A stretch of 64,000 nucleotides of DNA, taken from positions 62,001-126,000 of the forward strand of contig NZ_PZJU01000002.1 of assembly GCF_003206715.1 (NCBI RefSeq), written 5' to 3'. Each line of letters opens with the position of its first letter. The stretch's first letter is position 1. Below, in pieces: positions 1 through 64,000 of this stretch. Position numbers and translations under genes: made by a program. The stretch is from Salinicola peritrichatus (lineage in GTDB: Bacteria; Pseudomonadota; Gammaproteobacteria; Pseudomonadales; Halomonadaceae). Below the pieces are notes generated by a model. It was not told the origin of the DNA. It searched no databases and was given only the letters and a program-made list of their open reading frames with translations.

Positions 1-1
1 G

Positions 2-721
2 GAACTGGGTGGCAAATCGCCGTTGATCGTGTTCGACGACGCCGATCTCGACCGCGCCGCCGACGCCGCGATGATGGCCAACTTCTACTCCAGCGGCCAG
101 GTCTGCACCAACGGCACCCGGGTGTTCGTGCACCGCTCGGTCAAGCAGGCGTTCGAAGCCAGGATCGTCGAACGCGTCAATCGGGTGAAGGCCGGTGACC
201 CGCTCGATCCGGAGACCAACTTCGGTCCGCTGGTCAGCTTCGAGCATCTGGAAAAAGTCTCGAGCTATCTGGAGATCGCCCGGCAGGACGGCGCGCGCCT
301 GCTCGCCGGCGGCAAGCGCATGACCGATGGCGAGTTCGCCAACGGCGCCTGGGTCGCCCCGACGGTCTACACCGACTGCAGCGACGACATGCGCATCGTC
401 CGCGAGGAGGTCTTCGGGCCGATCATGGCGATCCTGGCCTTCGATGACGAAGAAGAGGTCATTCGGCGCGCCAACGACACCGAGTACGGCCTGGCCGCCG
501 GCCTGTTCACCGAAGGACTCAACCGCGCCCACCGCGTGATCCAGCGTATCGAAGCCGGCATCTGCTGGATCAACACCTGGGGCGACTCCCCGGCCGAAAT
601 GCCGGTCGGCGGCTACAAGCAGTCCGGTATCGGCCGCGAGAACGGCGTCGAGACGCTGGCGCACTACACCCAGACCAAATCCGTCCAGGTCGAGATGGGG
701 CCGTTCGTTTCGGTGTTTTGA
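2..721 (+). CDS. betB: Betaine aldehyde dehydrogenase, 3' part (truncated by window start)
   Basis: This NAD(P)-dependent aldehyde dehydrogenase oxidises betaine aldehyde to glycine betaine, the second step of choline-to-betaine osmoprotectant synthesis in the cytosol. The reading frame is open from base 2. The first residues are [10 protein letters not shown], the conserved ALDH motif with the catalytic glutamate. The nucleophilic cysteine is seen in [11 protein letters not shown] at about residue 35 of the fragment, followed by EEVFGPI and a typical ALDH C-terminus. About 239 residues remain, roughly the last half of the usual 490. The assignment as BetB rather than another ALDH rests mainly on betA lying immediately downstream on the same strand, the standard bet order. 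betI and the betB start would lie outside the window. Confidence 0.9.
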
Positions 722-964
722 CGAGGAAGAGTGAAGCGCCGCTGCGCGGCTAGAAGAAGGAAGTACGAAGTGAAGCGCCGCTGCGCGGCTAGAAGAGAGA
801 AGTACGAAGTGAAGCGCCGCTGCGCGGCTAGAAGAGAGAAGTACGGCGCTGCGCGCCTGAAGGAGGAAGAAAACATATAGTTTACTTCTCTGTACGTCTT
901 CTTATTTCTTCCCTCTTCCTTCTTCCCTCTTGTCTCTTAACTTTCTTTTCTCAGGAGCGCGTCC
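722..964. repeat. betB-betA spacer with 39-bp tandem repeat of mini-hairpins
   Basis: A 39-bp unit is repeated about three times (731-769, 770-808, 809-847), with a shorter fourth copy to about 870. Each unit holds a small perfect hairpin (GCCGC, loop TGC, GCGGC) and a purine-rich linker. From about 883 to 943 the DNA becomes pyrimidine-rich (CTTCCCTCTT-like), roughly the complement of the linker, so the spacer is loosely an inverted repeat. The betA Shine-Dalgarno (AGGAG, 952-956) follows. The same mini-hairpin style recurs at 2885-2950 and 10556-10642. It is not a CRISPR: there are no unique spacers. Confidence 0.85.
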
Positions 965-2665
965 ATGCAACAGGCTCGCGAATTCGACTACATCATCATT
1001 GGTGCCGGCTCGGCGGGTAACGTGCTGGCAACGCGCCTGACCGAGGATCCCGATGTCAGCGTGCTGCTGCTGGAAGCGGGCGGACCGGACTATCGCGCCG
1101 ATTTCCGCACGCAAATGCCGGCGGCACTGGCCTATCCGCTACAGGGCAAGCGCTACAACTGGGCCTTCGAGACCGATCCCGAACCACACATGGACAACCG
1201 TCGCATGGAGTGCGGTCGCGGCAAGGGCCTGGGCGGTTCGTCATTGATCAACGGCATGTGCTATGTCCGCGGCAATGCGCTGGATCTGGATAACTGGGCC
1301 AAGCAGCCGGGGCTGGAGGATTGGCGCTATCTCGACTGTCTGCCCTACTACAAGAAGGCGGAGGCCCGGGATATCGGCCCCAACGACTACCATGGCGGCG
1401 ACGGCCCGCTGAGCGTGACCACGCCCAAGGATGGCAACAACCCGCTCTACCAGGCCTTTATCGAGGCCGGCGTTCAGGCGGGCTATCCGCGTACTGACGA
1501 CCTCAACGGCTACCAGCAGGAAGGTTTCGGTCCGATGGACCGTACCACCACGCCGAACGGCCGCCGTTCGTCCACCGCGCGGGGTTATCTCGACATCGCC
1601 AAGCAGCGTGGCAATCTGACCATCGTCACCCACGCCACCACCGACCGTATTCTGTTCGAGGATCAGCGTGCCATCGGCGTCAATTACCTGCACGATCATC
1701 TCAACAACAGCCAACCGCGTCAGGCCCTGGCCCGGCGCGAGGTGCTGCTGTGCGCCGGCGCCATCGCCTCGCCGCAGATCCTGCAGCGTTCCGGGATCGG
1801 CGACCCGGAGCTACTGAAGCAGCATGGCATTCCCGTCGTTCACGACCTCAAGGGCGTCGGCGAGAATCTCCAGGATCATCTGGAGATGTACATCCAGTAC
1901 GAATGCAAGCAGCCGATTTCGCTCTATCCGGCGCTGAAGTGGTACAACCAGCCGAAGATCGGCGCGGAGTGGATGCTCCTGGGCCGTGGCCTGGGCGCCA
2001 GCAACCACTTCGAAGCCGGTGCCTTCATTCGCACCGACGAAGCCGAAGCCTGGCCCAATCTTCAGTACCACTTCCTGCCGATCGCGATCAGCTATAACGG
2101 CAAGAGCGCGGTCCAGGCCCACGGCTTCCAGGCCCATGTCGGCTCGATGCGCTCGGCAAGCCGCGGCCGGGTCCGACTGCGCGACGGCAACCCCAGGAGC
2201 GCGCCGAGCATTCTGTTCAACTACATGTCCACCCAGCGTGACTGGGAAGAGTTCCGGGCCGCGATCCGGCTGACTCGCGAGATCATCAACCAGCCGGCAA
2301 TGGACGCCTACCGTGGCCGCGAGATCTCGCCGGGGCCGGACGTGCAGTCCGACGCAGAACTCGACGCCTTCGTGCGCCAGCACGCCGAGACCGCCTATCA
2401 TCCCTGCGGCACCTGTCGCATGGGTACCGGCGAGGATGCGGTGGTCGACACCGAGGGCCGCGTGCACGGCTTGCAGGGGCTGCGCGTCATCGACGCCTCG
2501 ATCATGCCGCAGATCGTGACCGGCAACCTCAACGCCACGACCATCATGATTGCCGAGAAGCTGGCCGATCGGGTGCGCGGGCGCGCGCCATTGCCGGCGG
2601 CCGAGGTGCCCTACTACGTGGCCAATGGCGCGCCGGCGCGCCAGGCCCCGGCCAGGGCATCTTAG
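965..2665 (+). CDS. betA: Choline dehydrogenase (GMC oxidoreductase)
   Basis: This FAD-dependent, membrane-associated oxidoreductase converts choline to betaine aldehyde and feeds BetB. At 566 residues it is close to E. coli BetA (556). The N-terminus has the FAD dinucleotide motif [10 protein letters not shown] with the acidic end LLLEAGG. GMC signature 1 is seen as [20 protein letters not shown] and signature 2 around [17 protein letters not shown]. The active-site region HPCGTCRMG and the C-terminal [16 protein letters not shown] are present. ATG 965 is chosen because AGGAG stands at 952-956 and the next residues lead directly into the FAD motif. It is probably cotranscribed with betB across the repeat-rich spacer. 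Confidence 0.96.
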
Positions 2666-3108
2666 GTCATGTACGAAAACTGTCTGCGCTCGCCGACTTT
2701 TCGTACACGCCCTTAGCTTAGCGATTCATCACGACACACAAACCCGGCCCCGAGTCGGGTTTGTCGTTCATGGCTCGCAGCTCGTAGCCCGCAGCCCATC
2801 GGGTCTTCGCTTTTGCCCTTGGTTTTGCTCGAAGCTCGCTGCTCGTGTCTCGTCGCTGCTTTTTGCTTTTGATCTGGCTTTCTCTTCAGGCGTACAGCGC
2901 CGATCTTCCAGCTTTCAGGCACGAAGTGCCGCTCTTCCAACTTCCAGCTGTTTTTTACGCACTACTTGCGCATTTCTCGAACACTGTTCCGTTAGACTGC
3001 GAATCTGTCTAGCATGGGGCACGCGTCCGGCCGAGAGAACCTTGGCCTTGCCTGGCTCATGCCCGGGCTTCCATCGCGCCGTTGCCAACGCTTGCCGTCA
3101 CAGGATTG
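2666..3108. other. 443-bp intergenic region with hairpin, degenerate heptamers and mini-hairpins
   Basis: No credible gene is seen. After the betA stop there is a terminator-like hairpin (2739-2763). Degenerate GCTCGTA-type heptamers follow at 2773-2800 and again at 2827-2854. Two mini-hairpins (GGCGT/ACA/GCGCC near 2889 and GGCAC/GAA/GTGCC near 2916) are separated by CTTCC-rich linkers. The promoter of the downstream RND operon should lie in 2950-3100; I could not place a convincing -35/-10 pair. Confidence 0.6.
2739..2763 (+). terminator. Probable terminator after betA
   Basis: A stem CAAACCCG/CGGGTTTG encloses a short GC loop, about 75 bp after the betA stop. Only a weak T-run (TCGTTC) follows, so termination may be inefficient or the hairpin may have another role. 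Confidence 0.5.
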
Positions 3109-4332
3109 ATGCCATCCATGCCGTCTTCGTCCTCTCCTCGTTCCCGCCATACCCTGCGCTGGGTAGTGATTTTCGTCCTCGTCGTCATTGCCGCGGCCGT
3201 CGCTTATCGCTTCTTCTCGGGCGACAAGAACACGCCGGCGAATCAGAACGGCATGGGTGGCGCCCCGGCAACGGCGGTGTCGGCGATTGCCGCCAGCCAG
3301 GGCGACCTGCCGATCAGGCTGAGCGCGCTGGGTACGGTGCGACCGCTGGCGAGCATCGCGATCCGCCCGCGCGTCGAGGGCGAATTGATCGAGGTGAACT
3401 TCGAGGAAGGAGAAATGGTCCAGCAGGGCCAGGTGCTGGCGCAAATCGACCCACGCGACTATCAGGCGCAGCTCGACCAGGCCAAGGGCCAGCTGGCCCA
3501 GGACCAGGCCCAGCTGGCCTCGGCGCGGGAAGACCTGGCGCGCTACGAGAAGCTGATCCAGACCAACTACGTCTCGCGCCAGGAACTGGAGCAGCAGCGC
3601 CAGCTGGTACGCCAGTACGAAGGCACCGTGGCCAGCGACCAGGCCAGCGTGCAGAGCGCTCAGGTTCAGCTCGACTATACCCGGATCACCGCGCCGATCA
3701 CCGGCGTCGTCGGCATTCGCAACATCGATCCCGGCAACATCGTGCAACTGGGTGACGACGACCCCATCGTCACCATCACCCAGCTCGACCCGATCTCGGT
3801 GATCTTCTCGCTGCCCAGTCGCTACGTGGATACCGTGCGCGCCCGTCTGGCCACCGGCGACAAACCCTCGGTGAGCGTGACCGGCACCGACGGCGAGACC
3901 TTCAGCGGCGAACTCACCAGCATCGACAGCAACATCAATAGTGCCACCGGCACCATTCGCCTGCGGGCCACGCTCGACAATCCCGAGGGCGGTCTCTATC
4001 CCAACGCCTACGTCGATGTCAGCCTGGTATCGCAGATTCTCGAGGACCGGGTCATCGTTCCCGAACCCGCGGTCCAGACGGGCCAGGACGGCAACTATGT
4101 CTACGTGGTCAACGACGACGACACCGTCAGCCGCCGCGACGTCACCCTGACCACCACCCAGGGCACCCAGAGCGCCATCGCCAGCGGCGTCGATCCCGGC
4201 GAGCGCGTGGTCGTCGACGGCGTCGACAGCCTGCGCGAAGGCGCCAAGGTTCGCGTGGTCAGCGATGCGCTGCCGGGCGAATCGAGCGACGAAGTGGATG
4301 AAACCGGAGGCGAGGACGGCAGCGCCTCATGA
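3109..4332 (+). CDS. RND efflux periplasmic adaptor (HlyD/MFP family, MdtA-like)
   Basis: This is the membrane fusion protein that links an inner-membrane RND pump to an outer-membrane channel. The N-terminus has one membrane-spanning or signal segment ([19 protein letters not shown]). A lipoyl half-motif follows ([20 protein letters not shown]), then a Gln-rich alpha-helical hairpin and the second lipoyl half ([20 protein letters not shown]), then a beta-barrel and membrane-proximal domain and an acidic tail. The start is uncertain: ATG 3109 and ATG 3118 are both possible, with AGGA at 3102-3105. It overlaps the next gene by ATGA. One adaptor followed by two different RND permeases is the MdtABC/MuxABC architecture. 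No outer-membrane factor gene follows, so a TolC-type channel must come from elsewhere. Confidence 0.9.
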
Positions 4333-7300
4333 ATCCCTCCCGCCTGTTCATCCTGCGCCCGGTCGCCACCTCGCTGGTGATGCTGGCGATCCTGATCGCC
4401 GGCGCCCTGGCCTATCGTCTGCTGACCATCTCGTCGCTGCCGGAAGTCGACTTCCCCACGATCCAGGTCACCACGCTCTATCCGGGCGCCGGGCCGGACG
4501 TGATGCTCTCCCACGTCACCTCGCCGCTGGAGGACGAACTGGGCGAGATCGCCGGGCTGGAAGACATGAGTTCGACCAGCACCGGCGGCGCATCGCTGAT
4601 TACCCTGCGCTTCTCGCTGGACTCCGACCTGGGCGTCGCCGAGCAGGAGGTGCAGGCGGCGCTGAGCCAGGCCGAAACCCTGCTGCCGGACGACCTGCCG
4701 CGTCCGCCCAGCTACAGCAAGGTCAATCCGGCGGATACGCCGATCATGACCCTGGCGGTCAGTTCCAAGACCCTGCCGCTGACCGATGTCTACGATCTGG
4801 TCGATACCCGCATGGCACAGAAGATCGCCCAGATCAGTGGCGTCGGCCAGGTCAAGCTGGCCGGCGGCCATCAGCCCGCCGTGCGCGTCACCGTCGATTC
4901 GCGTCAGTTGGCCGCCTACGGGCTCGATCTCGCGGCGGTACGCAGTGCCATCGATGCCGCCAACGTCAACCGGGCCAAGGGCACGCTCTACGGCCCCTAT
5001 CGCGCCTACACCATCGATGCCAACGACCAGTTGCTCTCCGCGGATGGCTATCGCGATCTGATCCTGAAGGCGGACAACGGCAGCGTACTGCGGCTCTCCG
5101 ACGTCGCCACGGTCGAGGATGGCGCCGAGAACGCCTATCTTTCGGCCTGGGCCAATCGCGAGGGCGCGATTCTGATCGACGTGTTGCGCCAGCCCGGCGC
5201 CAATGTCGTCGCGGTGGCCGACGCCATCAAGCAGAGCCTGCCGGGGCTGGAGAACACCCTGCCCGGCGCCGTCGATGTCCGCGTGCTGACCGACCGCACC
5301 ACCACCATCCGCGCCGCCGTCGAGGACGTGCAATTCGAATTGATGCTGGCGATCGCGCTGGTGGTGATGGTCACCTTCCTGTTCCTGCGCAACCTGCCGG
5401 CAACGCTGATCCCGAGCCTGGCGGTGCCGCTGTCGCTCATCGGTACCTTCGGTGCGATGTATGTGTTCGGCTTCAGCCTCAACAACCTGACGCTGATGGC
5501 GCTGACCATCGCCACCGGCTTCGTCATCGACGACGCCATCGTGGTGCTGGAGAACATCACCCGCTACATCGAGAAGGGCGAGAAACCGCTGGACGCGGCA
5601 CTCAAGGGTTCGCGCCAGATCGGCTTCACCATCCTCTCGCTGACCGTCTCGCTGCTGGCGGTGCTGATCCCGCTGGTGTTCATGAGCGGCGTCGTCGGCG
5701 TGCTGTTCCGCGAATTCGCGCTGACGCTGGCGATCTCGATTCTGATCTCGGCCTTCGTCTCGCTGACGCTGACGCCGATGCTCTGCGCGCGCTGGCTCAA
5801 ACATCACCCCGAGGCCGCCGGGGAAACCGACGACGAAGCCCTGGTACGCGGCCGCCAGGGGTTGTTCGGGCGGGTCACGCGCGGCTACGAACACGCCCTC
5901 GACTGGGTGCTCGGCCACCAGACGCTGACGCTCATGGTCGCGCTCGGCACGCTGGCGGTGACCGCGCTGCTGTTCGTGACCACGCCCAAGGGGCTGTTCC
6001 CGGTGCAGGATACCGGCGTCATCCGCGGTATCACCACGGCGACCCAGTCGACTTCCTTCGCGGCGATGTCGGCGCGCCAGCAGCAACTGGTCGACCGTCT
6101 GTTGCAGGATCCCGCCGTCGAAAGTCTCTCCTCGAGCATCGGTATCGACGGCACCAACACCACGCTCAACAGTGGCCGGCTATCGATCAACCTCAAGCCG
6201 CTGGACGAGCGCGACGATCTCGATACCGTTCTCGCCCGCCTGCGCCAGGCGGACGCCGACATTCCCGGCCTGTCGCTGGCGCTGCAGCCGGTGCAGGACC
6301 TGACCCTGGAAGACACCATCAGTCGCTACCCCTATCAGTTCGCGCTGACCCAGGGCGATCGCGACATGCTGAACGCCGATGCGGCCAAGATGCTCGAAAG
6401 GCTGCGCCAGGAGCCGGCGATCGCCAACGTCAGCAGCGACGTGCAGAACGCCGGGCGCAAGCTCGAAGTGACCATCGACCGCGCCCGCGCCGGGCAACTC
6501 GGCATCAGCGTCGCCGACATCGACGACGCGCTCTACGACGCCTTCGGCCAGCGTCTGGTCTCGACCATCTTCACCCAGGCCAGTCAGTACCGCGTGGTAC
6601 TCGCCGCCAATGCCACCGACAGCGACGGCCCCGAAGCGCTGTCGCGTCTCTACGTGACCAATGACGACGACGAACTGGTGCCGCTCTCGACCCTGGTCAC
6701 GCTGACCGAGCGCACCACCCCGCTGTCGCTGCAGCGTCAGAATCAGTTTCCCTCGGCGCTGATGTCGTTCGCGGTGGCCGATGGTTATTCGCTCTCGGAT
6801 GCCTTCGCCGCCGTGGATGCCGCCGCGCAAGAGAGCTTGAGCGACCAGACCCAGCTCGACTATCGCGGGGCGGCGCTCGCCTACACCGATTCCACCAGCG
6901 ATACGCTATGGCTGATCGCGGCGGCGCTGATCACCATGTATATCGTGCTGGGCATTCTCTACGAGAGCTACATTCATCCGCTCACCATCCTGTCGACACT
7001 GCCGTCGGCGGCGATCGGCGCGCTGCTGGCGTTACAGCTGAGCGGCAATTCGCTGGGCCTGGTGGCGATCATCGGCATCATCCTGCTGATCGGCATCGTC
7101 AAGAAGAACGCGATCATGATGATCGACTTCGCACTGGAGGCGCAGCGCGAGCGCGGCATGTCGGCGGACAAGGCGATTCATACCGCCGCGTTGCTGCGCT
7201 TCCGGCCGATCATGATGACCACCTTCGCCGCCCTGCTCGGTGCGCTGCCGCTGATGTTCGCCAGCGGCTACGGCGCCGAGCTGCGCCAGCCGCTCGGCAT

Positions 7301-7436
7301 GACCATGGTCGGCGGCCTGCTGTTGAGCCAGTTGCTGACGCTGTTCACCACGCCGGTGGTCTATCTGTTCTTTGATCGTCTCGCGGCGCGCTGGCGCCAT
7401 GAATCCGGCACCGATACCCGAGAGGTCGAGCCGTGA
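4329..7436 (+). CDS. RND efflux permease subunit 1 (MdtB/MuxB-like)
   Basis: This is a proton-driven inner-membrane transporter of the AcrB/HAE-1 superfamily, 1035 residues, the usual size. The first transmembrane helix follows the short N-terminus [19 protein letters not shown]. The proton-relay helix contains [20 protein letters not shown], with the paired aspartates of RND pumps. The second half repeats the fold, with [15 protein letters not shown]. It starts within the adaptor stop (ATGA) and ends in a GTGA overlap with the second permease, so the three are translationally coupled. In MdtBC-type pumps the two permeases form a heterotrimer. The exported compounds cannot be deduced from sequence. 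Confidence 0.93.
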
Positions 7437-10400
7437 GCCTGTCGTCGCCCTTCGTGCGGCGGCCGGTGGCGACGATCCTGTTGGCGCTGGCGGTGGTGCT
7501 GCTCGGCTCGCTCGCCTACGAACGCCTGCCGGTGGCACCGCTGCCCAACGTCTCGTACCCGACCATCATGGTCACCGCCAGCCTGAGCGGAGCCAATCCG
7601 GAAACCATGGCCTCCACCGTGGCCACGCCGCTGGAGCGCTCGCTGGGTCGGATTCCGGGGATTACCGAGATGACCTCGTCGAGCAGCGACGGCGCCACCA
7701 GCATCGTGGTGCAGTTCGATCTGGACAAGGACATCAACGTCGCCGCGCAAGAGGTGCAGGCCGCGATCAACGCCGCCCAGCCGCTGCTGCCGAGCGCGAT
7801 GACCAGCCGTCCCAGCTACCGCAAGCTGAATCCGGCGGCGGCGCCGGTGCTGATCCTCTCGGTCACCTCCGATACCTTGCCGACCAGCGAGCTCTATCGC
7901 CTGGCCGACAGTCAGATCGCCCCCCCGATCGCCCAGGTCACCGGCGTCGGCGACGTCAGCGTCGGCGGCAGTTCCTCGCCGGCGGTACGGATCTCGCTCG
8001 ATCCAAGACGCCTCAATCACGCCGGGATCACCCTGGACGCCGTGGCCGGTGCCCTGCGCGCGGCGACGACGCAATCCCCCACCGGCTTCGTCCAGAGCGT
8101 CGAACACCGCTGGGAAGTCGACACCGATTCGCAGCTACTCGAAGCCAGCGACTATCGGCAGATCGTGATCGGGCGCGGCGACGATGGCTCGCAGATGCGC
8201 CTGGGCGACGTCGCCGAGATCCAGGATGGCGTCGAGGATCGCTACAACGTCGGCTTCGAGAACGATCTGCCGGCGGTGCTGCTGGTGATTCACACCACCA
8301 GTGGCGCCAATATCATCGACACCATCGCCGGCGTGCGCGAGCGCCTCGACGAGATCCGCAGCCTGCTGCCCGGCAGCGTCAATTTGCGCGTCCAGCTCGA
8401 TCGTGCGCCCGGCATTCAGGCCTCGCTGCACGAAACCCAGCTGACGCTGCTGCTGGCGATCGTACTCGTCGTGCTGGTGGTGTTCCTGTTCCTGCGCAAC
8501 GCCCGTGCCACCATCATCCCCAGCGTGGCCATTCCGGTATCGCTGGTCGGCACCTTCGCGATGATGTGGGTGTTCGGCTTCTCGCTGGATACGCTGTCGC
8601 TGATGGCGCTGATCGTGTCGATCGGCTTCCTGGTCGACGATGCGATCGTCGTGGTCGAGAACATCGCCCGGCATATCGAGCAGGGCCAGCGGCCATTCCA
8701 GGCGGCGCTGCTGGGCGCCAGGGAGGTCGGCTTCACGGTGACCGCAATGAGCGTGTCGCTGGTGGCGGTGTTCATCCCGCTATTGCTGCTCGGCGGCTTC
8801 ATCGGGCGGCTGTTCCATGAGTTCGCCGTGACCCTGTCGCTGGCCATTCTGGTGTCGCTGATCGTCTCGCTGACCCTGACGCCGATGCTTTGCGCGCGCT
8901 GGCTCAAGCCGCACGTCCGTCGCGAGCGCCAGTCGGCCTGGGATCGCGGGCTCACAGCCATCGGCAACTGGTTCGTCGAGACCTATGCGGTAACGCTGGA
9001 CGTTGCGCTCAAGCACCGCCGTCTGACGCTGCTGTCGTTGATCGCGGTCATCGGCCTCAATGGCTATCTCTATGCCACGGTCGAGAAAGGCTTCGTTCCC
9101 GATCAGGACACCGGCCGCCTGATCGGCACCATGCGGGTCGACCAGGCGCTGTCGTTCGAAGCCTCATCCGACAAGCTGCGCCAGGTGCGCGAACGCCTCA
9201 CCGCCGACCCGGACGTCGCCGGCGTGCTCGGCTTCATGGGCAGCCGGGGGCCGGGGCGTGGCGGCTCGTCGGCGACGCTGTTCATCACCTTGAACGAGGA
9301 CCGACAGCAGTCGACCCAGGCGATCGGCAACCGTCTTACCGCCAGTCTGCAAGGGCTAACCGGGGTCAGCACCTTCATGTTCGCGATGCAGGACATTCGC
9401 GTCGGCGGCCGCCAGAGCAGCGCTTCCCAATACGAGATCACGCTCAAGAGCGACGACCTCGAGTTGCTCGATGACTGGTCGAAGCAGGTGCAGGTGGCGA
9501 TGGAAAACGTCGACGGCATCACCGGAGTCGACAGCGACAATCGTGGCGAGGGGCTGGCCGCCAAGCTGGTGGTCGACCGCGACACCGCCTCGCGCCTCGG
9601 CGTCGACATGAGCACCATCGACACCGCGCTGGGCAACGCCTTCGCCCAGAGCAAGGTGGTCAGCCTCTACGATGCCGACGAGCAGCGCTACGTGGTGATG
9701 GAAGTCACCGCGCCCTACCGCCAGGCGCCCGAGGCGATCGGCGATCTCCACGTCAGTGGAACGGATGGCGAGATGGTACCGATCTCCGCCTTCAGTCATG
9801 TCGAGCGCAGCACCACGCCGGTCAGCGTCAATCATCAGGGCCAGTTCGCCGCGTCGACGATCTCGTTCAACCTGGAGGACGGCGTCTCGCTGGGCGAGGC
9901 CACCGAGCGCATTCGCCAGGCGGTCGACGAGCTGCACCTGCCCACCGCGGTTCAGGTCGACTTCGAGGGCAGCGCCGGCACCTTCCAGAGCGGCGTCGAG
10001 GCGATGCCCTGGCTGATTCTGGCCGCGCTGGTCGCGGTCTATCTGGTCCTGGGGATCCTCTACGAGAGCTACATCCATCCGCTGACGATCCTGTCGACGC
10101 TGCCCTCGGCCGGTATCGGCGCCCTGCTCGCGCTGATGGCGCTCGACACGCCGTTCACGCTGATCGCGCTGATCGGGGTCATCCTGCTGATCGGCGTGGT
10201 CAAGAAAAACGCCATCATGCTGGTGGACTTCGCCGTGGTGTGCGAACGCGAGCAGAACATGACCCCGCTGGAAGCCATACGCCACGCCGCACTGGTGCGC
10301 TTCCGCCCGATCATGATGACCACCCTGGCGGCGCTGCTCGGCGCCGTGCCGCTGCTGCTCGGCACCGACGAGAACGCCGCCCTGCGCGAGCCGCTGGGAA

Positions 10401-10531
10401 TCACCATCATCGGCGGGCTGGTCGTCAGCCAGATACTGACGCTCTACACCACTCCGGTGGTCTATCTCTATCTCGACCGGCTGCACCGGCGCCTGCGCCC
10501 CCGTCGCCTGCCGACGCCGGTGGAAGGCTGA
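7433..10531 (+). CDS. RND efflux permease subunit 2 (MdtC/MuxC-like)
   Basis: This is the second RND permease of the operon, 1032 residues, clearly paralogous to its neighbour. It has an N-terminal helix after [20 protein letters not shown], relay aspartates in [20 protein letters not shown], and a C-terminal [15 protein letters not shown]. The start codon is GTG, overlapping the previous stop as GTGA. Both paralogues keep the paired aspartates, so neither looks inactivated. A repeat-rich region and then fadE follow; no channel protein or regulator gene is attached. Confidence 0.93.
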
Positions 10532-10660
10532 GTAAGCCCGAGAAGGAAGAACTAAGAGGGAAGAGGGAAGAGGGAAGAAGTTTTCTTCCTTCTTCAGGCG
10601 CATAGCGCCGTTCTTCTCTCTTCTAGCCGCGTAGCGGCGCTTATCGCCTTAAGGAATCCG
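10532..10660. repeat. AAGAGGG heptamers and mini-hairpin repeat downstream of the RND operon
   Basis: Three copies of the heptamer AAGAGGG (10554-10574) are followed by pyrimidine-rich DNA. Two mini-hairpins come next: GGCGC/ATA/GCGCC around 10600 and GCCGC/GTA/GCGGC around 10627. The linkers resemble those of the 731-870 array on the opposite strand. Confidence 0.75.
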
Positions 10661-10726
10661 TAGCCCAAAGGATAAGATCGGCGGCTCTAGCCAGCCGTCG
10701 CCCGATCCGCTAGGCTGAAAACCAAA

Positions 10727-10746
10727 ATTCAAACGCTCGTCTGAAT
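10727..10746. promoter_or_regulatory. Probable PsrA/FadR-type operator upstream of fadE
   Basis: The near-perfect palindrome ATTCAAAC-GCTC-GTCTGAAT has one mismatched pair. It lies 25 bp before the fadE start and sits inside a longer dyad (10717-10755) with ACCAAA/TTTGGT arms. It matches the inverted-repeat style reported for TetR-family PsrA regulators of fatty-acid genes in Pseudomonas and related bacteria. The regulator gene is not in the window, so the link is inferred. Confidence 0.55.
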
Positions 10747-10771
10747 TTGGTTTTCTCCCTCGGAGTCCGAC

Positions 10772-13240
10772 ATGATCACACTGCTGCTTCTCGTTGCCGC
10801 CGTCATCGGCTGTCTGGTCGTCATGCGCCGTGAAGCCGGCGCCGCGGCGACGCTCGTGGTTCTCGCCGTGCTCGGCATTCTGGGCCTGGTGCTGGATGCC
10901 GAAATCATCGGCGTGCTGCTGTTGCTCGCCGCCGTCGGCGTGGCCATCTGCGGGCTCAAGCCGCTCCGCCGGCTGTGGCTGTCGCCGCGCCTGTTCGCGC
11001 TGTTCAAGAAGATCGCACCGCGCGTTTCCGAAACCGAGCGCGTCGCCCTGGATGCCGGCAGCGTGGCCTGGGACGGCGAGCTGTTCGGCGGCCGCCCCAA
11101 CTGGCAGCGCCTGCTCGCTTTCGACAATGCAGGGCTGAGCGAGGAGGAGCAGGCATTCGTCGATCATCAGTGCTCGGTCGCCGCCGGGATGTGCAACGCC
11201 TGGGAAATCGCCCGCGAACGGGCCGACATGCCCGAGGAGTTATGGGATTACCTGAAGAAGGAGCGCTTCTTCGGCATGATCATCCCGAAGGCGTACGGCG
11301 GCCTGGAATTCTCCGCCAAGGCGCAGTCGGTGGTGCTGCAGAAGCTCGCCGTCAACGAGACGCTGATGAGTACCGTCGGCGTGCCCAACTCCCTGGGTCC
11401 GGGGGAATTGCTGCTTAAGTACGGTACCGAAGCGCAGAAGAACCACTACCTGCCGCGCCTGGCCGACGGTCGCGAGATTCCCTGCTTCGCGCTCACCGGC
11501 CCGCGTGCCGGCAGCGACGCCACCTCGATTCCGGATGTCGGCATCGTCTGTCGCGGCCTGCACGACGGCAAGGAAGTGCTCGGCCTGAAACTCACCTTCG
11601 AGAAGCGCTGGATCACGCTGGCACCGGTCGCCACCGTGATCGGGCTGGCCTTCCGCATGTTCGACCCGGACAACCTGCTCGGCCGCGGCGAAAGCGACAT
11701 CGGCATCAGCTGCGCGCTGATTCCCCGCGAGACCGAGGGCATGCAGATCGGCCGCCGCCACCATCCGATCGGCAGCCCGTTCATGAACGGCCCGATCCGC
11801 GGCAAGGACGTGTTCATTCCGCTCGATTACCTGATCGGCGGCCTCGACATGGCCGGCCAGGGCTGGCGCATGCTGGTCGAGTGCCTGTCGGTCGGGCGCT
11901 GCATTACCCTGCCCTCCAGCGGCGCCGGGATCGGTCGTTACGCGGTGGGCTGGACCGGCGGCTTCGCCCGCATTCGCCGTCAGTTCAATATCGCCGTGGC
12001 CGACATGGAAGGCGTGCAGGAGCCGTTGGCGCGCATCGCCGCCAAGGCCTACATCTCCCAGGCCGCGGTCATGCAGACCGCCAACACCATCGATCACGGC
12101 GTCAAGCCGGCGGTGCCGTCGGCGATTCTCAAAAGCCAGCTCACCGAATTCCAGCGCGACATGCTCGCCGACGCCATGGACGTCCACGGCGGCCGCACTG
12201 TGACCCTCGGCCCGCGCAACTATCTCGGCATCGGCTACAGCGCCAATCCGGTCTCGATCACCGTCGAGGGCGCCAACATCATGACTCGCAATCTGATGGT
12301 CTTCGGCCAGGGCGCGATCCGCTGTCACCCCTATGTACTCGAGGAACTGGCCGCCAAGGATGCCGATGATTTCGATGCCTTCGAGCGTCTGTTCTTCCGC
12401 CATGTCGGTCTGATTTTCGGCAATGCCGCGCGCGCCTTCACCCAGGCGCTGGGCATCGGCAGGCCGGCGGTACCGTTCGACGCCATCGCCCGCCCCTATG
12501 CCCAGGACGCGGCGCGTCTCTCTGCGGCGTTCAGCCTGTGCGCCGATGCCGCCATGGCGAGCCTGGGCTCCAGGCTCAAGCAGCGCGAGATGCTCTCGGC
12601 GCGCCTCGGCGACGTGCTGTCGAATCTCTACCTGCTGTCGATGGTGCTCAAGCAGTGGCACGAGACCGACCGCGTCGACAACGAGGCCGCCGTGTTCCAC
12701 TACAGCTGCCGCCTGTTGCTGCATCGCGCCGAGCAGGCGCTGATCGACCTGTTCGACAACCTGCCCAGCCGCGCGCTGGCCAACACGCTCTCCTGCGTGA
12801 CCATGCCGCTGGGCCGCCGCTGGCGCAAGCCGCAGGACAGCCTGACCCGCAAAATCGCCAGGGCGATCTCCACCGACAGTGCGCTGCGCCACAAGCTGAC
12901 GCGCAATACCTGGGATACGTGGGAGGAAGGCCAGAAAGATAACGCCCTGGCGCGCTACAACGCGCTGCTGGCCAATGCCGAGCGCGCCGAGACGATCTAT
13001 CGCACGCTCAACAAGGCCCGGGCCCGGAAAGCCCTCCCCGAAACCGCGTTGCATCCCGAACAGTGGATCGACGCCGGCCTGGAGATCGGGCTCTTGAGTG
13101 CAGAAGACGCCGCGTTCATGCGTTCCTACGAAGCGGAAGTGCTGGAGATGCTGACCGTCGACGACTTCGCCTTCGACGCCTTCGCGATGCGGCAGGCGAG
13201 CGAAAACGTCAGCCGCCAGGCTGACGAAACCGCAGCCTGA
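10772..13240 (+). CDS. fadE: Acyl-CoA dehydrogenase FadE
   Basis: This is the first enzyme of the beta-oxidation cycle, oxidising acyl-CoA to 2-enoyl-CoA with FAD. At 822 residues it matches the long FadE class (E. coli 814), not the short 380-residue acyl-CoA dehydrogenases. The N-terminus carries two hydrophobic segments (about residues 1-60), consistent with membrane association. The dehydrogenase core includes FALTGPRAGSDATSIPD and the flavin-binding region DVHGGRTVTLGPRNYLG. The C-terminal DUF1974-type extension is present. The start follows a CGGAG Shine-Dalgarno. A PsrA-like palindrome immediately upstream suggests induction by long-chain fatty acids or acyl-CoA. It appears monocistronic. 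Confidence 0.95.
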   Translation: MITLLLLVAAVIGCLVVMRREAGAAATLVVLAVLGILGLVLDAEIIGVLLLLAAVGVAICGLKPLRRLWLSPRLFALFKKIAPRVSETERVALDAGSVAWDGELFGGRPNWQRLLAFDNAGLSEEEQAFVDHQCSVAAGMCNAWEIARERADMPEELWDYLKKERFFGMIIPKAYGGLEFSAKAQSVVLQKLAVNETLMSTVGVPNSLGPGELLLKYGTEAQKNHYLPRLADGREIPCFALTGPRAGSDATSIPDVGIVCRGLHDGKEVLGLKLTFEKRWITLAPVATVIGLAFRMFDPDNLLGRGESDIGISCALIPRETEGMQIGRRHHPIGSPFMNGPIRGKDVFIPLDYLIGGLDMAGQGWRMLVECLSVGRCITLPSSGAGIGRYAVGWTGGFARIRRQFNIAVADMEGVQEPLARIAAKAYISQAAVMQTANTIDHGVKPAVPSAILKSQLTEFQRDMLADAMDVHGGRTVTLGPRNYLGIGYSANPVSITVEGANIMTRNLMVFGQGAIRCHPYVLEELAAKDADDFDAFERLFFRHVGLIFGNAARAFTQALGIGRPAVPFDAIARPYAQDAARLSAAFSLCADAAMASLGSRLKQREMLSARLGDVLSNLYLLSMVLKQWHETDRVDNEAAVFHYSCRLLLHRAEQALIDLFDNLPSRALANTLSCVTMPLGRRWRKPQDSLTRKIARAISTDSALRHKLTRNTWDTWEEGQKDNALARYNALLANAERAETIYRTLNKARARKALPETALHPEQWIDAGLEIGLLSAEDAAFMRSYEAEVLEMLTVDDFAFDAFAMRQASENVSRQADETAA

Positions 13241-13256
13241 ATCCGCCAGACGACAG

Positions 13257-13281
13257 AGGCCCCGCTCATCGAGCGGGGCCT
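13257..13281 (+). terminator. Hairpin after fadE (probable terminator)
   Basis: A perfect 11-bp stem (AGGCCCCGCTC with GAGCGGGGCCT) and three-base loop starts 17 bp after the fadE stop. No T-tract follows, so it may be a Rho-assisted or RNA-stabilising hairpin. Confidence 0.55.
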
Positions 13282-13309
13282 GAGAATGCGGACAAAGCCT
13301 CCGAGCGCT

Positions 13310-13620
13310 GCCAGAGCCACCCCAAGCGTCTTCCAAGACCGTGCTGGACGACAATCGCTAAGCAGGGTCTTGCGACAAGGATGTCGCAAGAGGCATGCCG
13401 GGACAGGGATGTCGCAAGAGGCATGCCGGGACAGGGATGTCCTTGCATGCCGACCCAAGGCGCAAGCGATTGATCGGCCAGGGTTTCACGGTCTTGTGAC
13501 GCTATAAAGAGGGGGAGCGACGAGGGGGCGAGCGTTAAGCCCCCTCGTCATCACGAGCGATAGAGAGGTAAGGTTTCGACAGTTGTAAGCTTACCTTGCC
13601 AAAATATGTTGCCTTGGCAA
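13310..13620 (-). repeat. Dispersed hairpin element, copy A (related to 55076-55340)
   Basis: This fills most of the fadE-rlpA convergent spacer. Read on the minus strand it is collinear with 55076-55340 (plus). Shared blocks include TTTGCCAA at the start, a CTGTCGAA block, a large GC hairpin, GAAACCCTG, GGGTCGGC, a CATCCCTG hairpin, CCTCTTGCG, CGCAAGACCC and TCGTCCAGC, ending near GGGGTGGC. Hairpins in this copy lie at 13529-13559 (11-bp perfect stem), 13429-13442 and 13369-13390 (9-bp stem). This copy also carries a 28-bp tandem duplication (13380-13407, 13408-13435, partial third). No ORF is conserved between the copies. Confidence 0.75.
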
Positions 13621-13688
13621 AAAGGTTTTTCATCAAGCAGGAGCCTCTGCTTTTACGATCCGATACGGTCCCGATGACGGGTAGAGAG

Positions 13689-14264
13689 CTAGGGTCCGAG
13701 CACCTGCAACTGGACCTCGGCCGCACCGTCGTGCAGCAGCCCCAACTGTTCGGCGGCCTTCTCCGAGACATCGATGATCCGGCCGTCGACGAACGGGCCG
13801 CGATCGTTGATCCGTACCACCGCCGTCTCGCCGGTATCCAGGTGCGTGACCTTGACCTTGGTGCCGAACGGCAAGGTTCTGTGGGCAGCGGTCATCGCCT
13901 GGCTGTCGTAGGGCTCGCCGCTGGCGGTTAAACGACCTTCGAAATACGGAGCGTAGTAGGTTGCCTCCCCTATCCGCTGCCGCGGCGCTTCGGCGGCCTG
14001 CGCGGACGGTTCGCGCGCGGCGGATTCGTCCTGACCGGTGACCGGCCCGGGAGCCTTGCGCCTGGTACTCGACTTCACGCCGGGTTTGGCCGGTGCCGTG
14101 GCGGTGGGCTGTGCCGGCGCCGTTCGATCCCGACCCGGGGAGTTGTCCGTCGAGGCGCAACCCACCAGCAGGACGGCAGCGGCGACGCCGGCCAACAGTG
14201 CTCGCAAGCCCAGACCGCAGCGCCCGGGCGAAGGACCCGTATCGTCGGAAACGTTGGAATTCAT
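13689..14264 (-). CDS. rlpA: RlpA-like lipoprotein (septal-ring lytic transglycosylase family), short form
   Basis: This is an outer-membrane-anchored lipoprotein with a double-psi beta-barrel domain. Family members bind or cleave denuded peptidoglycan at the septum. A signal peptide ends in the lipobox LLVGC. A Pro/Ala-rich linker of about 60 residues follows, then the DPBB core with GEATYYAPYFEGRLTASGE, AAHRTLPFGTKVKVTH and VVRINDRGPFVDGRIIDVS. At 191 residues it ends right after the barrel, so the C-terminal SPOR domain of classical RlpA is absent and septal recruitment by SPOR is not expected. ATG 14264 is preferred over longer upstream starts because it places the signal peptide correctly; its Shine-Dalgarno is weak. 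Confidence 0.85.
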   Translation of the reverse strand: MNSNVSDDTGPSPGRCGLGLRALLAGVAAAVLLVGCASTDNSPGRDRTAPAQPTATAPAKPGVKSSTRRKAPGPVTGQDESAAREPSAQAAEAPRQRIGEATYYAPYFEGRLTASGEPYDSQAMTAAHRTLPFGTKVKVTHLDTGETAVVRINDRGPFVDGRIIDVSEKAAEQLGLLHDGAAEVQLQVLGP

Positions 14265-14566
14265 CTCGCTAACCCAGCATGCACAACGCCATGACCAAAG
14301 ATGACGACATGATAAGCGATAGTCGGCTCGCCATGGCGGCCAAATGAGAAAAATCAGAGGAATCGCCACCACCATGCGGGGAAACGATTCCCGCGGCAAT
14401 CCGCAATATCGGCTCGTCGCTTCGTTGCCGTGCAGGCATCGGAAAAGCCGGCCCCGTGCTCCGCGCCGCCGGTTTCTTCATTCCAAGCTCTGACTGAAAT
14501 CCGGGCTCTGTCTGAATCGTCCGCCGACTTTCAGACAGAGCGTAGGCGATGTGCGTACCGAGCCGC
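14265..14566. other. 302-bp region upstream of rlpA and downstream of qor
   Basis: No gene is seen. A perfect 12-bp inverted repeat (14505-14516 with 14530-14541; arm GCTCTGTCTGAA) lies about 25 bp beyond the qor stop. It may act as a terminator for the minus-strand qor transcript, although no T-run is visible. The remainder should hold the rlpA promoter; I see no strong consensus. Confidence 0.5.
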
Positions 14567-15544
14567 TCAGGGAATCAGAATCGTCGATCCCGTGGTCTGG
14601 CGCGAGGCGAGCGATTCCTGGGCCTTGGCGGCTTCTTCCAGCTTGAAGCGTTGGGCGATGTCGATCTTGACCTTGCCGCTCTCGAGCATGTCGAACAGAT
14701 CGAGACACATCTCCTCGAAGCGCTCGCGGGTATCCGCATAGCCGTTGAGACTGGGCCGGGTCAGGAACAGCGAGCCTTTCTGGTTGAGAATACCGACATT
14801 GACGCCCTCGACCGCGCCGGAGGAGTTGCCGAAGCTGACCATCAGGCCACGCGGTGCGAGGCAGTCGAGCGAGGTGAGCCAGGTATCCTTGCCCACGGAG
14901 TCGTAAACCACGGGCACCATGGCGCCGTCGGTCAATTCCCTGACCCGCTCGACGACGTCTTCCTCGCGATAATTGATCGTCGCCCAGGCACCGTTTTTCT
15001 TCGCCAGTTCGGCTTTCTCGGCAGACCCCACCGTGCCGATGACCTTGACTCCGAGTGCCTTGGCCCACTGGCAGGCGATCGAACCGACGCCGCCGGCCGC
15101 GGCATGGAACAGGATGGTTTCACCGCCTTTGAGCGGGAAAGTCTGGCGCAGCAGGTACTGGACGGTAAGCCCCTTGAGCATGCCGGCCGCCGCCGTCTCG
15201 AAAGCGATGTCTTCCGGCAGCTTGATCACCTTGGCCGCCGGCAGCACGTGGAGTTCCGAATAGGAACCCAGCGGCCCCTGGGCATAGGCAACGCGATCGC
15301 CTTCCTTGACGTGGGTGACGCCCTCTCCCACCGCTTCGATCACGCCGGCGCCCTCCGTGCCGAGGCCCGAGGGCATCGACGGCACGGGATAGAGCCCGGT
15401 GCGGAAATAGATATCGATGAAGTTCAACCCGACAGCGTGATTCTTGACCCGAACTTCACCCGCCTTGGGCGCGGCGGGTTCGAAATCGACGTACTCGAGC
15501 ACTTCCGGCCCGCCGGGGCGGGCGATCTGAATGCGCTTGGCCAT
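14567..15544 (-). CDS. qor: NADPH:quinone oxidoreductase (zeta-crystallin type)
   Basis: This cytosolic medium-chain dehydrogenase/reductase reduces quinones with NADPH and lacks the structural zinc site. At 325 residues it matches E. coli QorA (327). The N-terminus MAKRIQIARPGGPEVLEYVD, the NADPH-binding stretch AAGGVGSIACQWAKALG and YFRTGLYPVPSMPSGLGTEG are typical of the family. The start at 15544 is supported by AAAGGA seven bases upstream; longer upstream starts lack this. It lies on the minus strand with 99 bp to the next minus-strand gene. Confidence 0.92.
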   Translation of the reverse strand: MAKRIQIARPGGPEVLEYVDFEPAAPKAGEVRVKNHAVGLNFIDIYFRTGLYPVPSMPSGLGTEGAGVIEAVGEGVTHVKEGDRVAYAQGPLGSYSELHVLPAAKVIKLPEDIAFETAAAGMLKGLTVQYLLRQTFPLKGGETILFHAAAGGVGSIACQWAKALGVKVIGTVGSAEKAELAKKNGAWATINYREEDVVERVRELTDGAMVPVVYDSVGKDTWLTSLDCLAPRGLMVSFGNSSGAVEGVNVGILNQKGSLFLTRPSLNGYADTRERFEEMCLDLFDMLESGKVKIDIAQRFKLEEAAKAQESLASRQTTGSTILIP

Positions 15545-15643
15545 GACGTTTCCTTTATTGGCTGATGACTCTCGGCCTGACATCCAAGCGCCAATCCGTA
15601 GGCGGGTCAAGTCGGAAGAATGCCGTCGTCAACGGTGCCGAGT

Positions 15644-16219
15644 TCACAATATGACGTTCGGATAACGCTCGAGGGCTTTGACGAACCGGGTCTTGTAAGA
15701 TTCGAAGGTCTCGGGCTCCTGCTTGAACGTGCGTACGATTCCCTCGCCATCGAAGCGCACCATGCTGGGTAGCCTTCCATCGCTGGGTGCCGGATGCAGC
15801 GGCCCCAGGCCGACACGCAGGCCGTTTTCGGCATCGATCCAGCGCTCGATGCCGCAACTGCGGAAAAAGGTCTCGCCCGCTTCGTCGTTGGCGGTCACCC
15901 GTAGCGGCGCTTTCCCCGCCAGTGTCTTGACCAGCTCCCGGCTGTGCCGGGTCTCGCCCGTGGCCTCCGGCGTCGACAGCATCGCCACTTCCATGGTCCT
16001 GCCGTCCACGTCGGTGGACACCAGCGCCAGACTGAGCACGTTGCGTTCATCGTCGGTCAACGCGAAAAGCCGCGCCGCCTCCTGCTCGAACAGCACGCCC
16101 AACGTACCGGCAAAGGTAATCAACGGCGTCAGACCGGCCTGCTGGCCGTAGACATTGGCGCACAACTGCGCCAGGCAGGCTTCGCGGCTCTCGGGGTTCT
16201 TGACGTGTACGACCTTCAT
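15644..16219 (-). CDS. Conserved protein of unknown function, possibly GNAT-like
   Basis: A 191-residue soluble protein with no signal peptide or membrane helix. I do not recognise the family with confidence. The arrangement of a central strand (MEVAMLSTPEATGETRHSREL) followed by RVTANDEAGETFFRSCGIERW resembles the C-terminal half of GNAT acetyltransferases, where an Asn/Tyr and a GFxx strand occur, but the acetyl-CoA loop Q/RxxGxG/A is not evident. Start at 16219 is supported by GGAGAG upstream. It is divergent from ugpB, with a 236-bp shared promoter region that includes a perfect 8-bp hairpin (16327-16347). Confidence 0.65.
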   Translation of the reverse strand: MKVVHVKNPESREACLAQLCANVYGQQAGLTPLITFAGTLGVLFEQEAARLFALTDDERNVLSLALVSTDVDGRTMEVAMLSTPEATGETRHSRELVKTLAGKAPLRVTANDEAGETFFRSCGIERWIDAENGLRVGLGPLHPAPSDGRLPSMVRFDGEGIVRTFKQEPETFESYKTRFVKALERYPNVIL

Positions 16220-16455
16220 CGGGCTCTCCAGGGTGACTTTCTAGAGTGACTTTCCACGCTAATAATGACTGCCGCGACGACGATCGACGCCGCCCGGTCA
16301 AAAGCGCGCAGCCTAGCATATTCCACCACCGGCGTACCTCGCCGGTGTCATCAATTTGCCATCATTCATCCCTAGCCTGTGGCTCGCTTCGATGCCCTGT
16401 GATTGCTCGCCAAACACACATGTCATTGTCCGTAAAAACAATCCGGAGAGCCGCA

Positions 16456-17769
16456 ATGCCCCGCCTGTCCACCACCGTCCTGACCCTGGCCCTGTCCGGC
16501 GCGGTCCTGCCCGTCCAGGCCGCCACCGAAATCACCTGGTGGCACGCAATGAACCAGGATCTCGGACGCAAGGTCGACGAGATCGCCGCGGACTTCAACG
16601 CCTCTCAAGACGAGTACGTGATCAAGCCGGAGTACCGCGGTAACTACAGCGACACCATGACCGCCGCCATCGCCGCCTACCGTGCCGGCAAGGCGCCGGA
16701 CATCGTGCAGATCTTCGAGGTCGGCACGGCGACGATGATGAGCGCCAAGGGCGCGATCGTGCCGGTCTACCAGTTGATGCAAGAGCACGGCACCGACTTC
16801 GATCCCAGCGTCTACCTGCCCGCCGTGACCGGTTATTACACCGATACCGAAGGCAACATGCTGTCGCTGCCGTTCAACTCGTCCACGCCGGTTCTCTACG
16901 TCAATCGCGACGAACTCGATGCCGCCGGCGTGGACGAGATTCCGCGTACCTGGCAGGAGATGGACACGGCCCTGACCAAGCTCGTCGACTCCGGCGCCAC
17001 CCAGTGCGGCATGACCGCCACCTGGCTCTCCTGGACGCAGATGGAGAACTTCTCGGCGCTGCACGACATTCCCTTCGCCAGCGAGGAGAACGGCTTTGCC
17101 GGGCTCGATACGCGCCTGCAGTTCAACCACACCGCCGTCGTCGATCACCTGAAGCGTCTGGCAGAGTGGCAAAAGGATGGACGCTTCCGCTACGGCGGCC
17201 GCTTCTCCGACGCCCTGCCGCTGTTCTACAGCGGCGAGTGCGCCATGGTCTTCGCCTCCTCGGCATCGCTTGCCGGTATCCGCAGCAACGCCAAGGATTT
17301 CGACTTCGCGGTCGCGCCGATGCCCTACGACGCCGAGCTGGTCGACAAGCCCCACAACAGCATCATCGGTGGTGCCTCGCTGTGGGTGATGAACGGCAAG
17401 AGCGACGAGGTCTACGACGGCATCGCCAAGTTCTTCCAGTATCTCTCCTCGCCGGAAGTCCAGGCCGACTGGCACCAATTCAGCGGCTATCTGCCGATCA
17501 CCGAAGCGGCTCATGAGCTGACCAAGCAACAGGGTTACTACGACGAGCATCCCGAAAGCGAGGTCGCGATCAAGCAGTTGACCGCCAGCCAGCCGACGTC
17601 CAATTCGAAAGGGCTGCGACTCGGCAACATGTCGCAGATCCGCAATATCATTTACGAAGAGATGGAAAACGTCTTCAACGGCCAACAGAGCGTGCAGCAG
17701 GCGCTCGATCGTGCCGTCGAGCGCGGCAACGAACTGCTGGCGCGTTTCCAGCAGGCCAACCAGCGCTGA
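16456..17769 (+). CDS. ugpB: sn-Glycerol-3-phosphate ABC transporter, periplasmic binding protein
   Basis: This periplasmic protein captures glycerol-3-phosphate and glycerophosphodiesters for the UgpAE-UgpC importer. At 437 residues it is essentially the E. coli length (438). A signal peptide runs from MPRLSTTVLTLALSG to VQA, and the mature protein starts ATEITWWHAMN, the family-typical beginning. ATG 16456 is chosen because of GGAGAG at 16445-16450. An upstream ATG at 16420 would give another basic N-terminus but has no Shine-Dalgarno. It is the first gene of ugpBAECQ. I saw no clear Pho box upstream. Confidence 0.95.
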   Translation: MPRLSTTVLTLALSGAVLPVQAATEITWWHAMNQDLGRKVDEIAADFNASQDEYVIKPEYRGNYSDTMTAAIAAYRAGKAPDIVQIFEVGTATMMSAKGAIVPVYQLMQEHGTDFDPSVYLPAVTGYYTDTEGNMLSLPFNSSTPVLYVNRDELDAAGVDEIPRTWQEMDTALTKLVDSGATQCGMTATWLSWTQMENFSALHDIPFASEENGFAGLDTRLQFNHTAVVDHLKRLAEWQKDGRFRYGGRFSDALPLFYSGECAMVFASSASLAGIRSNAKDFDFAVAPMPYDAELVDKPHNSIIGGASLWVMNGKSDEVYDGIAKFFQYLSSPEVQADWHQFSGYLPITEAAHELTKQQGYYDEHPESEVAIKQLTASQPTSNSKGLRLGNMSQIRNIIYEEMENVFNGQQSVQQALDRAVERGNELLARFQQANQR

Positions 17770-17848
17770 CACGACAATAGGCCAGGGCGAACGCCGTGCC
17801 TTCGTACGGAAGGCGCGGCGACGGCATGCTCCTCCATGATGATCGTTC

Positions 17849-18724
17849 ATGACCACTTTCGATAATCACCGCGTCACCCCCTGGATACTGCTCGCACCGC
17901 AATTGCTGGTGGTTGCGGTGTTCTTCTTCTGGCCGGCATTCCAGGCGCTGCAACAGGCCTTCTATGTCGAGGACCCCTTCGGCCTCGGGCGCAGCTTCGT
18001 CTGGTTCGATAACTTCACTCGGGTGCTGGCCTCGCCCGAGTATCACCGTGCCCTGGGCGTTACCGTGGCGGTCGGCGTCGGCGTGGCGGTCGGTGCCATG
18101 GCGCTGGCGCTGCTGTTGGCGGTACTCGCCGATCGCGTCATCCGCGGCGCGCGGGTCTACCGCAGCCTGCTGATCTGGCCCTACGCGGTCGCTCCGGCGG
18201 TGGCCGGGGTGCTATGGATGTTCCTGTTCGATCCGGGGCTCGGGATCGTGAGCCATCTGCTGGCTGGCGTCGGCGTGCGCTGGGATCACCATCTGCACGG
18301 CGACCAGGCGCTGGCACTGGTGATCATCGCCTCGATCTGGAAGCAGATGAGCTACAACTTCGTGTTCTTTCTCGCCGGCTTGCAGGCCATTCCCCGCAGC
18401 TTGCTGGAGGCCGCGGCGATCGACGCCGCCGGCCCGTGGCGCCGCTTCTGGAGCATCACCTTTCCGTTGTTGTCGCCGACCACGTTCTTCCTGCTGGTGA
18501 TGAACAGCGTCTACGCCTTCTTCGAGACCTTCGGCACCATCGATGCCACCACCGCCGGCGGCCCCGGCGGTGCCACGCGCACGCTGGTCTACAAGGTCTA
18601 CGAGGATGGCGTGATCGGTTACGACCTGGGTTCGAGCGCCGCGCAGTCGGTCATTCTGATGCTGCTGGTCGGCCTGTTGACGCTGATCCAGTTCCGCTAC
18701 GTCGAGCGGCGCGTGCAGTACTGA
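17849..18724 (+). CDS. ugpA: Glycerol-3-phosphate ABC transporter permease UgpA
   Basis: One of two inner-membrane permeases of the Ugp importer, 291 residues with six predicted transmembrane segments. The EAA loop that contacts the ATPase is visible as [20 protein letters not shown], followed by [20 protein letters not shown]. It lies 79 bp after ugpB and 48 bp before ugpE on the same strand, the standard operon order. Confidence 0.95.
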
Positions 18725-18772
18725 TCGCGCTTTTCATAGATCACCGGCCACGGGCCATAGGAGTTTTCATTC

Positions 18773-19618
18773 ATGCGCTATCGCCGCCCCGCACTCGACT
18801 GGCTCAGTCACGGCCTGTTGCTGCTGTGCGTGGTCGCCTTCTGTCTGCCGGTGTGGATGGCGCTGACCGCGTCCACCCATACCCAGACCGCGCTTTATAC
18901 CGGCACCGCGCCGTTGTGGTTCGGCGGCGAGGGTTTGAGCAACTTCATCGGCGTGTTGACCGCGCCGATGGATCGCCTCGGCGCCAGCGCCGCGCGCCTG
19001 CTGTGGAATTCGACGGTCATGGCGCTCGGCATCGCCGTGGGCAAGATCGCGATCTCGATCCTGGCCGCCTACGCCATCGTGTTCTTCCGCTTCCCGCTGC
19101 GGCGCACCTGTTTCTGGCTGATCTTCATCACCCTGATGCTGCCTATCGAAGTGCGCATCATGCCGACCTACAAGGTCGCCGCCGATCTGAACCTGCTCAA
19201 CTCCTATATCGGGCTGATCCTGCCGTTGATCGCCAGTGCCACCGCGACGTTCCTGTTTCGCCAGTTCTACCTCACCGTGCCCAACGAACTGCTCGAAGCC
19301 GCGCGGGTCGATGGCGCCGGCCCCTGGCGCTTCTTGCGCGATATCCTGTTGCCGCTGTCGAAGACCAACATCGCGGCGCTGTTCGTGATCATGTTCCTCT
19401 ACGGCTGGAATCAGTACCTGTGGCCGCTGTTGATCACCACCGACGACCACTACCTGACCACCGTGGTGAGCCTGAAACGCATCTCGGCCGCCTCCGACGA
19501 GTTGATCCCATGGCAGGAGGTGATGGCGACCACCCTGCTGGCGATGCTGCCACCGGTGGCGGTGATCGTGGTACTGCAACGCTTTTTCGTCAAAGGCCTG
19601 GTGGACAGCGAGAAATGA
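18773..19618 (+). CDS. ugpE: Glycerol-3-phosphate ABC transporter permease UgpE
   Basis: The second permease, 281 residues, partner of UgpA. It has an N-terminal helix after MRYRRPALDW, a periplasmic loop with LSNFIGVL, and the EAA motif EAARVDGAGPWRFLRDILLP. The C-terminus FVKGLVDSEK is typical of this family. The Shine-Dalgarno is GGAG at 18761-18764. Twenty-five bases separate it from ugpC. Confidence 0.95.
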   Translation: MRYRRPALDWLSHGLLLLCVVAFCLPVWMALTASTHTQTALYTGTAPLWFGGEGLSNFIGVLTAPMDRLGASAARLLWNSTVMALGIAVGKIAISILAAYAIVFFRFPLRRTCFWLIFITLMLPIEVRIMPTYKVAADLNLLNSYIGLILPLIASATATFLFRQFYLTVPNELLEAARVDGAGPWRFLRDILLPLSKTNIAALFVIMFLYGWNQYLWPLLITTDDHYLTTVVSLKRISAASDELIPWQEVMATTLLAMLPPVAVIVVLQRFFVKGLVDSEK

Positions 19619-19643
19619 ATACGAAGGGAATCAGGAGCACGCC

Positions 19644-20732
19644 ATGGCGACGCTGAAACTGACAGCGCTGGAAAAGACCTACCCCAATGGTCACCGCGCC
19701 CTGCACGGCATCGACCTGGAGATCGACGACGGCGAAATGGTCGTGGTCGTCGGTCCTTCCGGTTGCGGCAAGTCCACCCTGCTGCGTTGCCTCGCCGGGC
19801 TGGAGACCATCAGCAGCGGCGAGCTGGCAATCGCCGGCCAGCGCGTCAACGAGTTGGAACCGGCAGCACGGGATATCGCCATGGTGTTCCAGAACTACGC
19901 CCTCTACCCGCACATGAGCGTGGCCGACAACATGGGCTATGCGCTGAAGAATCGCGGCGTGCCCAAGCCCGAACGCCGGCGCCGCGTGGCCGAGACCGCC
20001 AGCTTGCTGGGCCTCGAGGCGCTGCTCGAGCGCAAGCCGGGACAGCTCTCCGGCGGCCAGCGTCAGCGGGTGGCGATGGGCCGGGCGATCGTGCGCGAGC
20101 CGCGGGTGTTCCTGTTCGACGAACCGCTCTCCAACCTCGATGCCGCGCTGCGCGTGCAGATGCGGCTGGAGATCCGTCGGCTGCAGAAGCGACTCGGCAT
20201 CACCTCGGTCTACGTCACCCACGATCAGGTCGAGGCGATGACCCTGGCCGACCGGCTGGTGATCATGAACGGCGGCCGTATCGAACAGGTCGGAACGCCG
20301 CTGGAGCTCTACGCCCGACCGCGCACGCGCTTCGTTGCCGGATTCATCGGCTCGCCGGCGATGAACTTCCTCGAGGCCCGCGTGAAAGACGGCGAGATCA
20401 TCGTGGGGGACGGTTCAGTTCTGGCGCCCGCCGCCGATATTCAAGGCAGCATCGCGGTCGGCATCCGCCCCGAACATCTGCGCGTCGTCGACGCGGGCGA
20501 AGCCGATCTGACCGCACGGGTCGAGATGCTCGAACCGCTGGGCGCGGATACGCTGGCCTACTGCCGCGTGTCGGGGCTGTCGCTGCCCTTGGTGATTCGT
20601 CTTGACGGCGGGGCCGCGTTAGCCGAAGGTCAGACCCTGGCGGTGAAACTGCCTCTCTCGCGCCTGCACCTCTTCGACCTGGACAGTGGCGAACGCCTGC
20701 CGTGGCACTCGCCGGAGACCTCCATCGTATGA
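19644..20732 (+). CDS. ugpC: Glycerol-3-phosphate ABC transporter ATPase UgpC
   Basis: The cytosolic ATPase of the importer, 362 residues. Walker A is GPSGCGKST, the signature LSGGQRQRVAMGRAIVREP, Walker B VFLFDEPLSNLD and the switch His in VYVTHDQVEAM. The C-terminal TOBE-type regulatory domain (from about residue 250) is complete. It belongs to the MalK/UgpC class; the neighbours fix it as UgpC. Its stop overlaps the ugpQ start (ATGA). Confidence 0.95.
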   Translation: MATLKLTALEKTYPNGHRALHGIDLEIDDGEMVVVVGPSGCGKSTLLRCLAGLETISSGELAIAGQRVNELEPAARDIAMVFQNYALYPHMSVADNMGYALKNRGVPKPERRRRVAETASLLGLEALLERKPGQLSGGQRQRVAMGRAIVREPRVFLFDEPLSNLDAALRVQMRLEIRRLQKRLGITSVYVTHDQVEAMTLADRLVIMNGGRIEQVGTPLELYARPRTRFVAGFIGSPAMNFLEARVKDGEIIVGDGSVLAPAADIQGSIAVGIRPEHLRVVDAGEADLTARVEMLEPLGADTLAYCRVSGLSLPLVIRLDGGAALAEGQTLAVKLPLSRLHLFDLDSGERLPWHSPETSIV

Positions 20733-21541
20733 CCCAGAGCACCGTTGAACGCCCCTCCGACGCCTCCCACGGCGACGTTTCTCGCCACGACAACACGCCC
20801 CGCTACATTGCCCATCGCGGCCTGTCGGCGCGCGCCCCCGAGAACACCCTGGCGGCGGTTCAGGCTGCCCATGATGCCGGCTGCGAGTGGGTCGAGCTGG
20901 ATGTCCAGCTACTCGGCGACGGCACCCCGGTGATCTGGCACGACGCCGGCGTCAAGCGCTGCTCCAACGGTCGTGGCAAACTGCTCAAGCTCAACGCCGG
21001 GAGCGCCGCCAAGCTGGATGCCGGCAGCTGGTTCGGGGCCCAGTTTCGCGGCGAACGCATGGCCACGCTGGAAGCGATGCTCGAACTCATCAAGCACCTG
21101 GGGCTCGGGCTCAACCTGGAACTCAAGGTGTGTCGCGGACGCAACGCCATCGAGCTGGTTCAGGCCGCCTTGCCGCCGACCCTCGAGGCGCTGCCGGCGG
21201 ACAAACTGATCGTCTCCTCGTTCGACCGCCACGCGCTGACCGCGGCCCGGGCGCTGGAGTCGGACCCCGATCGCCTGCGTCTCGGCGTGCTCGACGACAA
21301 GGCGCCCAAGCAGTGGTGGCGGGAAACCGAGCGCATCGAAGCCTATAGCCTTCATCTCGACTGGCGCAAGCTCAAGGTCAAGCGGGCCCGCGAGATCGCC
21401 GACGAAGAGATCAAGCTATTCTGCTATACCGCCAACGATCCGGTGACCTTCGAGAAACTGTGGGACTGGGGCGTCGACGGCGTGATCAGCGACGACCCGA
21501 CCCGCTTCGTGACCCATGCCAAGGAAGCGGCTTCGCGCTAG
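20729..21541 (+). CDS. ugpQ: Glycerophosphodiester phosphodiesterase UgpQ
   Basis: This enzyme hydrolyses glycerophosphodiesters entering through Ugp to glycerol-3-phosphate and an alcohol in the cytosol. It is a GDPD TIM barrel of 270 residues with the metal and catalytic motifs IAHRGLSARAPENTLAAVQA, CEWVELDVQLLGDGTPVIWH and the distal LNLELKV. It has no signal peptide, as expected for the cytosolic UgpQ rather than the periplasmic GlpQ. ATG 20729 overlaps the ugpC stop. It ends 11 bp from the convergent GH15 gene. Confidence 0.95.
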   Translation: MTQSTVERPSDASHGDVSRHDNTPRYIAHRGLSARAPENTLAAVQAAHDAGCEWVELDVQLLGDGTPVIWHDAGVKRCSNGRGKLLKLNAGSAAKLDAGSWFGAQFRGERMATLEAMLELIKHLGLGLNLELKVCRGRNAIELVQAALPPTLEALPADKLIVSSFDRHALTAARALESDPDRLRLGVLDDKAPKQWWRETERIEAYSLHLDWRKLKVKRAREIADEEIKLFCYTANDPVTFEKLWDWGVDGVISDDPTRFVTHAKEAASR

Positions 21542-21552
21542 GCGATGTACGG

Positions 21553-23376
21553 TCAGTGCCGGCGCCGCGATTCCGCCGGCCCCTTGCGTCGTTCCCCGGA
21601 TTCGGCGCGCTGCAGGTTGTGCGCGCTATTGACCAGCCCCACGTGCGAGAAGGCCTGAGGGAAATTGCCCATCAGGCGCTGGCGCACGGGATCGTACTCC
21701 TCGGCGAGCAACCCGAGATCGTTGCTCACGCCCAGCAGTCGATCGAACAGCGTGCGAGCTTCGTCCCGACGACCGAGCAGGACGAGCACATCGACCAGCC
21801 AGAAGCAGCAGACCAGAAAGGCGCCCTCGCCCTGGGTCAGATCATTGCGTTTGTCGGCGGTGACGAAGCGGTAGACGAATCCGTCATGAACGAGATCCTG
21901 CTGGATCGCGTCGACGGTCCCCTGGATACGGGGGTCGTCGGCGGGCAGGAAACCCACCAGCGGCAGCAACAGCAGCGAAGCGTCGAGCGCATCGGAGCCA
22001 TAGTACTGGACGAAAGCATTGCGCGAACGGCTGAAGCCCTTCTCGCAGACCTCGTCGTGAATCTTCCGGCGCAGCGCTTGCCAACGTTCGACATCGCCTT
22101 CCAGACCGAACCGTTCGACGCCCTTGATCGCTCGATCGACGGCGACCCAGGCCATGACCTTGGAATAGGTGTAACGCCGGCCCTCGCCGCGCAGCTCCCA
22201 TAGACTCGCGCCGACCCCCTGCCAGTGCCTTTCCAGATATTCCACCAGCTCGCACTGGATGCGCCACAGATCCTCGTCGGGTTGCATATCGTGAACGCGT
22301 CCGAAATGCAGCCCATCCATGATCTCGCCATAGATATCCAGCTGAACCTGCTCGAACGCGCTATTGCCGATACGCACTGGCCGACAGCCATTGAAACCTT
22401 CGAGCCAGTCCAGCTCATACTCGTGCAGCCAACGCTCGCCGGCGATGCCGTAGACAGGCTGAAGCTTGCCGGGGTCGCCCGCCGCCACGCGCAGCAGCCA
22501 TTGGCGCCAGACGTATGCCTCCTCCTGGTAGCCCGATGACAGCAACGCGTACAGCGTGAAAGTGGCGTCGCGCAGCCAGGTATAGCGGTAATCCCAGTTG
22601 TCGCTGCCGCCGACGCTCTCCGGCAGGGAACAACTGGCGGCGCCGACCATGCCGCCAGTCAGATTGTCGGTCAAAGCCTTCAGCGTGATCAGCGAACGCA
22701 CCACGGGCTCGCGGAACGCTTCGTCGATATCGCAGCGGGCGCTCCATGCCTGCCACCAACGTTCGGTCTCGTCGAGCTCACGCTCGGCATCGCGGAGAGA
22801 GGGTGCCTTGCAGAAAGAGCGGAACCAGGTCAGCACGAACGGTACGCGTTCGCCCTTGGCGACGCGGAATCTACCCGTGATGCGACCGCCGCACTCCCTC
22901 AGCGCCACCGGCGTCCGCAGGCGCAGGCCGTCCGGTCCCGAGACCGCCAATGCCCCCGATTCGTCATAGCGTACCCAGGGCGACACCTGCCCGTAACCGA
23001 AGCGGAACAGCGCGTCGCATCGCATCTCGACTTCGCCTTCACGCCCTTCCACGATGCGCACCAGATCGACCGTCGTTTCGTCGTCTTGCTGCAACGGCAT
23101 GAAATCGATGACCGCCACGCTGCCGGTCCCGGTTTCGAACACGGTTTCCAGTACCAGCGTCTCACCGCGATAACGACGCGAGCGGGAGATCACCTTCGCC
23201 GCCGGCGACAGTTGCCAGTAACCGTTTTCCGGCTTGCCCAACAGCGCCGCACAGCAGGCGTCGGAATCGAAGCGCGGCAGGCATAACCATTCGATCGTGG
23301 CCTCCCGATCGATCAGTGCGGCGGTACGCATATCACCGATGAAGCCGTAGTCCTCGATTCTCTTCGGTCCATCCAT
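21553..23376 (-). CDS. Glycoside hydrolase family 15 protein (glucoamylase or trehalase type)
   Basis: A 607-residue cytosolic enzyme with an N-terminal beta-sandwich and a C-terminal (alpha/alpha)6 barrel. The start MDGPKRIEDYGFIGDMRTAA is the conserved beginning of bacterial GH15 proteins. The substrate-site motif DNWDYRYTWLRDATFT and the C-terminal LLAEEYDP and GNFPQAFSHVGLVN surround the catalytic acid and base. No signal peptide is present, so the substrate is intracellular: maltooligosaccharide or trehalose, which sequence alone does not resolve. The start at 23376 is supported by GAGGAAG; the frame continues upstream without family similarity. It is divergent from the ThDP enzyme gene. 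Trehalose use would fit an osmoadapting host. Confidence 0.9.
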   Translation of the reverse strand: MDGPKRIEDYGFIGDMRTAALIDREATIEWLCLPRFDSDACCAALLGKPENGYWQLSPAAKVISRSRRYRGETLVLETVFETGTGSVAVIDFMPLQQDDETTVDLVRIVEGREGEVEMRCDALFRFGYGQVSPWVRYDESGALAVSGPDGLRLRTPVALRECGGRITGRFRVAKGERVPFVLTWFRSFCKAPSLRDAERELDETERWWQAWSARCDIDEAFREPVVRSLITLKALTDNLTGGMVGAASCSLPESVGGSDNWDYRYTWLRDATFTLYALLSSGYQEEAYVWRQWLLRVAAGDPGKLQPVYGIAGERWLHEYELDWLEGFNGCRPVRIGNSAFEQVQLDIYGEIMDGLHFGRVHDMQPDEDLWRIQCELVEYLERHWQGVGASLWELRGEGRRYTYSKVMAWVAVDRAIKGVERFGLEGDVERWQALRRKIHDEVCEKGFSRSRNAFVQYYGSDALDASLLLLPLVGFLPADDPRIQGTVDAIQQDLVHDGFVYRFVTADKRNDLTQGEGAFLVCCFWLVDVLVLLGRRDEARTLFDRLLGVSNDLGLLAEEYDPVRQRLMGNFPQAFSHVGLVNSAHNLQRAESGERRKGPAESRRRH

Positions 23377-23658
23377 GTCCCGCTTCCTCGTATTCGCTTT
23401 TCCGTCGCCTCTGGGTGGCTGTCGTTTCCCCATGACAACGTTAACGTTCTCTGCTTCATGGGAAGAATTCGCGTCACGTTTAACGCAAATCAATCCAAAC
23501 GCAGTCAGTCGATTTCCATTTATTCGCTTGTTAATTATAGCCGTGATTCACGCAGTTTTCGTCTTGCCCCAAACCGCGTTGATGAACCATCTTGAAAGAT
23601 GCTTTTCGATATTGGCGTCACCCTTTTCAGCAAACCGATTCAAGCGTGGAGGCCAGGA
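23377..23658. promoter_or_regulatory. AT-rich divergent promoter region with AACGTTAACGTT palindrome
   Basis: This 282-bp region separates the GH15 gene (minus) and the ThDP enzyme gene (plus) and is visibly more AT-rich than the genes. It contains a perfect 12-bp palindrome AACGTTAACGTT (23437-23448), a plausible operator for a dimeric regulator. AT-rich stretches around 23520-23550 are candidate -10 regions. No specific regulator can be named. Confidence 0.45.
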
Positions 23659-25458
23659 ATGAGCAGCGAAACGGTCAGCGATTTTCTTCTCAAGCGTCTA
23701 TCGCAGTGGAACATCCGGCGAGTCTTCGGCTACGCCGGCGATGGCATCAACGACATCATGGGAGCTCTCGACCGCGCCGGCGACCGCTTCGATTTCATTC
23801 AGGTCCGTCACGAGGAAATGGCCGCGTTCATGGCTTGTGCCCACGCCAAGTTCACCGGCGAAGTGGGCGTCTGTCTCGCCACATCCGGTCCGGGTGCCAT
23901 CCATTTGCTCAACGGCCTTTACGATGCCAAGAAGGATCACACTCCGGTGGTGGCCATCGTCGGCCAGCAAGCACGCAGTTCATTGGGCGGTGATTATCAG
24001 CAGGAGGTCGATCTGGTCTCGCTGTACAAGGATGTCGCCAACGAATACGTGCACATGGCAACCACGCCCGGCCAGGTCCGTCATCTGATCGACCGCTGCG
24101 TGCGTATCGCCTTGTCCGAGCGCACGGTCACCGCGCTGGTCATTCCCAACGACCTGCAAACCCAGCCCGCCGTCGAGACACCGCCGCACGCCCACGGCAC
24201 GGTGCATTCGGGTGTCGGCTACGCTGCGCCGCGCACGATCCCGCACGAGGACGATCTCGAACGTGCCGCGGAGGTGCTCAATGCCGGGGAGCGGGTCGCG
24301 ATTCTGGTCGGCGCCGGCGCGTTGCAGGCCACCGACGAAGTGATGGAGGTCGCCGATATTCTCGGTGCCGGCGTCGCCAAGGCCTTGCTCGGCCGCGCGG
24401 CGCTGCCGGACGATCTGCCCTACGTCACCGGTTCGATCGGCCTGCTCGGCACCAACCCCAGCTGGGAACTGATGGCGAACTGCGACACCTTCTTGATGAT
24501 CGGTTCGGCGTTCCCCTATTCGGAGTTCTTGCCCGAGGAAGGACAGGCGCGCGGCGTGCAGATCGACATCGACGGCCGCATGTTGAGCATGCGCTATCCG
24601 ATGGAGGTCAACCTGGTCGGCGACAGCGCGGCGACACTGCAGGCCCTGATTCCGCACCTGCAACGCAAGTCCGAGCGCAAATGGCGCGAACAGATCGAGA
24701 AAAGCGTCAGCCAGTGGTGGGAAATGCTCGAGCAGCGCGCCCTGGCCGATGCCGATCCGGTCAATCCGCAACGCGTGTTCTGGGAGCTCTCGCCCAAACT
24801 GCCCGACAACTGCATCATCACCAGTGATTCCGGCTCGGCCGCCAACTGGTACGCACGCGATCTCAAGTTGCGCCGGGGCATGCAGGCGTCGCTTTCCGGC
24901 GGATTGGCGACGATGGGCAACGGCGTGCCTTACGCCATTGCTGCCAAGTTCGCCCATCCCGACCGCGTGGTACTCGCCCTGGTCGGCGACGGCGCGATGC
25001 AGATGAACGGCAATTCCGAGCTGGTGACCATCGCCAAGTACTGGCAGCGCTGGAGCGATCCGCGCCTGGTGATCATGGTGCTCAACAACCAGGACCTCAA
25101 TCAGGTCACCTGGGAAATGCGCGCCCAGGTCGGCGACCCCAAGTACGCCGGGTCGCAGGATCTGCCGGATTTTCCGTACGCCGAATACGCCAATCTCATC
25201 GGACTGAAGGGCATCAAGGTCGACGAGCCGGACGCACTGGCCGGCGCCTGGGACCGTGCGCTGAACGCCGACCGGCCAGTGGTGCTGGAAGTCGTCACCG
25301 ACCCCGACGTGCCGCCCATTCCGCCCCATATCAAGCGTGAACAGGCCAAGGCTTACATGTCGGCGCTGCTGCATGGCGATCCCGATGCATTGGGCATCAT
25401 CAAGGCATCGTTCCGGCAGTTCTCCCGCGACATCGTGCCCAAGCTCCACAAGCACTGA
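23659..25458 (+). CDS. Thiamine-diphosphate-dependent enzyme of the pyruvate oxidase/acetolactate synthase superfamily
   Basis: A 599-residue protein with the three POX-like domains: N-terminal Pyr domain with the cofactor-activating Glu in QVRHEEMAAFMACAHAK, central domain, and C-terminal PP domain with the ThDP/Mg motif GDGAMQMNGN and downstream VLNNQDLNQV. It begins SETVSDFLLKRLSQWNIRRV, typical of the group annotated as ThDP-requiring proteins close to PoxB. Whether it oxidises pyruvate cannot be decided; the membrane-binding C-terminus of E. coli PoxB is not recognisable. ATG 23659 is preferred because it starts the conserved domain and has a nearby GGAGG/AGGA. It lies 26 bp from the enolase-superfamily gene, probably one operon. 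Confidence 0.85.
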   Translation: MSSETVSDFLLKRLSQWNIRRVFGYAGDGINDIMGALDRAGDRFDFIQVRHEEMAAFMACAHAKFTGEVGVCLATSGPGAIHLLNGLYDAKKDHTPVVAIVGQQARSSLGGDYQQEVDLVSLYKDVANEYVHMATTPGQVRHLIDRCVRIALSERTVTALVIPNDLQTQPAVETPPHAHGTVHSGVGYAAPRTIPHEDDLERAAEVLNAGERVAILVGAGALQATDEVMEVADILGAGVAKALLGRAALPDDLPYVTGSIGLLGTNPSWELMANCDTFLMIGSAFPYSEFLPEEGQARGVQIDIDGRMLSMRYPMEVNLVGDSAATLQALIPHLQRKSERKWREQIEKSVSQWWEMLEQRALADADPVNPQRVFWELSPKLPDNCIITSDSGSAANWYARDLKLRRGMQASLSGGLATMGNGVPYAIAAKFAHPDRVVLALVGDGAMQMNGNSELVTIAKYWQRWSDPRLVIMVLNNQDLNQVTWEMRAQVGDPKYAGSQDLPDFPYAEYANLIGLKGIKVDEPDALAGAWDRALNADRPVVLEVVTDPDVPPIPPHIKREQAKAYMSALLHGDPDALGIIKASFRQFSRDIVPKLHKH

Positions 25459-25484
25459 TTCATAAGGCTCAAGAAGGCACCGCC

Positions 25485-26585
25485 ATGCTGGAGACGACGC
25501 ATGTTCCGGTCGAGGATGTCCGGGTCTCGGCCTACGAGATTCCCACCGACGCGCCCGAGTCCGACGGCACGCTCGTCTGGGACTCGACCGGCATGGTACT
25601 GGTCGAGCTCAGCGCCGGCGGCAAGACCGGGCTCGGCTACACCTACGGCCACCCCGCCTGCGCCACCCTGATCGAGGGCAAGCTGGCGGGCGTGGTCGCA
25701 GGGCGCAACGCCATGGCGACCCGGAAGTGCTGGCTGGCGATGGTCGAGTCGATTCGCAACCTCGGTCGCCCCGGCATCGGCTCGATGGCCATCGCCGCCG
25801 TCGACGTTGCGCTGTGGGATCTCAAGGCACGCCTGCTCGAACTGCCCCTGGTGACGCTGCTCGGCGGCGTTCGTTCCTCGGTGCCGGTTTATGGCAGCGG
25901 CGGCTTCACCTCCTATTCGGAGAAACAACTGCGCGAGCAGCTGGGCGGCTGGGTCGCCGCCGGCATCCCACGGGTCAAGATGAAGATCGGCCGCCGCCCG
26001 CAGGACGACCTCGCGCGTATCCGTGCGGCACGCGAGGCCATCGGCCCGGCGGCCGAACTGTACGTCGACGCCAACGGCGCCTATTCACGCAAGCAAGCGC
26101 TGGCCAAGGCGGACGCCTTTCGCGACTACGGCGTGAGCTGGTACGAGGAGCCGGTATCGTCGGATGACCTCGCGGGGCTTCGCCTGCTGCGCGATCGCGT
26201 GCCCGGCGGCATCGAGATATCCGCCGGTGAATATGGCTACGACCTGCCCTACTTCCGTCGCATGCTCGAAGCCGAGGCGGTAGACGTGATGCAAGCGGAC
26301 GCCACCCGCTGCGCCGGCATTACCGGCTTTCTCGATGTCGCCGCGCTGTGCGATGCCTATAACGTACCGTTGTCGTCGCACACGGCACCGGCGTTGCACA
26401 TGCATCCCGGCTGCTGCGCCAAGCAAGTACGCCACCTGGAATATTTTCACGACCACGCACGGATCGAGGCGATGCTGTTCGACGGCATCGTCGGCCCGGT
26501 GGACGGCGAATTGCAGCCCAACCTCGCACGCCCCGGCCTGGGCCTGACATTCAAGCGCGAGGAAGCCGAACGTTACAGGCAATGA
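25485..26585 (+). CDS. Enolase-superfamily enzyme (mandelate racemase/muconate lactonizing type)
   Basis: A 366-residue member of the MR/MLE family, which abstract a proton alpha to a carboxylate, typically in sugar-acid dehydration or racemisation. The general base Lys pair is K165-x-K167 in RVKMKIG. Metal ligands are D195 (VDANG), E221/E222 (YEEP) and E249 (SAGEYG). H299 in SSHTAPALHMHP is the second catalytic residue of the MR-type subgroup. The substrate is unknown. It is downstream of and close to the ThDP-enzyme gene, so both may act in one catabolic route, perhaps a sugar acid to a 2-keto acid that the ThDP enzyme then decarboxylates. That is inference from position only. Confidence 0.85.
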   Translation: MLETTHVPVEDVRVSAYEIPTDAPESDGTLVWDSTGMVLVELSAGGKTGLGYTYGHPACATLIEGKLAGVVAGRNAMATRKCWLAMVESIRNLGRPGIGSMAIAAVDVALWDLKARLLELPLVTLLGGVRSSVPVYGSGGFTSYSEKQLREQLGGWVAAGIPRVKMKIGRRPQDDLARIRAAREAIGPAAELYVDANGAYSRKQALAKADAFRDYGVSWYEEPVSSDDLAGLRLLRDRVPGGIEISAGEYGYDLPYFRRMLEAEAVDVMQADATRCAGITGFLDVAALCDAYNVPLSSHTAPALHMHPGCCAKQVRHLEYFHDHARIEAMLFDGIVGPVDGELQPNLARPGLGLTFKREEAERYRQ

Positions 26586-26678
26586 TCCACCACATCACCG
26601 CACGCCACCGCAAGCACGCCGGTCTTCGCCGTACCCTGTTTCTCGCCGGCCTCGCTTTCGCGTGACGTTATCGCAAGG

Positions 26679-26819
26679 GAAACGCTGAATAAATTGACGA
26701 GCAGGATGGAGCGCAAGGCGCACGGAGCGCAGAAGGCGAGACATAACATGGGGTTAGGCGAGCTTTCGAGCACCGCGCAACGCAGCGATTCTTCTGCGCA
26801 GACATTTAGGCAGTGTTTC
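26679..26819. mobile_element. MITE-like element 1 (141 bp), inserted at the ydiJ Shine-Dalgarno
   Basis: The ends are imperfect inverted repeats: the left begins GAAACGCTGAATAAAT, and the right end read in reverse begins GAAACACTGCCTAAAT (13 of 16 identical). It is flanked by a 5-bp direct duplication CAAGG (26674-26678 and 26820-26824). The right copy forms part of the Shine-Dalgarno AAGGAG of the next gene. No ORF of note is inside. It shares both ends and a core around GCGCAAGGCGCAC with the element at 32929-33158. Confidence 0.8.
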
Positions 26820-26832
26820 CAAGGAGTCAGCG

Positions 26833-29800
26833 ATGACCGACCTACAGACCAGCGCCCCTCAAGAGGCCTTACACGGCAGTCCCAAAGCCCCGCCAGACGA
26901 GCGACATGATCTCGCCCGGGAACTCGCCGCCGCGATCGACGGTGAAGTCCGCTTCGATGCCGGCAGTCGCGCGCTCTATGCCAACGACGCCTCGAACTAC
27001 CGCCAGCCGCCGATCGGCGTCACCATCCCCAGGACGATCGACGACGTGATCGCCATCCATCGCATCTGCCGCGCCCACGACGTACCGATCCTGTCGCGCG
27101 GCGCCGGCACCAGCCTGTCGGGGGAAACGGTCAACCACGCTGTGGTCATCGACCATTCCAAGTATCTCGACAAGATCGTCGACATCGACGCCGAAAACCG
27201 CCTCGTCACGGTCGAGCCCGGCGTGATCAACGACAAGGTCAACCAGGCGCTCGGCCCCTACGGACTCGTCTTCCCCCCCGACCCATCCACGCACAAGTGG
27301 TGCACCGTGGGCGGCAATGTCGGCAACAACTCCTGCGGCATCCACTCGGTGCAGGCCCAGTTCTACGGCCACGGGCCACGTTCGAGCGACAACGTCCACT
27401 CGCTGGACATCCTGACCTATGACGGCGTGCGCATGACGCTCAAGGATCGCTACAGCGAAGACGAGATCGACGCGATCATCAGCGCCGGCGGGCGCCAGGG
27501 CGAGATCTTCGCCAGGCTCAAGGCACTGCGCGACGAGTACGCCGAGCAAATCCGCCAGTATTACCCCCGGATCGAAAACATGCCGCGACGCGTGTCGGGC
27601 TACAACCTCGACGATCTGCTGCCCGAAAACGGTTTCAATCTGGCCAGCGCCTTGTGCGGCACCGAAGGCACCTGCATGACGGTGCTGCACGCCACCCTCA
27701 AGCTGACCGAGAACGTCAAGCATCGCACCCTGGCGGTGATCGGCTTCGAGGACATCGCCGCCGCCGGCGATCATGCCGAGGAGATCATGAAGGCCCGGCC
27801 GATCGCGGTGGAAGGCATCGACCATCGGCTGTTCAGCGACGAGATCAAGCAGCACATGCACGAAGGTGTGCTGCGTCATCTTCCCGAGGGCTGTGCCTAT
27901 CTGCTGGTCGAGTTCGGTGGCGCCGACGCCGAGGAAACCGACAACAAGGCCAGGGATCTCATCGAGGAGATGAAGCGGACCCGGAGTGCGCCCACCGGTT
28001 ATCAGATCATCGACGACAAGGCCCACGCCGACCAGCTGTGGACCGTGCGCGAGGCGGGCCTCGGCGCGACCGCCTTTCCGCCGCCGGACAAGCACCCGCA
28101 CTGGCCGGGCTGGGAGGATTCCGCGGTCTCGCCCAAGGATGTCGGCAACTATGTGCGCGACCTGCACAAGCTCTACGACAAGTATGGCTATGTCGGGGCC
28201 TTGTACGGTCACTTCGGGCAGGGCTGCATTCACTCGCGCATCGACTTCGATCTGCGCTCCGAGGAAGGCGTCACCAAATTCCGCGCCTTCATGCAGGAAG
28301 CCGCCGAGCTGGTCGTCTCCTACGGCGGCTCGTTGTCCGGCGAGCACGGCGATGGCCAGGCACGCGCCGAACTGCTCGATCGCATGTACGGCAAGCAATT
28401 GGTGGATGCCTTCCGTGAGTTCAAGCGCATCTGGGATCCGCGCTGGCGGATGAACCCCGGCAAGGTGGTCGATCCCTACCGGCTCGACGACAACCTGCGG
28501 CTGATTCATTACCACCCGATCGAGCCCCAGACCGGGTTTGCCTTTCCCGACGATTCACGGCGTTTTTCGGAAGCGGTGATCCGCTGCGTCGGCGTCGGCA
28601 GGTGCCGCAGCGACGAGGGCGGCACCATGTGCCCCAGCTACATGGTCACCCGCGAGGAGAAGCACACCACACGAGGACGCGCGCGGCTGCTGTTCGAAAT
28701 GATGGACGGTGGCGTGATCAAGGACGGTTGGCGCTCGGAGGAGGTCAAGGAATCCCTCGATCTATGCCTGGCCTGCAAGGGCTGCAAGGGCGACTGCCCG
28801 GTCAGCGTCGACATGGCGACCTACAAGGCGGAATTCCTTTCCCATTACTACGAGGGGCGCTTGCGGCCGATTCCCCACTATGCCTTCGGCTTCATCGACC
28901 GCTGGTCGCGGCTGGCCTCGAAGCTACCCGCACTGACCAACTTCGTCACCCAGGCGCCCGTGCTGCGCAGCCTCGCCAAGCGTGCCGTGTCGATGCCCGA
29001 GCAACGCCGGGTCCCCATCTACGCGCCGGAAACCTTCAAGGCCTGGTTCGCCAAGCGTGCGGTGGTCAACCCGCAAGGCACGCCGGTCATGCTATGGGTG
29101 GATACCTTCAACAACCATTTCTACCCGGACACTGCCCAGGCGGCGACCGAAGTGCTCGAGGCAGCGGGCTACCGCGTGGTGCCACCACCGGAAGGGCTCT
29201 GCTGCGGTCGCCCCTTCTACGACTTCGGCATGCTCGACAACGCTAAGGCCTACCTGCACAACGTCATGAACGTCTTGCGCGAGCAGATCGATAGCGGCAT
29301 GCCGATCATCGGCCTCGAGCCCTCGTGCATCTCGGTGTTCCGCGACGAACTCACCAACCTGTTTCCCGATGACCACCGCGCCCAGCGGCTCCGGGAAAAC
29401 AGCCTCATGCTCAGCGAGTTTCTGATTCACCATGCCGAAGGCTACGAGCCGCCCCGATTTCACCGCAAGGCACTGATCCACGGGCATTGCTACCACAAGG
29501 CGATCGTGCATCTCGATGCCGAGAAGAAGCTGTTCGACAAGATGGGCCTCGACTATGAAGTGCTCGACTCGGGCTGTTGCGGCATGTCCGGCTCGTTCGG
29601 CTTCGAGCGCGAGAAATACGGCGTCTCGATCGCTGCCGGCGAACGCGTGCTGCTGCCCCGCGTGCGCGATGCCGACAATGAGACATTGATCATCGCCAAC
29701 GGCTTCAGTTGCCGCGAACAGATCGCCCAGACCACGCCACGGCGCGCCCTGCACATCGCCGAAGTGCTGCGCATGGCGCTGCATCACGGACCGGTCACCG

Positions 29801-29940
29801 CCGGCCCGCCGGAGCAAGAGATCGAACACCGCCGCGCGGCGGCGCAGAAACGCGCCAATCAACGGGCCGCGCTGGCGACCGGCGCGCTGGTGGCCGGCGG
29901 CCTGCTGCTATGGAAACTGAATCGAGGCCGCCGGGGCTGA
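26833..29940 (+). CDS. ydiJ: FAD- and Fe-S-containing D-2-hydroxyacid dehydrogenase (YdiJ family) with C-terminal hydrophobic tail
   Basis: A 1035-residue fusion. The N-terminal half is a FAD-linked oxidase of the D-lactate/D-2-hydroxyglutarate dehydrogenase type (PCMH domain with LSRGAGTSLSGETV and VGGNVGNNSCGIHS; C-terminal cap with GSLSGEHGDGQAR). The second half has two 4Fe-4S clusters (GRCRSDEGGTMCPSY; CLACKGCKGDCPV) and two CCG-domain motifs (GLCCGRPFYDFG; DSGCCGMSGSFG). YdiJ homologues oxidise D-2-hydroxyacids and pass electrons to the quinone pool. The last 25 residues (ATGALVAGGLLLWKL then basic) look like a membrane anchor, which I do not remember from E. coli YdiJ. Its Shine-Dalgarno AAGGAG is the target duplication of MITE 1, so transcription must cross or start in that element. 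Confidence 0.9.
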   Translation: MTDLQTSAPQEALHGSPKAPPDERHDLARELAAAIDGEVRFDAGSRALYANDASNYRQPPIGVTIPRTIDDVIAIHRICRAHDVPILSRGAGTSLSGETVNHAVVIDHSKYLDKIVDIDAENRLVTVEPGVINDKVNQALGPYGLVFPPDPSTHKWCTVGGNVGNNSCGIHSVQAQFYGHGPRSSDNVHSLDILTYDGVRMTLKDRYSEDEIDAIISAGGRQGEIFARLKALRDEYAEQIRQYYPRIENMPRRVSGYNLDDLLPENGFNLASALCGTEGTCMTVLHATLKLTENVKHRTLAVIGFEDIAAAGDHAEEIMKARPIAVEGIDHRLFSDEIKQHMHEGVLRHLPEGCAYLLVEFGGADAEETDNKARDLIEEMKRTRSAPTGYQIIDDKAHADQLWTVREAGLGATAFPPPDKHPHWPGWEDSAVSPKDVGNYVRDLHKLYDKYGYVGALYGHFGQGCIHSRIDFDLRSEEGVTKFRAFMQEAAELVVSYGGSLSGEHGDGQARAELLDRMYGKQLVDAFREFKRIWDPRWRMNPGKVVDPYRLDDNLRLIHYHPIEPQTGFAFPDDSRRFSEAVIRCVGVGRCRSDEGGTMCPSYMVTREEKHTTRGRARLLFEMMDGGVIKDGWRSEEVKESLDLCLACKGCKGDCPVSVDMATYKAEFLSHYYEGRLRPIPHYAFGFIDRWSRLASKLPALTNFVTQAPVLRSLAKRAVSMPEQRRVPIYAPETFKAWFAKRAVVNPQGTPVMLWVDTFNNHFYPDTAQAATEVLEAAGYRVVPPPEGLCCGRPFYDFGMLDNAKAYLHNVMNVLREQIDSGMPIIGLEPSCISVFRDELTNLFPDDHRAQRLRENSLMLSEFLIHHAEGYEPPRFHRKALIHGHCYHKAIVHLDAEKKLFDKMGLDYEVLDSGCCGMSGSFGFEREKYGVSIAAGERVLLPRVRDADNETLIIANGFSCREQIAQTTPRRALHIAEVLRMALHHGPVTAGPPEQEIEHRRAAAQKRANQRAALATGALVAGGLLLWKLNRGRRG

Positions 29941-29983
29941 ATGCCTGCCAACCATGCGTTTTCGACAGCGGAAAGGAGTCCCT

Positions 29984-31015
29984 ATGCGATCCCAACAGCG
30001 TCAGGAAATCGTCGTCATCACCGGTGCCGGCGCCGGGCTCGGACGTGCCACGGCCCGCGAGTTCGCCCGGCACGGTGCGCAGCTCGGCCTGATCGCGCGC
30101 AGCCAGGCGCGGCTGGAGGCGGTCAAGAGCGAGGTGGAAGCCCTCGGTGGCCGTGCCGTCGCGATCAGCGCCGACGTTGCCGATGCCGGTCAGGTCGAAC
30201 GGGCCGCCGAGCGCATCGAAGCCGAACTCGGCCCGATCGATATCTGGGTCAACGACGCCATGACCACGGTGTTCTCCCCTTTCCACGAGATGAGCGCCGA
30301 GGAGTTCCAGCGCGTGACCGAAGTCACCTATCTGGGCAACGTCAACGGCACGCGGGCGGCGCTCAAGCGCATGCGCCCGCGTGACCGGGGCACCATCGTT
30401 CAGGTCGGCTCGGCGCTCGCTTACCGGCCGATCCCGCTGCAGACTGCCTACTGCGGCGCCAAGCATGCGATCAAGGGCTATACCGAAGGGCTGCGCTGCG
30501 AACTGCTCAGCGAAGGCAGCCAAGTGCATGTGACGATCGTCGAAATGCCGGGGCTGAACACGCCGCAGTTCGACTGGTGCAGGAATCACCTGCCCAAGCG
30601 CGCTCGCCCCGTCGCCCCGGTTTATCAACCCGAAGTCGGTGCCCGCGCGATCTACTGGGCGGCGCATCATCGCCGCCGTCAACTCTATGTAGGCATTTCG
30701 TCGCTGTTGACGATCTGGGGCAACAGGATTGCGCCGGGCCTGCTGGACCGCTACCTGGCCCGCAACGCGGTCGGCGGCCAGCAGACATCCGAGGACGAAA
30801 TGCCCGAGCGCGCCGACAACCTATGGCAACCGGTCAAGGGGGACCAAGGCGCGCGCGGGCGTTTTAATCGCCAGGCGCACGCCGGCAGCATGCAACTGCA
30901 AATGACCACTCATCGCCGCGAGATCGGCCTTGCCGCGGGCGCCGCGGTGCTTTTCGGTGCGGTGGTATGCCGTGCACGCCACAAGCGGCGCAAGCGTCTC
31001 GCCAAGCGGCATTGA
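29984..31015 (+). CDS. Short-chain dehydrogenase/reductase with C-terminal hydrophobic tail
   Basis: A 343-residue NAD(P)-dependent oxidoreductase. The cofactor motif is TGAGAGLGRA (residues about 14-23), the catalytic Ser lies in VQVGSALAYRP and the Tyr/Lys pair in YCGAKHAIKG. The family core ends near residue 260. A basic linker follows and then a hydrophobic stretch (IGLAAGAAVLFGAVV) with an Arg/Lys-rich end, consistent with a tail anchor. ATG 29984 follows a strong AAAGGAG (29972-29978). It is 43 bp after ydiJ on the same strand and probably cotranscribed, and the shared tail design suggests both act at the inner membrane. Substrate unknown. Confidence 0.88.
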   Translation: MRSQQRQEIVVITGAGAGLGRATAREFARHGAQLGLIARSQARLEAVKSEVEALGGRAVAISADVADAGQVERAAERIEAELGPIDIWVNDAMTTVFSPFHEMSAEEFQRVTEVTYLGNVNGTRAALKRMRPRDRGTIVQVGSALAYRPIPLQTAYCGAKHAIKGYTEGLRCELLSEGSQVHVTIVEMPGLNTPQFDWCRNHLPKRARPVAPVYQPEVGARAIYWAAHHRRRQLYVGISSLLTIWGNRIAPGLLDRYLARNAVGGQQTSEDEMPERADNLWQPVKGDQGARGRFNRQAHAGSMQLQMTTHRREIGLAAGAAVLFGAVVCRARHKRRKRLAKRH

Positions 31016-31179
31016 ATCCTTCGGCTCGAGCGAGTCCCGCCGCAGCGCAAAGGCGCAGGTCTCTTCGCCAGTGCGTAGCGCCGAAAAGCGCCTGCCAGTC
31101 ATGCCAAATAACACCTTTGGCGGCGGGCCACTGGACGTAAACTAGCGAGCATGCCCGTTTTCCAGGTAGCGAGCCGTCA

Positions 31180-31986
31180 ATGAATCCCTCTACGCTCATC
31201 GGCATGATCGCCAGCGCCCTGCTGCTGGCGACCGTGGTGCTGTTCACCGCTCAGGCCCCGAGCAGCTTCTTCAACCTGCCCGGGCTGGCGATCGTGCTCA
31301 CCGGCACCTTGGCAGCCAGTTTCATCAGCTATCCGCTGCAGGAGATGCAACGCCTGTGTCGCCAGATCGCCGTGGTGTTCCGGCGCGAAGCGCAGGCCGC
31401 GGAGCTGGATGCCGATCTCGAGCAGTTGATCGAGATGTCGCGCCACTGGAGCCGGGGCAATATTCGCGCCGTCGAGGGCGCACTGGAGAGCGCCACCAAT
31501 CCCTTTCTGCGCACCGGCATGCAGATGGTGATCGCCAATAGCCGGGAAGAAGAGATTCGCGAAATGCTGCGTTGGCGCATGGTACGGGTAAAGGCGCAGG
31601 AGCGTACCGAAGCGCATATTCTGCGCACCATGGCGATCTACGCGCCGGCGTTCGGCATGCTGGGAACGCTGGTCGGACTGATCAACATGCTGGAAGTGAT
31701 CCAGGCCGGCGACATCGCGGTCATCGGTCCGCGCCTGGCGGTGGCGCTGATGTCCACCTTCTACGGAATCCTGCTCGCCAATCTGGTGTTCAAGCCCATT
31801 GCGGTGAAGCTGGAACGCCGCACCGAAGCCCGCCTGATGGCCATGACCCTGATTCTCGAAGGCATCATGATGGTCAGCAAGCGGCGCCTGCCGACCTTCA
31901 TCGAGGAGGCGCTCAACACCTATCGCATCGAGCACCGCGACGAGATGCGTGACATGCGCCAGCCGGTCGCCACCGAAGCCTCATGA
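31180..31986 (+). CDS. MotA/PomA-family stator or proton-channel protein (orphan)
   Basis: A 268-residue inner-membrane protein of the MotA/TolQ/ExbB superfamily. It has two N-terminal helices (LIGMIASALLLATVVLF; LPGLAIVLTGTLAASF), a large cytoplasmic domain with basic and acidic helices (AQERTEAHILRTM), and two further helices (PAFGMLGTLVGLINML; VALMSTFYGILLANLVF). The Pro-Gly-Leu and GMLGTLVGLI patterns are MotA hallmarks. It overlaps the downstream MotB-like gene by ATGA. No flagellar genes are nearby, so it could be a second stator set for the flagellum or another ion-driven cell-wall-bound motor. The coupling ion cannot be read from sequence. Confidence 0.85.
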   Translation: MNPSTLIGMIASALLLATVVLFTAQAPSSFFNLPGLAIVLTGTLAASFISYPLQEMQRLCRQIAVVFRREAQAAELDADLEQLIEMSRHWSRGNIRAVEGALESATNPFLRTGMQMVIANSREEEIREMLRWRMVRVKAQERTEAHILRTMAIYAPAFGMLGTLVGLINMLEVIQAGDIAVIGPRLAVALMSTFYGILLANLVFKPIAVKLERRTEARLMAMTLILEGIMMVSKRRLPTFIEEALNTYRIEHRDEMRDMRQPVATEAS

Positions 31987-32843
31987 GCGCATCGCCTTCC
32001 TTCGCCCCCGACGGACCTTTCGCCGACCTGCTGCTCGGCGACGGCCCGTTCGACGATAGCGGACGCAGCAGCGAGAACGACTCCTGGCTGATGAGCTATC
32101 TCGACATGCTCATGCTGCTGATCACCTTTTTCGTGCTGATGCTGGCGCTCTACGGCGGTCAGTTGATGGAACCCGACCGCGCCGAGACGCCAACGATCAC
32201 CGCACTACCGGCGGTGGCGCCCGCTACGGTCGTCCCACCCAAACCCGCCTTCGTACCGATTGGCGAGTTCTATCGGCCACCCCGGCAGTTGCAGCCGGCA
32301 CCAGTAGCGCTGGACAGTGGATTCTATTCCCCCGCAAGCACGCCGCCACCGAAAGCCGTCGTCAGCGCGACACTCCCCATGCTGTTCCACGTGCCGCTGT
32401 TCGACCTGCCGGATACCCCGACGGCGGCGCTGCCGCAGATCGACGGTGTCGAGGTCACGGCGATTCCCCACGGCTTCAACCTGCGCATCCAGGATCACCT
32501 GCTGTTCGACAGCAGTGCCGTCGGACTCAGCGATAGTGGAAGACGGCTGGTCGAAAAGCTGATTCCGATGCTGCAGGAGTTCAAGAGCACCATCTCCGTC
32601 GAGGGCCACACCGACAGCGTGCCGATCTCGACCGCCCGCTTCCCCTCGAACTGGGAGCTCTCCGCCGCACGCGCCTCGGCGGTAGTGCGCGTGTTGCGCC
32701 AGGCCGGCATCGACGGCGACCGCCTGCGCGCGATCGGCTATGCCTCCACCGAGCCGCTGGCGAATAACGATACCCCCGACGGGCGGGCACGCAACCGGCG
32801 TGTGGAACTGGTGTTGCAGGAAACCACGGGGCCTGCCCGATAG
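31983..32843 (+). CDS. MotB-like protein with OmpA-type peptidoglycan-binding domain
   Basis: A 286-residue partner of the upstream MotA-like protein. A single N-terminal helix has the stator Asp near its start (SYLDMLMLLITFFVLMLAL). A Pro-rich periplasmic linker of about 120 residues follows (with PPKPAFVPIGEFYRPP), then an OmpA domain (LLFDSSAVGLSDSGRRLVEK; SVEGHTDSVPI; NWELSAARA; RNRRVELVL) that binds peptidoglycan. The ATGA overlap indicates translational coupling and a two-subunit complex. The long proline-rich linker is a notable difference from E. coli MotB. Confidence 0.85.
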   Translation: MSASPSFAPDGPFADLLLGDGPFDDSGRSSENDSWLMSYLDMLMLLITFFVLMLALYGGQLMEPDRAETPTITALPAVAPATVVPPKPAFVPIGEFYRPPRQLQPAPVALDSGFYSPASTPPPKAVVSATLPMLFHVPLFDLPDTPTAALPQIDGVEVTAIPHGFNLRIQDHLLFDSSAVGLSDSGRRLVEKLIPMLQEFKSTISVEGHTDSVPISTARFPSNWELSAARASAVVRVLRQAGIDGDRLRAIGYASTEPLANNDTPDGRARNRRVELVLQETTGPAR

Positions 32844-32906
32844 GCGGATGGTGGCTGTCCGGGGTCGCGGCGATTCCTTTGCAAGCGGGAAGCTGCGACA
32901 ATTCTG

Positions 32907-33348
32907 CGCGTCGAGAGACGTGTGCTCGGAAAACGCTGAATAAATTGGCGAGCGGTATAAAGCGCAAGGCGCACGCAGCGCAGAAACCGGAGCCTATGGG
33001 GTATAGGTGAGAGGATTTTGACCGGGCTGGCGCTCCAGCAGCGCGCACAAATTCGCCGGGAGCGAATTTGAACGGCCGCAGGCCGGCCTTCGGTGACCGC
33101 CAGGGATGGCGGTCATAGCGAAGCGATTTGACTGCGCAGACATTTAGGCAGTGTTTTCCTCGGGAAACGGGTGAGAACCCCGTACTGCCCCCGCAACGGT
33201 AATCGCGTCAGACATCACCGGGATGCGCCGCCAGGCCATCCAGCCACTGTGACCGACGGACAACGCTCAAGGGAACGTCCGTCATCATGGGAAGGCGTGA
33301 ATGTCGGATGACCCAGGGTCATCGCGCGAGAGTCCGGAGACCGGCGCG
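32907..33348 (+). ncRNA. Cobalamin riboswitch upstream of btuB, apparently split by a MITE
   Basis: The conserved core is clear. GGGAAACGGGTGAGAA lies at 33162-33177, CTGCCCCCGCAACGGTAA near 33185-33202, the B12 box GCCACTGTG at 33243-33251, GGGAAGGCG at 33289-33297 and AGTCCGGAGACCGGC at 33331-33345. A possible closing helix pairs CGCGTCG (32907-32913) with CGGCGCG (33342-33348). This would place MITE 2 (32929-33158) inside the 5' part of the aptamer. The core to the right of the MITE is certain; the left limit and P2 are inferred. In this class cobalamin binding represses translation or transcription of btuB. Confidence 0.85.
32929..33158. mobile_element. MITE-like element 2 (230 bp) in the btuB leader
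   Basis: Its ends are nearly identical to MITE 1 (GAAAACGCTGAATAAATT left; CAGACATTTAGGCAGTGTTT right). It is flanked by a 4-bp duplication CTCG (32925-32928 and 33159-33162). The middle is longer than in MITE 1 and adds hairpins: AAATTCGC/GCGAATTT near 33053-33070, and an 8-bp stem GACCGCCA/TGGCGGTC at 33095-33114 whose loop on the minus strand is TCCC. Confidence 0.8.
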
Positions 33349-33529
33349 TTTCTCCTCACTGGCTGATGCGGAGGGCTCATCCAGTGGCGACGCGCCTTGC
33401 GCCCCTCGGTCGAGCTTGGGCGGCGGCCTCGTCACCTCATGTCCTCCCATCGCGTACTCGAATAACCGGCAATGCTCGCCGCCATCCACCGTGGGCGGCG
33501 TTGCCGATACGCGCTTGGGGATCCAATAC

Positions 33530-35371
33530 ATGCGTTCCAATAAACGTTCCATCGCCCGGGGTGTGGCGCTGGCAACCGCCTTCTCTAGTCTGGCCGTTCA
33601 GGCCGCCGATCGACTCGATGACGTCCAGGTCACGGCCAACCGCCTGCCGCAGTCGCAGACCGACGTGCTGGCCAGCACCACCATCATCGACCGCGACGAG
33701 ATCGAGCGCAGCCAGGCCGATAGCGTGATCGAGCTGCTGCAAGGGCGCGCCGGGGTCGAGATCGCCCAGACCGGTGCGCCGGGCGGCCTTACCAGCCTGT
33801 TCCTGCGTGGCAGCGAGTCGGATCACAGCGTCATTCTGGTCGATGGCGTGCGCATCAACTCGGCTACCAGCGGCGGCGCCAGCCTCGAATTCCTGCCCGT
33901 CGAGGCAATCCAGCGCATCGAGATCGTGCGTGGCCCCCGGGCCGCGGCTTATGGCGCCGATGCCATCGGCGGCGTGATCCAGATATTCACCCGCCGGGGC
34001 GGCGAAGGCACCCAGGCCACGCTTAACCTGAGAGCCGGGGAAGACAGTACCGGCAAACAGAACCTGTTCGTCTCCACCGGCGATGCCGATACCCGCTTGA
34101 ACGCCAGCCTGTTCCATCGCGACGGTGACGGCTTCAATGCCACCCAGGCGGATACCAGTGGCGAACGCGACGGGTTCGAGCGCAGCGGGGGCCAGATCGG
34201 CCTGTCGTACCGTTTCAATGATCGGACCAGCCTGAGTTTCAACGCCCTGCGCCAAAACGTCGACACCGAGTACGACGACTGCTATCCGGCCGGCGCGGCT
34301 TCCCAGGATTGCCGGACCAAGGGGTATCTGCAGACTTTCGGCGGCCAGCTCGATGTCTCTCTCGACAGCGACTGGGACATGGTGATCACCGCCGGGCATT
34401 TCGATGAAAAACGCGAAGAGCGCTATGACGATATCCGTAACAGCAGCACCGAGTCCCACCGCAACGAACTCGGGCTACAGCACCGCTTCAGCCATACCAA
34501 TGGCGTGGACGTACTGGGGATCGATTATCGTCAGGAACGGCTCGACTACGACGACTATGCCTACGGTTCCCAATACCAGAAGGAGAGTCGCGAGAACTAC
34601 GGCATCTATGCCATGGCCCAGCGTCAGTACGGTGCCCATGAGTTCTCCGGCTCGCTGCGCTACGACGACGATTCCCGCTTCGGCGACGAAACCACCGGCA
34701 ATCTGGGGTACGCTTATCATCTGACCCAGGCACAGCGTATCGGCGTCAGCTACGGTACGGCGTTCAAGGCACCCAACCTGGTCGATCTCTATGGCCCCTA
34801 CGGGACCAACCCGGATCTCGATGCCGAAACCTCGAAGAACCTGGAAGCCTTCTGGGCGCTGGATCATGGGCCCTGGAATGCCCGTATCACGGCCTTCGAG
34901 AGCCGCATCGACGACCTGATCAGCTATGATTCGGTGACCTATATCCCGTATAACGTGGACAAGTCCCGCATTCGTGGCATCGAGTTGAGCGGCGGCTGGC
35001 AACGCGATGGTTTCGCGCTGCGCGCCAGCCTGACCCACCAGGACCCCGAGGACCGCGACACCGGCGAGCGCCTCAAGCGGCGTGCCAAGACCTTCGGCCG
35101 CCTCGACGCCGACTACAGTCTGGCGGCCTGGTCCTTCGGCGCCACGCTGCGTGCCGCCGGCGACCGTCGGGACACCCAGTTCTCCTATCCCTACGGAGAC
35201 ACCAGCGTGGCCGGCTACGGCGTGACCGACCTGCGCACGGCCTGGCAGGTCACGCCAAAGATCGAACTCTCGGCCAAGCTGGAAAACGTTTTCGACAAGG
35301 ATTACGAACTGGCGGACGGCTACAACACCCAGGACCGCTATTTCGAGGCCGGCGTGAAACTCAGCCTCTAA
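33530..35371 (+). CDS. btuB: TonB-dependent vitamin B12 outer-membrane receptor
   Basis: A TonB-dependent barrel for cobalamin uptake, 613 residues against 614 in E. coli BtuB. A signal peptide (MRSNKRSIARGVALATAFSS to VQA) is followed by a TonB-box-like DDVQVTA. The plug domain has STTIIDRDEIERSQADSVIE and GSESDHSVILVDGVRIN, and the barrel ends with the aromatic-region motif YFEAGVKLSL. ATG 33530 is chosen because the frame upstream runs through the riboswitch and encodes nothing conserved. Control by the cobalamin riboswitch is expected. cobO and btuF lie about 10 kb downstream in the window. Confidence 0.94.
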   Translation: MRSNKRSIARGVALATAFSSLAVQAADRLDDVQVTANRLPQSQTDVLASTTIIDRDEIERSQADSVIELLQGRAGVEIAQTGAPGGLTSLFLRGSESDHSVILVDGVRINSATSGGASLEFLPVEAIQRIEIVRGPRAAAYGADAIGGVIQIFTRRGGEGTQATLNLRAGEDSTGKQNLFVSTGDADTRLNASLFHRDGDGFNATQADTSGERDGFERSGGQIGLSYRFNDRTSLSFNALRQNVDTEYDDCYPAGAASQDCRTKGYLQTFGGQLDVSLDSDWDMVITAGHFDEKREERYDDIRNSSTESHRNELGLQHRFSHTNGVDVLGIDYRQERLDYDDYAYGSQYQKESRENYGIYAMAQRQYGAHEFSGSLRYDDDSRFGDETTGNLGYAYHLTQAQRIGVSYGTAFKAPNLVDLYGPYGTNPDLDAETSKNLEAFWALDHGPWNARITAFESRIDDLISYDSVTYIPYNVDKSRIRGIELSGGWQRDGFALRASLTHQDPEDRDTGERLKRRAKTFGRLDADYSLAAWSFGATLRAAGDRRDTQFSYPYGDTSVAGYGVTDLRTAWQVTPKIELSAKLENVFDKDYELADGYNTQDRYFEAGVKLSL

Positions 35372-35410
35372 GCTGCGAAGGTCGGGATATTCGCGCCATT
35401 CAGCAAAACA

Positions 35411-35468
35411 GCCGGTTTTGGGGTTTCGCTCGTAGCTCGTAGCTGCATTTTACAGCCCCAAAACCGGC
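35411..35468. repeat. 13-bp perfect inverted repeat enclosing GCTCGTA heptamers, after btuB
   Basis: The arms GCCGGTTTTGGGG (35411-35423) and CCCCAAAACCGGC (35456-35468) are perfectly complementary. The 32-nt loop contains two GCTCGTA heptamers (35428-35441). It lies 40 bp beyond the btuB stop and may act as a terminator or RNA-stability element; no T-run follows. Confidence 0.6.
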
Positions 35469-35469
35469 G

Positions 35470-35532
35470 CCCTCTTCCCTCTTCCCTCTTCCCTCTTCCC
35501 TCTTCCCTCTTCCCTCTTCCCTCTTCCCTCTT
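35470..35532. repeat. Heptanucleotide tandem repeat, CCCTCTT x 9
   Basis: Nine uninterrupted copies of CCCTCTT span 35470-35532. The complement AAGAGGG occurs three times at 10554-10574, and degenerate forms at about 905-935. The array ends 30 bp before the LexA box of the radical SAM gene, so copy-number change could alter the promoter spacing of that gene. Confidence 0.9.
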
Positions 35533-35562
35533 AAACACTTTCTCCCCGACCGCGCGGAGTGA

Positions 35563-35582
35563 TACTGTACATATAAACAGCA
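35563..35582 (+). promoter_or_regulatory. LexA (SOS) box
   Basis: TACTGTACATATAAACAGCA matches the gammaproteobacterial SOS consensus (CTGT-N8-ACAG with AT-rich middle, TA flanks) and ends 13 bases before the start codon of the PA0069-type gene. From memory, PA0069 is in the published P. aeruginosa LexA regulon, which agrees with this site. Confidence 0.85.
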
Positions 35583-35595
35583 TCCGAGAAACGCC

Positions 35596-36672
35596 ATGCC
35601 ACACGATCCGCAACGTCATCATGCCCTGAAAGGCCGCGGCGCGACCTACAATCCGGACAACCGTTTCCAGCCGACCCACAGCGTGGCCGAGGACGACGGC
35701 TGGTGGCAGGAGGAACTACCCGCCCGCGTGGCAACACAGGTCCAGCTCGAAACGCCGCGCTCGGCACTGTCGTGGAACCAGTCACCCGATGTCGGCTTCG
35801 ACCGTTCGCTCAACCCCTACCGTGGCTGCGAGCATGGCTGCATCTATTGCTACGCCCGCCCGAGCCATGCCTACTGGGATCTCTCCCCGGGTATCGATTT
35901 CGAGACCCGGCTGATCGCCAAGACCGGCATGGTGGAGCGATTGCGCGAGGAGCTTTGCAAGCCGAACTATGCATGCCGTCCGATCAACCTCTCCGGCAAT
36001 ACCGACTGCTACCAGCCGATCGAGGCCGAGTACGGCACGACACGCGCACTGCTGGAGCTACTGCTCGAGTGCCGCCATCCGGTCACGCTGGTGACCAAGA
36101 GCGCGCTGATTCTGCGCGACCGCGAGCTGCTCGCCGAGATGGCGCGCGAGCGGCTGGTCCGGGTGTTCGTCAGCCTGACCACGCTGGACAACGGACTGAA
36201 ACGCTCGCTGGAACCGCGCACGGCCTCTCCGGCGGCTCGCTTGAAGGTCATTCGCGAACTGAGCGCCTGCGGCATTCCGGTCGGTGTGCTGGTCGCGCCG
36301 GTCATCCCGGCGATCAACGACAGCGAGATCGAGACGATTCTGGCTCGGGCCGCGGAGGCCGGCGCCGGTAACGCCGGCTGGGTGCTGCTGCGGTTGCCAC
36401 GGGAGGTGGCACCGCTGTTCGAGGCCTGGCTCGAGGAGCACTATCCCGAGCGGGCCGGCAAGGTGATGAGCCTGATCCGGCAGTCCCGAGGCGGCAATGA
36501 CAACGACAGCCGCTTCGGCCATCGCATGCGTGGCGAGGGATTGTTCGTCGACATGATCGGCCAGCGCTTTCGTCGCGCGGCACGCCAACACTGCCTCGAC
36601 CGCCGGCCGGATCGCGGCCTCGACGTCAGCCGTTTCCGGCCTCCCCGCGCCCAGGGAGATCTTTTCGTCTGA
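35596..36672 (+). CDS. PA0069-family radical SAM protein, SOS-regulated
   Basis: A 358-residue radical SAM enzyme. The cluster-binding motif is CEHGCIYCYARPSH (Cys-x3-Cys-x2-Cys, about residues 78-85), preceded by SLNPYRGCEHG as in spore-photoproduct-lyase-like proteins. The barrel has INLSGNTDCYQPIE and LVTKSALILRDRELL. Its substrate is unknown. The LexA box just upstream indicates induction by DNA damage, so a DNA- or nucleotide-repair role is a reasonable guess, not shown by sequence. The start is fixed by the box position and the first conserved residues (LKGRGATYNPDNRF). Confidence 0.9.
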   Translation: MPHDPQRHHALKGRGATYNPDNRFQPTHSVAEDDGWWQEELPARVATQVQLETPRSALSWNQSPDVGFDRSLNPYRGCEHGCIYCYARPSHAYWDLSPGIDFETRLIAKTGMVERLREELCKPNYACRPINLSGNTDCYQPIEAEYGTTRALLELLLECRHPVTLVTKSALILRDRELLAEMARERLVRVFVSLTTLDNGLKRSLEPRTASPAARLKVIRELSACGIPVGVLVAPVIPAINDSEIETILARAAEAGAGNAGWVLLRLPREVAPLFEAWLEEHYPERAGKVMSLIRQSRGGNDNDSRFGHRMRGEGLFVDMIGQRFRRAARQHCLDRRPDRGLDVSRFRPPRAQGDLFV

Positions 36673-36732
36673 GTTCGCCGATTCCGCGCGGTTCACGCCC
36701 GTCAGCGACACTTCATAACGGCATCGAGGCCC

Positions 36733-36749
36733 ATTAAGATTGCTTTAAG
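36733..36749 (+). promoter_or_regulatory. PmrA-box-like direct repeat upstream of the GT2 gene
   Basis: Two hexamers, ATTAAG and TTTAAG, are separated by five bases (11-bp period), the (C/T)TTAA(G/T)-N5-(C/T)TTAA(G/T) pattern used by PmrA/BasR-type response regulators. It lies 84 bp before the proposed GT2 start. The local response regulator is the obvious candidate binder. Confidence 0.5.
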
Positions 36750-36832
36750 GTTGTCTCGCCACCATGGCAGGGCTCAAGGCCACCGCCGTTTCGGCGACGG
36801 CTCCCAGGCCCATCGTCAGGAACCCAGCTTCG

Positions 36833-37612
36833 ATGCACTCGCCATTGCTTTCCATACTCATCCCCGCCAAGGACGAGGCCGGCAACCTGCCCGCCCTGCT
36901 CGACGAAATCGCTGATGCATTGGCGGGGGTCGATCACGAAGTCATCGTGGTCGACGATGCCTCGACCGACGATACCTGGGCGCTGCTGACACGGCGTGCG
37001 GCGGCGGATCGGCGTCTGCGCCCCCTGCGTCATGCGTGTAGCGCGGGGCAGAGCACCTCGCTATGGCAAGCGGCATGGGCCGCCAACGGAGAATGGCTGG
37101 CGACGCTGGATGGCGATGGCCAGAACGACCCGGCCGATATCCCCGCCCTGTTCGAGCGCGCCCGCCGCGGCGACGTGACCCTGGTCGCCGGCCATCGCAC
37201 CAACCGCCGTGACGACTGGCTCAAGCGGCTGTCGTCGAAAGTCGCCAACCGGGTCCGCTCGGCGCTGCTCAAGGACGCCACGCCGGACACCGGCTGCGGG
37301 CTGAAGGTGGTGCGCCGCGAGGCCTTCCTCTCCCTGCCCTACTTCGATCACATGCACCGCTTCCTGCCGGCGCTGATCCAGGCCCAGGGCGGCACCTGCG
37401 TATCGCTGCCGGTCAACCACCGCCCGCGTGGTGCAGGCGAATCCCATTATGGACTCAACAACCGTCTGTGGGTCGGTCTCGTCGACATGCTCGGCGTGAT
37501 GTGGCTGCGCCGACGGAGCCGGCTGCCGGCAACGTTCGAGGGCGCGCCGGCGCGGACCGACGTTCACACTGAGCCGGGCACGCCCAGCGTTCAGGGAGAA
37601 TCAACGCGATGA
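36833..37612 (+). CDS. Family 2 glycosyltransferase (polyprenyl-phosphate sugar transferase, ArnC/RgtE/DPM1 type)
   Basis: A 259-residue GT-A enzyme that would move a sugar from a nucleotide donor to polyprenyl phosphate on the cytosolic face of the inner membrane. The domain begins LLSILIPAKDEAGNLPALLD and has EVIVVDDASTDDTW, the DxD-like metal site LATLDGDGQND and the acceptor region PDTGCGLKVVRRE. Unlike ArnC it lacks the two C-terminal membrane helices. ATG 36833 starts the domain; an in-frame ATG at 36764 is possible but gives an unconserved leader. It overlaps the LABN gene by ATGA. With ArnT-like transferases next to it, it probably makes the lipid-linked donor for LPS decoration. Confidence 0.85.
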   Translation: MHSPLLSILIPAKDEAGNLPALLDEIADALAGVDHEVIVVDDASTDDTWALLTRRAAADRRLRPLRHACSAGQSTSLWQAAWAANGEWLATLDGDGQNDPADIPALFERARRGDVTLVAGHRTNRRDDWLKRLSSKVANRVRSALLKDATPDTGCGLKVVRREAFLSLPYFDHMHRFLPALIQAQGGTCVSLPVNHRPRGAGESHYGLNNRLWVGLVDMLGVMWLRRRSRLPATFEGAPARTDVHTEPGTPSVQGESTR

Positions 37613-37905
37613 GCCAGGAGTGGTTGTGGATCGTCATCGGTTTCATCGGCCAGACACTGTTTTCCGCCCGTTTCGTCATCCAGTGGCTGGCGAGCGAACG
37701 CGCCCGGCGCAGCATCGTCCCGGTCACGTTCTGGTTCTTCAGCCTGGGCGGCGGTGCCACGCTGCTGGCCTACGCGATCTACCGGCGCGATCCGGTGTTC
37801 ATCGCCGGCCAGGGAGCCGGGCTGATCATCTATGTCCGCAACCTGATGCTGATCCGACGGGAAAAACGCCATGACGCCAGCGCGCCCAGCAAGCGTGGCG
37901 TATAA
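37609..37905 (+). CDS. Small membrane protein with lipid-A-disaccharide-synthase N-terminal (LABN) domain
   Basis: A 98-residue inner-membrane protein with three helices. The signature FIGQTLFSARFVIQWLASER and PVTFWFFSLGGGATLLAYA is the LABN domain, found at the N-terminus of some LpxB proteins and as a stand-alone protein in polyprenyl-sugar operons. It starts within the stop of the GT2 gene and is followed by the ArnT-like gene. Its biochemical function is not established; position suggests help in handling or flipping the lipid-linked sugar. Confidence 0.85.
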   Translation: MSQEWLWIVIGFIGQTLFSARFVIQWLASERARRSIVPVTFWFFSLGGGATLLAYAIYRRDPVFIAGQGAGLIIYVRNLMLIRREKRHDASAPSKRGV

Positions 37906-37933
37906 AAGTCATTCCTGACGGAAACCTCGCTCA

Positions 37934-38088
37934 GAATTTGTTTACGATCTCGCGAGCTAAAGCCTCTATTTTTGGATAAGTCGGGGCGAAAACACTTGAG
38001 AAAGCGGAGTTTACATGGGGTTAAATGAGCATTCCGAAAGTGTTTTCAACAATGTTTGGCCGACGCGCAGCAGATCGTAGACAGGTTC
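37934..38088. mobile_element. MITE-like element 3 (155 bp) inserted at the start codon of the arnT-like gene
   Basis: The inverted ends GAATTTGTTTACGATCT (37934-37950) and, in reverse complement of the right end, GAACCTGTCTACGATCT (14 of 17 identical) are flanked by a TCA duplication (37931-37933 and 38089-38091). The right TCA includes the A of ATG 38091. An inner inverted repeat GAAAACACTT/AAGTGTTTTC and the segment ACATGGGGTTA, also present in MITE 1, suggest a related family with different tips. Confidence 0.75.
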
Positions 38089-38090
38089 TC

Positions 38091-39824
38091 ATGCGACGCC
38101 TCTGGACCGATCCCACCCAAACGCAATACCGGCGCGCCTGGTTGCTGCTCGTGCTGTTCTCCATCGTGCTTCTGGGTATCGGTATCGGTCTGCGCGATCC
38201 CTGGCCCGCCGACGAGCCCCGCTTTGCCCTCAACGCGCTCGAGATGCTCAGGACCGGCCAGTTCTGGTTTCCCCATCGCGGCGGTGAGCTCTATCCCGAC
38301 AAGCCGCCGGTGTTCATGTGGGCCTCGGCGATCGCCATTTGGCTGACCGGCTCGGTCCGGTTGGGCTTTCTGATTCCGACGGCGCTCGGCGCTCTGGGCA
38401 CGCTGCTGCTGGTGGTCGATCTCTGTCGTCGCCTGCATGGTCGCCGGGTCGCGCTGCTCGCGGGCGTGGCCCTGCTGAGCGCATTCCAGTTCGTGTTGCA
38501 GGCCAAGACCGCGCAGATCGACATGATGCTGACCTTCTTCACTACCCTCGGCAGCTACGGCCTGCTGCGCCATGCCCTGCTCGGCCCGGCCCGGCGCTGG
38601 TGGCTGATCGGCTGGGCGGCGATGGGGATCGGCATCATCACCAAGGGCGTCGGCATATTGCCGTTGACGCTGCTGCCGGCCTGGCTCTGGTTCGCCCATC
38701 GCGACAAGGTCTCGCGCCTCGCGTTCAAGGACCTGCTGCAGGGCGTCGGCGTATTGCTGCTGTGCATCGCCGTCTGGGGCGTGCCGATGATTCTGATCGC
38801 GACCTTCAGCGGCGATCCTGGCCTCGCGGCGTATCGCGACGATATCCTGTTCAAGCAGACCGGCCAGCGCTATGCCGATTCCTGGGCCCATCTCGAACCC
38901 TGGTACTACTATCTGGTCAAGGTGCTGCCCTGGGCCTGGATGCCGCTGACTCTGGCGTTTCCGTGGGCGATTCCGGCCTGGTGGCGCCGGTTGCGACGGT
39001 TAGACGCGCGAACATGGCTCCCGCTCAGTTCGGTCGTCCTGGTCGTGATCTTCTTCTCCCTATCGCCCGGAAAACGTGGCGTCTACATGCTGCCGACCTT
39101 GCCGTTGCTGGTCATGGCGCTGGCGCCGCTGCTGCCGGGGTTGCTGGCCAAACGCCGGCTACACTGGCTCGGCTTCGGCCTGCTGGCCCTGTTGGGCGGC
39201 GTGCTGCTGGTGGCCGGCGTGCTCGGCGCGGCGGGGTTGCCCGCGCTGGCCGAGCTGGCGGCGCGCCACGCGGTCTCGCCCTGGGGCTGGTGGATCGTCA
39301 TCGGTGCCATCGCCATCGGGCTGCTGGCATGGGCGCGGCCGCGTCGGGGCCTCTATGCGCTGGGTAGCTGGCTGGTCGTGTTCTGGATCAGCTGGTCGAC
39401 CTGGGGTTATGCGTTGCAGGACCACGCCCGCTCGCCTCGCGACATGATGACCGAAGTCGCCGCCATTACCGGGCCGACGGCGTGGCTGGCGCTACCCGAC
39501 TTCGACGAGGAGTTCCTGCTGCAGTCGCGTCAGCCTTCCGTCCAGTTCGGCGACAAGACGCCGGCAAAAGCGCAGTTCCGGCGTGCCTTCGCCTGGCTTC
39601 AGGCCGACCCCGACCGGTGGATGTTGGCGATGAAACGCCAGGCGGAGAATTACCCCTGTATCGACCGTGGCCAGATCCATGACCTGGGTATCCAGAACGG
39701 CGACCACTGGTGGCTGGTTCCGGCGACGGCCGTGCAGGCCTGCCGGGGAGACGCTCGGGCAGCGCCGCTGTTCATCGCCCCGACCAGCTTGCCGGAGGAA
39801 TCCGGCGATGCGCCGAAGGTTTAG
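38091..39824 (+). CDS. ArnT/PMT-family integral-membrane glycosyltransferase
   Basis: A 577-residue GT-C enzyme with about 11-12 membrane helices. The first periplasmic loop carries the catalytic acidic motif PADEPRFALNALEML and YPDKPPVFMW, typical of ArnT and other polyprenyl-phosphate-sugar:lipid A transferases. The start was ATG 38091 before MITE 3 inserted there. The frame is open through the MITE right end to ATG 38025 (22 extra residues, MSIPKVFSTMFG...), preceded by GGGG, so translation may now start in the element. It is the third gene of the GT2-LABN-GT set, and probably moves the lipid-linked sugar to LPS. Confidence 0.88.
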   Translation: MRRLWTDPTQTQYRRAWLLLVLFSIVLLGIGIGLRDPWPADEPRFALNALEMLRTGQFWFPHRGGELYPDKPPVFMWASAIAIWLTGSVRLGFLIPTALGALGTLLLVVDLCRRLHGRRVALLAGVALLSAFQFVLQAKTAQIDMMLTFFTTLGSYGLLRHALLGPARRWWLIGWAAMGIGIITKGVGILPLTLLPAWLWFAHRDKVSRLAFKDLLQGVGVLLLCIAVWGVPMILIATFSGDPGLAAYRDDILFKQTGQRYADSWAHLEPWYYYLVKVLPWAWMPLTLAFPWAIPAWWRRLRRLDARTWLPLSSVVLVVIFFSLSPGKRGVYMLPTLPLLVMALAPLLPGLLAKRRLHWLGFGLLALLGGVLLVAGVLGAAGLPALAELAARHAVSPWGWWIVIGAIAIGLLAWARPRRGLYALGSWLVVFWISWSTWGYALQDHARSPRDMMTEVAAITGPTAWLALPDFDEEFLLQSRQPSVQFGDKTPAKAQFRRAFAWLQADPDRWMLAMKRQAENYPCIDRGQIHDLGIQNGDHWWLVPATAVQACRGDARAAPLFIAPTSLPEESGDAPKV

Positions 39825-39858
39825 GAAAACGCTACAGGTACAAAGGGCGCGGAGCGTA

Positions 39859-41262
39859 TCAAGGATCGGCTCCCTGATCCCATTCCAGGCGCACTTCCAG
39901 GCCGCCGCCGGGCCGATTCGCCAGCGTCAGCGTCACCCGCTGGCGTTCGGCCAGTTCCACAGCGATCGCCAGGCCCAGCCCGCTGCCGCTGATGCGTTGA
40001 TCGGCGGCGCGCTGGAAACGCTGGGTGACCGCTTCGAGCAGCGCCTCGGGAATGCCGGGGCCGGTATCGACAATCTTCAGCCAGGGCCGGGCGTTCCCGC
40101 ACCCCATGGAGACAGTCACCGCTCCCCCTTCGGGGGTGTAGCGCAGGGCGTTGTCGAGCAGGTTGCGAATCAGGATCCCCAGCTCGGTAGGATTGCCCCG
40201 CACCGTGATCGGTTCGCCATCCTTCACGTTCAGATTCTGCCGCTGGGCTTCCGCCAGCGGCCACAGATCGGCCGCCAGGTCGAGTACCAGCGATGAGAGT
40301 TCCACCGACTCGAAGTCCGGCCCTTCGCCGTGCAAATCCAGCCGCGCCAACAACAGCAATTGCTCGACCACCCGCTGCAAGCGTTCGATACCGTTGTAGG
40401 CCTTGTCCAACGCGCTCGGTTCGCCGTAGCGGGCGTTGTCGAGGTGAATCTTCATCGCCGCCAGCGGCGTACGCAGCTCGTGGGCGGCATCGACGGTGAA
40501 GCGCCGCTCGCGCTCGAGGGTCTGGCCCAGGCGCCCGATGAAATCGTTGAGCGCCGCGCGCAGCGCCTGCAATTCCCGCGGCAGGGTTACGCGGATCGGG
40601 CGCAGATCCCTTTCGCCGCGCGTCTGGACCTGCCGCGACAATTGATCGATCGGTCGCAGGCCGCGCCGGATCAAACGCGCGATCAGCCACAGCAGTATCG
40701 GTAACGCAAATAGCAGCGGAATGAAGTTGCCCAACGCCACCTTGTCGGAAAGTTCGTCCTGGAAGGCTTCCCGCAACCCCACGCTCAGCCAGCGCCCGCC
40801 CTCGATCGGCATACTGAACACGCGCCAGCGATGACCGTCGAAGGATTGCCAGCGATATCCCTCCTCGGCCGGTGCCGGGAAGGCTTCGGCATCCCGATGC
40901 CAGCGCGGCCCCATCAGGACCGGCTGACGCTGGGCGTCCCAGAACCCCAGCGACAGCATGCTCTCTTCATGGATGTAACGTTTCGGGTCACCAACTTTGT
41001 CGACGAGGGTCGAGGTCTGGCCATACCAGCGCGCGAAATGCTGCGGCTGGGAGAGCCGTTCGGCGATCGCCGCGTACTCCGCCGGCGTGGTGTCGACATC
41101 GACCAGCGCCGAGACGACCCGCGCCTGCAGGCTCAGTTGGGCGTCGAAAATCTCTTCCATCTCATGGTGCGTGATGTAGTAGGCCGCCGTCACGGCCAGC
41201 GCCATCACCACCAGCAACACGCCAGCCAGTGTCAGATTGAGGTAGCGACGAATCGATGTCAT
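39859..41262 (-). CDS. Sensor histidine kinase of the PmrB/QseC type
   Basis: A 467-residue inner-membrane kinase. Helix 1 is YLNLTLAGVLLVVMALAVTA, a periplasmic sensor region of about 130 residues follows, then helix 2 (IPLLFALPILLWLIA) and a HAMP-like linker. The phospho-acceptor His is in VDAAHELRTPLAAMKIHLDN, the N box in LIRNLLDNALRYTPEGG, and G boxes in VDTGPGIPE and SGSGLGLAIA. It is cotranscribed with the response regulator through an ATGA overlap (41259-41262). It sits between two ArnT-like genes, so envelope or cationic-peptide sensing is likely but inferred. Confidence 0.9.
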   Translation of the reverse strand: MTSIRRYLNLTLAGVLLVVMALAVTAAYYITHHEMEEIFDAQLSLQARVVSALVDVDTTPAEYAAIAERLSQPQHFARWYGQTSTLVDKVGDPKRYIHEESMLSLGFWDAQRQPVLMGPRWHRDAEAFPAPAEEGYRWQSFDGHRWRVFSMPIEGGRWLSVGLREAFQDELSDKVALGNFIPLLFALPILLWLIARLIRRGLRPIDQLSRQVQTRGERDLRPIRVTLPRELQALRAALNDFIGRLGQTLERERRFTVDAAHELRTPLAAMKIHLDNARYGEPSALDKAYNGIERLQRVVEQLLLLARLDLHGEGPDFESVELSSLVLDLAADLWPLAEAQRQNLNVKDGEPITVRGNPTELGILIRNLLDNALRYTPEGGAVTVSMGCGNARPWLKIVDTGPGIPEALLEAVTQRFQRAADQRISGSGLGLAIAVELAERQRVTLTLANRPGGGLEVRLEWDQGADP

Positions 41263-41921
41263 GCCACGCGGCTGTCCAGCCGGTAGCCGATGCCACGCAC
41301 GGTGGTGATCAGATGCTTGTCGAGCTTGCGCCGCAAATGGTGCACGTGAACTTCGAGGGCGTTGGAGCCCACCTCTTCGCCCCAGCCATAGAGCAGGCTC
41401 TCGAGCTTGGGCCGCGACATCACCTTGTCGCGATTCCGTGCCAGCTCGAGCAACAGCGCGAACTCGCGCCGGCCGAGGGTGATCGGCTTGCCCTCCCAAC
41501 AGACCTCGCGCTGCGCTTCGTCGATGCTCAGCCGGCCGATGGCCAGCAGTTGCGTCGAGCGCCCTTCCGCGCGCCGCGTCACCACGCGCATGCGGGCGAG
41601 CAGTTCATGCAGATCGAAAGGTTTGAGCACGTAATCGTCGGCGCCGGCATCGAGTCCCTGGACACGCTGCTCGATGGCGTCCCGGGCCGTGAGAATGATC
41701 ACCGGCAGCGAAGAGTGGCGCCGAATCTCCCTGAGCACGGCGAGGCCATCGATATCCGGCAGGCCCAGATCCAGGATCACCAGCGAGAATGGCTCGACAC
41801 GCACCGCTTCCAGCGCATCGCGACCCTTGGTCAACCAGTCGACGACATAGCCTTCCCGAATCAGTGCCGTCCGAATGCCGTCTCCCAGCAGGGGATCGTC
41901 TTCCACCAACAGTACGCGCAT
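41259..41921 (-). CDS. OmpR-family response regulator (PmrA/QseB type)
   Basis: A 220-residue regulator with an N-terminal receiver domain (MRVLLVEDDPLLGDGIRTAL; phospho-accepting Asp in SLVILDLGLPDIDG; Lys in DYVLKPF) and a C-terminal winged-helix DNA-binding domain (VHVHHLRRKLDKHLITTVRG). Start at 41921 opens the receiver domain; longer starts are not conserved. It is the first gene of the regulator-kinase pair. A PmrA-box-like repeat (41991-42007) stands 70 bp upstream, suggesting autoregulation. Confidence 0.92.
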   Translation of the reverse strand: MRVLLVEDDPLLGDGIRTALIREGYVVDWLTKGRDALEAVRVEPFSLVILDLGLPDIDGLAVLREIRRHSSLPVIILTARDAIEQRVQGLDAGADDYVLKPFDLHELLARMRVVTRRAEGRSTQLLAIGRLSIDEAQREVCWEGKPITLGRREFALLLELARNRDKVMSRPKLESLLYGWGEEVGSNALEVHVHHLRRKLDKHLITTVRGIGYRLDSRVA

Positions 41922-41990
41922 CGCCGTGTCCGTTTTCCAACCGTGCCATCGGGCTCGAAAGAGCCGGTCAGCGTATTGAGGCACACCTAG

Positions 41991-42007
41991 CTTAACGCTT
42001 TCTTATC
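41991..42007 (-). promoter_or_regulatory. PmrA-box-like direct repeat in the divergent promoter region
   Basis: CTTAAC-GCTTT-CTTATC read on the plus strand: two related hexamers with the 11-bp period typical of OmpR/PmrA binding. It lies upstream of the response regulator (minus strand) and 80 bp before the GT39 gene (plus strand). Confidence 0.45.
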
Positions 42008-42055
42008 GCCACCCAATCCTGGGATGACATTCGCCATGTTCCGCCGTCCGATGTC

Positions 42056-42072
42056 GATAATATTTCCTTAAG
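42056..42072 (+). promoter_or_regulatory. Second PmrA-box-like repeat, immediately upstream of the GT39 gene
   Basis: On the minus strand it reads CTTAAG-GAAAT-ATTATC, again hexamers with a 5-bp spacer. One hexamer is perfect (CTTAAG) and the other weak. It ends 15 bases before the proposed GTG start, so either it overlaps the promoter or the start lies further downstream. Confidence 0.4.
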
Positions 42073-42086
42073 GCTGGGCGCGCAGG

Positions 42087-43754
42087 GTGACGACTCGAGT
42101 CGAGCTTGGGTGCCTTATCGTGATCACCGCTCTGAAAACCGCGCGTTACCTGCATCCCCTGCGCTGGGAGGCGAGCCATCGCGACACGCTGATCATCGCC
42201 TTGCTGTGGTTGATGGCGCTCGTCGGCGCGCTGGCACGGCCGTTGTTGCCGATCGACGAAACCCGCTATGTCTCGGTCGCCTGGGAAATGTGGCAGGCGC
42301 ATGCCGGCTGGGTGCCGCTGATGAACGGCGAGGCCTACGCCGACAAGCCGCCGCTGCTGTTCTGGCTGATCCATGCCGGTTGGATGCTGTTCGGCGTCAA
42401 CGACTGGTGGCCCAGGCTGATCGCGCCGCTGGCCGCGCTGGTCGCCATGGGGCATCTCTACCGCATTGCCCGTCGTCTCGGTTATGCCGGCAGCCGTGCG
42501 CGCCTCGCGCCCATGGCGCTGATGGCGATGCTGATGTGGAACCTCTACAGCGGTGCGCTGATGTTCGACATTCTGCTCAGCGCCTGCCTGCTGGGAGCGA
42601 TCAGTCCGTTGATCGCCGGCCAACTGACCACCCGCAAAAGCGTTGTCAGCGGGCTCTGGCTGGGGCTGGCGCTGCTGGCCAAGGGGCCGGCGGTATTCGT
42701 CACCCTGGCGCCGATTGTGCTCGGCATGCCGTGGTGGCGCGCAACCCGCCTGGGCGCCGATGGCCGTTGGCGGCTGGGGCTGGCGCTGCTGTTGGGTATC
42801 GTCGTGCTGTTGTGCTGGGCGCTCCCGGCGGCCTGGCTGGGCGGCGGCGACTATGCCCGCGACCTGCTCTGGGGTCAGAGCGTCGACCGGCTCCACGATT
42901 CCATGGCCCATGCCCAACCGTTGGGCTGGTATCTCCCCTGGCTGCCGCTGTTAGCCTTCCCCTGGTCGCTGTGGCCGGCGGCCTGGCCCCGCCTGCCGCG
43001 CTACCGACATCAACGCCTGGCCTGGATCTGGCTGGTGGTGCCGTTGATCGCGTTTTCGCTGATCAGCGGCAAGCAGGTCCACTATCTGATGCCGCTGCTG
43101 CCGGCGCTGGCCCTGCTGATCATGGATCGCCTCGGTCGAGCGCAAGAGGACGGTAGAGATACCGGCCGGGCACGCGCTGCCGCGCTAGCCATCGTCGCTC
43201 TCGGCGTGGCCGGGCTGATCCTGGCGGTCATCGGTGTCGGCGCGCTCGATCGCTCGACGCTGTCGCCCTTCGGTGCGGTGGCGCTGATCGCCTGGGGCTG
43301 GCTGCTCTATCGGCGGCGCTGGCCATCGCCGCGCGTGGCGGCGCGCGGTCTGGCCCTGGGTACGGGTGTCGCCGTGTTGATCGTCACCCAGGCGATGCTG
43401 GGCCCGCTGTGGAGCCGTTACGACGTCGGCCGGCCAAGTGCGCTGCTGGCCAAGCTCGAACTCGAGGGCGTGCCGGTCGCCTTCGACGGCAACGGCTATC
43501 AAGCGACGTTCCAGTTCGCCGGACGCTTGACGCGACCGCTCGCGACACTGGACGGCTCGTCGACCGCGCTCTGCGGGTTCCGTCGCCAGACACCCACGGG
43601 CTGGATCGTCGGTCGTGACCGGGATATGCGCCCATTCATCGTCAACGACAACGCCGTTCACGTTTTCGAATATCGCGGAGGGAAACTCGACATCGCGCCG
43701 ATCCGCGCCCTTTTCCCGAGCGGGAACGAGGCCGGCTGTCCCGATCGCCGCTAA
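42087..43754 (+). CDS. ArnT/PMT-family (GT39/GT83) membrane glycosyltransferase
   Basis: A second GT-C enzyme of 555 residues with many helices. The catalytic loop is seen as PLLPIDETRYVSVAWEMW and YADKPPLLFWLIH, the same motif as the transferase at 38091. GTG 42087 gives an 11-residue leader; GTG 42120 is an alternative start. It is divergent from the two-component system and 47 bp before the epimerase gene. Two transferases of this type in one locus suggest two acceptor sites or two acceptor lipids. Confidence 0.87.
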   Translation: MTTRVELGCLIVITALKTARYLHPLRWEASHRDTLIIALLWLMALVGALARPLLPIDETRYVSVAWEMWQAHAGWVPLMNGEAYADKPPLLFWLIHAGWMLFGVNDWWPRLIAPLAALVAMGHLYRIARRLGYAGSRARLAPMALMAMLMWNLYSGALMFDILLSACLLGAISPLIAGQLTTRKSVVSGLWLGLALLAKGPAVFVTLAPIVLGMPWWRATRLGADGRWRLGLALLLGIVVLLCWALPAAWLGGGDYARDLLWGQSVDRLHDSMAHAQPLGWYLPWLPLLAFPWSLWPAAWPRLPRYRHQRLAWIWLVVPLIAFSLISGKQVHYLMPLLPALALLIMDRLGRAQEDGRDTGRARAAALAIVALGVAGLILAVIGVGALDRSTLSPFGAVALIAWGWLLYRRRWPSPRVAARGLALGTGVAVLIVTQAMLGPLWSRYDVGRPSALLAKLELEGVPVAFDGNGYQATFQFAGRLTRPLATLDGSSTALCGFRRQTPTGWIVGRDRDMRPFIVNDNAVHVFEYRGGKLDIAPIRALFPSGNEAGCPDRR

Positions 43755-43801
43755 CAGGGAAACGAAACTCATCGCTCTTGGGTCACCATTCAGGAAATAT
43801 C

Positions 43802-44785
43802 ATGAAAATACTCGTTACCGGCGCGGCCGGATTCATCGGCTTTCATCTTGCCGACCGCCTCGCCCGGGATGGGCACGACATCGTCGCGCTGGACAATCTC
43901 AACGACTATTACGCCGTGTCACTGAAGCAGGCACGTCTCGAGCAGTTATCCGGCGTGCCCTTTCATGCCGTCGACATCGCCGATCTGCCGGCACTGGAGA
44001 AGCTGTTCGCCCGGGAGCGCTTCAGCCACGTCGTGCACCTCGCGGCCCAGGCCGGCGTGCGCCATTCGGTCGAACATCCCCATCAGTACGGCCACAGCAA
44101 TCTCACCGGCTTTCTCAACCTGCTGGACCTCTGTCGACGTTACCGGATCGAGCATCTGCTCTACGCTTCGTCGAGCTCCGTCTATGGCCGCCAGGAGACG
44201 CTGCCCTTCCGCGAGACGGACCCGTGCGACCGGCCCGCCTCGATTTACGCCGCCACCAAGCGCGCCAACGAGTTGATGGCCTATAGCTATGCCGATCTAC
44301 ATCGGCTGCCGGCCACCGGCATGCGCTTTTTCACCGTTTACGGCCCTTGGGGGCGCCCCGACATGGCACCGTGTCTGTTTGCCGCCAGCCTGCTGCGGGG
44401 CGAGCCGATCGATGTGTTCAACCACGGCCGCATGGCGCGCGATTTCACCTATATCGACGACGTGGTGGAGTGCATCGTGCGCCTGCTGCCGCTTGCCCCG
44501 GACGGGCGCGGTGGCACGCCGCACGATATCTACAACCTGGGCCGCGGCGAACCGGTCGCCCTGCTCGACTTCGTGGAGACCCTGGAGCGCGCCCTCGACA
44601 TCCCGGCCATCAGGCACTTCAAGCAGATGCAGCCCGGCGACATCGAGCGGACCTGGGCCGATACCGGCAAGCTGCGCTCGGCGATCGATTACACCCCGCG
44701 GGTCCCGCTGGAAAGGGGCATCGAACGTTTCGTCGCCTGGCTGCTGGACTATCGCGGTCTGCTGCTCGATGCGATGGCCGCTTGA
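43802..44785 (+). CDS. NAD-dependent sugar epimerase, probably UDP-glucuronate 4-epimerase
   Basis: A 327-residue extended SDR. The NAD motif is GAAGFIGFHLADRLARDG, and the catalytic triad is in ASSSSVYG and SIYAATKRANELMAYSY. The motif LDNLNDYYAVSLKQARL and RFFTVYGPWGRPDMAP are characteristic of UDP-glucuronate 4-epimerases, which make UDP-galacturonate in the cytosol. ATG 43802 is supported by AGGAA; an upstream in-frame ATG (43778) is less likely. Position after the ArnT-like gene suggests it supplies the sugar donor of the locus. Confidence 0.87.
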   Translation: MKILVTGAAGFIGFHLADRLARDGHDIVALDNLNDYYAVSLKQARLEQLSGVPFHAVDIADLPALEKLFARERFSHVVHLAAQAGVRHSVEHPHQYGHSNLTGFLNLLDLCRRYRIEHLLYASSSSVYGRQETLPFRETDPCDRPASIYAATKRANELMAYSYADLHRLPATGMRFFTVYGPWGRPDMAPCLFAASLLRGEPIDVFNHGRMARDFTYIDDVVECIVRLLPLAPDGRGGTPHDIYNLGRGEPVALLDFVETLERALDIPAIRHFKQMQPGDIERTWADTGKLRSAIDYTPRVPLERGIERFVAWLLDYRGLLLDAMAA

Positions 44786-44868
44786 GAACCCGGGCACCGG
44801 CCGCGAGTCTCGTCGGAATGGCCGGCATGGCGTAGGATGACGTCACCGGCCACCCGACGAGTCCGTTC

Positions 44869-45174
44869 ATGTCGATCAGCAAGACCCGCACCAGCTTCTA
44901 TCGCCGACTCTATGTCGCCCACTTGATCGATGGCGGCCGTGCCAGCAGCGTGCCGGCGATCGTCGAGGCTACCGGCATGCCCCGGCGCACCGCGCAGGAC
45001 ACCCTGGCGGCGCTGGCCGAGCTCGATATCCGCTGCGAATTCGAGCAGGCCGCAGGCGAGCGCCATCGGATCGGTCGCTATGTGATCCGCGACTGGGGCC
45101 CGATCGCGCCGGACTGGGTGGCCCGCCATGCCGAAGAGCTCGCCCGCACCCTCGGTTATCCGCCACCGCCTTGA
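44869..45174 (+). CDS. Winged-helix DNA-binding protein
   Basis: A 101-residue protein. Residues 10-60 form a winged helix-turn-helix (YRRLYVAHLIDGG, VPAIVEATGMPRRTAQDTL, ALAELDIRCEFEQ). It ends 12 bp before cobO and is surely cotranscribed. Such small wHTH genes adjoin cobO in other gammaproteobacteria; it may regulate the cobalamin salvage genes, but no target site is visible. Confidence 0.8.
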   Translation: MSISKTRTSFYRRLYVAHLIDGGRASSVPAIVEATGMPRRTAQDTLAALAELDIRCEFEQAAGERHRIGRYVIRDWGPIAPDWVARHAEELARTLGYPPPP

Positions 45175-45186
45175 CCGGAGTCTATC

Positions 45187-45786
45187 GTGAGTGATCGCCA
45201 GCAGCGCCACCAACGCGCCATGCAGAAGCTCAAAACCCATGTCGACGAGAAGGTGGCCGCCGCCACCGAACAGCGCGGGCTGATACTGGTCTTCACCGGC
45301 AACGGCAAGGGCAAGACCACCGCCGCCTGGGGCACGGTCACCCGCGCGCTGGGCTACGGCTACCGGGTCGGCGTGATCCAGTTCATCAAGGGATTGTGGG
45401 AGTGCGGCGAGCGCGAGCGGCTGATCGAGGACCCCAATCTCGAAGTGCATGTGATGGCGACCGGGTTCACCTGGGAGACCCAGAATCGCGCGAGCGACAC
45501 CGCCGCCTGTCTCGAGGTATGGCGGGAAGCCGAGCGCCTGCTCGCCGATCCCGAGGTCTACCTGGTGGTGCTCGACGAGATCACCTACATGCTCAAGTTC
45601 GGCTATCTCGACATCGACAGCGTGCAACGCGCCATCGCCGAGCGACCACCCGAGCAGAGCGTCATCGTCACCGGCCGCAACGCCCATCGCGCCTTGATCG
45701 ACATGGCGGATACCGTCACCGAGATGAACGACGTCAAACACGCCTTCGATGCGGGAATACAGGCGCGCCGCGGCATCGACTACTGA
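45187..45786 (+). CDS. cobO: Cob(I)yrinic acid a,c-diamide adenosyltransferase
   Basis: This ATP-dependent enzyme adenosylates corrinoids during cobalamin synthesis or salvage (CobA/CobO/BtuR family), 199 residues. The P-loop is VFTGNGKGKTTAAWG and the family motif VVLDEITYMLKFGYLD follows; the C-terminus AFDAGIQARRGIDY is diagnostic. The start uses GTG at 45187, after CCGGAG. Its end overlaps the convergent btuF gene by 7 bp. Confidence 0.95.
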   Translation: MSDRQQRHQRAMQKLKTHVDEKVAAATEQRGLILVFTGNGKGKTTAAWGTVTRALGYGYRVGVIQFIKGLWECGERERLIEDPNLEVHVMATGFTWETQNRASDTAACLEVWREAERLLADPEVYLVVLDEITYMLKFGYLDIDSVQRAIAERPPEQSVIVTGRNAHRALIDMADTVTEMNDVKHAFDAGIQARRGIDY

Positions 45787-46682
45787 TTTCGCCCAAGGGC
45801 GCGGCACACCTGCCGCACGGCATCGAGCATGCGCGGTCCCGGGCGGCTGATGGCGTCCGGGTCGAGCGTGTAGAGCGCATCTTCGCGCACCGCCGGCAGT
45901 TCGTCGTGATCGCGCCAGAAATCCCGCCAGCGATCGTCGTTGCCGGCAGCCAGAATCACCTGCGGCTGCGCCTCGATCAGCGACTCCCAACCGATCTGGG
46001 GTACCAATACCGGCGCGTCGGAGAACAGCGGCTCGCCACCGCAGTGGCGGATCACCTGGGTCACGATCTGGCCGCCGGCCAAGGTGGTCAAGGGTGACTG
46101 GCCCAGTTGATAGAAAACCCGAGGCGGCGGCGACAAGGTCTGGGCGGTGGTCGCCAACCCGTGCTCGAAGCGCACGGCCGCCCGCTCGCCGGCCTCGGGA
46201 TGACCGCTGAGGCGCCCGATGTCGCGCAGATCGTCGGCGATTTGCCCGAGCCGGCGCGGCTCGCTGCGATAGACGGGAATATCCAATCGTTCGAGCTGTT
46301 CGACCAGTGCCGCCGGCGTGCCGCTGCCCCATGCCAGCACCAGGTCCGGCCGTTTGGACAGCACCAGCTCCAGCGGAATGCCGCGATAGCTGCCGATGCG
46401 GTCGAGCCGGCGCGCCGCGGGCGGGTAATCGCTGCCATCGATCACACCGACCAGTTGCCGACCGGCATCCACCGCGTAGCTCATCTCCACCAGATGCGGC
46501 GCCAGGGCGACGATCCGTTCGGCCGGCTGCGTCAGCACGATCGCTTTGCCCGCATCGTCGACGACACGGATATCGGCCCAGGCCGGCCGAGCCGGAAAAC
46601 AACCCGGCGCCATCAGTAACGCCGACGCCATTGAAAGGAAGGCAGGCTTCAGGAGTCGCGACAGTAGGGAAAGACGGCGCAT
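45780..46682 (-). CDS. btuF: Cobalamin ABC transporter substrate-binding protein
   Basis: This periplasmic binding protein receives B12 from BtuB, 300 residues. The signal peptide runs from MRRLSLLSRLLKPAFLSMAS to AWA. The mature part has the helical-backbone fold: RIVALAPHLVEMSYAVDAG, LVGVIDGSDYPPAARRLDRI, KPDLVLAWGSG-like and QVILAAGNDDRWRDFWR. btuC and btuD are not in the window, so the transporter core must be encoded elsewhere. No riboswitch is seen upstream of this gene. Confidence 0.88.
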   Translation of the reverse strand: MRRLSLLSRLLKPAFLSMASALLMAPGCFPARPAWADIRVVDDAGKAIVLTQPAERIVALAPHLVEMSYAVDAGRQLVGVIDGSDYPPAARRLDRIGSYRGIPLELVLSKRPDLVLAWGSGTPAALVEQLERLDIPVYRSEPRRLGQIADDLRDIGRLSGHPEAGERAAVRFEHGLATTAQTLSPPPRVFYQLGQSPLTTLAGGQIVTQVIRHCGGEPLFSDAPVLVPQIGWESLIEAQPQVILAAGNDDRWRDFWRDHDELPAVREDALYTLDPDAISRPGPRMLDAVRQVCRALGRNQ

Positions 46683-46797
46683 CTTCGTGTGGTCACTTGG
46701 GAAAAACGAACGGCCGAGCATAGCATGGGAACCGAACGATACTCGCTGCAGTGCTCGTTCCCGATGCAGTATGTCCTTTATCGACAGAGGAAACGCC

Positions 46798-47586
46798 ATG
46801 TCTCTCGCCAACCGCCCTCTAACGCGCCCCTTGTCACTGGCCCAAGGTCTGGGCCTCGCCGGCCTGCTCGCCGCCATGGTCTTCGCCACGCCGGCGCTTG
46901 CCGACAAGACCCCGCGCCAGATTCACGTTCAGGCCGACGCGACACTGGACGTCGCCCCCGACATGGCGACACTCGACGCGCGCCTGTGGGAGCGTACCCC
47001 CGCGCAGGTTCAGGGCCAGGAATCCAGCGGCGACAGCGATGCGATCAAGGAAGCGCGCGATCGCCTGGAATCGCGCACCGGCGAGCTGATTCGCACGCTG
47101 GAAAACGCCGGCGTGGAGAGCGGCGACATTCGCGCCGGCTCGCTGAGCGTGCGTCCCGATTACATCCAGGCGCCGCGCAATGGCGACGACGACACGCCGC
47201 CGCAGGTTCGTACCCAGGTCGAACGCTCGGTCTCGCTGACCCTGAACGACCTCGACCAGTTGCCCCGCGTGCTCGATGCCCTGACCGCCGCCGGCGTCGA
47301 TTCTCTCGACGGCGTCAGCTATGGACTGCAGGACAGCAACGCCGCCGACGACCAGGCGTTGAAGAAGGCCCTCGAGCGTGCCCGCCAAAAGGCCGAGATG
47401 ATGGCCGAGACGCTGAACGTCGACCTCGGCGACGTCGTCAGCATCGAGGAGACCACCGCGCCGCGTTACCAACCGCAGATGATGCGTGCCATGGCCAAGT
47501 CGGAAAGCGACGCCGCGCCGAAATATCGCAGTGGCGAGATCAGCATCGACGCCGGCGTCAGCGTGGTGTGGGAGATCGACGACTGA
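46798..47586 (+). CDS. SIMPL domain (DUF541) periplasmic protein
   Basis: A 262-residue protein with a signal peptide (MSLANRPLTRPLSLAQGLGL to PALA) and a DUF541/SIMPL domain (IHVQADATLDVAPDMATLDA; DQALKKALERARQKAEMMAE; C-terminal ISIDAGVSVVWEID). E. coli YggE is the best-known relative and is linked to oxidative-stress tolerance; mechanism is unclear. Shine-Dalgarno AGAGGAAA precedes ATG 46798. Its 3' end overlaps the convergent transporter gene by 29 bp. Confidence 0.88.
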   Translation: MSLANRPLTRPLSLAQGLGLAGLLAAMVFATPALADKTPRQIHVQADATLDVAPDMATLDARLWERTPAQVQGQESSGDSDAIKEARDRLESRTGELIRTLENAGVESGDIRAGSLSVRPDYIQAPRNGDDDTPPQVRTQVERSVSLTLNDLDQLPRVLDALTAAGVDSLDGVSYGLQDSNAADDQALKKALERARQKAEMMAETLNVDLGDVVSIEETTAPRYQPQMMRAMAKSESDAAPKYRSGEISIDAGVSVVWEIDD

Positions 47587-49006
47587 TGACAGCCTCTCCC
47601 ACCAGCGCCAGGGCGAGAATCGCGGCGATCCAGCGCCAGTCGAAGCCGGCTCCCAGCCAGCCGAGGGCATCCAGGAACACCACCAGGATCGCCAGCGGAC
47701 TGACGTAACGAATGACGAACTGCCATAGCACATGGAGCCACGGCGGCAGGCCCAGCTCGTCTCGGATCGCCTGGCGATGCATCACGAATCCGGCCAGGAT
47801 CGCCATGCCCAGGCCGCCCAGCGGCATCATCAGACGCGAAGTCAGGAAATCGAGCCAGTCGAAGAAGTGGCGACCGGCCAGTTTCCAGTCCGCGCCGACG
47901 TTGAACGACAGCATCGCCAGCGTGCTGACGATCCACAGCACGATGCCGACACCCCAGGCCGCGCGGCGGCGTGATACGCCATGGCTCTCGTTCAACCAGG
48001 CGACGGTCGCCTCGATCATCGAGATGGCGGAGGTCAGGGCCGCCACCGCCAGCATCAGGAAGAACACGACCTCGATCACGCCGCCCAGCGGCATCTGCTG
48101 GAACGCCAGCGGCAGGCTCATGAAGATCAGGCCGGGCCCGGACGCCGGGTCCATGCCATTGGCGAAGATCACCGGAAAGATCGCCAGTCCCGCCATCAGC
48201 GCCACCAGGGTGTCGCAGATCGCCACCGTCAGCGTGGTACGCCCGATCGATTGATCCGCCGGCAGATAGGCGCCATAGGTCAGGATCGCACCCGAGGCGA
48301 GCGACAGCGTGAAGAAGGCATGCCCCATCGCCGCCAGTACCGCTGCGCCGGTCAGCTTGCCGGGATCGAAGGCGAACAGGAACAGGAAGCCCGCCTTGAA
48401 GCCGCCGCTGAACAGCGCGTAGACGATCATGATCACCAGCATGATGACCAGCCCGGGCATCATCCAGCGTACGCTGCGCTCGATGCCGGCCTGCACGCCC
48501 TTGCCGACGATCGCCATCGTCGCCACGGTCACCAGGGTGCTCCAGAAGCCCAGATTCCAGGGGTTGGCATTGTTGGCGGTGAAGATCGCCGCCATGCCCT
48601 CGACGCTATCGGCAGCGAGCCCGCCGCTGAGCGCCTTCCACAGGTACGAAACCGACCAGCCGGCGACCACCACGTAAAACGACAGGACCATGAAACCGCA
48701 CAGCATCGCCATCCAGCCCAGCGTCGCCCACAGCCCGCTACGGCCGGATTCCCGCGCGACGCGACGAATGGCGTCGACCGGACTGCCGCGTCCGCGGCGC
48801 CCGAGCGCGATTTCGCTCATCATCACGGGAATGCCGATGGCGGCGATGCACAGCAGATAGACCAGGACGAAGGCGCCACCGCCGTATTCGCCGGTCATGT
48901 AGGGGAATTTCCAGATATTGCCGAGGCCCACCGACGAGCCGGTGGCGGCCAGGACGAAGCCCCAGCGACCGAGCCAAAGAGCCTTGGGTCGTGCAATTGC
49001 GGTCAT
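47558..49006 (-). CDS. Sodium-dependent transporter of the NSS (SLC6/LeuT) family
   Basis: A 482-residue inner-membrane symporter, probably for an amino acid or an osmolyte. TM1 begins GFVLAATGSSVGLGNIWKFP, the diagnostic NSS motif, with the unwound region GxNSxGLGNxWKFPY well kept, then GGAFVLVYLLCIAAIGIPVM. About 11-12 helices. Substrate cannot be deduced, though Na+-driven uptake fits a halophile. Start at 49006 is supported by GAGGAA. It is convergent with the SIMPL gene and divergent from ktrA. Confidence 0.92.
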   Translation of the reverse strand: MTAIARPKALWLGRWGFVLAATGSSVGLGNIWKFPYMTGEYGGGAFVLVYLLCIAAIGIPVMMSEIALGRRGRGSPVDAIRRVARESGRSGLWATLGWMAMLCGFMVLSFYVVVAGWSVSYLWKALSGGLAADSVEGMAAIFTANNANPWNLGFWSTLVTVATMAIVGKGVQAGIERSVRWMMPGLVIMLVIMIVYALFSGGFKAGFLFLFAFDPGKLTGAAVLAAMGHAFFTLSLASGAILTYGAYLPADQSIGRTTLTVAICDTLVALMAGLAIFPVIFANGMDPASGPGLIFMSLPLAFQQMPLGGVIEVVFFLMLAVAALTSAISMIEATVAWLNESHGVSRRRAAWGVGIVLWIVSTLAMLSFNVGADWKLAGRHFFDWLDFLTSRLMMPLGGLGMAILAGFVMHRQAIRDELGLPPWLHVLWQFVIRYVSPLAILVVFLDALGWLGAGFDWRWIAAILALALVGEAVISRRSPTPR

Positions 49007-49236
49007 GATTCCTCGAACACGAAAGCCGCCTGACGGCAGGCGACAAAAGCGAAGTCAAGCCCGGTCGGGACGGTCGTGCCGAACCGCCCGGGCAAGCGTG
49101 AATGCGGCGGGATTGTACCTTCGGCCTGCCCGGCATGCGACCCGCGGGGAGTGGCACCGCTGGAGGGTTGGGCTGGCCTATGCAAAGCTTGAGCGGAAAA
49201 GGCCCGCGCGGCGGCAAGCGATACGAGGAGTTTCCG

Positions 49237-49893
49237 ATGTCCCGACAATTTGCCATTCTCGGCCTTGGCTACTTCGGCACTACCGTGGCCCGCGAACTGA
49301 AGCGCCATCAGAACCAGGTCCTCGGTGTCGATCGCGATAAAGCCCGGGTGGAGGCCGTGGCGGACGTACTCGACCATGCGGTGATCGCCGATCTCACCGA
49401 CGACAAGGCCCTCGCCGAGCTCTTCCTCGAGGCCTATGACGCCGTCGTCATCGATGTCGACGACAACCTGGAAACGAGCATGATCTGCATGCTCCACGCC
49501 AAGGAGCTCGGGGCCAAGGAGATCTGGGCCAAGGCGCACAGCGATTCGCACTACAAGCTACTGGAGCGCCTCGGCGCCGATCGGGTGGTCTATCCCGAAT
49601 ATGACGTCGGCGTCCGCGTCGCCGAGAGCCTCAACTACCACGCCATGGTCGATTTCATCCGCCTCGGCGAACACCAGTTCATCATCGAAGTGGAAACCAC
49701 CGGGCAGCTGGTCGAGAAGTACACCAGTGTCGCCGATCTGCCCATCGATCGCGAGGCGATCTTCCTGGTCGCGATCAAGCGCGGCCAGCAAGTGATCCGT
49801 AACCCCGCCGACGACACACCACTCGATGCCGGCGACCATCTGATACTGATGGGCGACCTGCAGGCCCTGCGCGAAATCGGCAAGCACCTATGA
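49237..49893 (+). CDS. ktrA: K+ uptake regulatory subunit (RCK domain), KtrA/TrkA type
   Basis: A 218-residue cytosolic protein with an N-terminal Rossmann RCK domain (FAILGLGYFGTTVARELKRH, then LGVDRDKARVEA) and a C-terminal RCK_C domain from about residue 135. It gates the KtrB channel in response to nucleotides. ATG 49237 follows ACGAGGAG. It is 58 bp from ktrB. High K+ uptake is central to halophile osmoadaptation. Confidence 0.9.
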   Translation: MSRQFAILGLGYFGTTVARELKRHQNQVLGVDRDKARVEAVADVLDHAVIADLTDDKALAELFLEAYDAVVIDVDDNLETSMICMLHAKELGAKEIWAKAHSDSHYKLLERLGADRVVYPEYDVGVRVAESLNYHAMVDFIRLGEHQFIIEVETTGQLVEKYTSVADLPIDREAIFLVAIKRGQQVIRNPADDTPLDAGDHLILMGDLQALREIGKHL

Positions 49894-49951
49894 TGTGTCC
49901 GGCTTCACGATCCGGCGGTTCGCACGCCCAGGCTTGGCGCGGAGTGTACCC

Positions 49952-51319
49952 ATGAGGCGCTGGCAACGACTCAGACACCCCTTCCGTCGCGCGCCCCACG
50001 GCAGCATCATTCGTCTCTCCCCGCCGGAAGTCCTGCTGCTGGGTTTTGCCCTGCTATGCGCCGCCGGCGCGCTGATGCTGTGGCTGCCGGGCAGCGCGAC
50101 ACGTCCGTTGTCATGGCCGGAGGCGTTGTTCACGGCAACCTCGGCGGTGACGGTGACCGGGCTTTCGGTGATCGATGTCGGCAGCGATCTGACCTTCGGC
50201 GGGCAACTGATAGTGATGTTGCTGATCCAGGTCGGCGGGCTGGGATTCATGACCTTCGCCGCGCTCACGGTGCTGCTGCTCGGCGCACGCTTGCCGCTCC
50301 AACAACAGAATCTGGTGCGTGCGGCACTCGGTGAGATCGCCTTCAGCGACATTCGCAAATTGATCAAGCTGGTGATTGTCTTCGCCCTGCTCGTCGAAAG
50401 CTTCGGCACGGCGTTGCTGGCCATGCGCTGGGTCCCCGAGTACGGCTGGCCGATGGGCCTATGGCACAGCGTCTTCCATGCCGTGTCGGCCTTCAATAAC
50501 GCCGGCTTCTCGACCTGGCCGGACAGCCTGACCCAGGAAGTGAACGATCCGCTGGTCAACGCCGTCGTCACGCTGCTGTTCATCGTCGGTGGTCTGGGGT
50601 TCGTGGTGGTCAGCGACATTTATCGGCAACGCCGCTGGTCACGTCTGGCCATGCAGACCAAGGTGGTCCTGCTGGCGACGTTTTGGCTGAATTTGATCGC
50701 CACCGCGCTGCTGCTGGGCCTCGAGTGGTCGAACCCGCATACGCTGGGCGGCATGAGCGATCTCTTTGCGCGCCTTCAGGCCGCCTGGTTCCAGGCCGTC
50801 ACGCCGCGAACGGCGGGGTTCAATACCTTGGATACGGCCTCGCTCACCGATGCCTCGACGCTGCTGACCATGCTGCTGATGTTCATCGGTGCCGGCTCCA
50901 GCTCGACGGCGAGCGGAATCAAGATCGGTACCTTCGTCGTGCTGCTGCTAACCGCACGGGCGTTCTATCGCAACACCGAGCATCCTACCGTTTTCGGTCG
51001 CTCGATCTCTCAGGAGACGGTGATCAAGGCGATTACGGTGGCACTGGCCGGAGTCCTGCTCGTGTTCCTGACGCTGTTCGGCCTGACCATCACCGATCGT
51101 GACCAGTCCTTCCTCGATCTGGCCTTCGAAACCGTTTCCGCTTTCGGCACCGTCGGCCTTTCACGTGGCATCACCGAGGATATTTCCCTACCTGGCCAGT
51201 TGTTGCTCGGGCTGACCATGTTGCTCGGTCGCGTCGGACCGCTCTCGGTGGGGTATTTCCTCGCCACCCGCCGGGCCCGTGGAGTCCGTTATGCCAAGGG
51301 CGAGATCCAGATCGGCTAG
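49952..51319 (+). CDS. ktrB: Na+-dependent K+ transporter, KtrB type
   Basis: A 455-residue member of the Trk/Ktr/HKT superfamily, with four M1-P-M2 repeats. Pore loops with the selectivity glycine are visible: TSAVTVTGLSVID, FNNAGFSTWPDS, TPRTAGFNTLD and SAFGTVGLSRG. Length fits KtrB rather than TrkH (about 483). ATG 49952 with GGAG at 49941-49944 is preferred to the GTG at 49895 overlapping the ktrA stop. It works with KtrA as a complex. Confidence 0.9.
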   Translation: MRRWQRLRHPFRRAPHGSIIRLSPPEVLLLGFALLCAAGALMLWLPGSATRPLSWPEALFTATSAVTVTGLSVIDVGSDLTFGGQLIVMLLIQVGGLGFMTFAALTVLLLGARLPLQQQNLVRAALGEIAFSDIRKLIKLVIVFALLVESFGTALLAMRWVPEYGWPMGLWHSVFHAVSAFNNAGFSTWPDSLTQEVNDPLVNAVVTLLFIVGGLGFVVVSDIYRQRRWSRLAMQTKVVLLATFWLNLIATALLLGLEWSNPHTLGGMSDLFARLQAAWFQAVTPRTAGFNTLDTASLTDASTLLTMLLMFIGAGSSSTASGIKIGTFVVLLLTARAFYRNTEHPTVFGRSISQETVIKAITVALAGVLLVFLTLFGLTITDRDQSFLDLAFETVSAFGTVGLSRGITEDISLPGQLLLGLTMLLGRVGPLSVGYFLATRRARGVRYAKGEIQIG

Positions 51320-51486
51320 GCCTTTATCTCAAGTCGGCCGGCGATGTTCGGACCCACGCCAGCCCATGAACCCTGAACGACAAAAAACCTCAGATGTTAT
51401 CCCGCTTTAAGCGGCTTCGCCGGATAGGATGATATGATCGTTAATCAAAAATTAATGTATCTCATAAGGCATTAGAGGCGGTGTTG

Positions 51487-52383
51487 ATGCTGGATTACAA
51501 GCTTCTGGAAGCACTAGCGGCGATCGTCGATCAGGGCGGCTTCGAGCGTGGCGCGCAGCAACTCAACCTGACCCAGTCCGCCGTGTCTCAGCGCATCAAG
51601 CTGCTGGAGGCCCGCCTGGGCCAGCCGGTTCTGGTCCGCACGCCTCGCCTGATGCCCACACCATTGGGCCAGCGCCTGCTCAACCATGCGCAGCAGGTAC
51701 AACTGCTCGAGCACGACTTGCTCGACCAGATCCCGGCGCTCGGAGAAGGCACACAACGACTACGGCTGGCGATCAATGCCGACAGCCTTGCCTCTTGGTG
51801 GGCGCCAACCGTCGGCGATTTCTGTCACCTCCACGGCGTGCTGCTCGACATGGTCGTGGATGAGCGGGAAGGTGCCCTGAAGCGCATGCGCGATGGTGAA
51901 GTCACCGGCTGCATCTGCGTCGCCGAACGTCCGGTGCAAGGCGCCCGGGCCCGCCAGTTGGGGAACATGCGTTACCGCGTGATGGCGAGTCCGGCGTTTA
52001 CTAAACACTATTTCACGGACGGGATAACCGCGCAGGCGCTGGCCCACGCCCCGGCCATTCTCTACGGTCCCAATGAAGGTCTACATCAGCGCTATTTCGC
52101 CATTCGCGGCTTCAAGGGCTCTTTCCCCCATCATGTCTGCCCCTCTTCCGAGGGCGTTCTGCACATGGCGCTTGCTGGCATCGGCTACGGGCTGATACCC
52201 GAGAGTCTGGGTTTGCAGGCGCTGGAGGCAGGCCAGTTGGTCGACCTGGATCCGCAATATCCGCTGGACGTGTCGCTGTATTGGCACTACTGGCGCCACG
52301 GGGGGGAACTGCTCGACGCACTGACCGATCACCTGATCTCGGTCAGCGATAACTGGCTGACGCCGGTGTTGGCCACGGGTTGA
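51487..52383 (+). CDS. argP: LysR-family regulator ArgP (IciA-like)
   Basis: A 298-residue transcription factor. The N-terminal HTH matches ArgP closely (DYKLLEALAAIVDQGGFERG; LNLTQSAVSQRIKLLEARLG; PVLVRTPRLMPTPLGQRLL). The effector domain keeps LRLAINADSLASWWAP, as in E. coli ArgP (SLAVNADSLATW). ArgP controls arginine/lysine export and other genes; no lysE/argO exporter is adjacent. ATG 51487 is chosen with AGAGG at 51474-51478. The AT-rich leader (51430-51470) with TTAATCAAAAATTAA is a likely promoter/operator. Confidence 0.85.
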   Translation: MLDYKLLEALAAIVDQGGFERGAQQLNLTQSAVSQRIKLLEARLGQPVLVRTPRLMPTPLGQRLLNHAQQVQLLEHDLLDQIPALGEGTQRLRLAINADSLASWWAPTVGDFCHLHGVLLDMVVDEREGALKRMRDGEVTGCICVAERPVQGARARQLGNMRYRVMASPAFTKHYFTDGITAQALAHAPAILYGPNEGLHQRYFAIRGFKGSFPHHVCPSSEGVLHMALAGIGYGLIPESLGLQALEAGQLVDLDPQYPLDVSLYWHYWRHGGELLDALTDHLISVSDNWLTPVLATG

Positions 52384-52539
52384 TGCGTGTTGCCAGCGAA
52401 TCGCCATCGGCGAACGACAACTTCTTCTTGCGATCCAATTACTTGCGCGTCCAGATCGGTGTTCTAGACTAGGCGGTGTGCGAAAAGTCGGCGAGCCCGG
52501 AGACTTGCCTGCAAGAGAATGACACAAGGAGACAGTGAC

Positions 52540-52920
52540 ATGACCCACAAGCGTCCACAAACCGCCCTATGGATGGCCCTCGCCGGGGTAATCACGCTAG
52601 GCACGCTGGCCGGCTGCGCCAGTGACAGCAGCTCGGTGGAGAAGGACAGTACCGACTATGTCGTGACCGGCCTCGGAGACGACCAGGACGAAGCGCTCGA
52701 AAACGCCAAACAGCGCGCACTCGAGCAGTGCGAGTCCGAGGATCGCGAGGAGTTCGTGATCGTCGAGCAGCAGATGATGGGGCCCGACGACAACATGCAG
52801 AAAAGTTCGGACGCCAGTTCCCAGCTCGAGGGCGCCACGGTGAACGAAGATACCGAGTTGCAGGCGGCCACGCAGGAAGGTGACGGCTACAAGGCGACCT
52901 GGACGATTCGCTGCCGTTGA
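52540..52920 (+). CDS. Small outer-membrane lipoprotein of unknown function
   Basis: A 126-residue secreted protein. The signal peptide ends in the lipobox TLAGC at about residue 25. The mature part is strongly acidic (typical of halophile secreted proteins) with DEALENAKQRALEQCESEDR and a final CR. Two further cysteines (the one in EQCESED and the last but one residue) could form a disulfide. I do not recognise a family. Good AAGGA Shine-Dalgarno. Confidence 0.75.
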   Translation: MTHKRPQTALWMALAGVITLGTLAGCASDSSSVEKDSTDYVVTGLGDDQDEALENAKQRALEQCESEDREEFVIVEQQMMGPDDNMQKSSDASSQLEGATVNEDTELQAATQEGDGYKATWTIRCR

Positions 52921-52940
52921 TTCTCACCAAATCAGTCCGG

Positions 52941-52985
52941 ATCAATGCCCACGGAACCGGTTCACGGACTTTCGCGGGCATTGAT
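52941..52985. terminator. Inverted repeat between convergent genes, possible bidirectional terminator
   Basis: Perfect 10-bp arms ATCAATGCCC (52941-52950) and GGGCATTGAT (52976-52985) with a 25-nt loop lie between the lipoprotein gene (plus) and the thiamine-binding gene (minus). No strong T-run, so the role is tentative. Confidence 0.4.
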
Positions 52986-53035
52986 TCCATGACGCAGCGC
53001 TATTCCAGCGGTCATGTCGGTCACCACCGCTCATG

Positions 53036-53341
53036 TCAACCGTCGCGTAACAGCGTCTCCACGCTGGCGACCTTGTCATCCATCCGCTGGTCCCGATCGG
53101 TCCGAGTTCCCATCTTCAACGTCGTGGTGATGCGCGGCGCGCCCATGCCATGAACCCGCTCATGGCAGGCTTTGACCACCGCCATGACGTCGTCCCAGGG
53201 ACCCTCGATGTTGGTCCCGTAGGCATGCATGCGGTAGTTGAGGCCGGAGGCCTCGATGACACGCTGGCATTGCGCCACGTAAGACGAAACCGACACACCC
53301 ACGCCCAGCGGTACGACGCATAGATCGATAATGACGTGCAT
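53036..53341 (-). CDS. Thiamine-binding protein of the MTH1187/YkoF (DUF77) family
   Basis: A 101-residue cytosolic protein with a ferredoxin-like fold expected for DUF77. Motifs: IIDLCVVPLGVGVSVSSYVA, GLNYRMHAYGTNIEGPWDDV and RITTTLKMGTRTDRDQ, all typical. Family members bind thiamine or HMP. A strong Shine-Dalgarno (AAGGAGGAG) stands just before the start at 53341. It is the first and only gene of its unit. Confidence 0.9.
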   Translation of the reverse strand: MHVIIDLCVVPLGVGVSVSSYVAQCQRVIEASGLNYRMHAYGTNIEGPWDDVMAVVKACHERVHGMGAPRITTTLKMGTRTDRDQRMDDKVASVETLLRDG

Positions 53342-53719
53342 ATGCTCCTCCTTGGTTCTGGCTCAGTCAGGCAGTCTGGCACGTATAGTCCCCATGTACG
53401 ATTAACGCCTGTCGACGATCGCAGGCAAAAATCATAAGCGCAGCTAGACTATTGCAGTAATAGCGCTAGGCTTATTGACGACCAAGCCGTTAGCACGCAA
53501 TGTATTCAATGCCAACAAATCAGGGAACAGGGACCGAGGTACACCACGTTCCGTCGCCGTCGTTCGATCCCTCGGACCGTCTCGAGCGAGTGGAAAATGA
53601 TCGAGAAATCGCATCAGCGCGGTCGATTCCGTAGCTTACAAGGTCGTTTTTCAGCGCCTGCGCAGTACGAGAGTTCCATGCGGCAAGGGAATGTAGCGTG
53701 CCCTTCGCTAGGAAAGACC
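53342..53719. promoter_or_regulatory. 378-bp divergent region between the thiamine-binding gene and cfa
   Basis: No gene is seen. A short palindrome CTATT-GCAGT-AATAG (53449-53463) and a -35-like TTGACG (53475-53480) lie in an AT-richer stretch; a matching -10 is unclear. In E. coli cfa has a sigma-70 and a sigma-S promoter, and this long leader would have room for both. The frame of cfa is open from about 53597 but its upstream part is not conserved. Confidence 0.4.
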
Positions 53720-54871
53720 ATGACCAGTAATACACCGATCGCCCCCGTCGCACTGCCGAACACCCGCGCCCGCCAAGCCATTGAAAAGATGCTCGAGGGT
53801 TCCGGCGTGGCCCTCAACGGCGACCAGCCCTGGGACATCCGCGTACACCATCCCGATCTGTTCTCGCGCGTTATCCGCCAGGGCTCCATCGGCTTCGGCG
53901 AGGCCTACATGGATGGCTGGTGGGAATGCGACCGCATCGACGAGATGATTCATCGGCTGCTGCGCCACGGGCTCGGCGGCGCGGCCCATACCACCGCCGA
54001 GCGAGTGATCTACAAACTGCAGTCGAGCTTCATGAATCTGCAGAGCAAGGCCAGAGCCTACATCGTCGGCAAGGAACACTACGACTTCGGCAACGACCTG
54101 TTCACGCGCATGCTCGACGAGACCATGTGCTACTCCTGCGGCTACTGGAAAGAGGCCGAAACGCTGCACGAAGCGCAGATCGCCAAGCTCGATCTCGCCT
54201 GTCGCAAGCTCGGCCTCGAACCCGGCATGAAGGTACTCGACATCGGCTGTGGCTGGGCAAGCTTCGCCGAGCACGCGGCCCGCAAATACGGCGTCGAAGT
54301 CACCGGCATCACCATCTCCGAAGAACAGGCCAAGCTGGGTCGCGAGCGCTGCAAGGGACTGCCGGTGGAGATCATTCTCGAGGATTACCGCGAACTGACC
54401 GGCGAGTTCGACCGCATCGTCTCGATCGGCATGTTCGAGCATGTCGGCCAGCGTAACTATGACGTCTACTTCGATACCGTCACACGCCTGCTCAAACCTG
54501 GTGGTCTGTTCGTGCTGCATACCATCGGCTCGAACACCAACGAGATCAGTGTCGATCCCTGGATCAACAAATATATCTTCCCCAACGGCGTACTGCCGTC
54601 GGTCCAGCAGATCGCCGACGCCGCCGAACACAAGCTGGTGATGGAGGACTGGCAGAACTTCGGGGCCGACTACGACCGCACCTTGATGGCCTGGCAGGAA
54701 AACCTGCTCGCCCACTGGCACGAGATCGCCGACAACTACAGCGAGCGGGTCAAGCGGATGTTCCTCTACTACCTCGGCTCCTGTGCCGGCGCCTTCCGTG
54801 CCCGCGACATCCAGCTGTGGCAGGTGGTGTTCTCCAACGGCCGTGGCGGGCGCTACGACGCGCCGCGTTGA
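53720..54871 (+). CDS. cfa: Cyclopropane-fatty-acyl-phospholipid synthase
   Basis: This SAM-dependent enzyme converts unsaturated acyl chains of membrane phospholipids to cyclopropane forms, important in acid, salt and stationary-phase stress. At 383 residues it equals E. coli Cfa (382). The N-terminal domain includes SIGFGEAYMDGWWECDRIDE, followed by AKEHYDFGNDLFTRML-like DYDFGND and YSCGYWKEAETL. The SAM site is VLDIGCGWASFAEHAA, and the C-terminal RMFLYYLGSCAGAFRARDIQ is typical. ATG 53720 follows AGGAAAG. A strong terminator lies 60 bp downstream. Confidence 0.95.
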   Translation: MTSNTPIAPVALPNTRARQAIEKMLEGSGVALNGDQPWDIRVHHPDLFSRVIRQGSIGFGEAYMDGWWECDRIDEMIHRLLRHGLGGAAHTTAERVIYKLQSSFMNLQSKARAYIVGKEHYDFGNDLFTRMLDETMCYSCGYWKEAETLHEAQIAKLDLACRKLGLEPGMKVLDIGCGWASFAEHAARKYGVEVTGITISEEQAKLGRERCKGLPVEIILEDYRELTGEFDRIVSIGMFEHVGQRNYDVYFDTVTRLLKPGGLFVLHTIGSNTNEISVDPWINKYIFPNGVLPSVQQIADAAEHKLVMEDWQNFGADYDRTLMAWQENLLAHWHEIADNYSERVKRMFLYYLGSCAGAFRARDIQLWQVVFSNGRGGRYDAPR

Positions 54872-54876
54872 ATCTC

Positions 54877-54900
54877 GAGCTACGAGCTACGAGCTACGAG
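54877..54900. repeat. Heptamer array GAGCTAC x 3 directly after the cfa stop
   Basis: Three copies plus a partial fourth. It is the inverse complement of the GCTCGTA array at 55355-55375, so the two bracket the cfa-mksB spacer as a long inverted pair. Confidence 0.85.
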
Positions 54901-54930
54901 GATTATTGAAGGGTATTGCTCGAGTGGACA

Positions 54931-54965
54931 AAAGGGGCCTGCCATAGCGGCAGGCCCTTTTTCTC
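54931..54965 (+). terminator. Strong Rho-independent terminator after cfa
   Basis: The stem GGGCCTGCC/GGCAGGCCC with loop ATAGC is followed by TTTTTCT and preceded by AAAA, so it could work in both directions. Confidence 0.9.
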
Positions 54966-55075
54966 ATTGCCTCACTCCACCGCCGCGATCACGCCGGGCG
55001 CTACGATTCACCGCGCTAATTCTCGGCTGGAAATATCAAGACTCGACATGCCCGACTTCAACTTGATAACAAGCT

Positions 55076-55340
55076 CCATTTGCCAACAAATTCGAGCAGA
55101 TCAGCTTACCACTGTCGAAGTATCGACCAACCTTTTGCTCGTGAATGCGAGGGGCAAGCCCCTCGCGCTCCCCTTTTTCGACGCCACAGACGGCGAAACC
55201 CTGAACGCCAATCGCCCGCGCTCGGGTCGGCGCGAAAGGGCATCCCTGCCCCACGCGCCTCTTGCGTCATCCATGACGCAAGACCCGGCACGGGCGATGG
55301 TCGTCCAGCGCCGTCTGGAAGGCGTCAAGGGGTGGCAAAT
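55076..55340 (+). repeat. Dispersed hairpin element, copy B (related to 13310-13620 minus)
   Basis: Collinear with copy A on the opposite strand. Hairpins: GCGAGGGGC/GCCCCTCGC (55147-55166) followed by CTTTTTC, which looks like a terminator; GGGCA-TCCC-TGCCC (55238-55251); and CTTGCGTCA-TCCA-TGACGCAAG (55261-55282). The 28-bp duplication of copy A is absent here. ORFs crossing this region are not conserved with copy A and are not annotated. Confidence 0.75.
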
Positions 55341-55461
55341 TCCATAATAGTGACGCTCGTAGCTCGTAGCTCGTAGCCCACATTAGCGCGGAGAGCTGAT
55401 CCTACCCGAATCTAACCATGGGTCCGTTATCCTTAAGACCCGCCAAGGCGGGCCTTGTTGA
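55341..55461. repeat. GCTCGTA heptamer array and spacer before the SMC gene end
   Basis: Three copies of GCTCGTA stand at 55355-55375. About 60 bp of unremarkable DNA follow before the terminator of the minus-strand SMC gene. Nothing else is recognised. Confidence 0.7.
55435..55456 (-). terminator. Terminator hairpin of the SMC operon
   Basis: On the minus strand a stem GCCCGCC/GGCGGGT with loop TT(GG) is followed by CTTAAGG, six bases after the SMC stop. T-run short, moderate strength. Confidence 0.6.
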
Positions 55462-58400
55462 TCACTCCACCGCCGCCGGCGTCACATGAATCCCGAACAG
55501 GCTGGCCTCGCCGTTGCCGCGCCCGGTTTCCTCCGGCGCGACCTGGCGCCCCTCGCGTACGATGACGTGCCCGCCCTGCCCCTGCTGGCCGCCGATCACG
55601 CTGCCGACCAGGTAGGTCGGGAAGATGCTCGGATCGTTCTCGTAGTTGGGGTTGTGGATCAGACCGATCATCTGGAAGCGCCCACGGGTGTTGCGCAGCG
55701 ACTCCAGCGAATCCTGGATCAGGCGGCGATGGGAGAGCTTGGAGAACAAGCCGTCGAGCAGGATCACGCTCTCGCGACTGGCACGCGCGCGCCGCTTCTG
55801 GCTACCCGGCAGTTCGCGCAGTTCGCGCTCGATGGCGAACTCGGAGAGCTTCACCAGCCACATCAGCGAGACCGCCTCGCGCTGACCTTCGGACATATCC
55901 TCGTTGAGCGAGAACAGCCGGCCGTGCGGGCGAATGGCGTCGTGCTTAATGCGGATGGTGACGTCGCGGAACAGGCCGCGATAGATGCGCCGCCGTATCT
56001 GGCGCGTCAGCTCGTCGTCGCGGCCGCCCTTGGCTCCTTCGCCAGCCTGTTCGATGCGCCGGCGCTGCACCGCCAGGTGGGCGTCGATGTCCGCCAGCAG
56101 TTGCTGGATCAGTTCGCGCACCGCCTCGTCGGCAATCAGCTCGGCCTTGACCTCGAAATAGGCGCCGCCGTCGCTGGAACGCCGCGCCACGCGCTTGAGA
56201 ATCTCCAGGTTGCCGGCGGCATCGATGATGATCGAACTCAGGCGCTCGACCAGCGTATCCTCGATCTGCTCGCGGGAAGCATGCAGCCGCGCCACCCGCT
56301 GGCGATGCTCGTCGAGTTGGCCATCCAGTTGGCGATGCAGCCCGCGCAGCGATTCCAGCGCATCAAGGCTGACGCCTTCCAGCGTGCCCAAGCGCGCACG
56401 TTCGGTGTCGTTGAACAGCCGGCTGGCACTGGCCGCTTCGAGTGACAGCGCCAGTGCCTTTTCCCGCGCCGCCACGTCGCGCGCCTGACGTTCCCGGTTG
56501 CGCGCGCGCTCGCCGAGATTGAGACTGCCCAGCCCTTCCAGCAGCGTCTGCTGGCAGGTCTCGAACGCTTCCGCCTCGAAAGCGTCAGCGTCCTCGACAT
56601 CGAGCGACGCCGCCAGCCAGGAGCGCCATTCAGCCAGCGCCGTGTCCAGCCGCTCGGCCTCGGGGTGATCCGTCGGCCATCCCGCCCGCGCATCGGCAGT
56701 GGCGCGATCGATCCAGCCTTCGGGCAGCTGGCGCAGCACCTCGAGCCAGGCCACCGCCAGTTGGTCGGTCACGTTGAGCGCCTGCTGATGACGCGCCAGC
56801 CGGGTTTCGATCCCGTTCTGCTCGTGGACGTTGGCCTTGCGCTTGTCGCGGGTCTCCTTGAGCGCCTGCTTGAGACGGCCGATGTCGCGTTCCAGCGTGC
56901 GATTGCCGCCTTTCTCGTCGCGTACCTGCAGGTAGGCACGAATCCGCGCGAAGTCGAAATCGGCACGCCGGCTGGCCTGGGCCAGTTCGGCTTCCAGTTC
57001 GGCCTCGCGGGCCTCGGCGTCTTGCATGAACGTCGGGCCATCTTCGGCGACGAACGCCGACAACCGGCGCAGACGTTCGCGCTCGCCATCGGCGAACAAC
57101 CGGCGCAGTTGGTCGCGGCACTGCTCGCGCCGTTCGCCGAGCTCCTCGCCCTTGAGCGTGATCTCGGCGAAGCGCTCGTCGAGCTCGGCCACGTCCTCGG
57201 CCAGCGCGGCCAGGCTGGCATCGATCTCACCGAGGCGCTCGACCCCGCCCGCCGCCGCGAAGCGTTCCGCCGCCAGCCACAGGTCGCCGTGCTTCTCCAA
57301 CTCGCGCGCCGCCTGCTCGCGCTGCGGGCTCTGGCTCTCGATCCGCGCCTGTGCGGCTTCGCGCGCCTCCCGTACCGCTTCGAGCGCCGCTTCGCCGCCC
57401 TCTTCGAGGAAGCGCTGGTAATCATCGATGGACTTCAGCGCTTCCTCGCCGAGACGCGGCGTCAGCGTCTCGAGTTCGGCCTCGACGGCCTGACGCTGCG
57501 CTTCCAAGGCGGCAAGACGCACCTCGGCATCCTGTTCCAACGCTTCCTGGGCCTGCAGTGCCAGACGGAAGCGCTCGCCATGCGGATCGAGACGCTCGAT
57601 CTCCTCCTGCAACGCCTGTTGTCGCTGGCGATCGACCGCCAGCCGCTGCTGGATCTCGTCGCGCAGCACGGTGAGATAGGCGGGGTCGAGCGCCGCTTTC
57701 ACCGCCAGCGTCTCCACGCCCTGGACCGCGCCGAGCGGCAATGCGCCCCGATCGAGCGCGGCATTCAAACGGCCCGCTTCGAGCACCGGCACGCCGCAAC
57801 CGGCATCGATCAGGCATTGGGCGGCTTCGCGCGCGTGCTCCTCGCCATCGATCACCGGCGCGAACAGCTGCCCGGCGGCCTGGGCCAACCAGGCGCGCCG
57901 ACGCTCGCTGTCGGCCTCGGTCGCGGCGAGCACTTCATGCAATGGCCGGAAGGCGACTGCGCGCGCTTCCAGCAACTGCTGGGCTTCCGTCTCGGCTGCC
58001 AGGCGCGCCAGCGGATCGCCACTCAGACTGTCGAGATAGCGCTCGCGGGCCTCGAGGATGCCGGCCAGGGTTTCACGCTCGCGCAGCAGGCGCGGATAGC
58101 GTACCTTGGCATCTTTGAGCCAGGCCGCCGGCGTCTGTTCGCTGAAGTCGCGAAACGCTTCCAGCCCCCGCTGCAGCGTCTCCAGGTTCCTGGCTTGTTG
58201 CCCGAGTTGATGCAGCCTATCCTGGCATTCGCGGGACTGGCGGTAGAGGGTGTCGCGCAGATGGACCGGCGCGGCCTCGCCATGCCATTGCCGATAGCGT
58301 TCGGCGGCGTCCTCGAGCGGCGTCAGGCGTTCCAGCCGCGCGCCGGCGTCGGCCAGCTCGCGCCGCGCTTCCGCCAGCGCCTGCTCGTGCCCGGCCAGGG

Positions 58401-60357
58401 CACTCTTGCGCGCGCTCCAGAAGCCCACCGGGGAGTGCTCCGGCCACTGCTCGGAGAACGCTTGCCAGGCGTCGCGCCCTGCAGCCAGCGGTGCCAGCTC
58501 GCCCTCCAGGCGCTGGCGCTGCTCGCGCTTGCCCTGCAACGCCTCGCGGGTGGATTCGCGCTGGCCGTCGAGGGTGCGGGCCTCGGCGTCCCACTCGGCG
58601 AGCTGGGTTTCCAGGGTCTGCTGACGCTCCAGCTTGGCGTCGAGCAGTTCGTCGGGCGCGGTATCGGGATGCTCGGCAATGAATGCCGCGTACCACTGCG
58701 CCGGCTGCTTGAGCTCGCCCATGCGGCCGAGGTGCTCGGCGTGGGCGCGGCGAGCCTCGGCCAGTCGAGCCTGGGCCGCGTCGCGAGTCGCTTCCGGCGT
58801 TTCCAGTTCGGCCTCGTCGAACAGGCCTTCCGCCAGCGCCTGGGTATAGACGCTCTGGTTGTCGACGAAGTCGCGCTGGCGCGATTCGAGCTGCTCGCGC
58901 TCCTGCTCCAGGCGCTCGATCTGCTCGTCCAGCCGTTCGGCATCCAGGCGCAGCGAGCGGCGGTATTCGCGATCGGCGATCACCTCCTCGCGGAAGCGGT
59001 TGCCGTCGAGCCCTTCGAAAGCCTCGGCGGCATCGTCGAGCACGCCCAGCGCGCGGTAGCGGGCGGCATCGTCGGCGAAGGCGTGGCTGTCGGCAAGCCA
59101 GGCGCGTGCCTGCTCGAACGCCACGTGACCGAGATCCCGGGCGACGATCCAGGTCGCCTCGGGCAGATGGATCAGGCGTCGGTGTGTGTCCACCCGCGCC
59201 CCCCGCTCGGAGAGCGCCAGGCGCACGTTGCGCTCGGCCTGGCGGGTCAGCTTCGCCAGCAGCCAGGTGGAGACCCGCGGCCGTTCGGTATCGCCGATGG
59301 CCCAGGCGAAGCCCGCCACCGCCTCGCCGACTTCCTTTTCCAGCTCGGCAGCTCCGCCATCGCGATCGCCGGGCAGGCCGGGCAGCGGTGCCAGTGCCTG
59401 GCCGCCGAGCAGACGCTCGGCCTCGAGCAGCGAGGCGTCCAGCGTCGCCAGTTGATGCCGCGCCTCGAGCAGTGCTTCACCCTCCTGGTTGAGGGTGGCC
59501 AGCCGTCCGACCTTGTCGTCGGCGCGCTGCTGGTCGTTCTCGGCCTCGGCCAGACGGTGGCGCAGCTCGGTGATGCGGGTGCCGGAGTTGAGGATCACGT
59601 CCTCGATCAGTTCCTCTTCCTCGTCGGTCTCGCCACGGGTGGCGCCGGAGAGAATCTGGGGCGCCAGCACCTCGTAGAAGAACGCCTGATCGGCCTTTTC
59701 ACCGGCACGCGGCTTGATCGCGTTGAAGATCTGGCTCTTGTCGGCGCCGCCCTCCTTCTGAAACGCCGCCAGTTGCGCCAGTTCACGGCGCGAGATATGC
59801 ACGCCGACCGCTTCCAGCCACTCCTCGCGGTTATGCGCGCGGGTCGCGCCGTGGGCACGCATCAGGCTCTGGAAGTCGGCGTTGGCGTAGAGCGCCAGCT
59901 TGCCGTCGCGGGTGACGTGATGCACCGGTACGTCGGAAAGCTTGCCCGGGTAGTGGTAGAACACCAGGCCACTGCCGTCGCTGTAGCCGTACATGCCGAA
60001 TACGAAGGTCTCGCCGGCGACCTCCTCGCCGGCCACCGCCAGCATGTCGTCCTGCTGTGCTGCACCGTCCTGGGCACGGAACTCGACCCGCAGGTGGGTC
60101 CAGCTGCGCGCTTCGCCGTTGACCTTGGACGGCGAACACTTGCGCCGGGTGCGGGTCAGCAGCTGGCGATCCCGCGACAGCATGCCGATCAACGCCTCGG
60201 CCATGGTGGTCTTGCCGAAGCCGTTCTCCATGCTGATCGCGCTCGACTGCCCGCGCAGGTCGAGCAGCAGATGGCGCATCTTGGCTTCCCAGGGCGAGGC
60301 GATATCGCCGTGCTTGTTGAGCAGGTTGGCGATCTCGATGCGATTGATCACGCTCAC
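55462..60357 (-). CDS. Giant SMC-like ATPase of a MukBEF/MksBEF/Wadjet-type complex
   Basis: A 1631-residue protein with an N-terminal ATPase lobe (residues about 1-200), two very long coiled coils rich in Glu/Arg/Ala/Gln (about 240-1450) and a C-terminal ATPase lobe. The P-loop is SMENGFGKTT (residues 42-51), where the first Gly of GxxxxGK is Met. The signature is MSEGQREAV (from about 1488), and Walker B is VILLDGLFSKLS (about 1531-1542), with Gly where ABC/SMC proteins have the catalytic Glu. A His in GLIHNPNYEND is a switch candidate. MukB is about 1486 residues, JetC/MksB are shorter. The start is GTG, overlapping the stop of the KITE-like gene (GTGA). Family placement rests on architecture and the three-gene order. 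Confidence 0.8.
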   Translation of the reverse strand: MSVINRIEIANLLNKHGDIASPWEAKMRHLLLDLRGQSSAISMENGFGKTTMAEALIGMLSRDRQLLTRTRRKCSPSKVNGEARSWTHLRVEFRAQDGAAQQDDMLAVAGEEVAGETFVFGMYGYSDGSGLVFYHYPGKLSDVPVHHVTRDGKLALYANADFQSLMRAHGATRAHNREEWLEAVGVHISRRELAQLAAFQKEGGADKSQIFNAIKPRAGEKADQAFFYEVLAPQILSGATRGETDEEEELIEDVILNSGTRITELRHRLAEAENDQQRADDKVGRLATLNQEGEALLEARHQLATLDASLLEAERLLGGQALAPLPGLPGDRDGGAAELEKEVGEAVAGFAWAIGDTERPRVSTWLLAKLTRQAERNVRLALSERGARVDTHRRLIHLPEATWIVARDLGHVAFEQARAWLADSHAFADDAARYRALGVLDDAAEAFEGLDGNRFREEVIADREYRRSLRLDAERLDEQIERLEQEREQLESRQRDFVDNQSVYTQALAEGLFDEAELETPEATRDAAQARLAEARRAHAEHLGRMGELKQPAQWYAAFIAEHPDTAPDELLDAKLERQQTLETQLAEWDAEARTLDGQRESTREALQGKREQRQRLEGELAPLAAGRDAWQAFSEQWPEHSPVGFWSARKSALAGHEQALAEARRELADAGARLERLTPLEDAAERYRQWHGEAAPVHLRDTLYRQSRECQDRLHQLGQQARNLETLQRGLEAFRDFSEQTPAAWLKDAKVRYPRLLRERETLAGILEARERYLDSLSGDPLARLAAETEAQQLLEARAVAFRPLHEVLAATEADSERRRAWLAQAAGQLFAPVIDGEEHAREAAQCLIDAGCGVPVLEAGRLNAALDRGALPLGAVQGVETLAVKAALDPAYLTVLRDEIQQRLAVDRQRQQALQEEIERLDPHGERFRLALQAQEALEQDAEVRLAALEAQRQAVEAELETLTPRLGEEALKSIDDYQRFLEEGGEAALEAVREAREAAQARIESQSPQREQAARELEKHGDLWLAAERFAAAGGVERLGEIDASLAALAEDVAELDERFAEITLKGEELGERREQCRDQLRRLFADGERERLRRLSAFVAEDGPTFMQDAEAREAELEAELAQASRRADFDFARIRAYLQVRDEKGGNRTLERDIGRLKQALKETRDKRKANVHEQNGIETRLARHQQALNVTDQLAVAWLEVLRQLPEGWIDRATADARAGWPTDHPEAERLDTALAEWRSWLAASLDVEDADAFEAEAFETCQQTLLEGLGSLNLGERARNRERQARDVAAREKALALSLEAASASRLFNDTERARLGTLEGVSLDALESLRGLHRQLDGQLDEHRQRVARLHASREQIEDTLVERLSSIIIDAAGNLEILKRVARRSSDGGAYFEVKAELIADEAVRELIQQLLADIDAHLAVQRRRIEQAGEGAKGGRDDELTRQIRRRIYRGLFRDVTIRIKHDAIRPHGRLFSLNEDMSEGQREAVSLMWLVKLSEFAIERELRELPGSQKRRARASRESVILLDGLFSKLSHRRLIQDSLESLRNTRGRFQMIGLIHNPNYENDPSIFPTYLVGSVIGGQQGQGGHVIVREGRQVAPEETGRGNGEASLFGIHVTPAAVE

Positions 60358-61277
60358 CGGCGATCCTCCTCGGCGTCCGTGGATGGCGTTTCGGCGCCGT
60401 CTTCGGTCTGGGCATCATCGGCGCCGAACATGTCGGCTTCCCGTATTTGCGCCACCGGCACCTCGTCGTTCCGGGCATCGACGGCCTCCCCGGCCGGCGG
60501 TATTTCCGGGGATATCGTCTCGCCGGGCTCCCGTTCGCTCGACGTCAACTCGATCAGATGGGTCAAGTGATGGACACCGATCTGCTCGGCCTCCAGCGCG
60601 CCGAGCAGGGTCTGTTGCCAGACGTCCTCGTCGTCGGTCTCGCGCACCGCTTCGAGATGGCCCGCGCGCAGCAACAGGTCGATGAACGCCTTGACCCGGC
60701 GCGGGATGTCCTCGCCGCGCTCGTCGAGCAGCACCCGGCTGTTTTCCGGCGCCCGCTCGCCCAGGCCGCGCAGGGTCTCGAGCTGGTCGCGCACCAGCTC
60801 CACCAGTTCGCGGGTGACGAAGGTGGCCTCCTGGTAGCGGCTGACGTCCGAAAGCGCGCGATTGAGCCGGGTGTAGATCAGGGTGTGCAGCAACAGCCAC
60901 AACTGCAGATACCAGAGCGCCAGTTCGGCGCGGCTCTCCTGGCGTAGCTTGAGCGCCTCGAACACCGGCTCGCGGGTGTAGAGCGGCGGCTGTTCGAGTT
61001 CGGGATCCGGCAGTAGCGCGAAGAACCGCGAGCCCGGCGCGATGCCCGGGTAGTCGCCGGACTCGAACACCTTGAGCCGCAGCCCCTGGCCGGCGAGGAA
61101 GTCGCGCAAGGCCTCGCGCTCGCTCTCCTGGGCGTCGTCGATCAGCGCGCAGACGTCGCGCTCGGAGAGTTGGCCTTCGCGTGCCGCGCGCCGCTTGCGG
61201 CCACCGCTGGGCACGCGCTCGGCGGTACGATAGCGCAGCAGATAGGCGACGACCTCGCCCATTTCCATCATGTTCAT
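60354..61277 (-). CDS. MukE/MksE/JetB-like (KITE) subunit
   Basis: A 307-residue soluble protein with tandem winged-helix-like segments (LSERDVCALIDDAQESEREA; ARELVELVRDQLETL-like TRELVELVRDQLETLRGL; VKAFIDLLLRAGHLEAVRET) and a strongly acidic, disordered tail of about 75 residues. In Muk-type systems the KITE dimer binds the kleisin and modulates the SMC ATPase. It starts 3 bp after the kleisin-like gene and overlaps the SMC gene. Identity is inferred from position, size and helical pattern; no diagnostic motif is visible. Confidence 0.7.
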   Translation of the reverse strand: MNMMEMGEVVAYLLRYRTAERVPSGGRKRRAAREGQLSERDVCALIDDAQESEREALRDFLAGQGLRLKVFESGDYPGIAPGSRFFALLPDPELEQPPLYTREPVFEALKLRQESRAELALWYLQLWLLLHTLIYTRLNRALSDVSRYQEATFVTRELVELVRDQLETLRGLGERAPENSRVLLDERGEDIPRRVKAFIDLLLRAGHLEAVRETDDEDVWQQTLLGALEAEQIGVHHLTHLIELTSSEREPGETISPEIPPAGEAVDARNDEVPVAQIREADMFGADDAQTEDGAETPSTDAEEDRR

Positions 61278-61280
61278 GTA

Positions 61281-62738
61281 TCAGACTTCCTGTTCTTCGG
61301 CCGGTTCGCGCTGTTGTGCGGCGGTTTCGCGTAATCGTAGCGATGGCGTCACGGCCCCCTCGATACGGCGGCCGTCGGGCAGTTGGATGACGAACGGGGT
61401 ATCGTCGATGCCCACGCTCAGATGCTCATCGAGCAGTTGGGTGTCGACGAAGGTGTTGAGCAGCTGGGGCAGGCAGTCGAGGGTTTCGGCATCCGTCTCG
61501 AAATGGTGCCAGCCTTCATCGAGCGCTTCCGGCAGCGACAACGGCGCACGCCGCAGCCGCTCGCGCAGGGCCGGCCCGCGGGCCTTGAGATAGCGCGCCA
61601 GCAGCGGGTCGGCGGCCGGCGTGTCGCGGGCTTCGTCGAAGACCAGCGCGGCACCGCTGCGTTCGGCACGGCGCGTCTCCACCAGCGGCAGCAGCGGTTC
61701 GATGCGCGGCATCGACACCTGCATGCCGAGCGGCATCATGCGCGCGACCACGGCATCCCGAAGCCGCTGCGGCGGCGGTGACAGCAACAGCCGCTGGGCC
61801 AGGCCGGCGAAATCGATCACGCCCATCGACTGTATGCGCCCTTCGGCGATATCCGAGAGCAGTTCCGAGAGCCGCCGCGACAGGTTCTCGATGGCGTTGA
61901 GCACGCGACCGATGGCACCGGAAAGCATGCGCAGGTCCCACTCCTCTTCCTGGCGTTCGGCCCAGTTCTCGAAGCTTTCGATCAGGGTGGGCGTGGCAAG
62001 CTGCGAGCGGGCGCTGAGCAGCGTGTTCTGGATCGTGCTCAGCGCATTGTGGTAGTGGCGCTGGTTGTCCATCAGCGCCGACAGCTTGCCCTCGTGGGTC
62101 GGGTTCTCGCGCACCCGGCGCAGTTCCTGGGTCAAGGCGCGGATCGCCATCAGGATCTGCTGGGTGATGTCGGGCACGCGGGCGTAATCGCCACGCGAGA
62201 GCGCGGCGACGACCTTGGCCGCGTCATACTCCGAATAGAGCAGATCCTCGACCTGGCTGGCCAGCGTCACCGCCTGGCGCCCACTCGGCGTCAGGCGTAC
62301 CTGGCCGGTCTGGCCCTGCTTCTCGATCAGTGCCGTGCGCTTGGTGCTGCGACTGCCGCGAACCCCGGGATCGAACGTCTCGGCATCCCCCGACTCACCC
62401 GGTTGTCGCTCGCCCGGCTGCCACTCGCGGTAGTGAATCTCGCTCGGCGTCGCCAGCAGGTTGATGACGAAGCTCAGGTCGTCGGCGGGCAGGTCGGGGT
62501 ATTCGCCGCGCAGGTGCGCCAGGCAACGGCGCTGGGTGACGAAGGCGCTGTTGGTGGCGAAATCCACCTCGAGCAGATAATCGAGCAGCAGGCAGCCGAG
62601 ATCGAGCCAGTAGCCGTCGCGCAGCCCGCGGCGCTGTTCCTGGGTAACCTGGACGAAGGGGGAACCCGGCTCGTGGGCGCTGTCGTGAAGATCGAGCAGC
62701 CGCGTCGTCGCGACCAGCAGCTTGTTCCAGGCGGTCAT
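61281..62738 (-). CDS. MukF/MksF/JetA-like kleisin subunit
   Basis: A 485-residue, mainly helical protein; the first gene of the operon. N-terminal wHTH-like region (MTAWNKLLVATTRLLDLHDS; RDGYWLDLGCLLLDYLLEVD), a second winged segment (VRLTPSGRQAVTLASQVEDL), a central helical region (LSALMDNQRHYHNALSTIQN; EEEWDLRMLSGAIGRVLNAI) and a C-terminal domain with LPLVETRRAERSG. This matches the kleisin layout in which N- and C-terminal domains bind the SMC neck and head. ATG 62738 follows TGGAG. Divergent from the aldo/keto reductase gene. Confidence 0.72.
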   Translation of the reverse strand: MTAWNKLLVATTRLLDLHDSAHEPGSPFVQVTQEQRRGLRDGYWLDLGCLLLDYLLEVDFATNSAFVTQRRCLAHLRGEYPDLPADDLSFVINLLATPSEIHYREWQPGERQPGESGDAETFDPGVRGSRSTKRTALIEKQGQTGQVRLTPSGRQAVTLASQVEDLLYSEYDAAKVVAALSRGDYARVPDITQQILMAIRALTQELRRVRENPTHEGKLSALMDNQRHYHNALSTIQNTLLSARSQLATPTLIESFENWAERQEEEWDLRMLSGAIGRVLNAIENLSRRLSELLSDIAEGRIQSMGVIDFAGLAQRLLLSPPPQRLRDAVVARMMPLGMQVSMPRIEPLLPLVETRRAERSGAALVFDEARDTPAADPLLARYLKARGPALRERLRRAPLSLPEALDEGWHHFETDAETLDCLPQLLNTFVDTQLLDEHLSVGIDDTPFVIQLPDGRRIEGAVTPSLRLRETAAQQREPAEEQEV

Positions 62739-62937
62739 GTCGACTCCAGACGGGGAACAACCAAGGGGAAACGACGACACCCGCCGGTGCGTTCGACCGC
62801 GCAGGTGCGTTTCCTTTCCAAAGCGCCGCATTATGCCAAGGATACCCGTTCGGGTCATGGCGATTGTCGCGGTCGATGGCGAGCCGGGCTGCTATGGTGA
62901 ACAATGCCCTTCATTTACGCGTCATCGGGAGAACCCC

Positions 62938-63924
62938 ATGGATTATCGTCGCCTCGGCCGTACCGGCCTCAAAGTCTCACCGCTGTGTCTCGGCACCATG
63001 ACCTATGGCACGCCCAAATGGCGCGACTGGGTGCTGGACGAATCGCACAGCCGCCCGTTCATCCAGCAGGCGCTGGACGCCGGTATCAATTTCTTCGATA
63101 CCGCCGACATGTACTCCGACGGCGAGTCGGAACGGGTCGTGGGCAAGGCCCTGAGGGATCTCGCCCGCCGCGAGGAGGTCTTGCTGGCGACCAAGGTCTA
63201 CAACCCGACCGGCAACAAGTCGCCCAACGAACGCGGGCTGTCACGCAAGCACATTCATCACGCCATCGATGCCTCGCTCGAACGCCTGGGCATGGATTAC
63301 GTCGATCTCTACCAGACTCACCGCTGGGACTACGACACCCCGATCGAAGAGACCATGGAGGCGCTGCATGAGGTGGTCAAGGCGGGCAAGGCGCGCTATA
63401 TCGGCGCCTCCAGCATGCATGCCTGGCAGTTCGCCAAGGCGCAGCATGTCGCCGAGCGCAACGGCTGGACGAAGTTCGCGACCATGCAGCCGATGGTCAA
63501 TCTGATCTACCGCGAGGAGGAGCGCGAGATGATCCCGTTGTGCCTGGACCAGGGTGTCGGCGTGATCCCCTGGAGCCCGCTGGCCCGCGGCATTCTCGCC
63601 GGCAGCAAGCCGGTGGGCAGCGAGGGCACTACCACGCGCGCCAGGAGCGACGAGCGGATGCGCGCCTGGAAGCTGGGGCTGGAGCGGGATGCACCGGTGA
63701 TCGAAGCGCTGCAGCAGATCGCCGAGTCACGAAGCGTCTCGCCCGCCCAGATCGCACTGGCCTGGCTGCTGCAGAAACCGGGCATTACCGCGCCGATCGT
63801 CGGCGCCAGCAAGTCCCATCATCTGGACCAGGCGCTGGGCGCACTGGAGATCACGCTGACCGCGGATGAAATCGAAAAGCTGGAAGCGCACTACGTGCCG
63901 CATGAGGTCGTGGGCTTCGTCTGA
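62938..63924 (+). CDS. Aldo/keto reductase
   Basis: A 328-residue NADPH-dependent (alpha/beta)8 oxidoreductase. The domain starts MDYRRLGRTGLKVSPLCLGT. The catalytic Asp/Tyr are in FFDTADMYSDGESE, the Lys in LLATKVYNPTG and the His in YQTHRWDYDTP. The C-terminal cofactor region is GITAPIVGASKSHHLDQAL. Physiological substrate unknown. ATG 62938 follows GGGAG; the upstream open frame is not conserved. It is divergent from the SMC operon and 31 bp before phhB. Confidence 0.93.
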   Translation: MDYRRLGRTGLKVSPLCLGTMTYGTPKWRDWVLDESHSRPFIQQALDAGINFFDTADMYSDGESERVVGKALRDLARREEVLLATKVYNPTGNKSPNERGLSRKHIHHAIDASLERLGMDYVDLYQTHRWDYDTPIEETMEALHEVVKAGKARYIGASSMHAWQFAKAQHVAERNGWTKFATMQPMVNLIYREEEREMIPLCLDQGVGVIPWSPLARGILAGSKPVGSEGTTTRARSDERMRAWKLGLERDAPVIEALQQIAESRSVSPAQIALAWLLQKPGITAPIVGASKSHHLDQALGALEITLTADEIEKLEAHYVPHEVVGFV

Positions 63925-63955
63925 GCCAGGCATAACGAGACAGGGAGACTCGATC

Positions 63956-64000
63956 ATGAGCACACTCGCCAAGCAGGCCTGCAGCGCCTGCCACCGGGAT
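63956..64000 (+). CDS. phhB: Pterin-4a-carbinolamine dehydratase, 5' end only
   Basis: Fifteen codons (MSTLAKQACSACHRD) before the window ends. The pattern Leu-x3-x-Cys-x-x-Cys matches the usual N-terminus of bacterial PhhB (such as LNQAHCEACRAD), which recycles the tetrahydrobiopterin cofactor of phenylalanine hydroxylase. An AGGGAG Shine-Dalgarno precedes it. The short fragment makes the call tentative. Confidence 0.6.
   Translation, partial: MSTLAKQACSACHRD

What the first reader, a model, noticed from the sequence alone, without database searches (positions are those of the whole stretch)
55462..62738. Three-gene SMC operon without a nuclease subunit
A kleisin-like, a KITE-like and a 1631-residue SMC-like gene are arranged with a 3-bp gap and a 4-bp overlap, as in mukFEB, mksFEB and Wadjet jetABC. 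Wadjet type systems add a fourth gene (jetD/mksG, TOPRIM nuclease). Here both flanks are opposite-strand housekeeping genes (aldo/keto reductase; cfa), and no such gene is present. The SMC is longer than MukB and than usual JetC/MksB. It could be a chromosomal condensin, a nuclease-free plasmid-defence relative, or a separate clade.
Basis: partly seen in the sequence, partly recalled or inferred. Interest (0 to 1): 0.75.

Follow-up and report, generated by a model that had tools for sequence, protein, structure and literature searches.

The report
Wadjet-like SMC operon without nuclease
A salt-loving bacterium carries a ring-shaped DNA-handling machine related to a plasmid-destroying defence system, but without the DNA-cutting part; close relatives have kept or lost that part many times over, which makes the step from defence machine to non-cutting machine something that can be tested.

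Summary
The three-gene operon is real (55462-62738, minus strand) and encodes kleisin-, KITE- and SMC-type proteins. None has a significant match in Pfam, PADLOC, NCBIfam or PDB sequences. Fold models and ATPase motifs place it near MukBEF/Wadjet. The genome is a Salinicola.

"No nuclease" holds for this locus and genome, but not for the family. A gene straight after the SMC gene, same strand, encodes a JetD-type TOPRIM nuclease in 26 of 72 scored rows (window included), among them the two most divergent. In 201 family genomes the trio occurs in 69; 20 have a full-length JetD-like gene, all beside the trio, and 0 of the 132 others have one. JetD presence needs at least 13 changes on the trio tree (28 if losses only), and decaying copies exist. 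Without JetD the SMC stays under strong purifying selection (dN/dS 0.06-0.14).

Glycine replaces the Walker B catalytic glutamate in 72 of 72 SMCs; 18 of 18 JetC have glutamate.

Best reading: a new, rare, divergent Wadjet-like family that repeatedly sheds its nuclease and keeps a non-cutting DNA-binding role. That role is inferred.

The parts
61281..62738 (-). kleisin-like subunit (JetA/MukF-like), 485 aa
   Evidence: ORF; conserved in relatives; AF2 model (pLDDT 71.7, pTM 0.37): Foldseek ranks 2, 5, 7 are MukBEF/MukEF chains taken to be MukF (E 0.06-0.15, prob 0.41-0.51); VIA-align first 8 rows are MukF or MukBEF/MukEF-entry chains (Z 11.3-13.1). Chain identity inferred from chain length and matched range, the output names entries
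60354..61277 (-). KITE-like subunit (JetB/MukE-like), 307 aa with a variable acidic tail
   Evidence: ORF; conserved; AF2 model (pLDDT 70.1, pTM 0.59): Foldseek ranks 1-6 in the PDB are chains of MukEF/MukBEF entries with MukE's length (E 1.2e-3 to 7e-3, prob 0.96-1.00, TM 0.21-0.33; none at E<=0.001)
55462..60357 (-). SMC-like ATPase, 1631 aa: N head, coiled coil, hinge-like conserved island, coiled coil, C head
   Evidence: ORF; conservation profile; N head to a profile of 18 JetC N heads by hhalign 94.8%, E 5e-8. Coiled coil inferred from sequence and profile, no coiled-coil program run
60205..60231 (-). Walker A, residues 43-51 MENGFGKTT
   Evidence: K49 in 70 of 71 sequences with a residue there, R in one
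57658..58026 (-). conserved mid-protein island, about residues 778-900, hinge candidate
   Evidence: conservation rises in 801-900 between poorly conserved stretches; no profile match to a MukB mid-region slice
55876..55899 (-). ABC signature, residues 1487-1494 DMSEGQRE
   Evidence: S1489, G1491, Q1492 in 72 of 72
55732..55767 (-). Walker B, residues 1531-1542 VILLDGLFSKLS: catalytic Glu replaced by Gly1536
   Evidence: Gly in 72 of 72; aligned with JetC ..DEAF..; Glu in 18 of 18 JetC
55648..55668 (-). H-loop (switch His), residues 1564-1570 IGLIHNP
   Evidence: H1568 in 72 of 72; the motif name is recalled, not from a call
54872..55461 (.). place where relatives carry the jetD-like gene; empty here, no remnant detected
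   Evidence: own genome without JetD_C at E<=1

Best explanation
The operon encodes a divergent Wadjet/Muk-class SMC complex. Shown by sequence or model: an SMC with Walker A, signature and H-loop; a protein whose model resembles the MukE KITE; a protein whose model resembles the MukF kleisin; in about a third of scored relatives, a JetD-type TOPRIM nuclease directly downstream. Inferred mechanism: two SMCs joined by the kleisin-KITE bridge bind ATP, clamp DNA and probably hold or enlarge a loop. Where JetD is present it is recruited and cuts small circular DNA, as in Wadjet. In the window's lineage the jetD gene has been lost while the trio stayed under strong constraint, so the complex most likely works as a non-cutting DNA clamp or accessory condensin beside the Smc-ScpAB condensin that the genome also encodes. 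Because the Walker B glutamate is Gly in every sequence scored, ATP hydrolysis is probably slow or catalysed by another residue.
For: Gene order kept in 20 of 20 loci, all three genes in 72 of 73. KITE model: Foldseek ranks 1-6 MukE-length chains. Kleisin model: first 8 VIA-align rows MukF-type, Wadjet-II JetABC chain at rank 10 (Z 10.4). SMC N head to a profile of 18 JetC N heads 94.8%, E 5e-8. Fourth gene: JetD_C over the Pfam cut-off in 5 of 5 tested; PADLOC JetD1 E 1.5e-10 to 7.6e-19 in those 5; hhalign to JetD of L143-L161 98.8%, E 1e-16; E215, D280, D282 invariant in 25. Full-length JetD in 20 of 69 trio genomes, each 5.7-6.1 kb from the kleisin match on its strand, and in 0 of 132 others. 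Decay: frameshift in L098, two pieces in L089, N-terminal stub in L118, 44-residue piece in G130. JetD and trio distances correlate, r 0.87, n 25, 0 of 5000 permutations as high. SMC dN/dS 0.058-0.136 in 13 JetD-/- pairs. ScpA in 61 of 61 family genomes, own included; own 1239-aa Smc frame.
Against: No trio profile matches JetA, JetB, MukE, MukF or the JetC/MukB C heads convincingly. The N-head ranking is not even-handed: JetC was a profile of 18, MukB (37-49%), own Smc (50%) and RecN (11%) single sequences, and the control JetC-MukB gives 96%; nearness to JetC over MukB is not shown. Fold models are of modest confidence; KITE VIA-align rows are mostly generic winged helices. Loss only needs 28 events against 13 with gains, and one JetD+ strain (L069) sits alone among 17 Salinicola-clade rows, its JetD a little more distant than expected (mean identity 0.455 against 0.515, sd 0.041, for pairs of similar trio identity), so some gain by recombination is likely. 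No data on plasmids, ATPase or chromosome phenotype. The trio is absent from 132 of 201 family genomes, so it is not an essential condensin.
Confidence: 0.7

Rival explanations
1. The nuclease-less trio is still a defence system: it traps, condenses or silences small circular DNA, or calls an unlinked nuclease of another family.
For: The family is tied to JetD (20 of 20 full-length copies adjacent); a broken member sits beside an annotated JetD gene on a conjugative P. aeruginosa plasmid. LmuB, another SMC-like immune ATPase, generally carries a Glu-to-Gln change in Walker B (passage of PMC10586767).
Against: No extra gene was seen to replace JetD in JetD-less loci in the neighbour clustering (crude longest-ORF gene calls). 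A cfa homologue lies within the held DNA in 34 of 73 loci; whether any locus is a defence island was not scanned.
Confidence: 0.35
2. An accessory chromosomal condensin of the MksBEF sort, defence being a side branch gained by adding JetD.
For: One locus per genome; cfa in 14 of 16 and the aldo/keto reductase in 13 of 16 Salinicola-clade loci L058-L073; strong constraint without JetD; P. aeruginosa precedent of SMC and MksBEF both organising the chromosome (passages of PMC7485682).
Against: The four deepest rows (L129, L130, Endozoicomonas L122 and L124) all have JetD; decaying jetD copies point to loss; the trio is missing from 132 of 201 family genomes.
Confidence: 0.3
3. A decaying relic: after JetD loss the trio is drifting.
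For: One Salinicola genome has the SMC frame broken (L068; could be sequencing error); G174 has the kleisin match in two pieces on one contig.
Against: SMC dN/dS 0.058-0.136 in 13 JetD-less pairs, no higher than in 9 JetD+ pairs (0.075-0.185); window against L061 0.129 at dS 0.78; motif residues intact.
Confidence: 0.05
4. JetD is a repeatedly gained cassette, not repeatedly lost.
For: 13 changes with gains against 28 without; two JetD+/JetD- pairs differ by an almost gene-exact indel (L104/L100, L090/L091) and in L069/L067 the gene stands where the sister has 483 bp of other sequence; L069 alone in Salinicola, with a JetD slightly more distant than expected.
Against: JetD and trio distances correlate also within Halomonadaceae (r 0.82, n 21); no full-length JetD of this family away from a trio in 201 genomes; decay intermediates.
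Confidence: 0.2

Closest known systems
Wadjet / JetABCD (= MksBEFG; EptABCD recalled), type I
   Same: Order kleisin-KITE-SMC-nuclease; JetD-type nuclease in part of the family; SMC N head profile match
   Different: No JetA, JetB or JetC HMM match; SMC about 1520-1670 aa against 1122-1231 aa in the 18 JetC taken here (4 typed as JetC1 by PADLOC); Walker B D-G instead of D-E; nuclease absent in 46 of 72 scored rows, the window included
MukBEF
   Same: Gene order F-E-B; MukE- and MukF-like fold models
   Different: MukB HMM over its cut-off in 0 of 201 family genomes (17 have short matches below it); coexists with Smc-ScpAB; part of the family carries a nuclease
MksBEF without MksG (P. aeruginosa PAO1; the lack of MksG there is recalled)
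   Same: Three genes, beside Smc-ScpAB, no nuclease
   Different: Not compared with a PAO1 MksBEF sequence here; this family was rare in the class, order and phylum samples
Lamassu LmuB
   Same: SMC-like immune ATPase that generally lacks the Walker B glutamate (E to Q there, PMC10586767, passage)
   Different: LmuB is about 650 aa and Rad50-like (same passage); only a chance-level LmuB score here (E 0.63)

Membership tests
Wadjet (JetABCD) | Nuclease subunit JetD in the operon | tested here: not met
   Window: none in the operon, none in the genome. Family: present in 26 of 72 scored rows.
Wadjet (JetABCD) | Kleisin, KITE and SMC genes in the order A-B-C | tested here: met
   Order met; subunit identity rests on fold models of modest confidence and SMC motifs.
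Wadjet (JetABCD) | JetA/JetB/JetC match to curated HMMs (types I-III) | tested here: not met
   PADLOC: only chance-level scores (best E 0.0054, for a relative); JetD-like proteins do match JetD1 models.
Wadjet (JetABCD) | SMC ATPase with Walker B catalytic Glu | tested here: not met
   Gly in 72 of 72; Glu in 18 of 18 JetC taken here. No type III JetC was at hand.
Wadjet (JetABCD) | Restriction of small circular plasmids | not testable with these tools
   Needs experiment.
MukBEF | MukB N-terminal domain (PF04310) | tested here: not met
   0 of 201 family genomes over the cut-off, own genome no match; no hit for the window protein at E<=1.
MukBEF | MukE/MukF folds | tested here: inconclusive
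   Best hits are MukE/MukF-type chains, but no Foldseek E<=0.001, TM low; VIA Z within the range helical bundles can reach.
MksBEF (without MksG) | MksB/E/F sequence relation | not tested
   No PAO1 MksBEF sequence was fetched.
Smc-ScpAB | Smc/ScpA/ScpB sequence families | tested here: not met
   No significant Pfam hit for the trio; the genome has a separate Smc-length frame and ScpA.
Lamassu | LmuB-type SMC (HMM) | tested here: not met
   LmuB E 0.63. LmuA was not sought in the neighbours.

The most novel reading that the evidence does not exclude
A previously unrecognised class of SMC complex whose ATPase lacks the Walker B catalytic glutamate throughout, and in which the switch from nuclease-bearing plasmid defence to a nuclease-free, selectively maintained DNA-organising machine has happened a dozen times or so within one bacterial family: a replayed version of the proposed Wadjet-to-MksBEF/MukBEF transition.
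Probability: 0.4. Interest if true: 0.87.

Novelty: new variant of a known kind. Interest (0 to 1): 0.72.

Why it matters
[quoted passage not shown] Here close relatives (for example L090/L091, about 95% identical DNA on both sides) differ by almost exactly the nuclease gene, so the consequence of losing the nuclease can be tested in matched pairs. The missing Walker B glutamate asks whether an SMC complex can work, and serve immunity, without the usual hydrolysis chemistry. The three core proteins match no Wadjet model in the PADLOC copy used here, so surveys that rely on such models would miss the core.

Tried and rejected
Relic or pseudogene: disfavoured by dN/dS and intact motifs. JetD in trans in the window's genome: none. 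MukB in the family: 17 of 201 genomes have short matches at E<=0.001, none over the cut-off. JetC3 HMM over 299 genomes of the phylum: 132 matched, but the matches I saw (a capped list) lie mid-profile and none spans the heads, so I take them for coiled-coil noise; at most two candidates per genome were scored. No type III JetC was obtained, so nearness to type III is untested beyond HMM scores. Viral contigs with A5: 36 pattern hits, none confirmed. Plasmids: kleisin no match; SMC only on two P. aeruginosa plasmid records of nearly equal length. JetD query on plasmids: those two plus two weak Cupriavidus hits. PDB by sequence or profile: nothing but chance, coiled-coil or P-loop matches. hhalign of the kleisin to JetA and MukF failed, but so did the control JetA-MukF (0.5%); KITE to JetB 8%, to MukE 5%, control JetB-MukE 13% (JetA and JetB sets of 13 each, picked by position and length). 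The Smc N control used a wrong reading frame; corrected. KITE VIA-align rows are mainly PadR-type winged helices, JetB-type chains at Z 7.6-7.7: undecided. The regex missed Walker B in L153-L155; the alignment shows D-E there too.

Rows dropped or uneven: L123 (no kleisin, contig end) is not in the tree; L121 is unscored for JetD (contig ends 205 bp after SMC). Loci are species representatives, many close to each other. dN/dS pairs were picked by hand (13 JetD-/-, 9 JetD+/+, 5 mixed; mixed SMC 0.068-0.158) and share branches; for some loci the longest-ORF start lies upstream of the likely start. A6 has 25 of the 26 JetD+ loci (L106 left out, trio identical to L104) and includes the frameshifted L098. 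The loss-only count of 28 uses weakly supported forks too. Four genomes have only short weak JetD hits: G130 (44 residues, trio present), G044 (trio present), G113 and G145 (trio absent), the last three 31 residues in frames of 415-442 aa, perhaps other JetD types; not followed.

Full report
Observation. The three ORFs are as described: kleisin-like 61281-62738, KITE-like 60354-61277, SMC-like 55462-60357, all on the minus strand, with a 3-bp gap and a 4-bp overlap. No match in Pfam, PADLOC or NCBIfam is significant for any of the three (best E 0.039), nor in PDB sequences. The genome is a Salinicola: contigs of same-genus handles have the lengths of named Salinicola records, e.g. G003:C30 and NZ_VTPX01000009.1, both 212048.

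Distribution. With the kleisin, 69 of 201 genomes of the GTDB family match; in two (G104, G174) the match is in two pieces. The class search found the window's genome and 2 others among 369. With the SMC C head at E<=1e-5, only the window's own genome matched among 299 of the phylum and among 125 of the order; these samples are thin. Named loci come from Halomonadaceae, Oceanospirillum, Terasakiispira and Endozoicomonas. The three genes stand in the same order in 20 of 20 loci, and 72 of 73 loci have all three.

What the proteins are. SMC: Walker A, signature and H-loop conserved; conservation is high at both ends and in a mid-protein island at about 801-900. The N head aligns with a profile of 18 JetC N heads (94.8%, E 5e-8); single sequences score lower (MukB 37% and 49%, own Smc 50%, RecN 11%), but a single sequence is a weaker target than a profile and JetC and MukB themselves match at 96%, so this shows an SMC head, not which relative is nearest. 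The C head aligns weakly (5-8%) but in register over signature and Walker B. KITE model: Foldseek ranks 1-6 are MukE-length chains of MukEF/MukBEF entries, best E 1.2e-3. Kleisin model: no hit at E<=0.001, MukF-type chains at ranks 2, 5 and 7; in VIA-align the first eight rows are MukF-type, Z 11.3-13.1, near the level that helical bundles can reach without kinship. Model confidence is modest. Sequence profiles fail to link known kleisins as well: JetA to MukF 0.5%, JetB to MukE 13%.

Walker B. Where 18 of 18 JetC taken here have D-E, this family has D-G. Glycine stands at position 1536 in 72 of 72 sequences, 26 with and 46 without JetD, and in the plasmid relic. A Glu-to-Gln change at this place is reported as general in LmuB (PMC10586767, passage).

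The fourth gene. Clustering of flanking ORFs showed a 346-379-aa gene straight after the SMC gene. It is a JetD: Pfam JetD_C above its cut-off in 5 of 5 tested, PADLOC JetD1 in the same 5, hhalign 98.8% to JetD proteins. It is present in 26 rows, absent in 46 (window included), unscorable in one. By genome: 20 full-length copies in 201, all in trio genomes and each 5.7-6.1 kb from the kleisin match (my subtraction); none in the 132 others. Four more genomes have short weak hits: G130 (44 residues, a likely remnant), G044, G113 and G145 (31 residues each, the last two without the trio; not followed). The window's genome has no JetD_C at E<=1.

Loss or gain. On a FastTree of the three proteins (73 rows) JetD presence needs 13 changes, 12 forced by starred branches; loss only needs 28. 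The four deepest rows have JetD. JetD and trio distances correlate (r 0.87, n 25; 0.82 in Halomonadaceae, n 21). Decay stages exist: a frameshift near the C end in L098, two pieces in L089, an N-terminal stub in L118. Of six JetD+/JetD- pairs compared, two (L104/L100, L090/L091) differ by an almost gene-exact indel; in L069/L067 the JetD- strain has 483 bp of other sequence in its place; L082/L118 leaves a stub; L092/L089 shows no downstream match at all; L093/L111 is more diverged. L069, the only JetD+ row of 17 in the Salinicola clade, has a JetD a little more distant than expected. I read this as frequent loss with some regain by recombination; the long-branch warnings apply to the deep joins.

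Selection. Pairwise SMC dN/dS is 0.058-0.136 in 13 JetD-/- pairs, 0.075-0.185 in 9 JetD+/+ pairs and 0.068-0.158 in 5 mixed pairs; jetD itself 0.20-0.31. The trio is maintained without the nuclease.

Other condensins. ScpA is in 61 of 61 family genomes tested, own included; a 1239-aa frame in the own genome matches both halves of SMC_N; MukB is not over its cut-off in 201. So the trio is accessory.

Literature. Read: section 7 and passages of PMC10586767; passages of PMC10512200, PMC10123090 and PMC7485682. PMC10123090 notes that the MksB of P. aeruginosa PA14 seems to lack Walker A, another odd ATPase in this group. The rest was seen as search listings only. Six searches, four of which listed only part of their hits, showed no title or abstract start that describes this family or such serial nuclease loss; the library lacks most subscription papers and all bioRxiv preprints.

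Conclusion. A new, divergent Wadjet-like SMC family; the window's copy is a nuclease-less but selected version. My estimates: family placement about 0.85, function about 0.5; overall 0.7.

Noticed in passing
L163 (NZ_MT732184.1, P. aeruginosa plasmid pPUV-6), locus 11031-13798: A broken member of the same family on a conjugative 490-kb plasmid: a C-terminal SMC piece with the same DGLF motif, followed by a gene annotated as Wadjet JetD; mercury-resistance and Tn3-family genes lie upstream. Described only.
   Followed up: partly
window about 54900-55340; L067 about 16000-16450: A non-coding stretch of several hundred bases between the SMC gene and cfa, apparently shared with S. salarius 1A01339 in the opposite orientation (seen by eye): possibly a dispersed extragenic repeat of Salinicola.
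   Followed up: no
L068 (S. tamaricis F01), SMC region: The longest SMC frame covers only query residues 611-1631; frameshift or sequencing error in this assembly.
   Followed up: no
L071 and L123 (MFB021): Two contigs of one assembly carry SMC genes with the same identity to the window (82.976%): assembly duplicate or real second copy.
   Followed up: no
window 56665-60570, + strand: A 1301-aa open frame antisense to the SMC gene; probably a by-product of high GC and codon bias.
   Followed up: no
SMC K49, one JetD+ sequence: One JetD+ relative has Arg in place of the Walker A lysine; not identified further.
   Followed up: no
G044, G113, G145: Short weak JetD-profile hits in frames of 415-442 aa, two of them in genomes without the trio; perhaps nucleases of other Wadjet types.
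   Followed up: no
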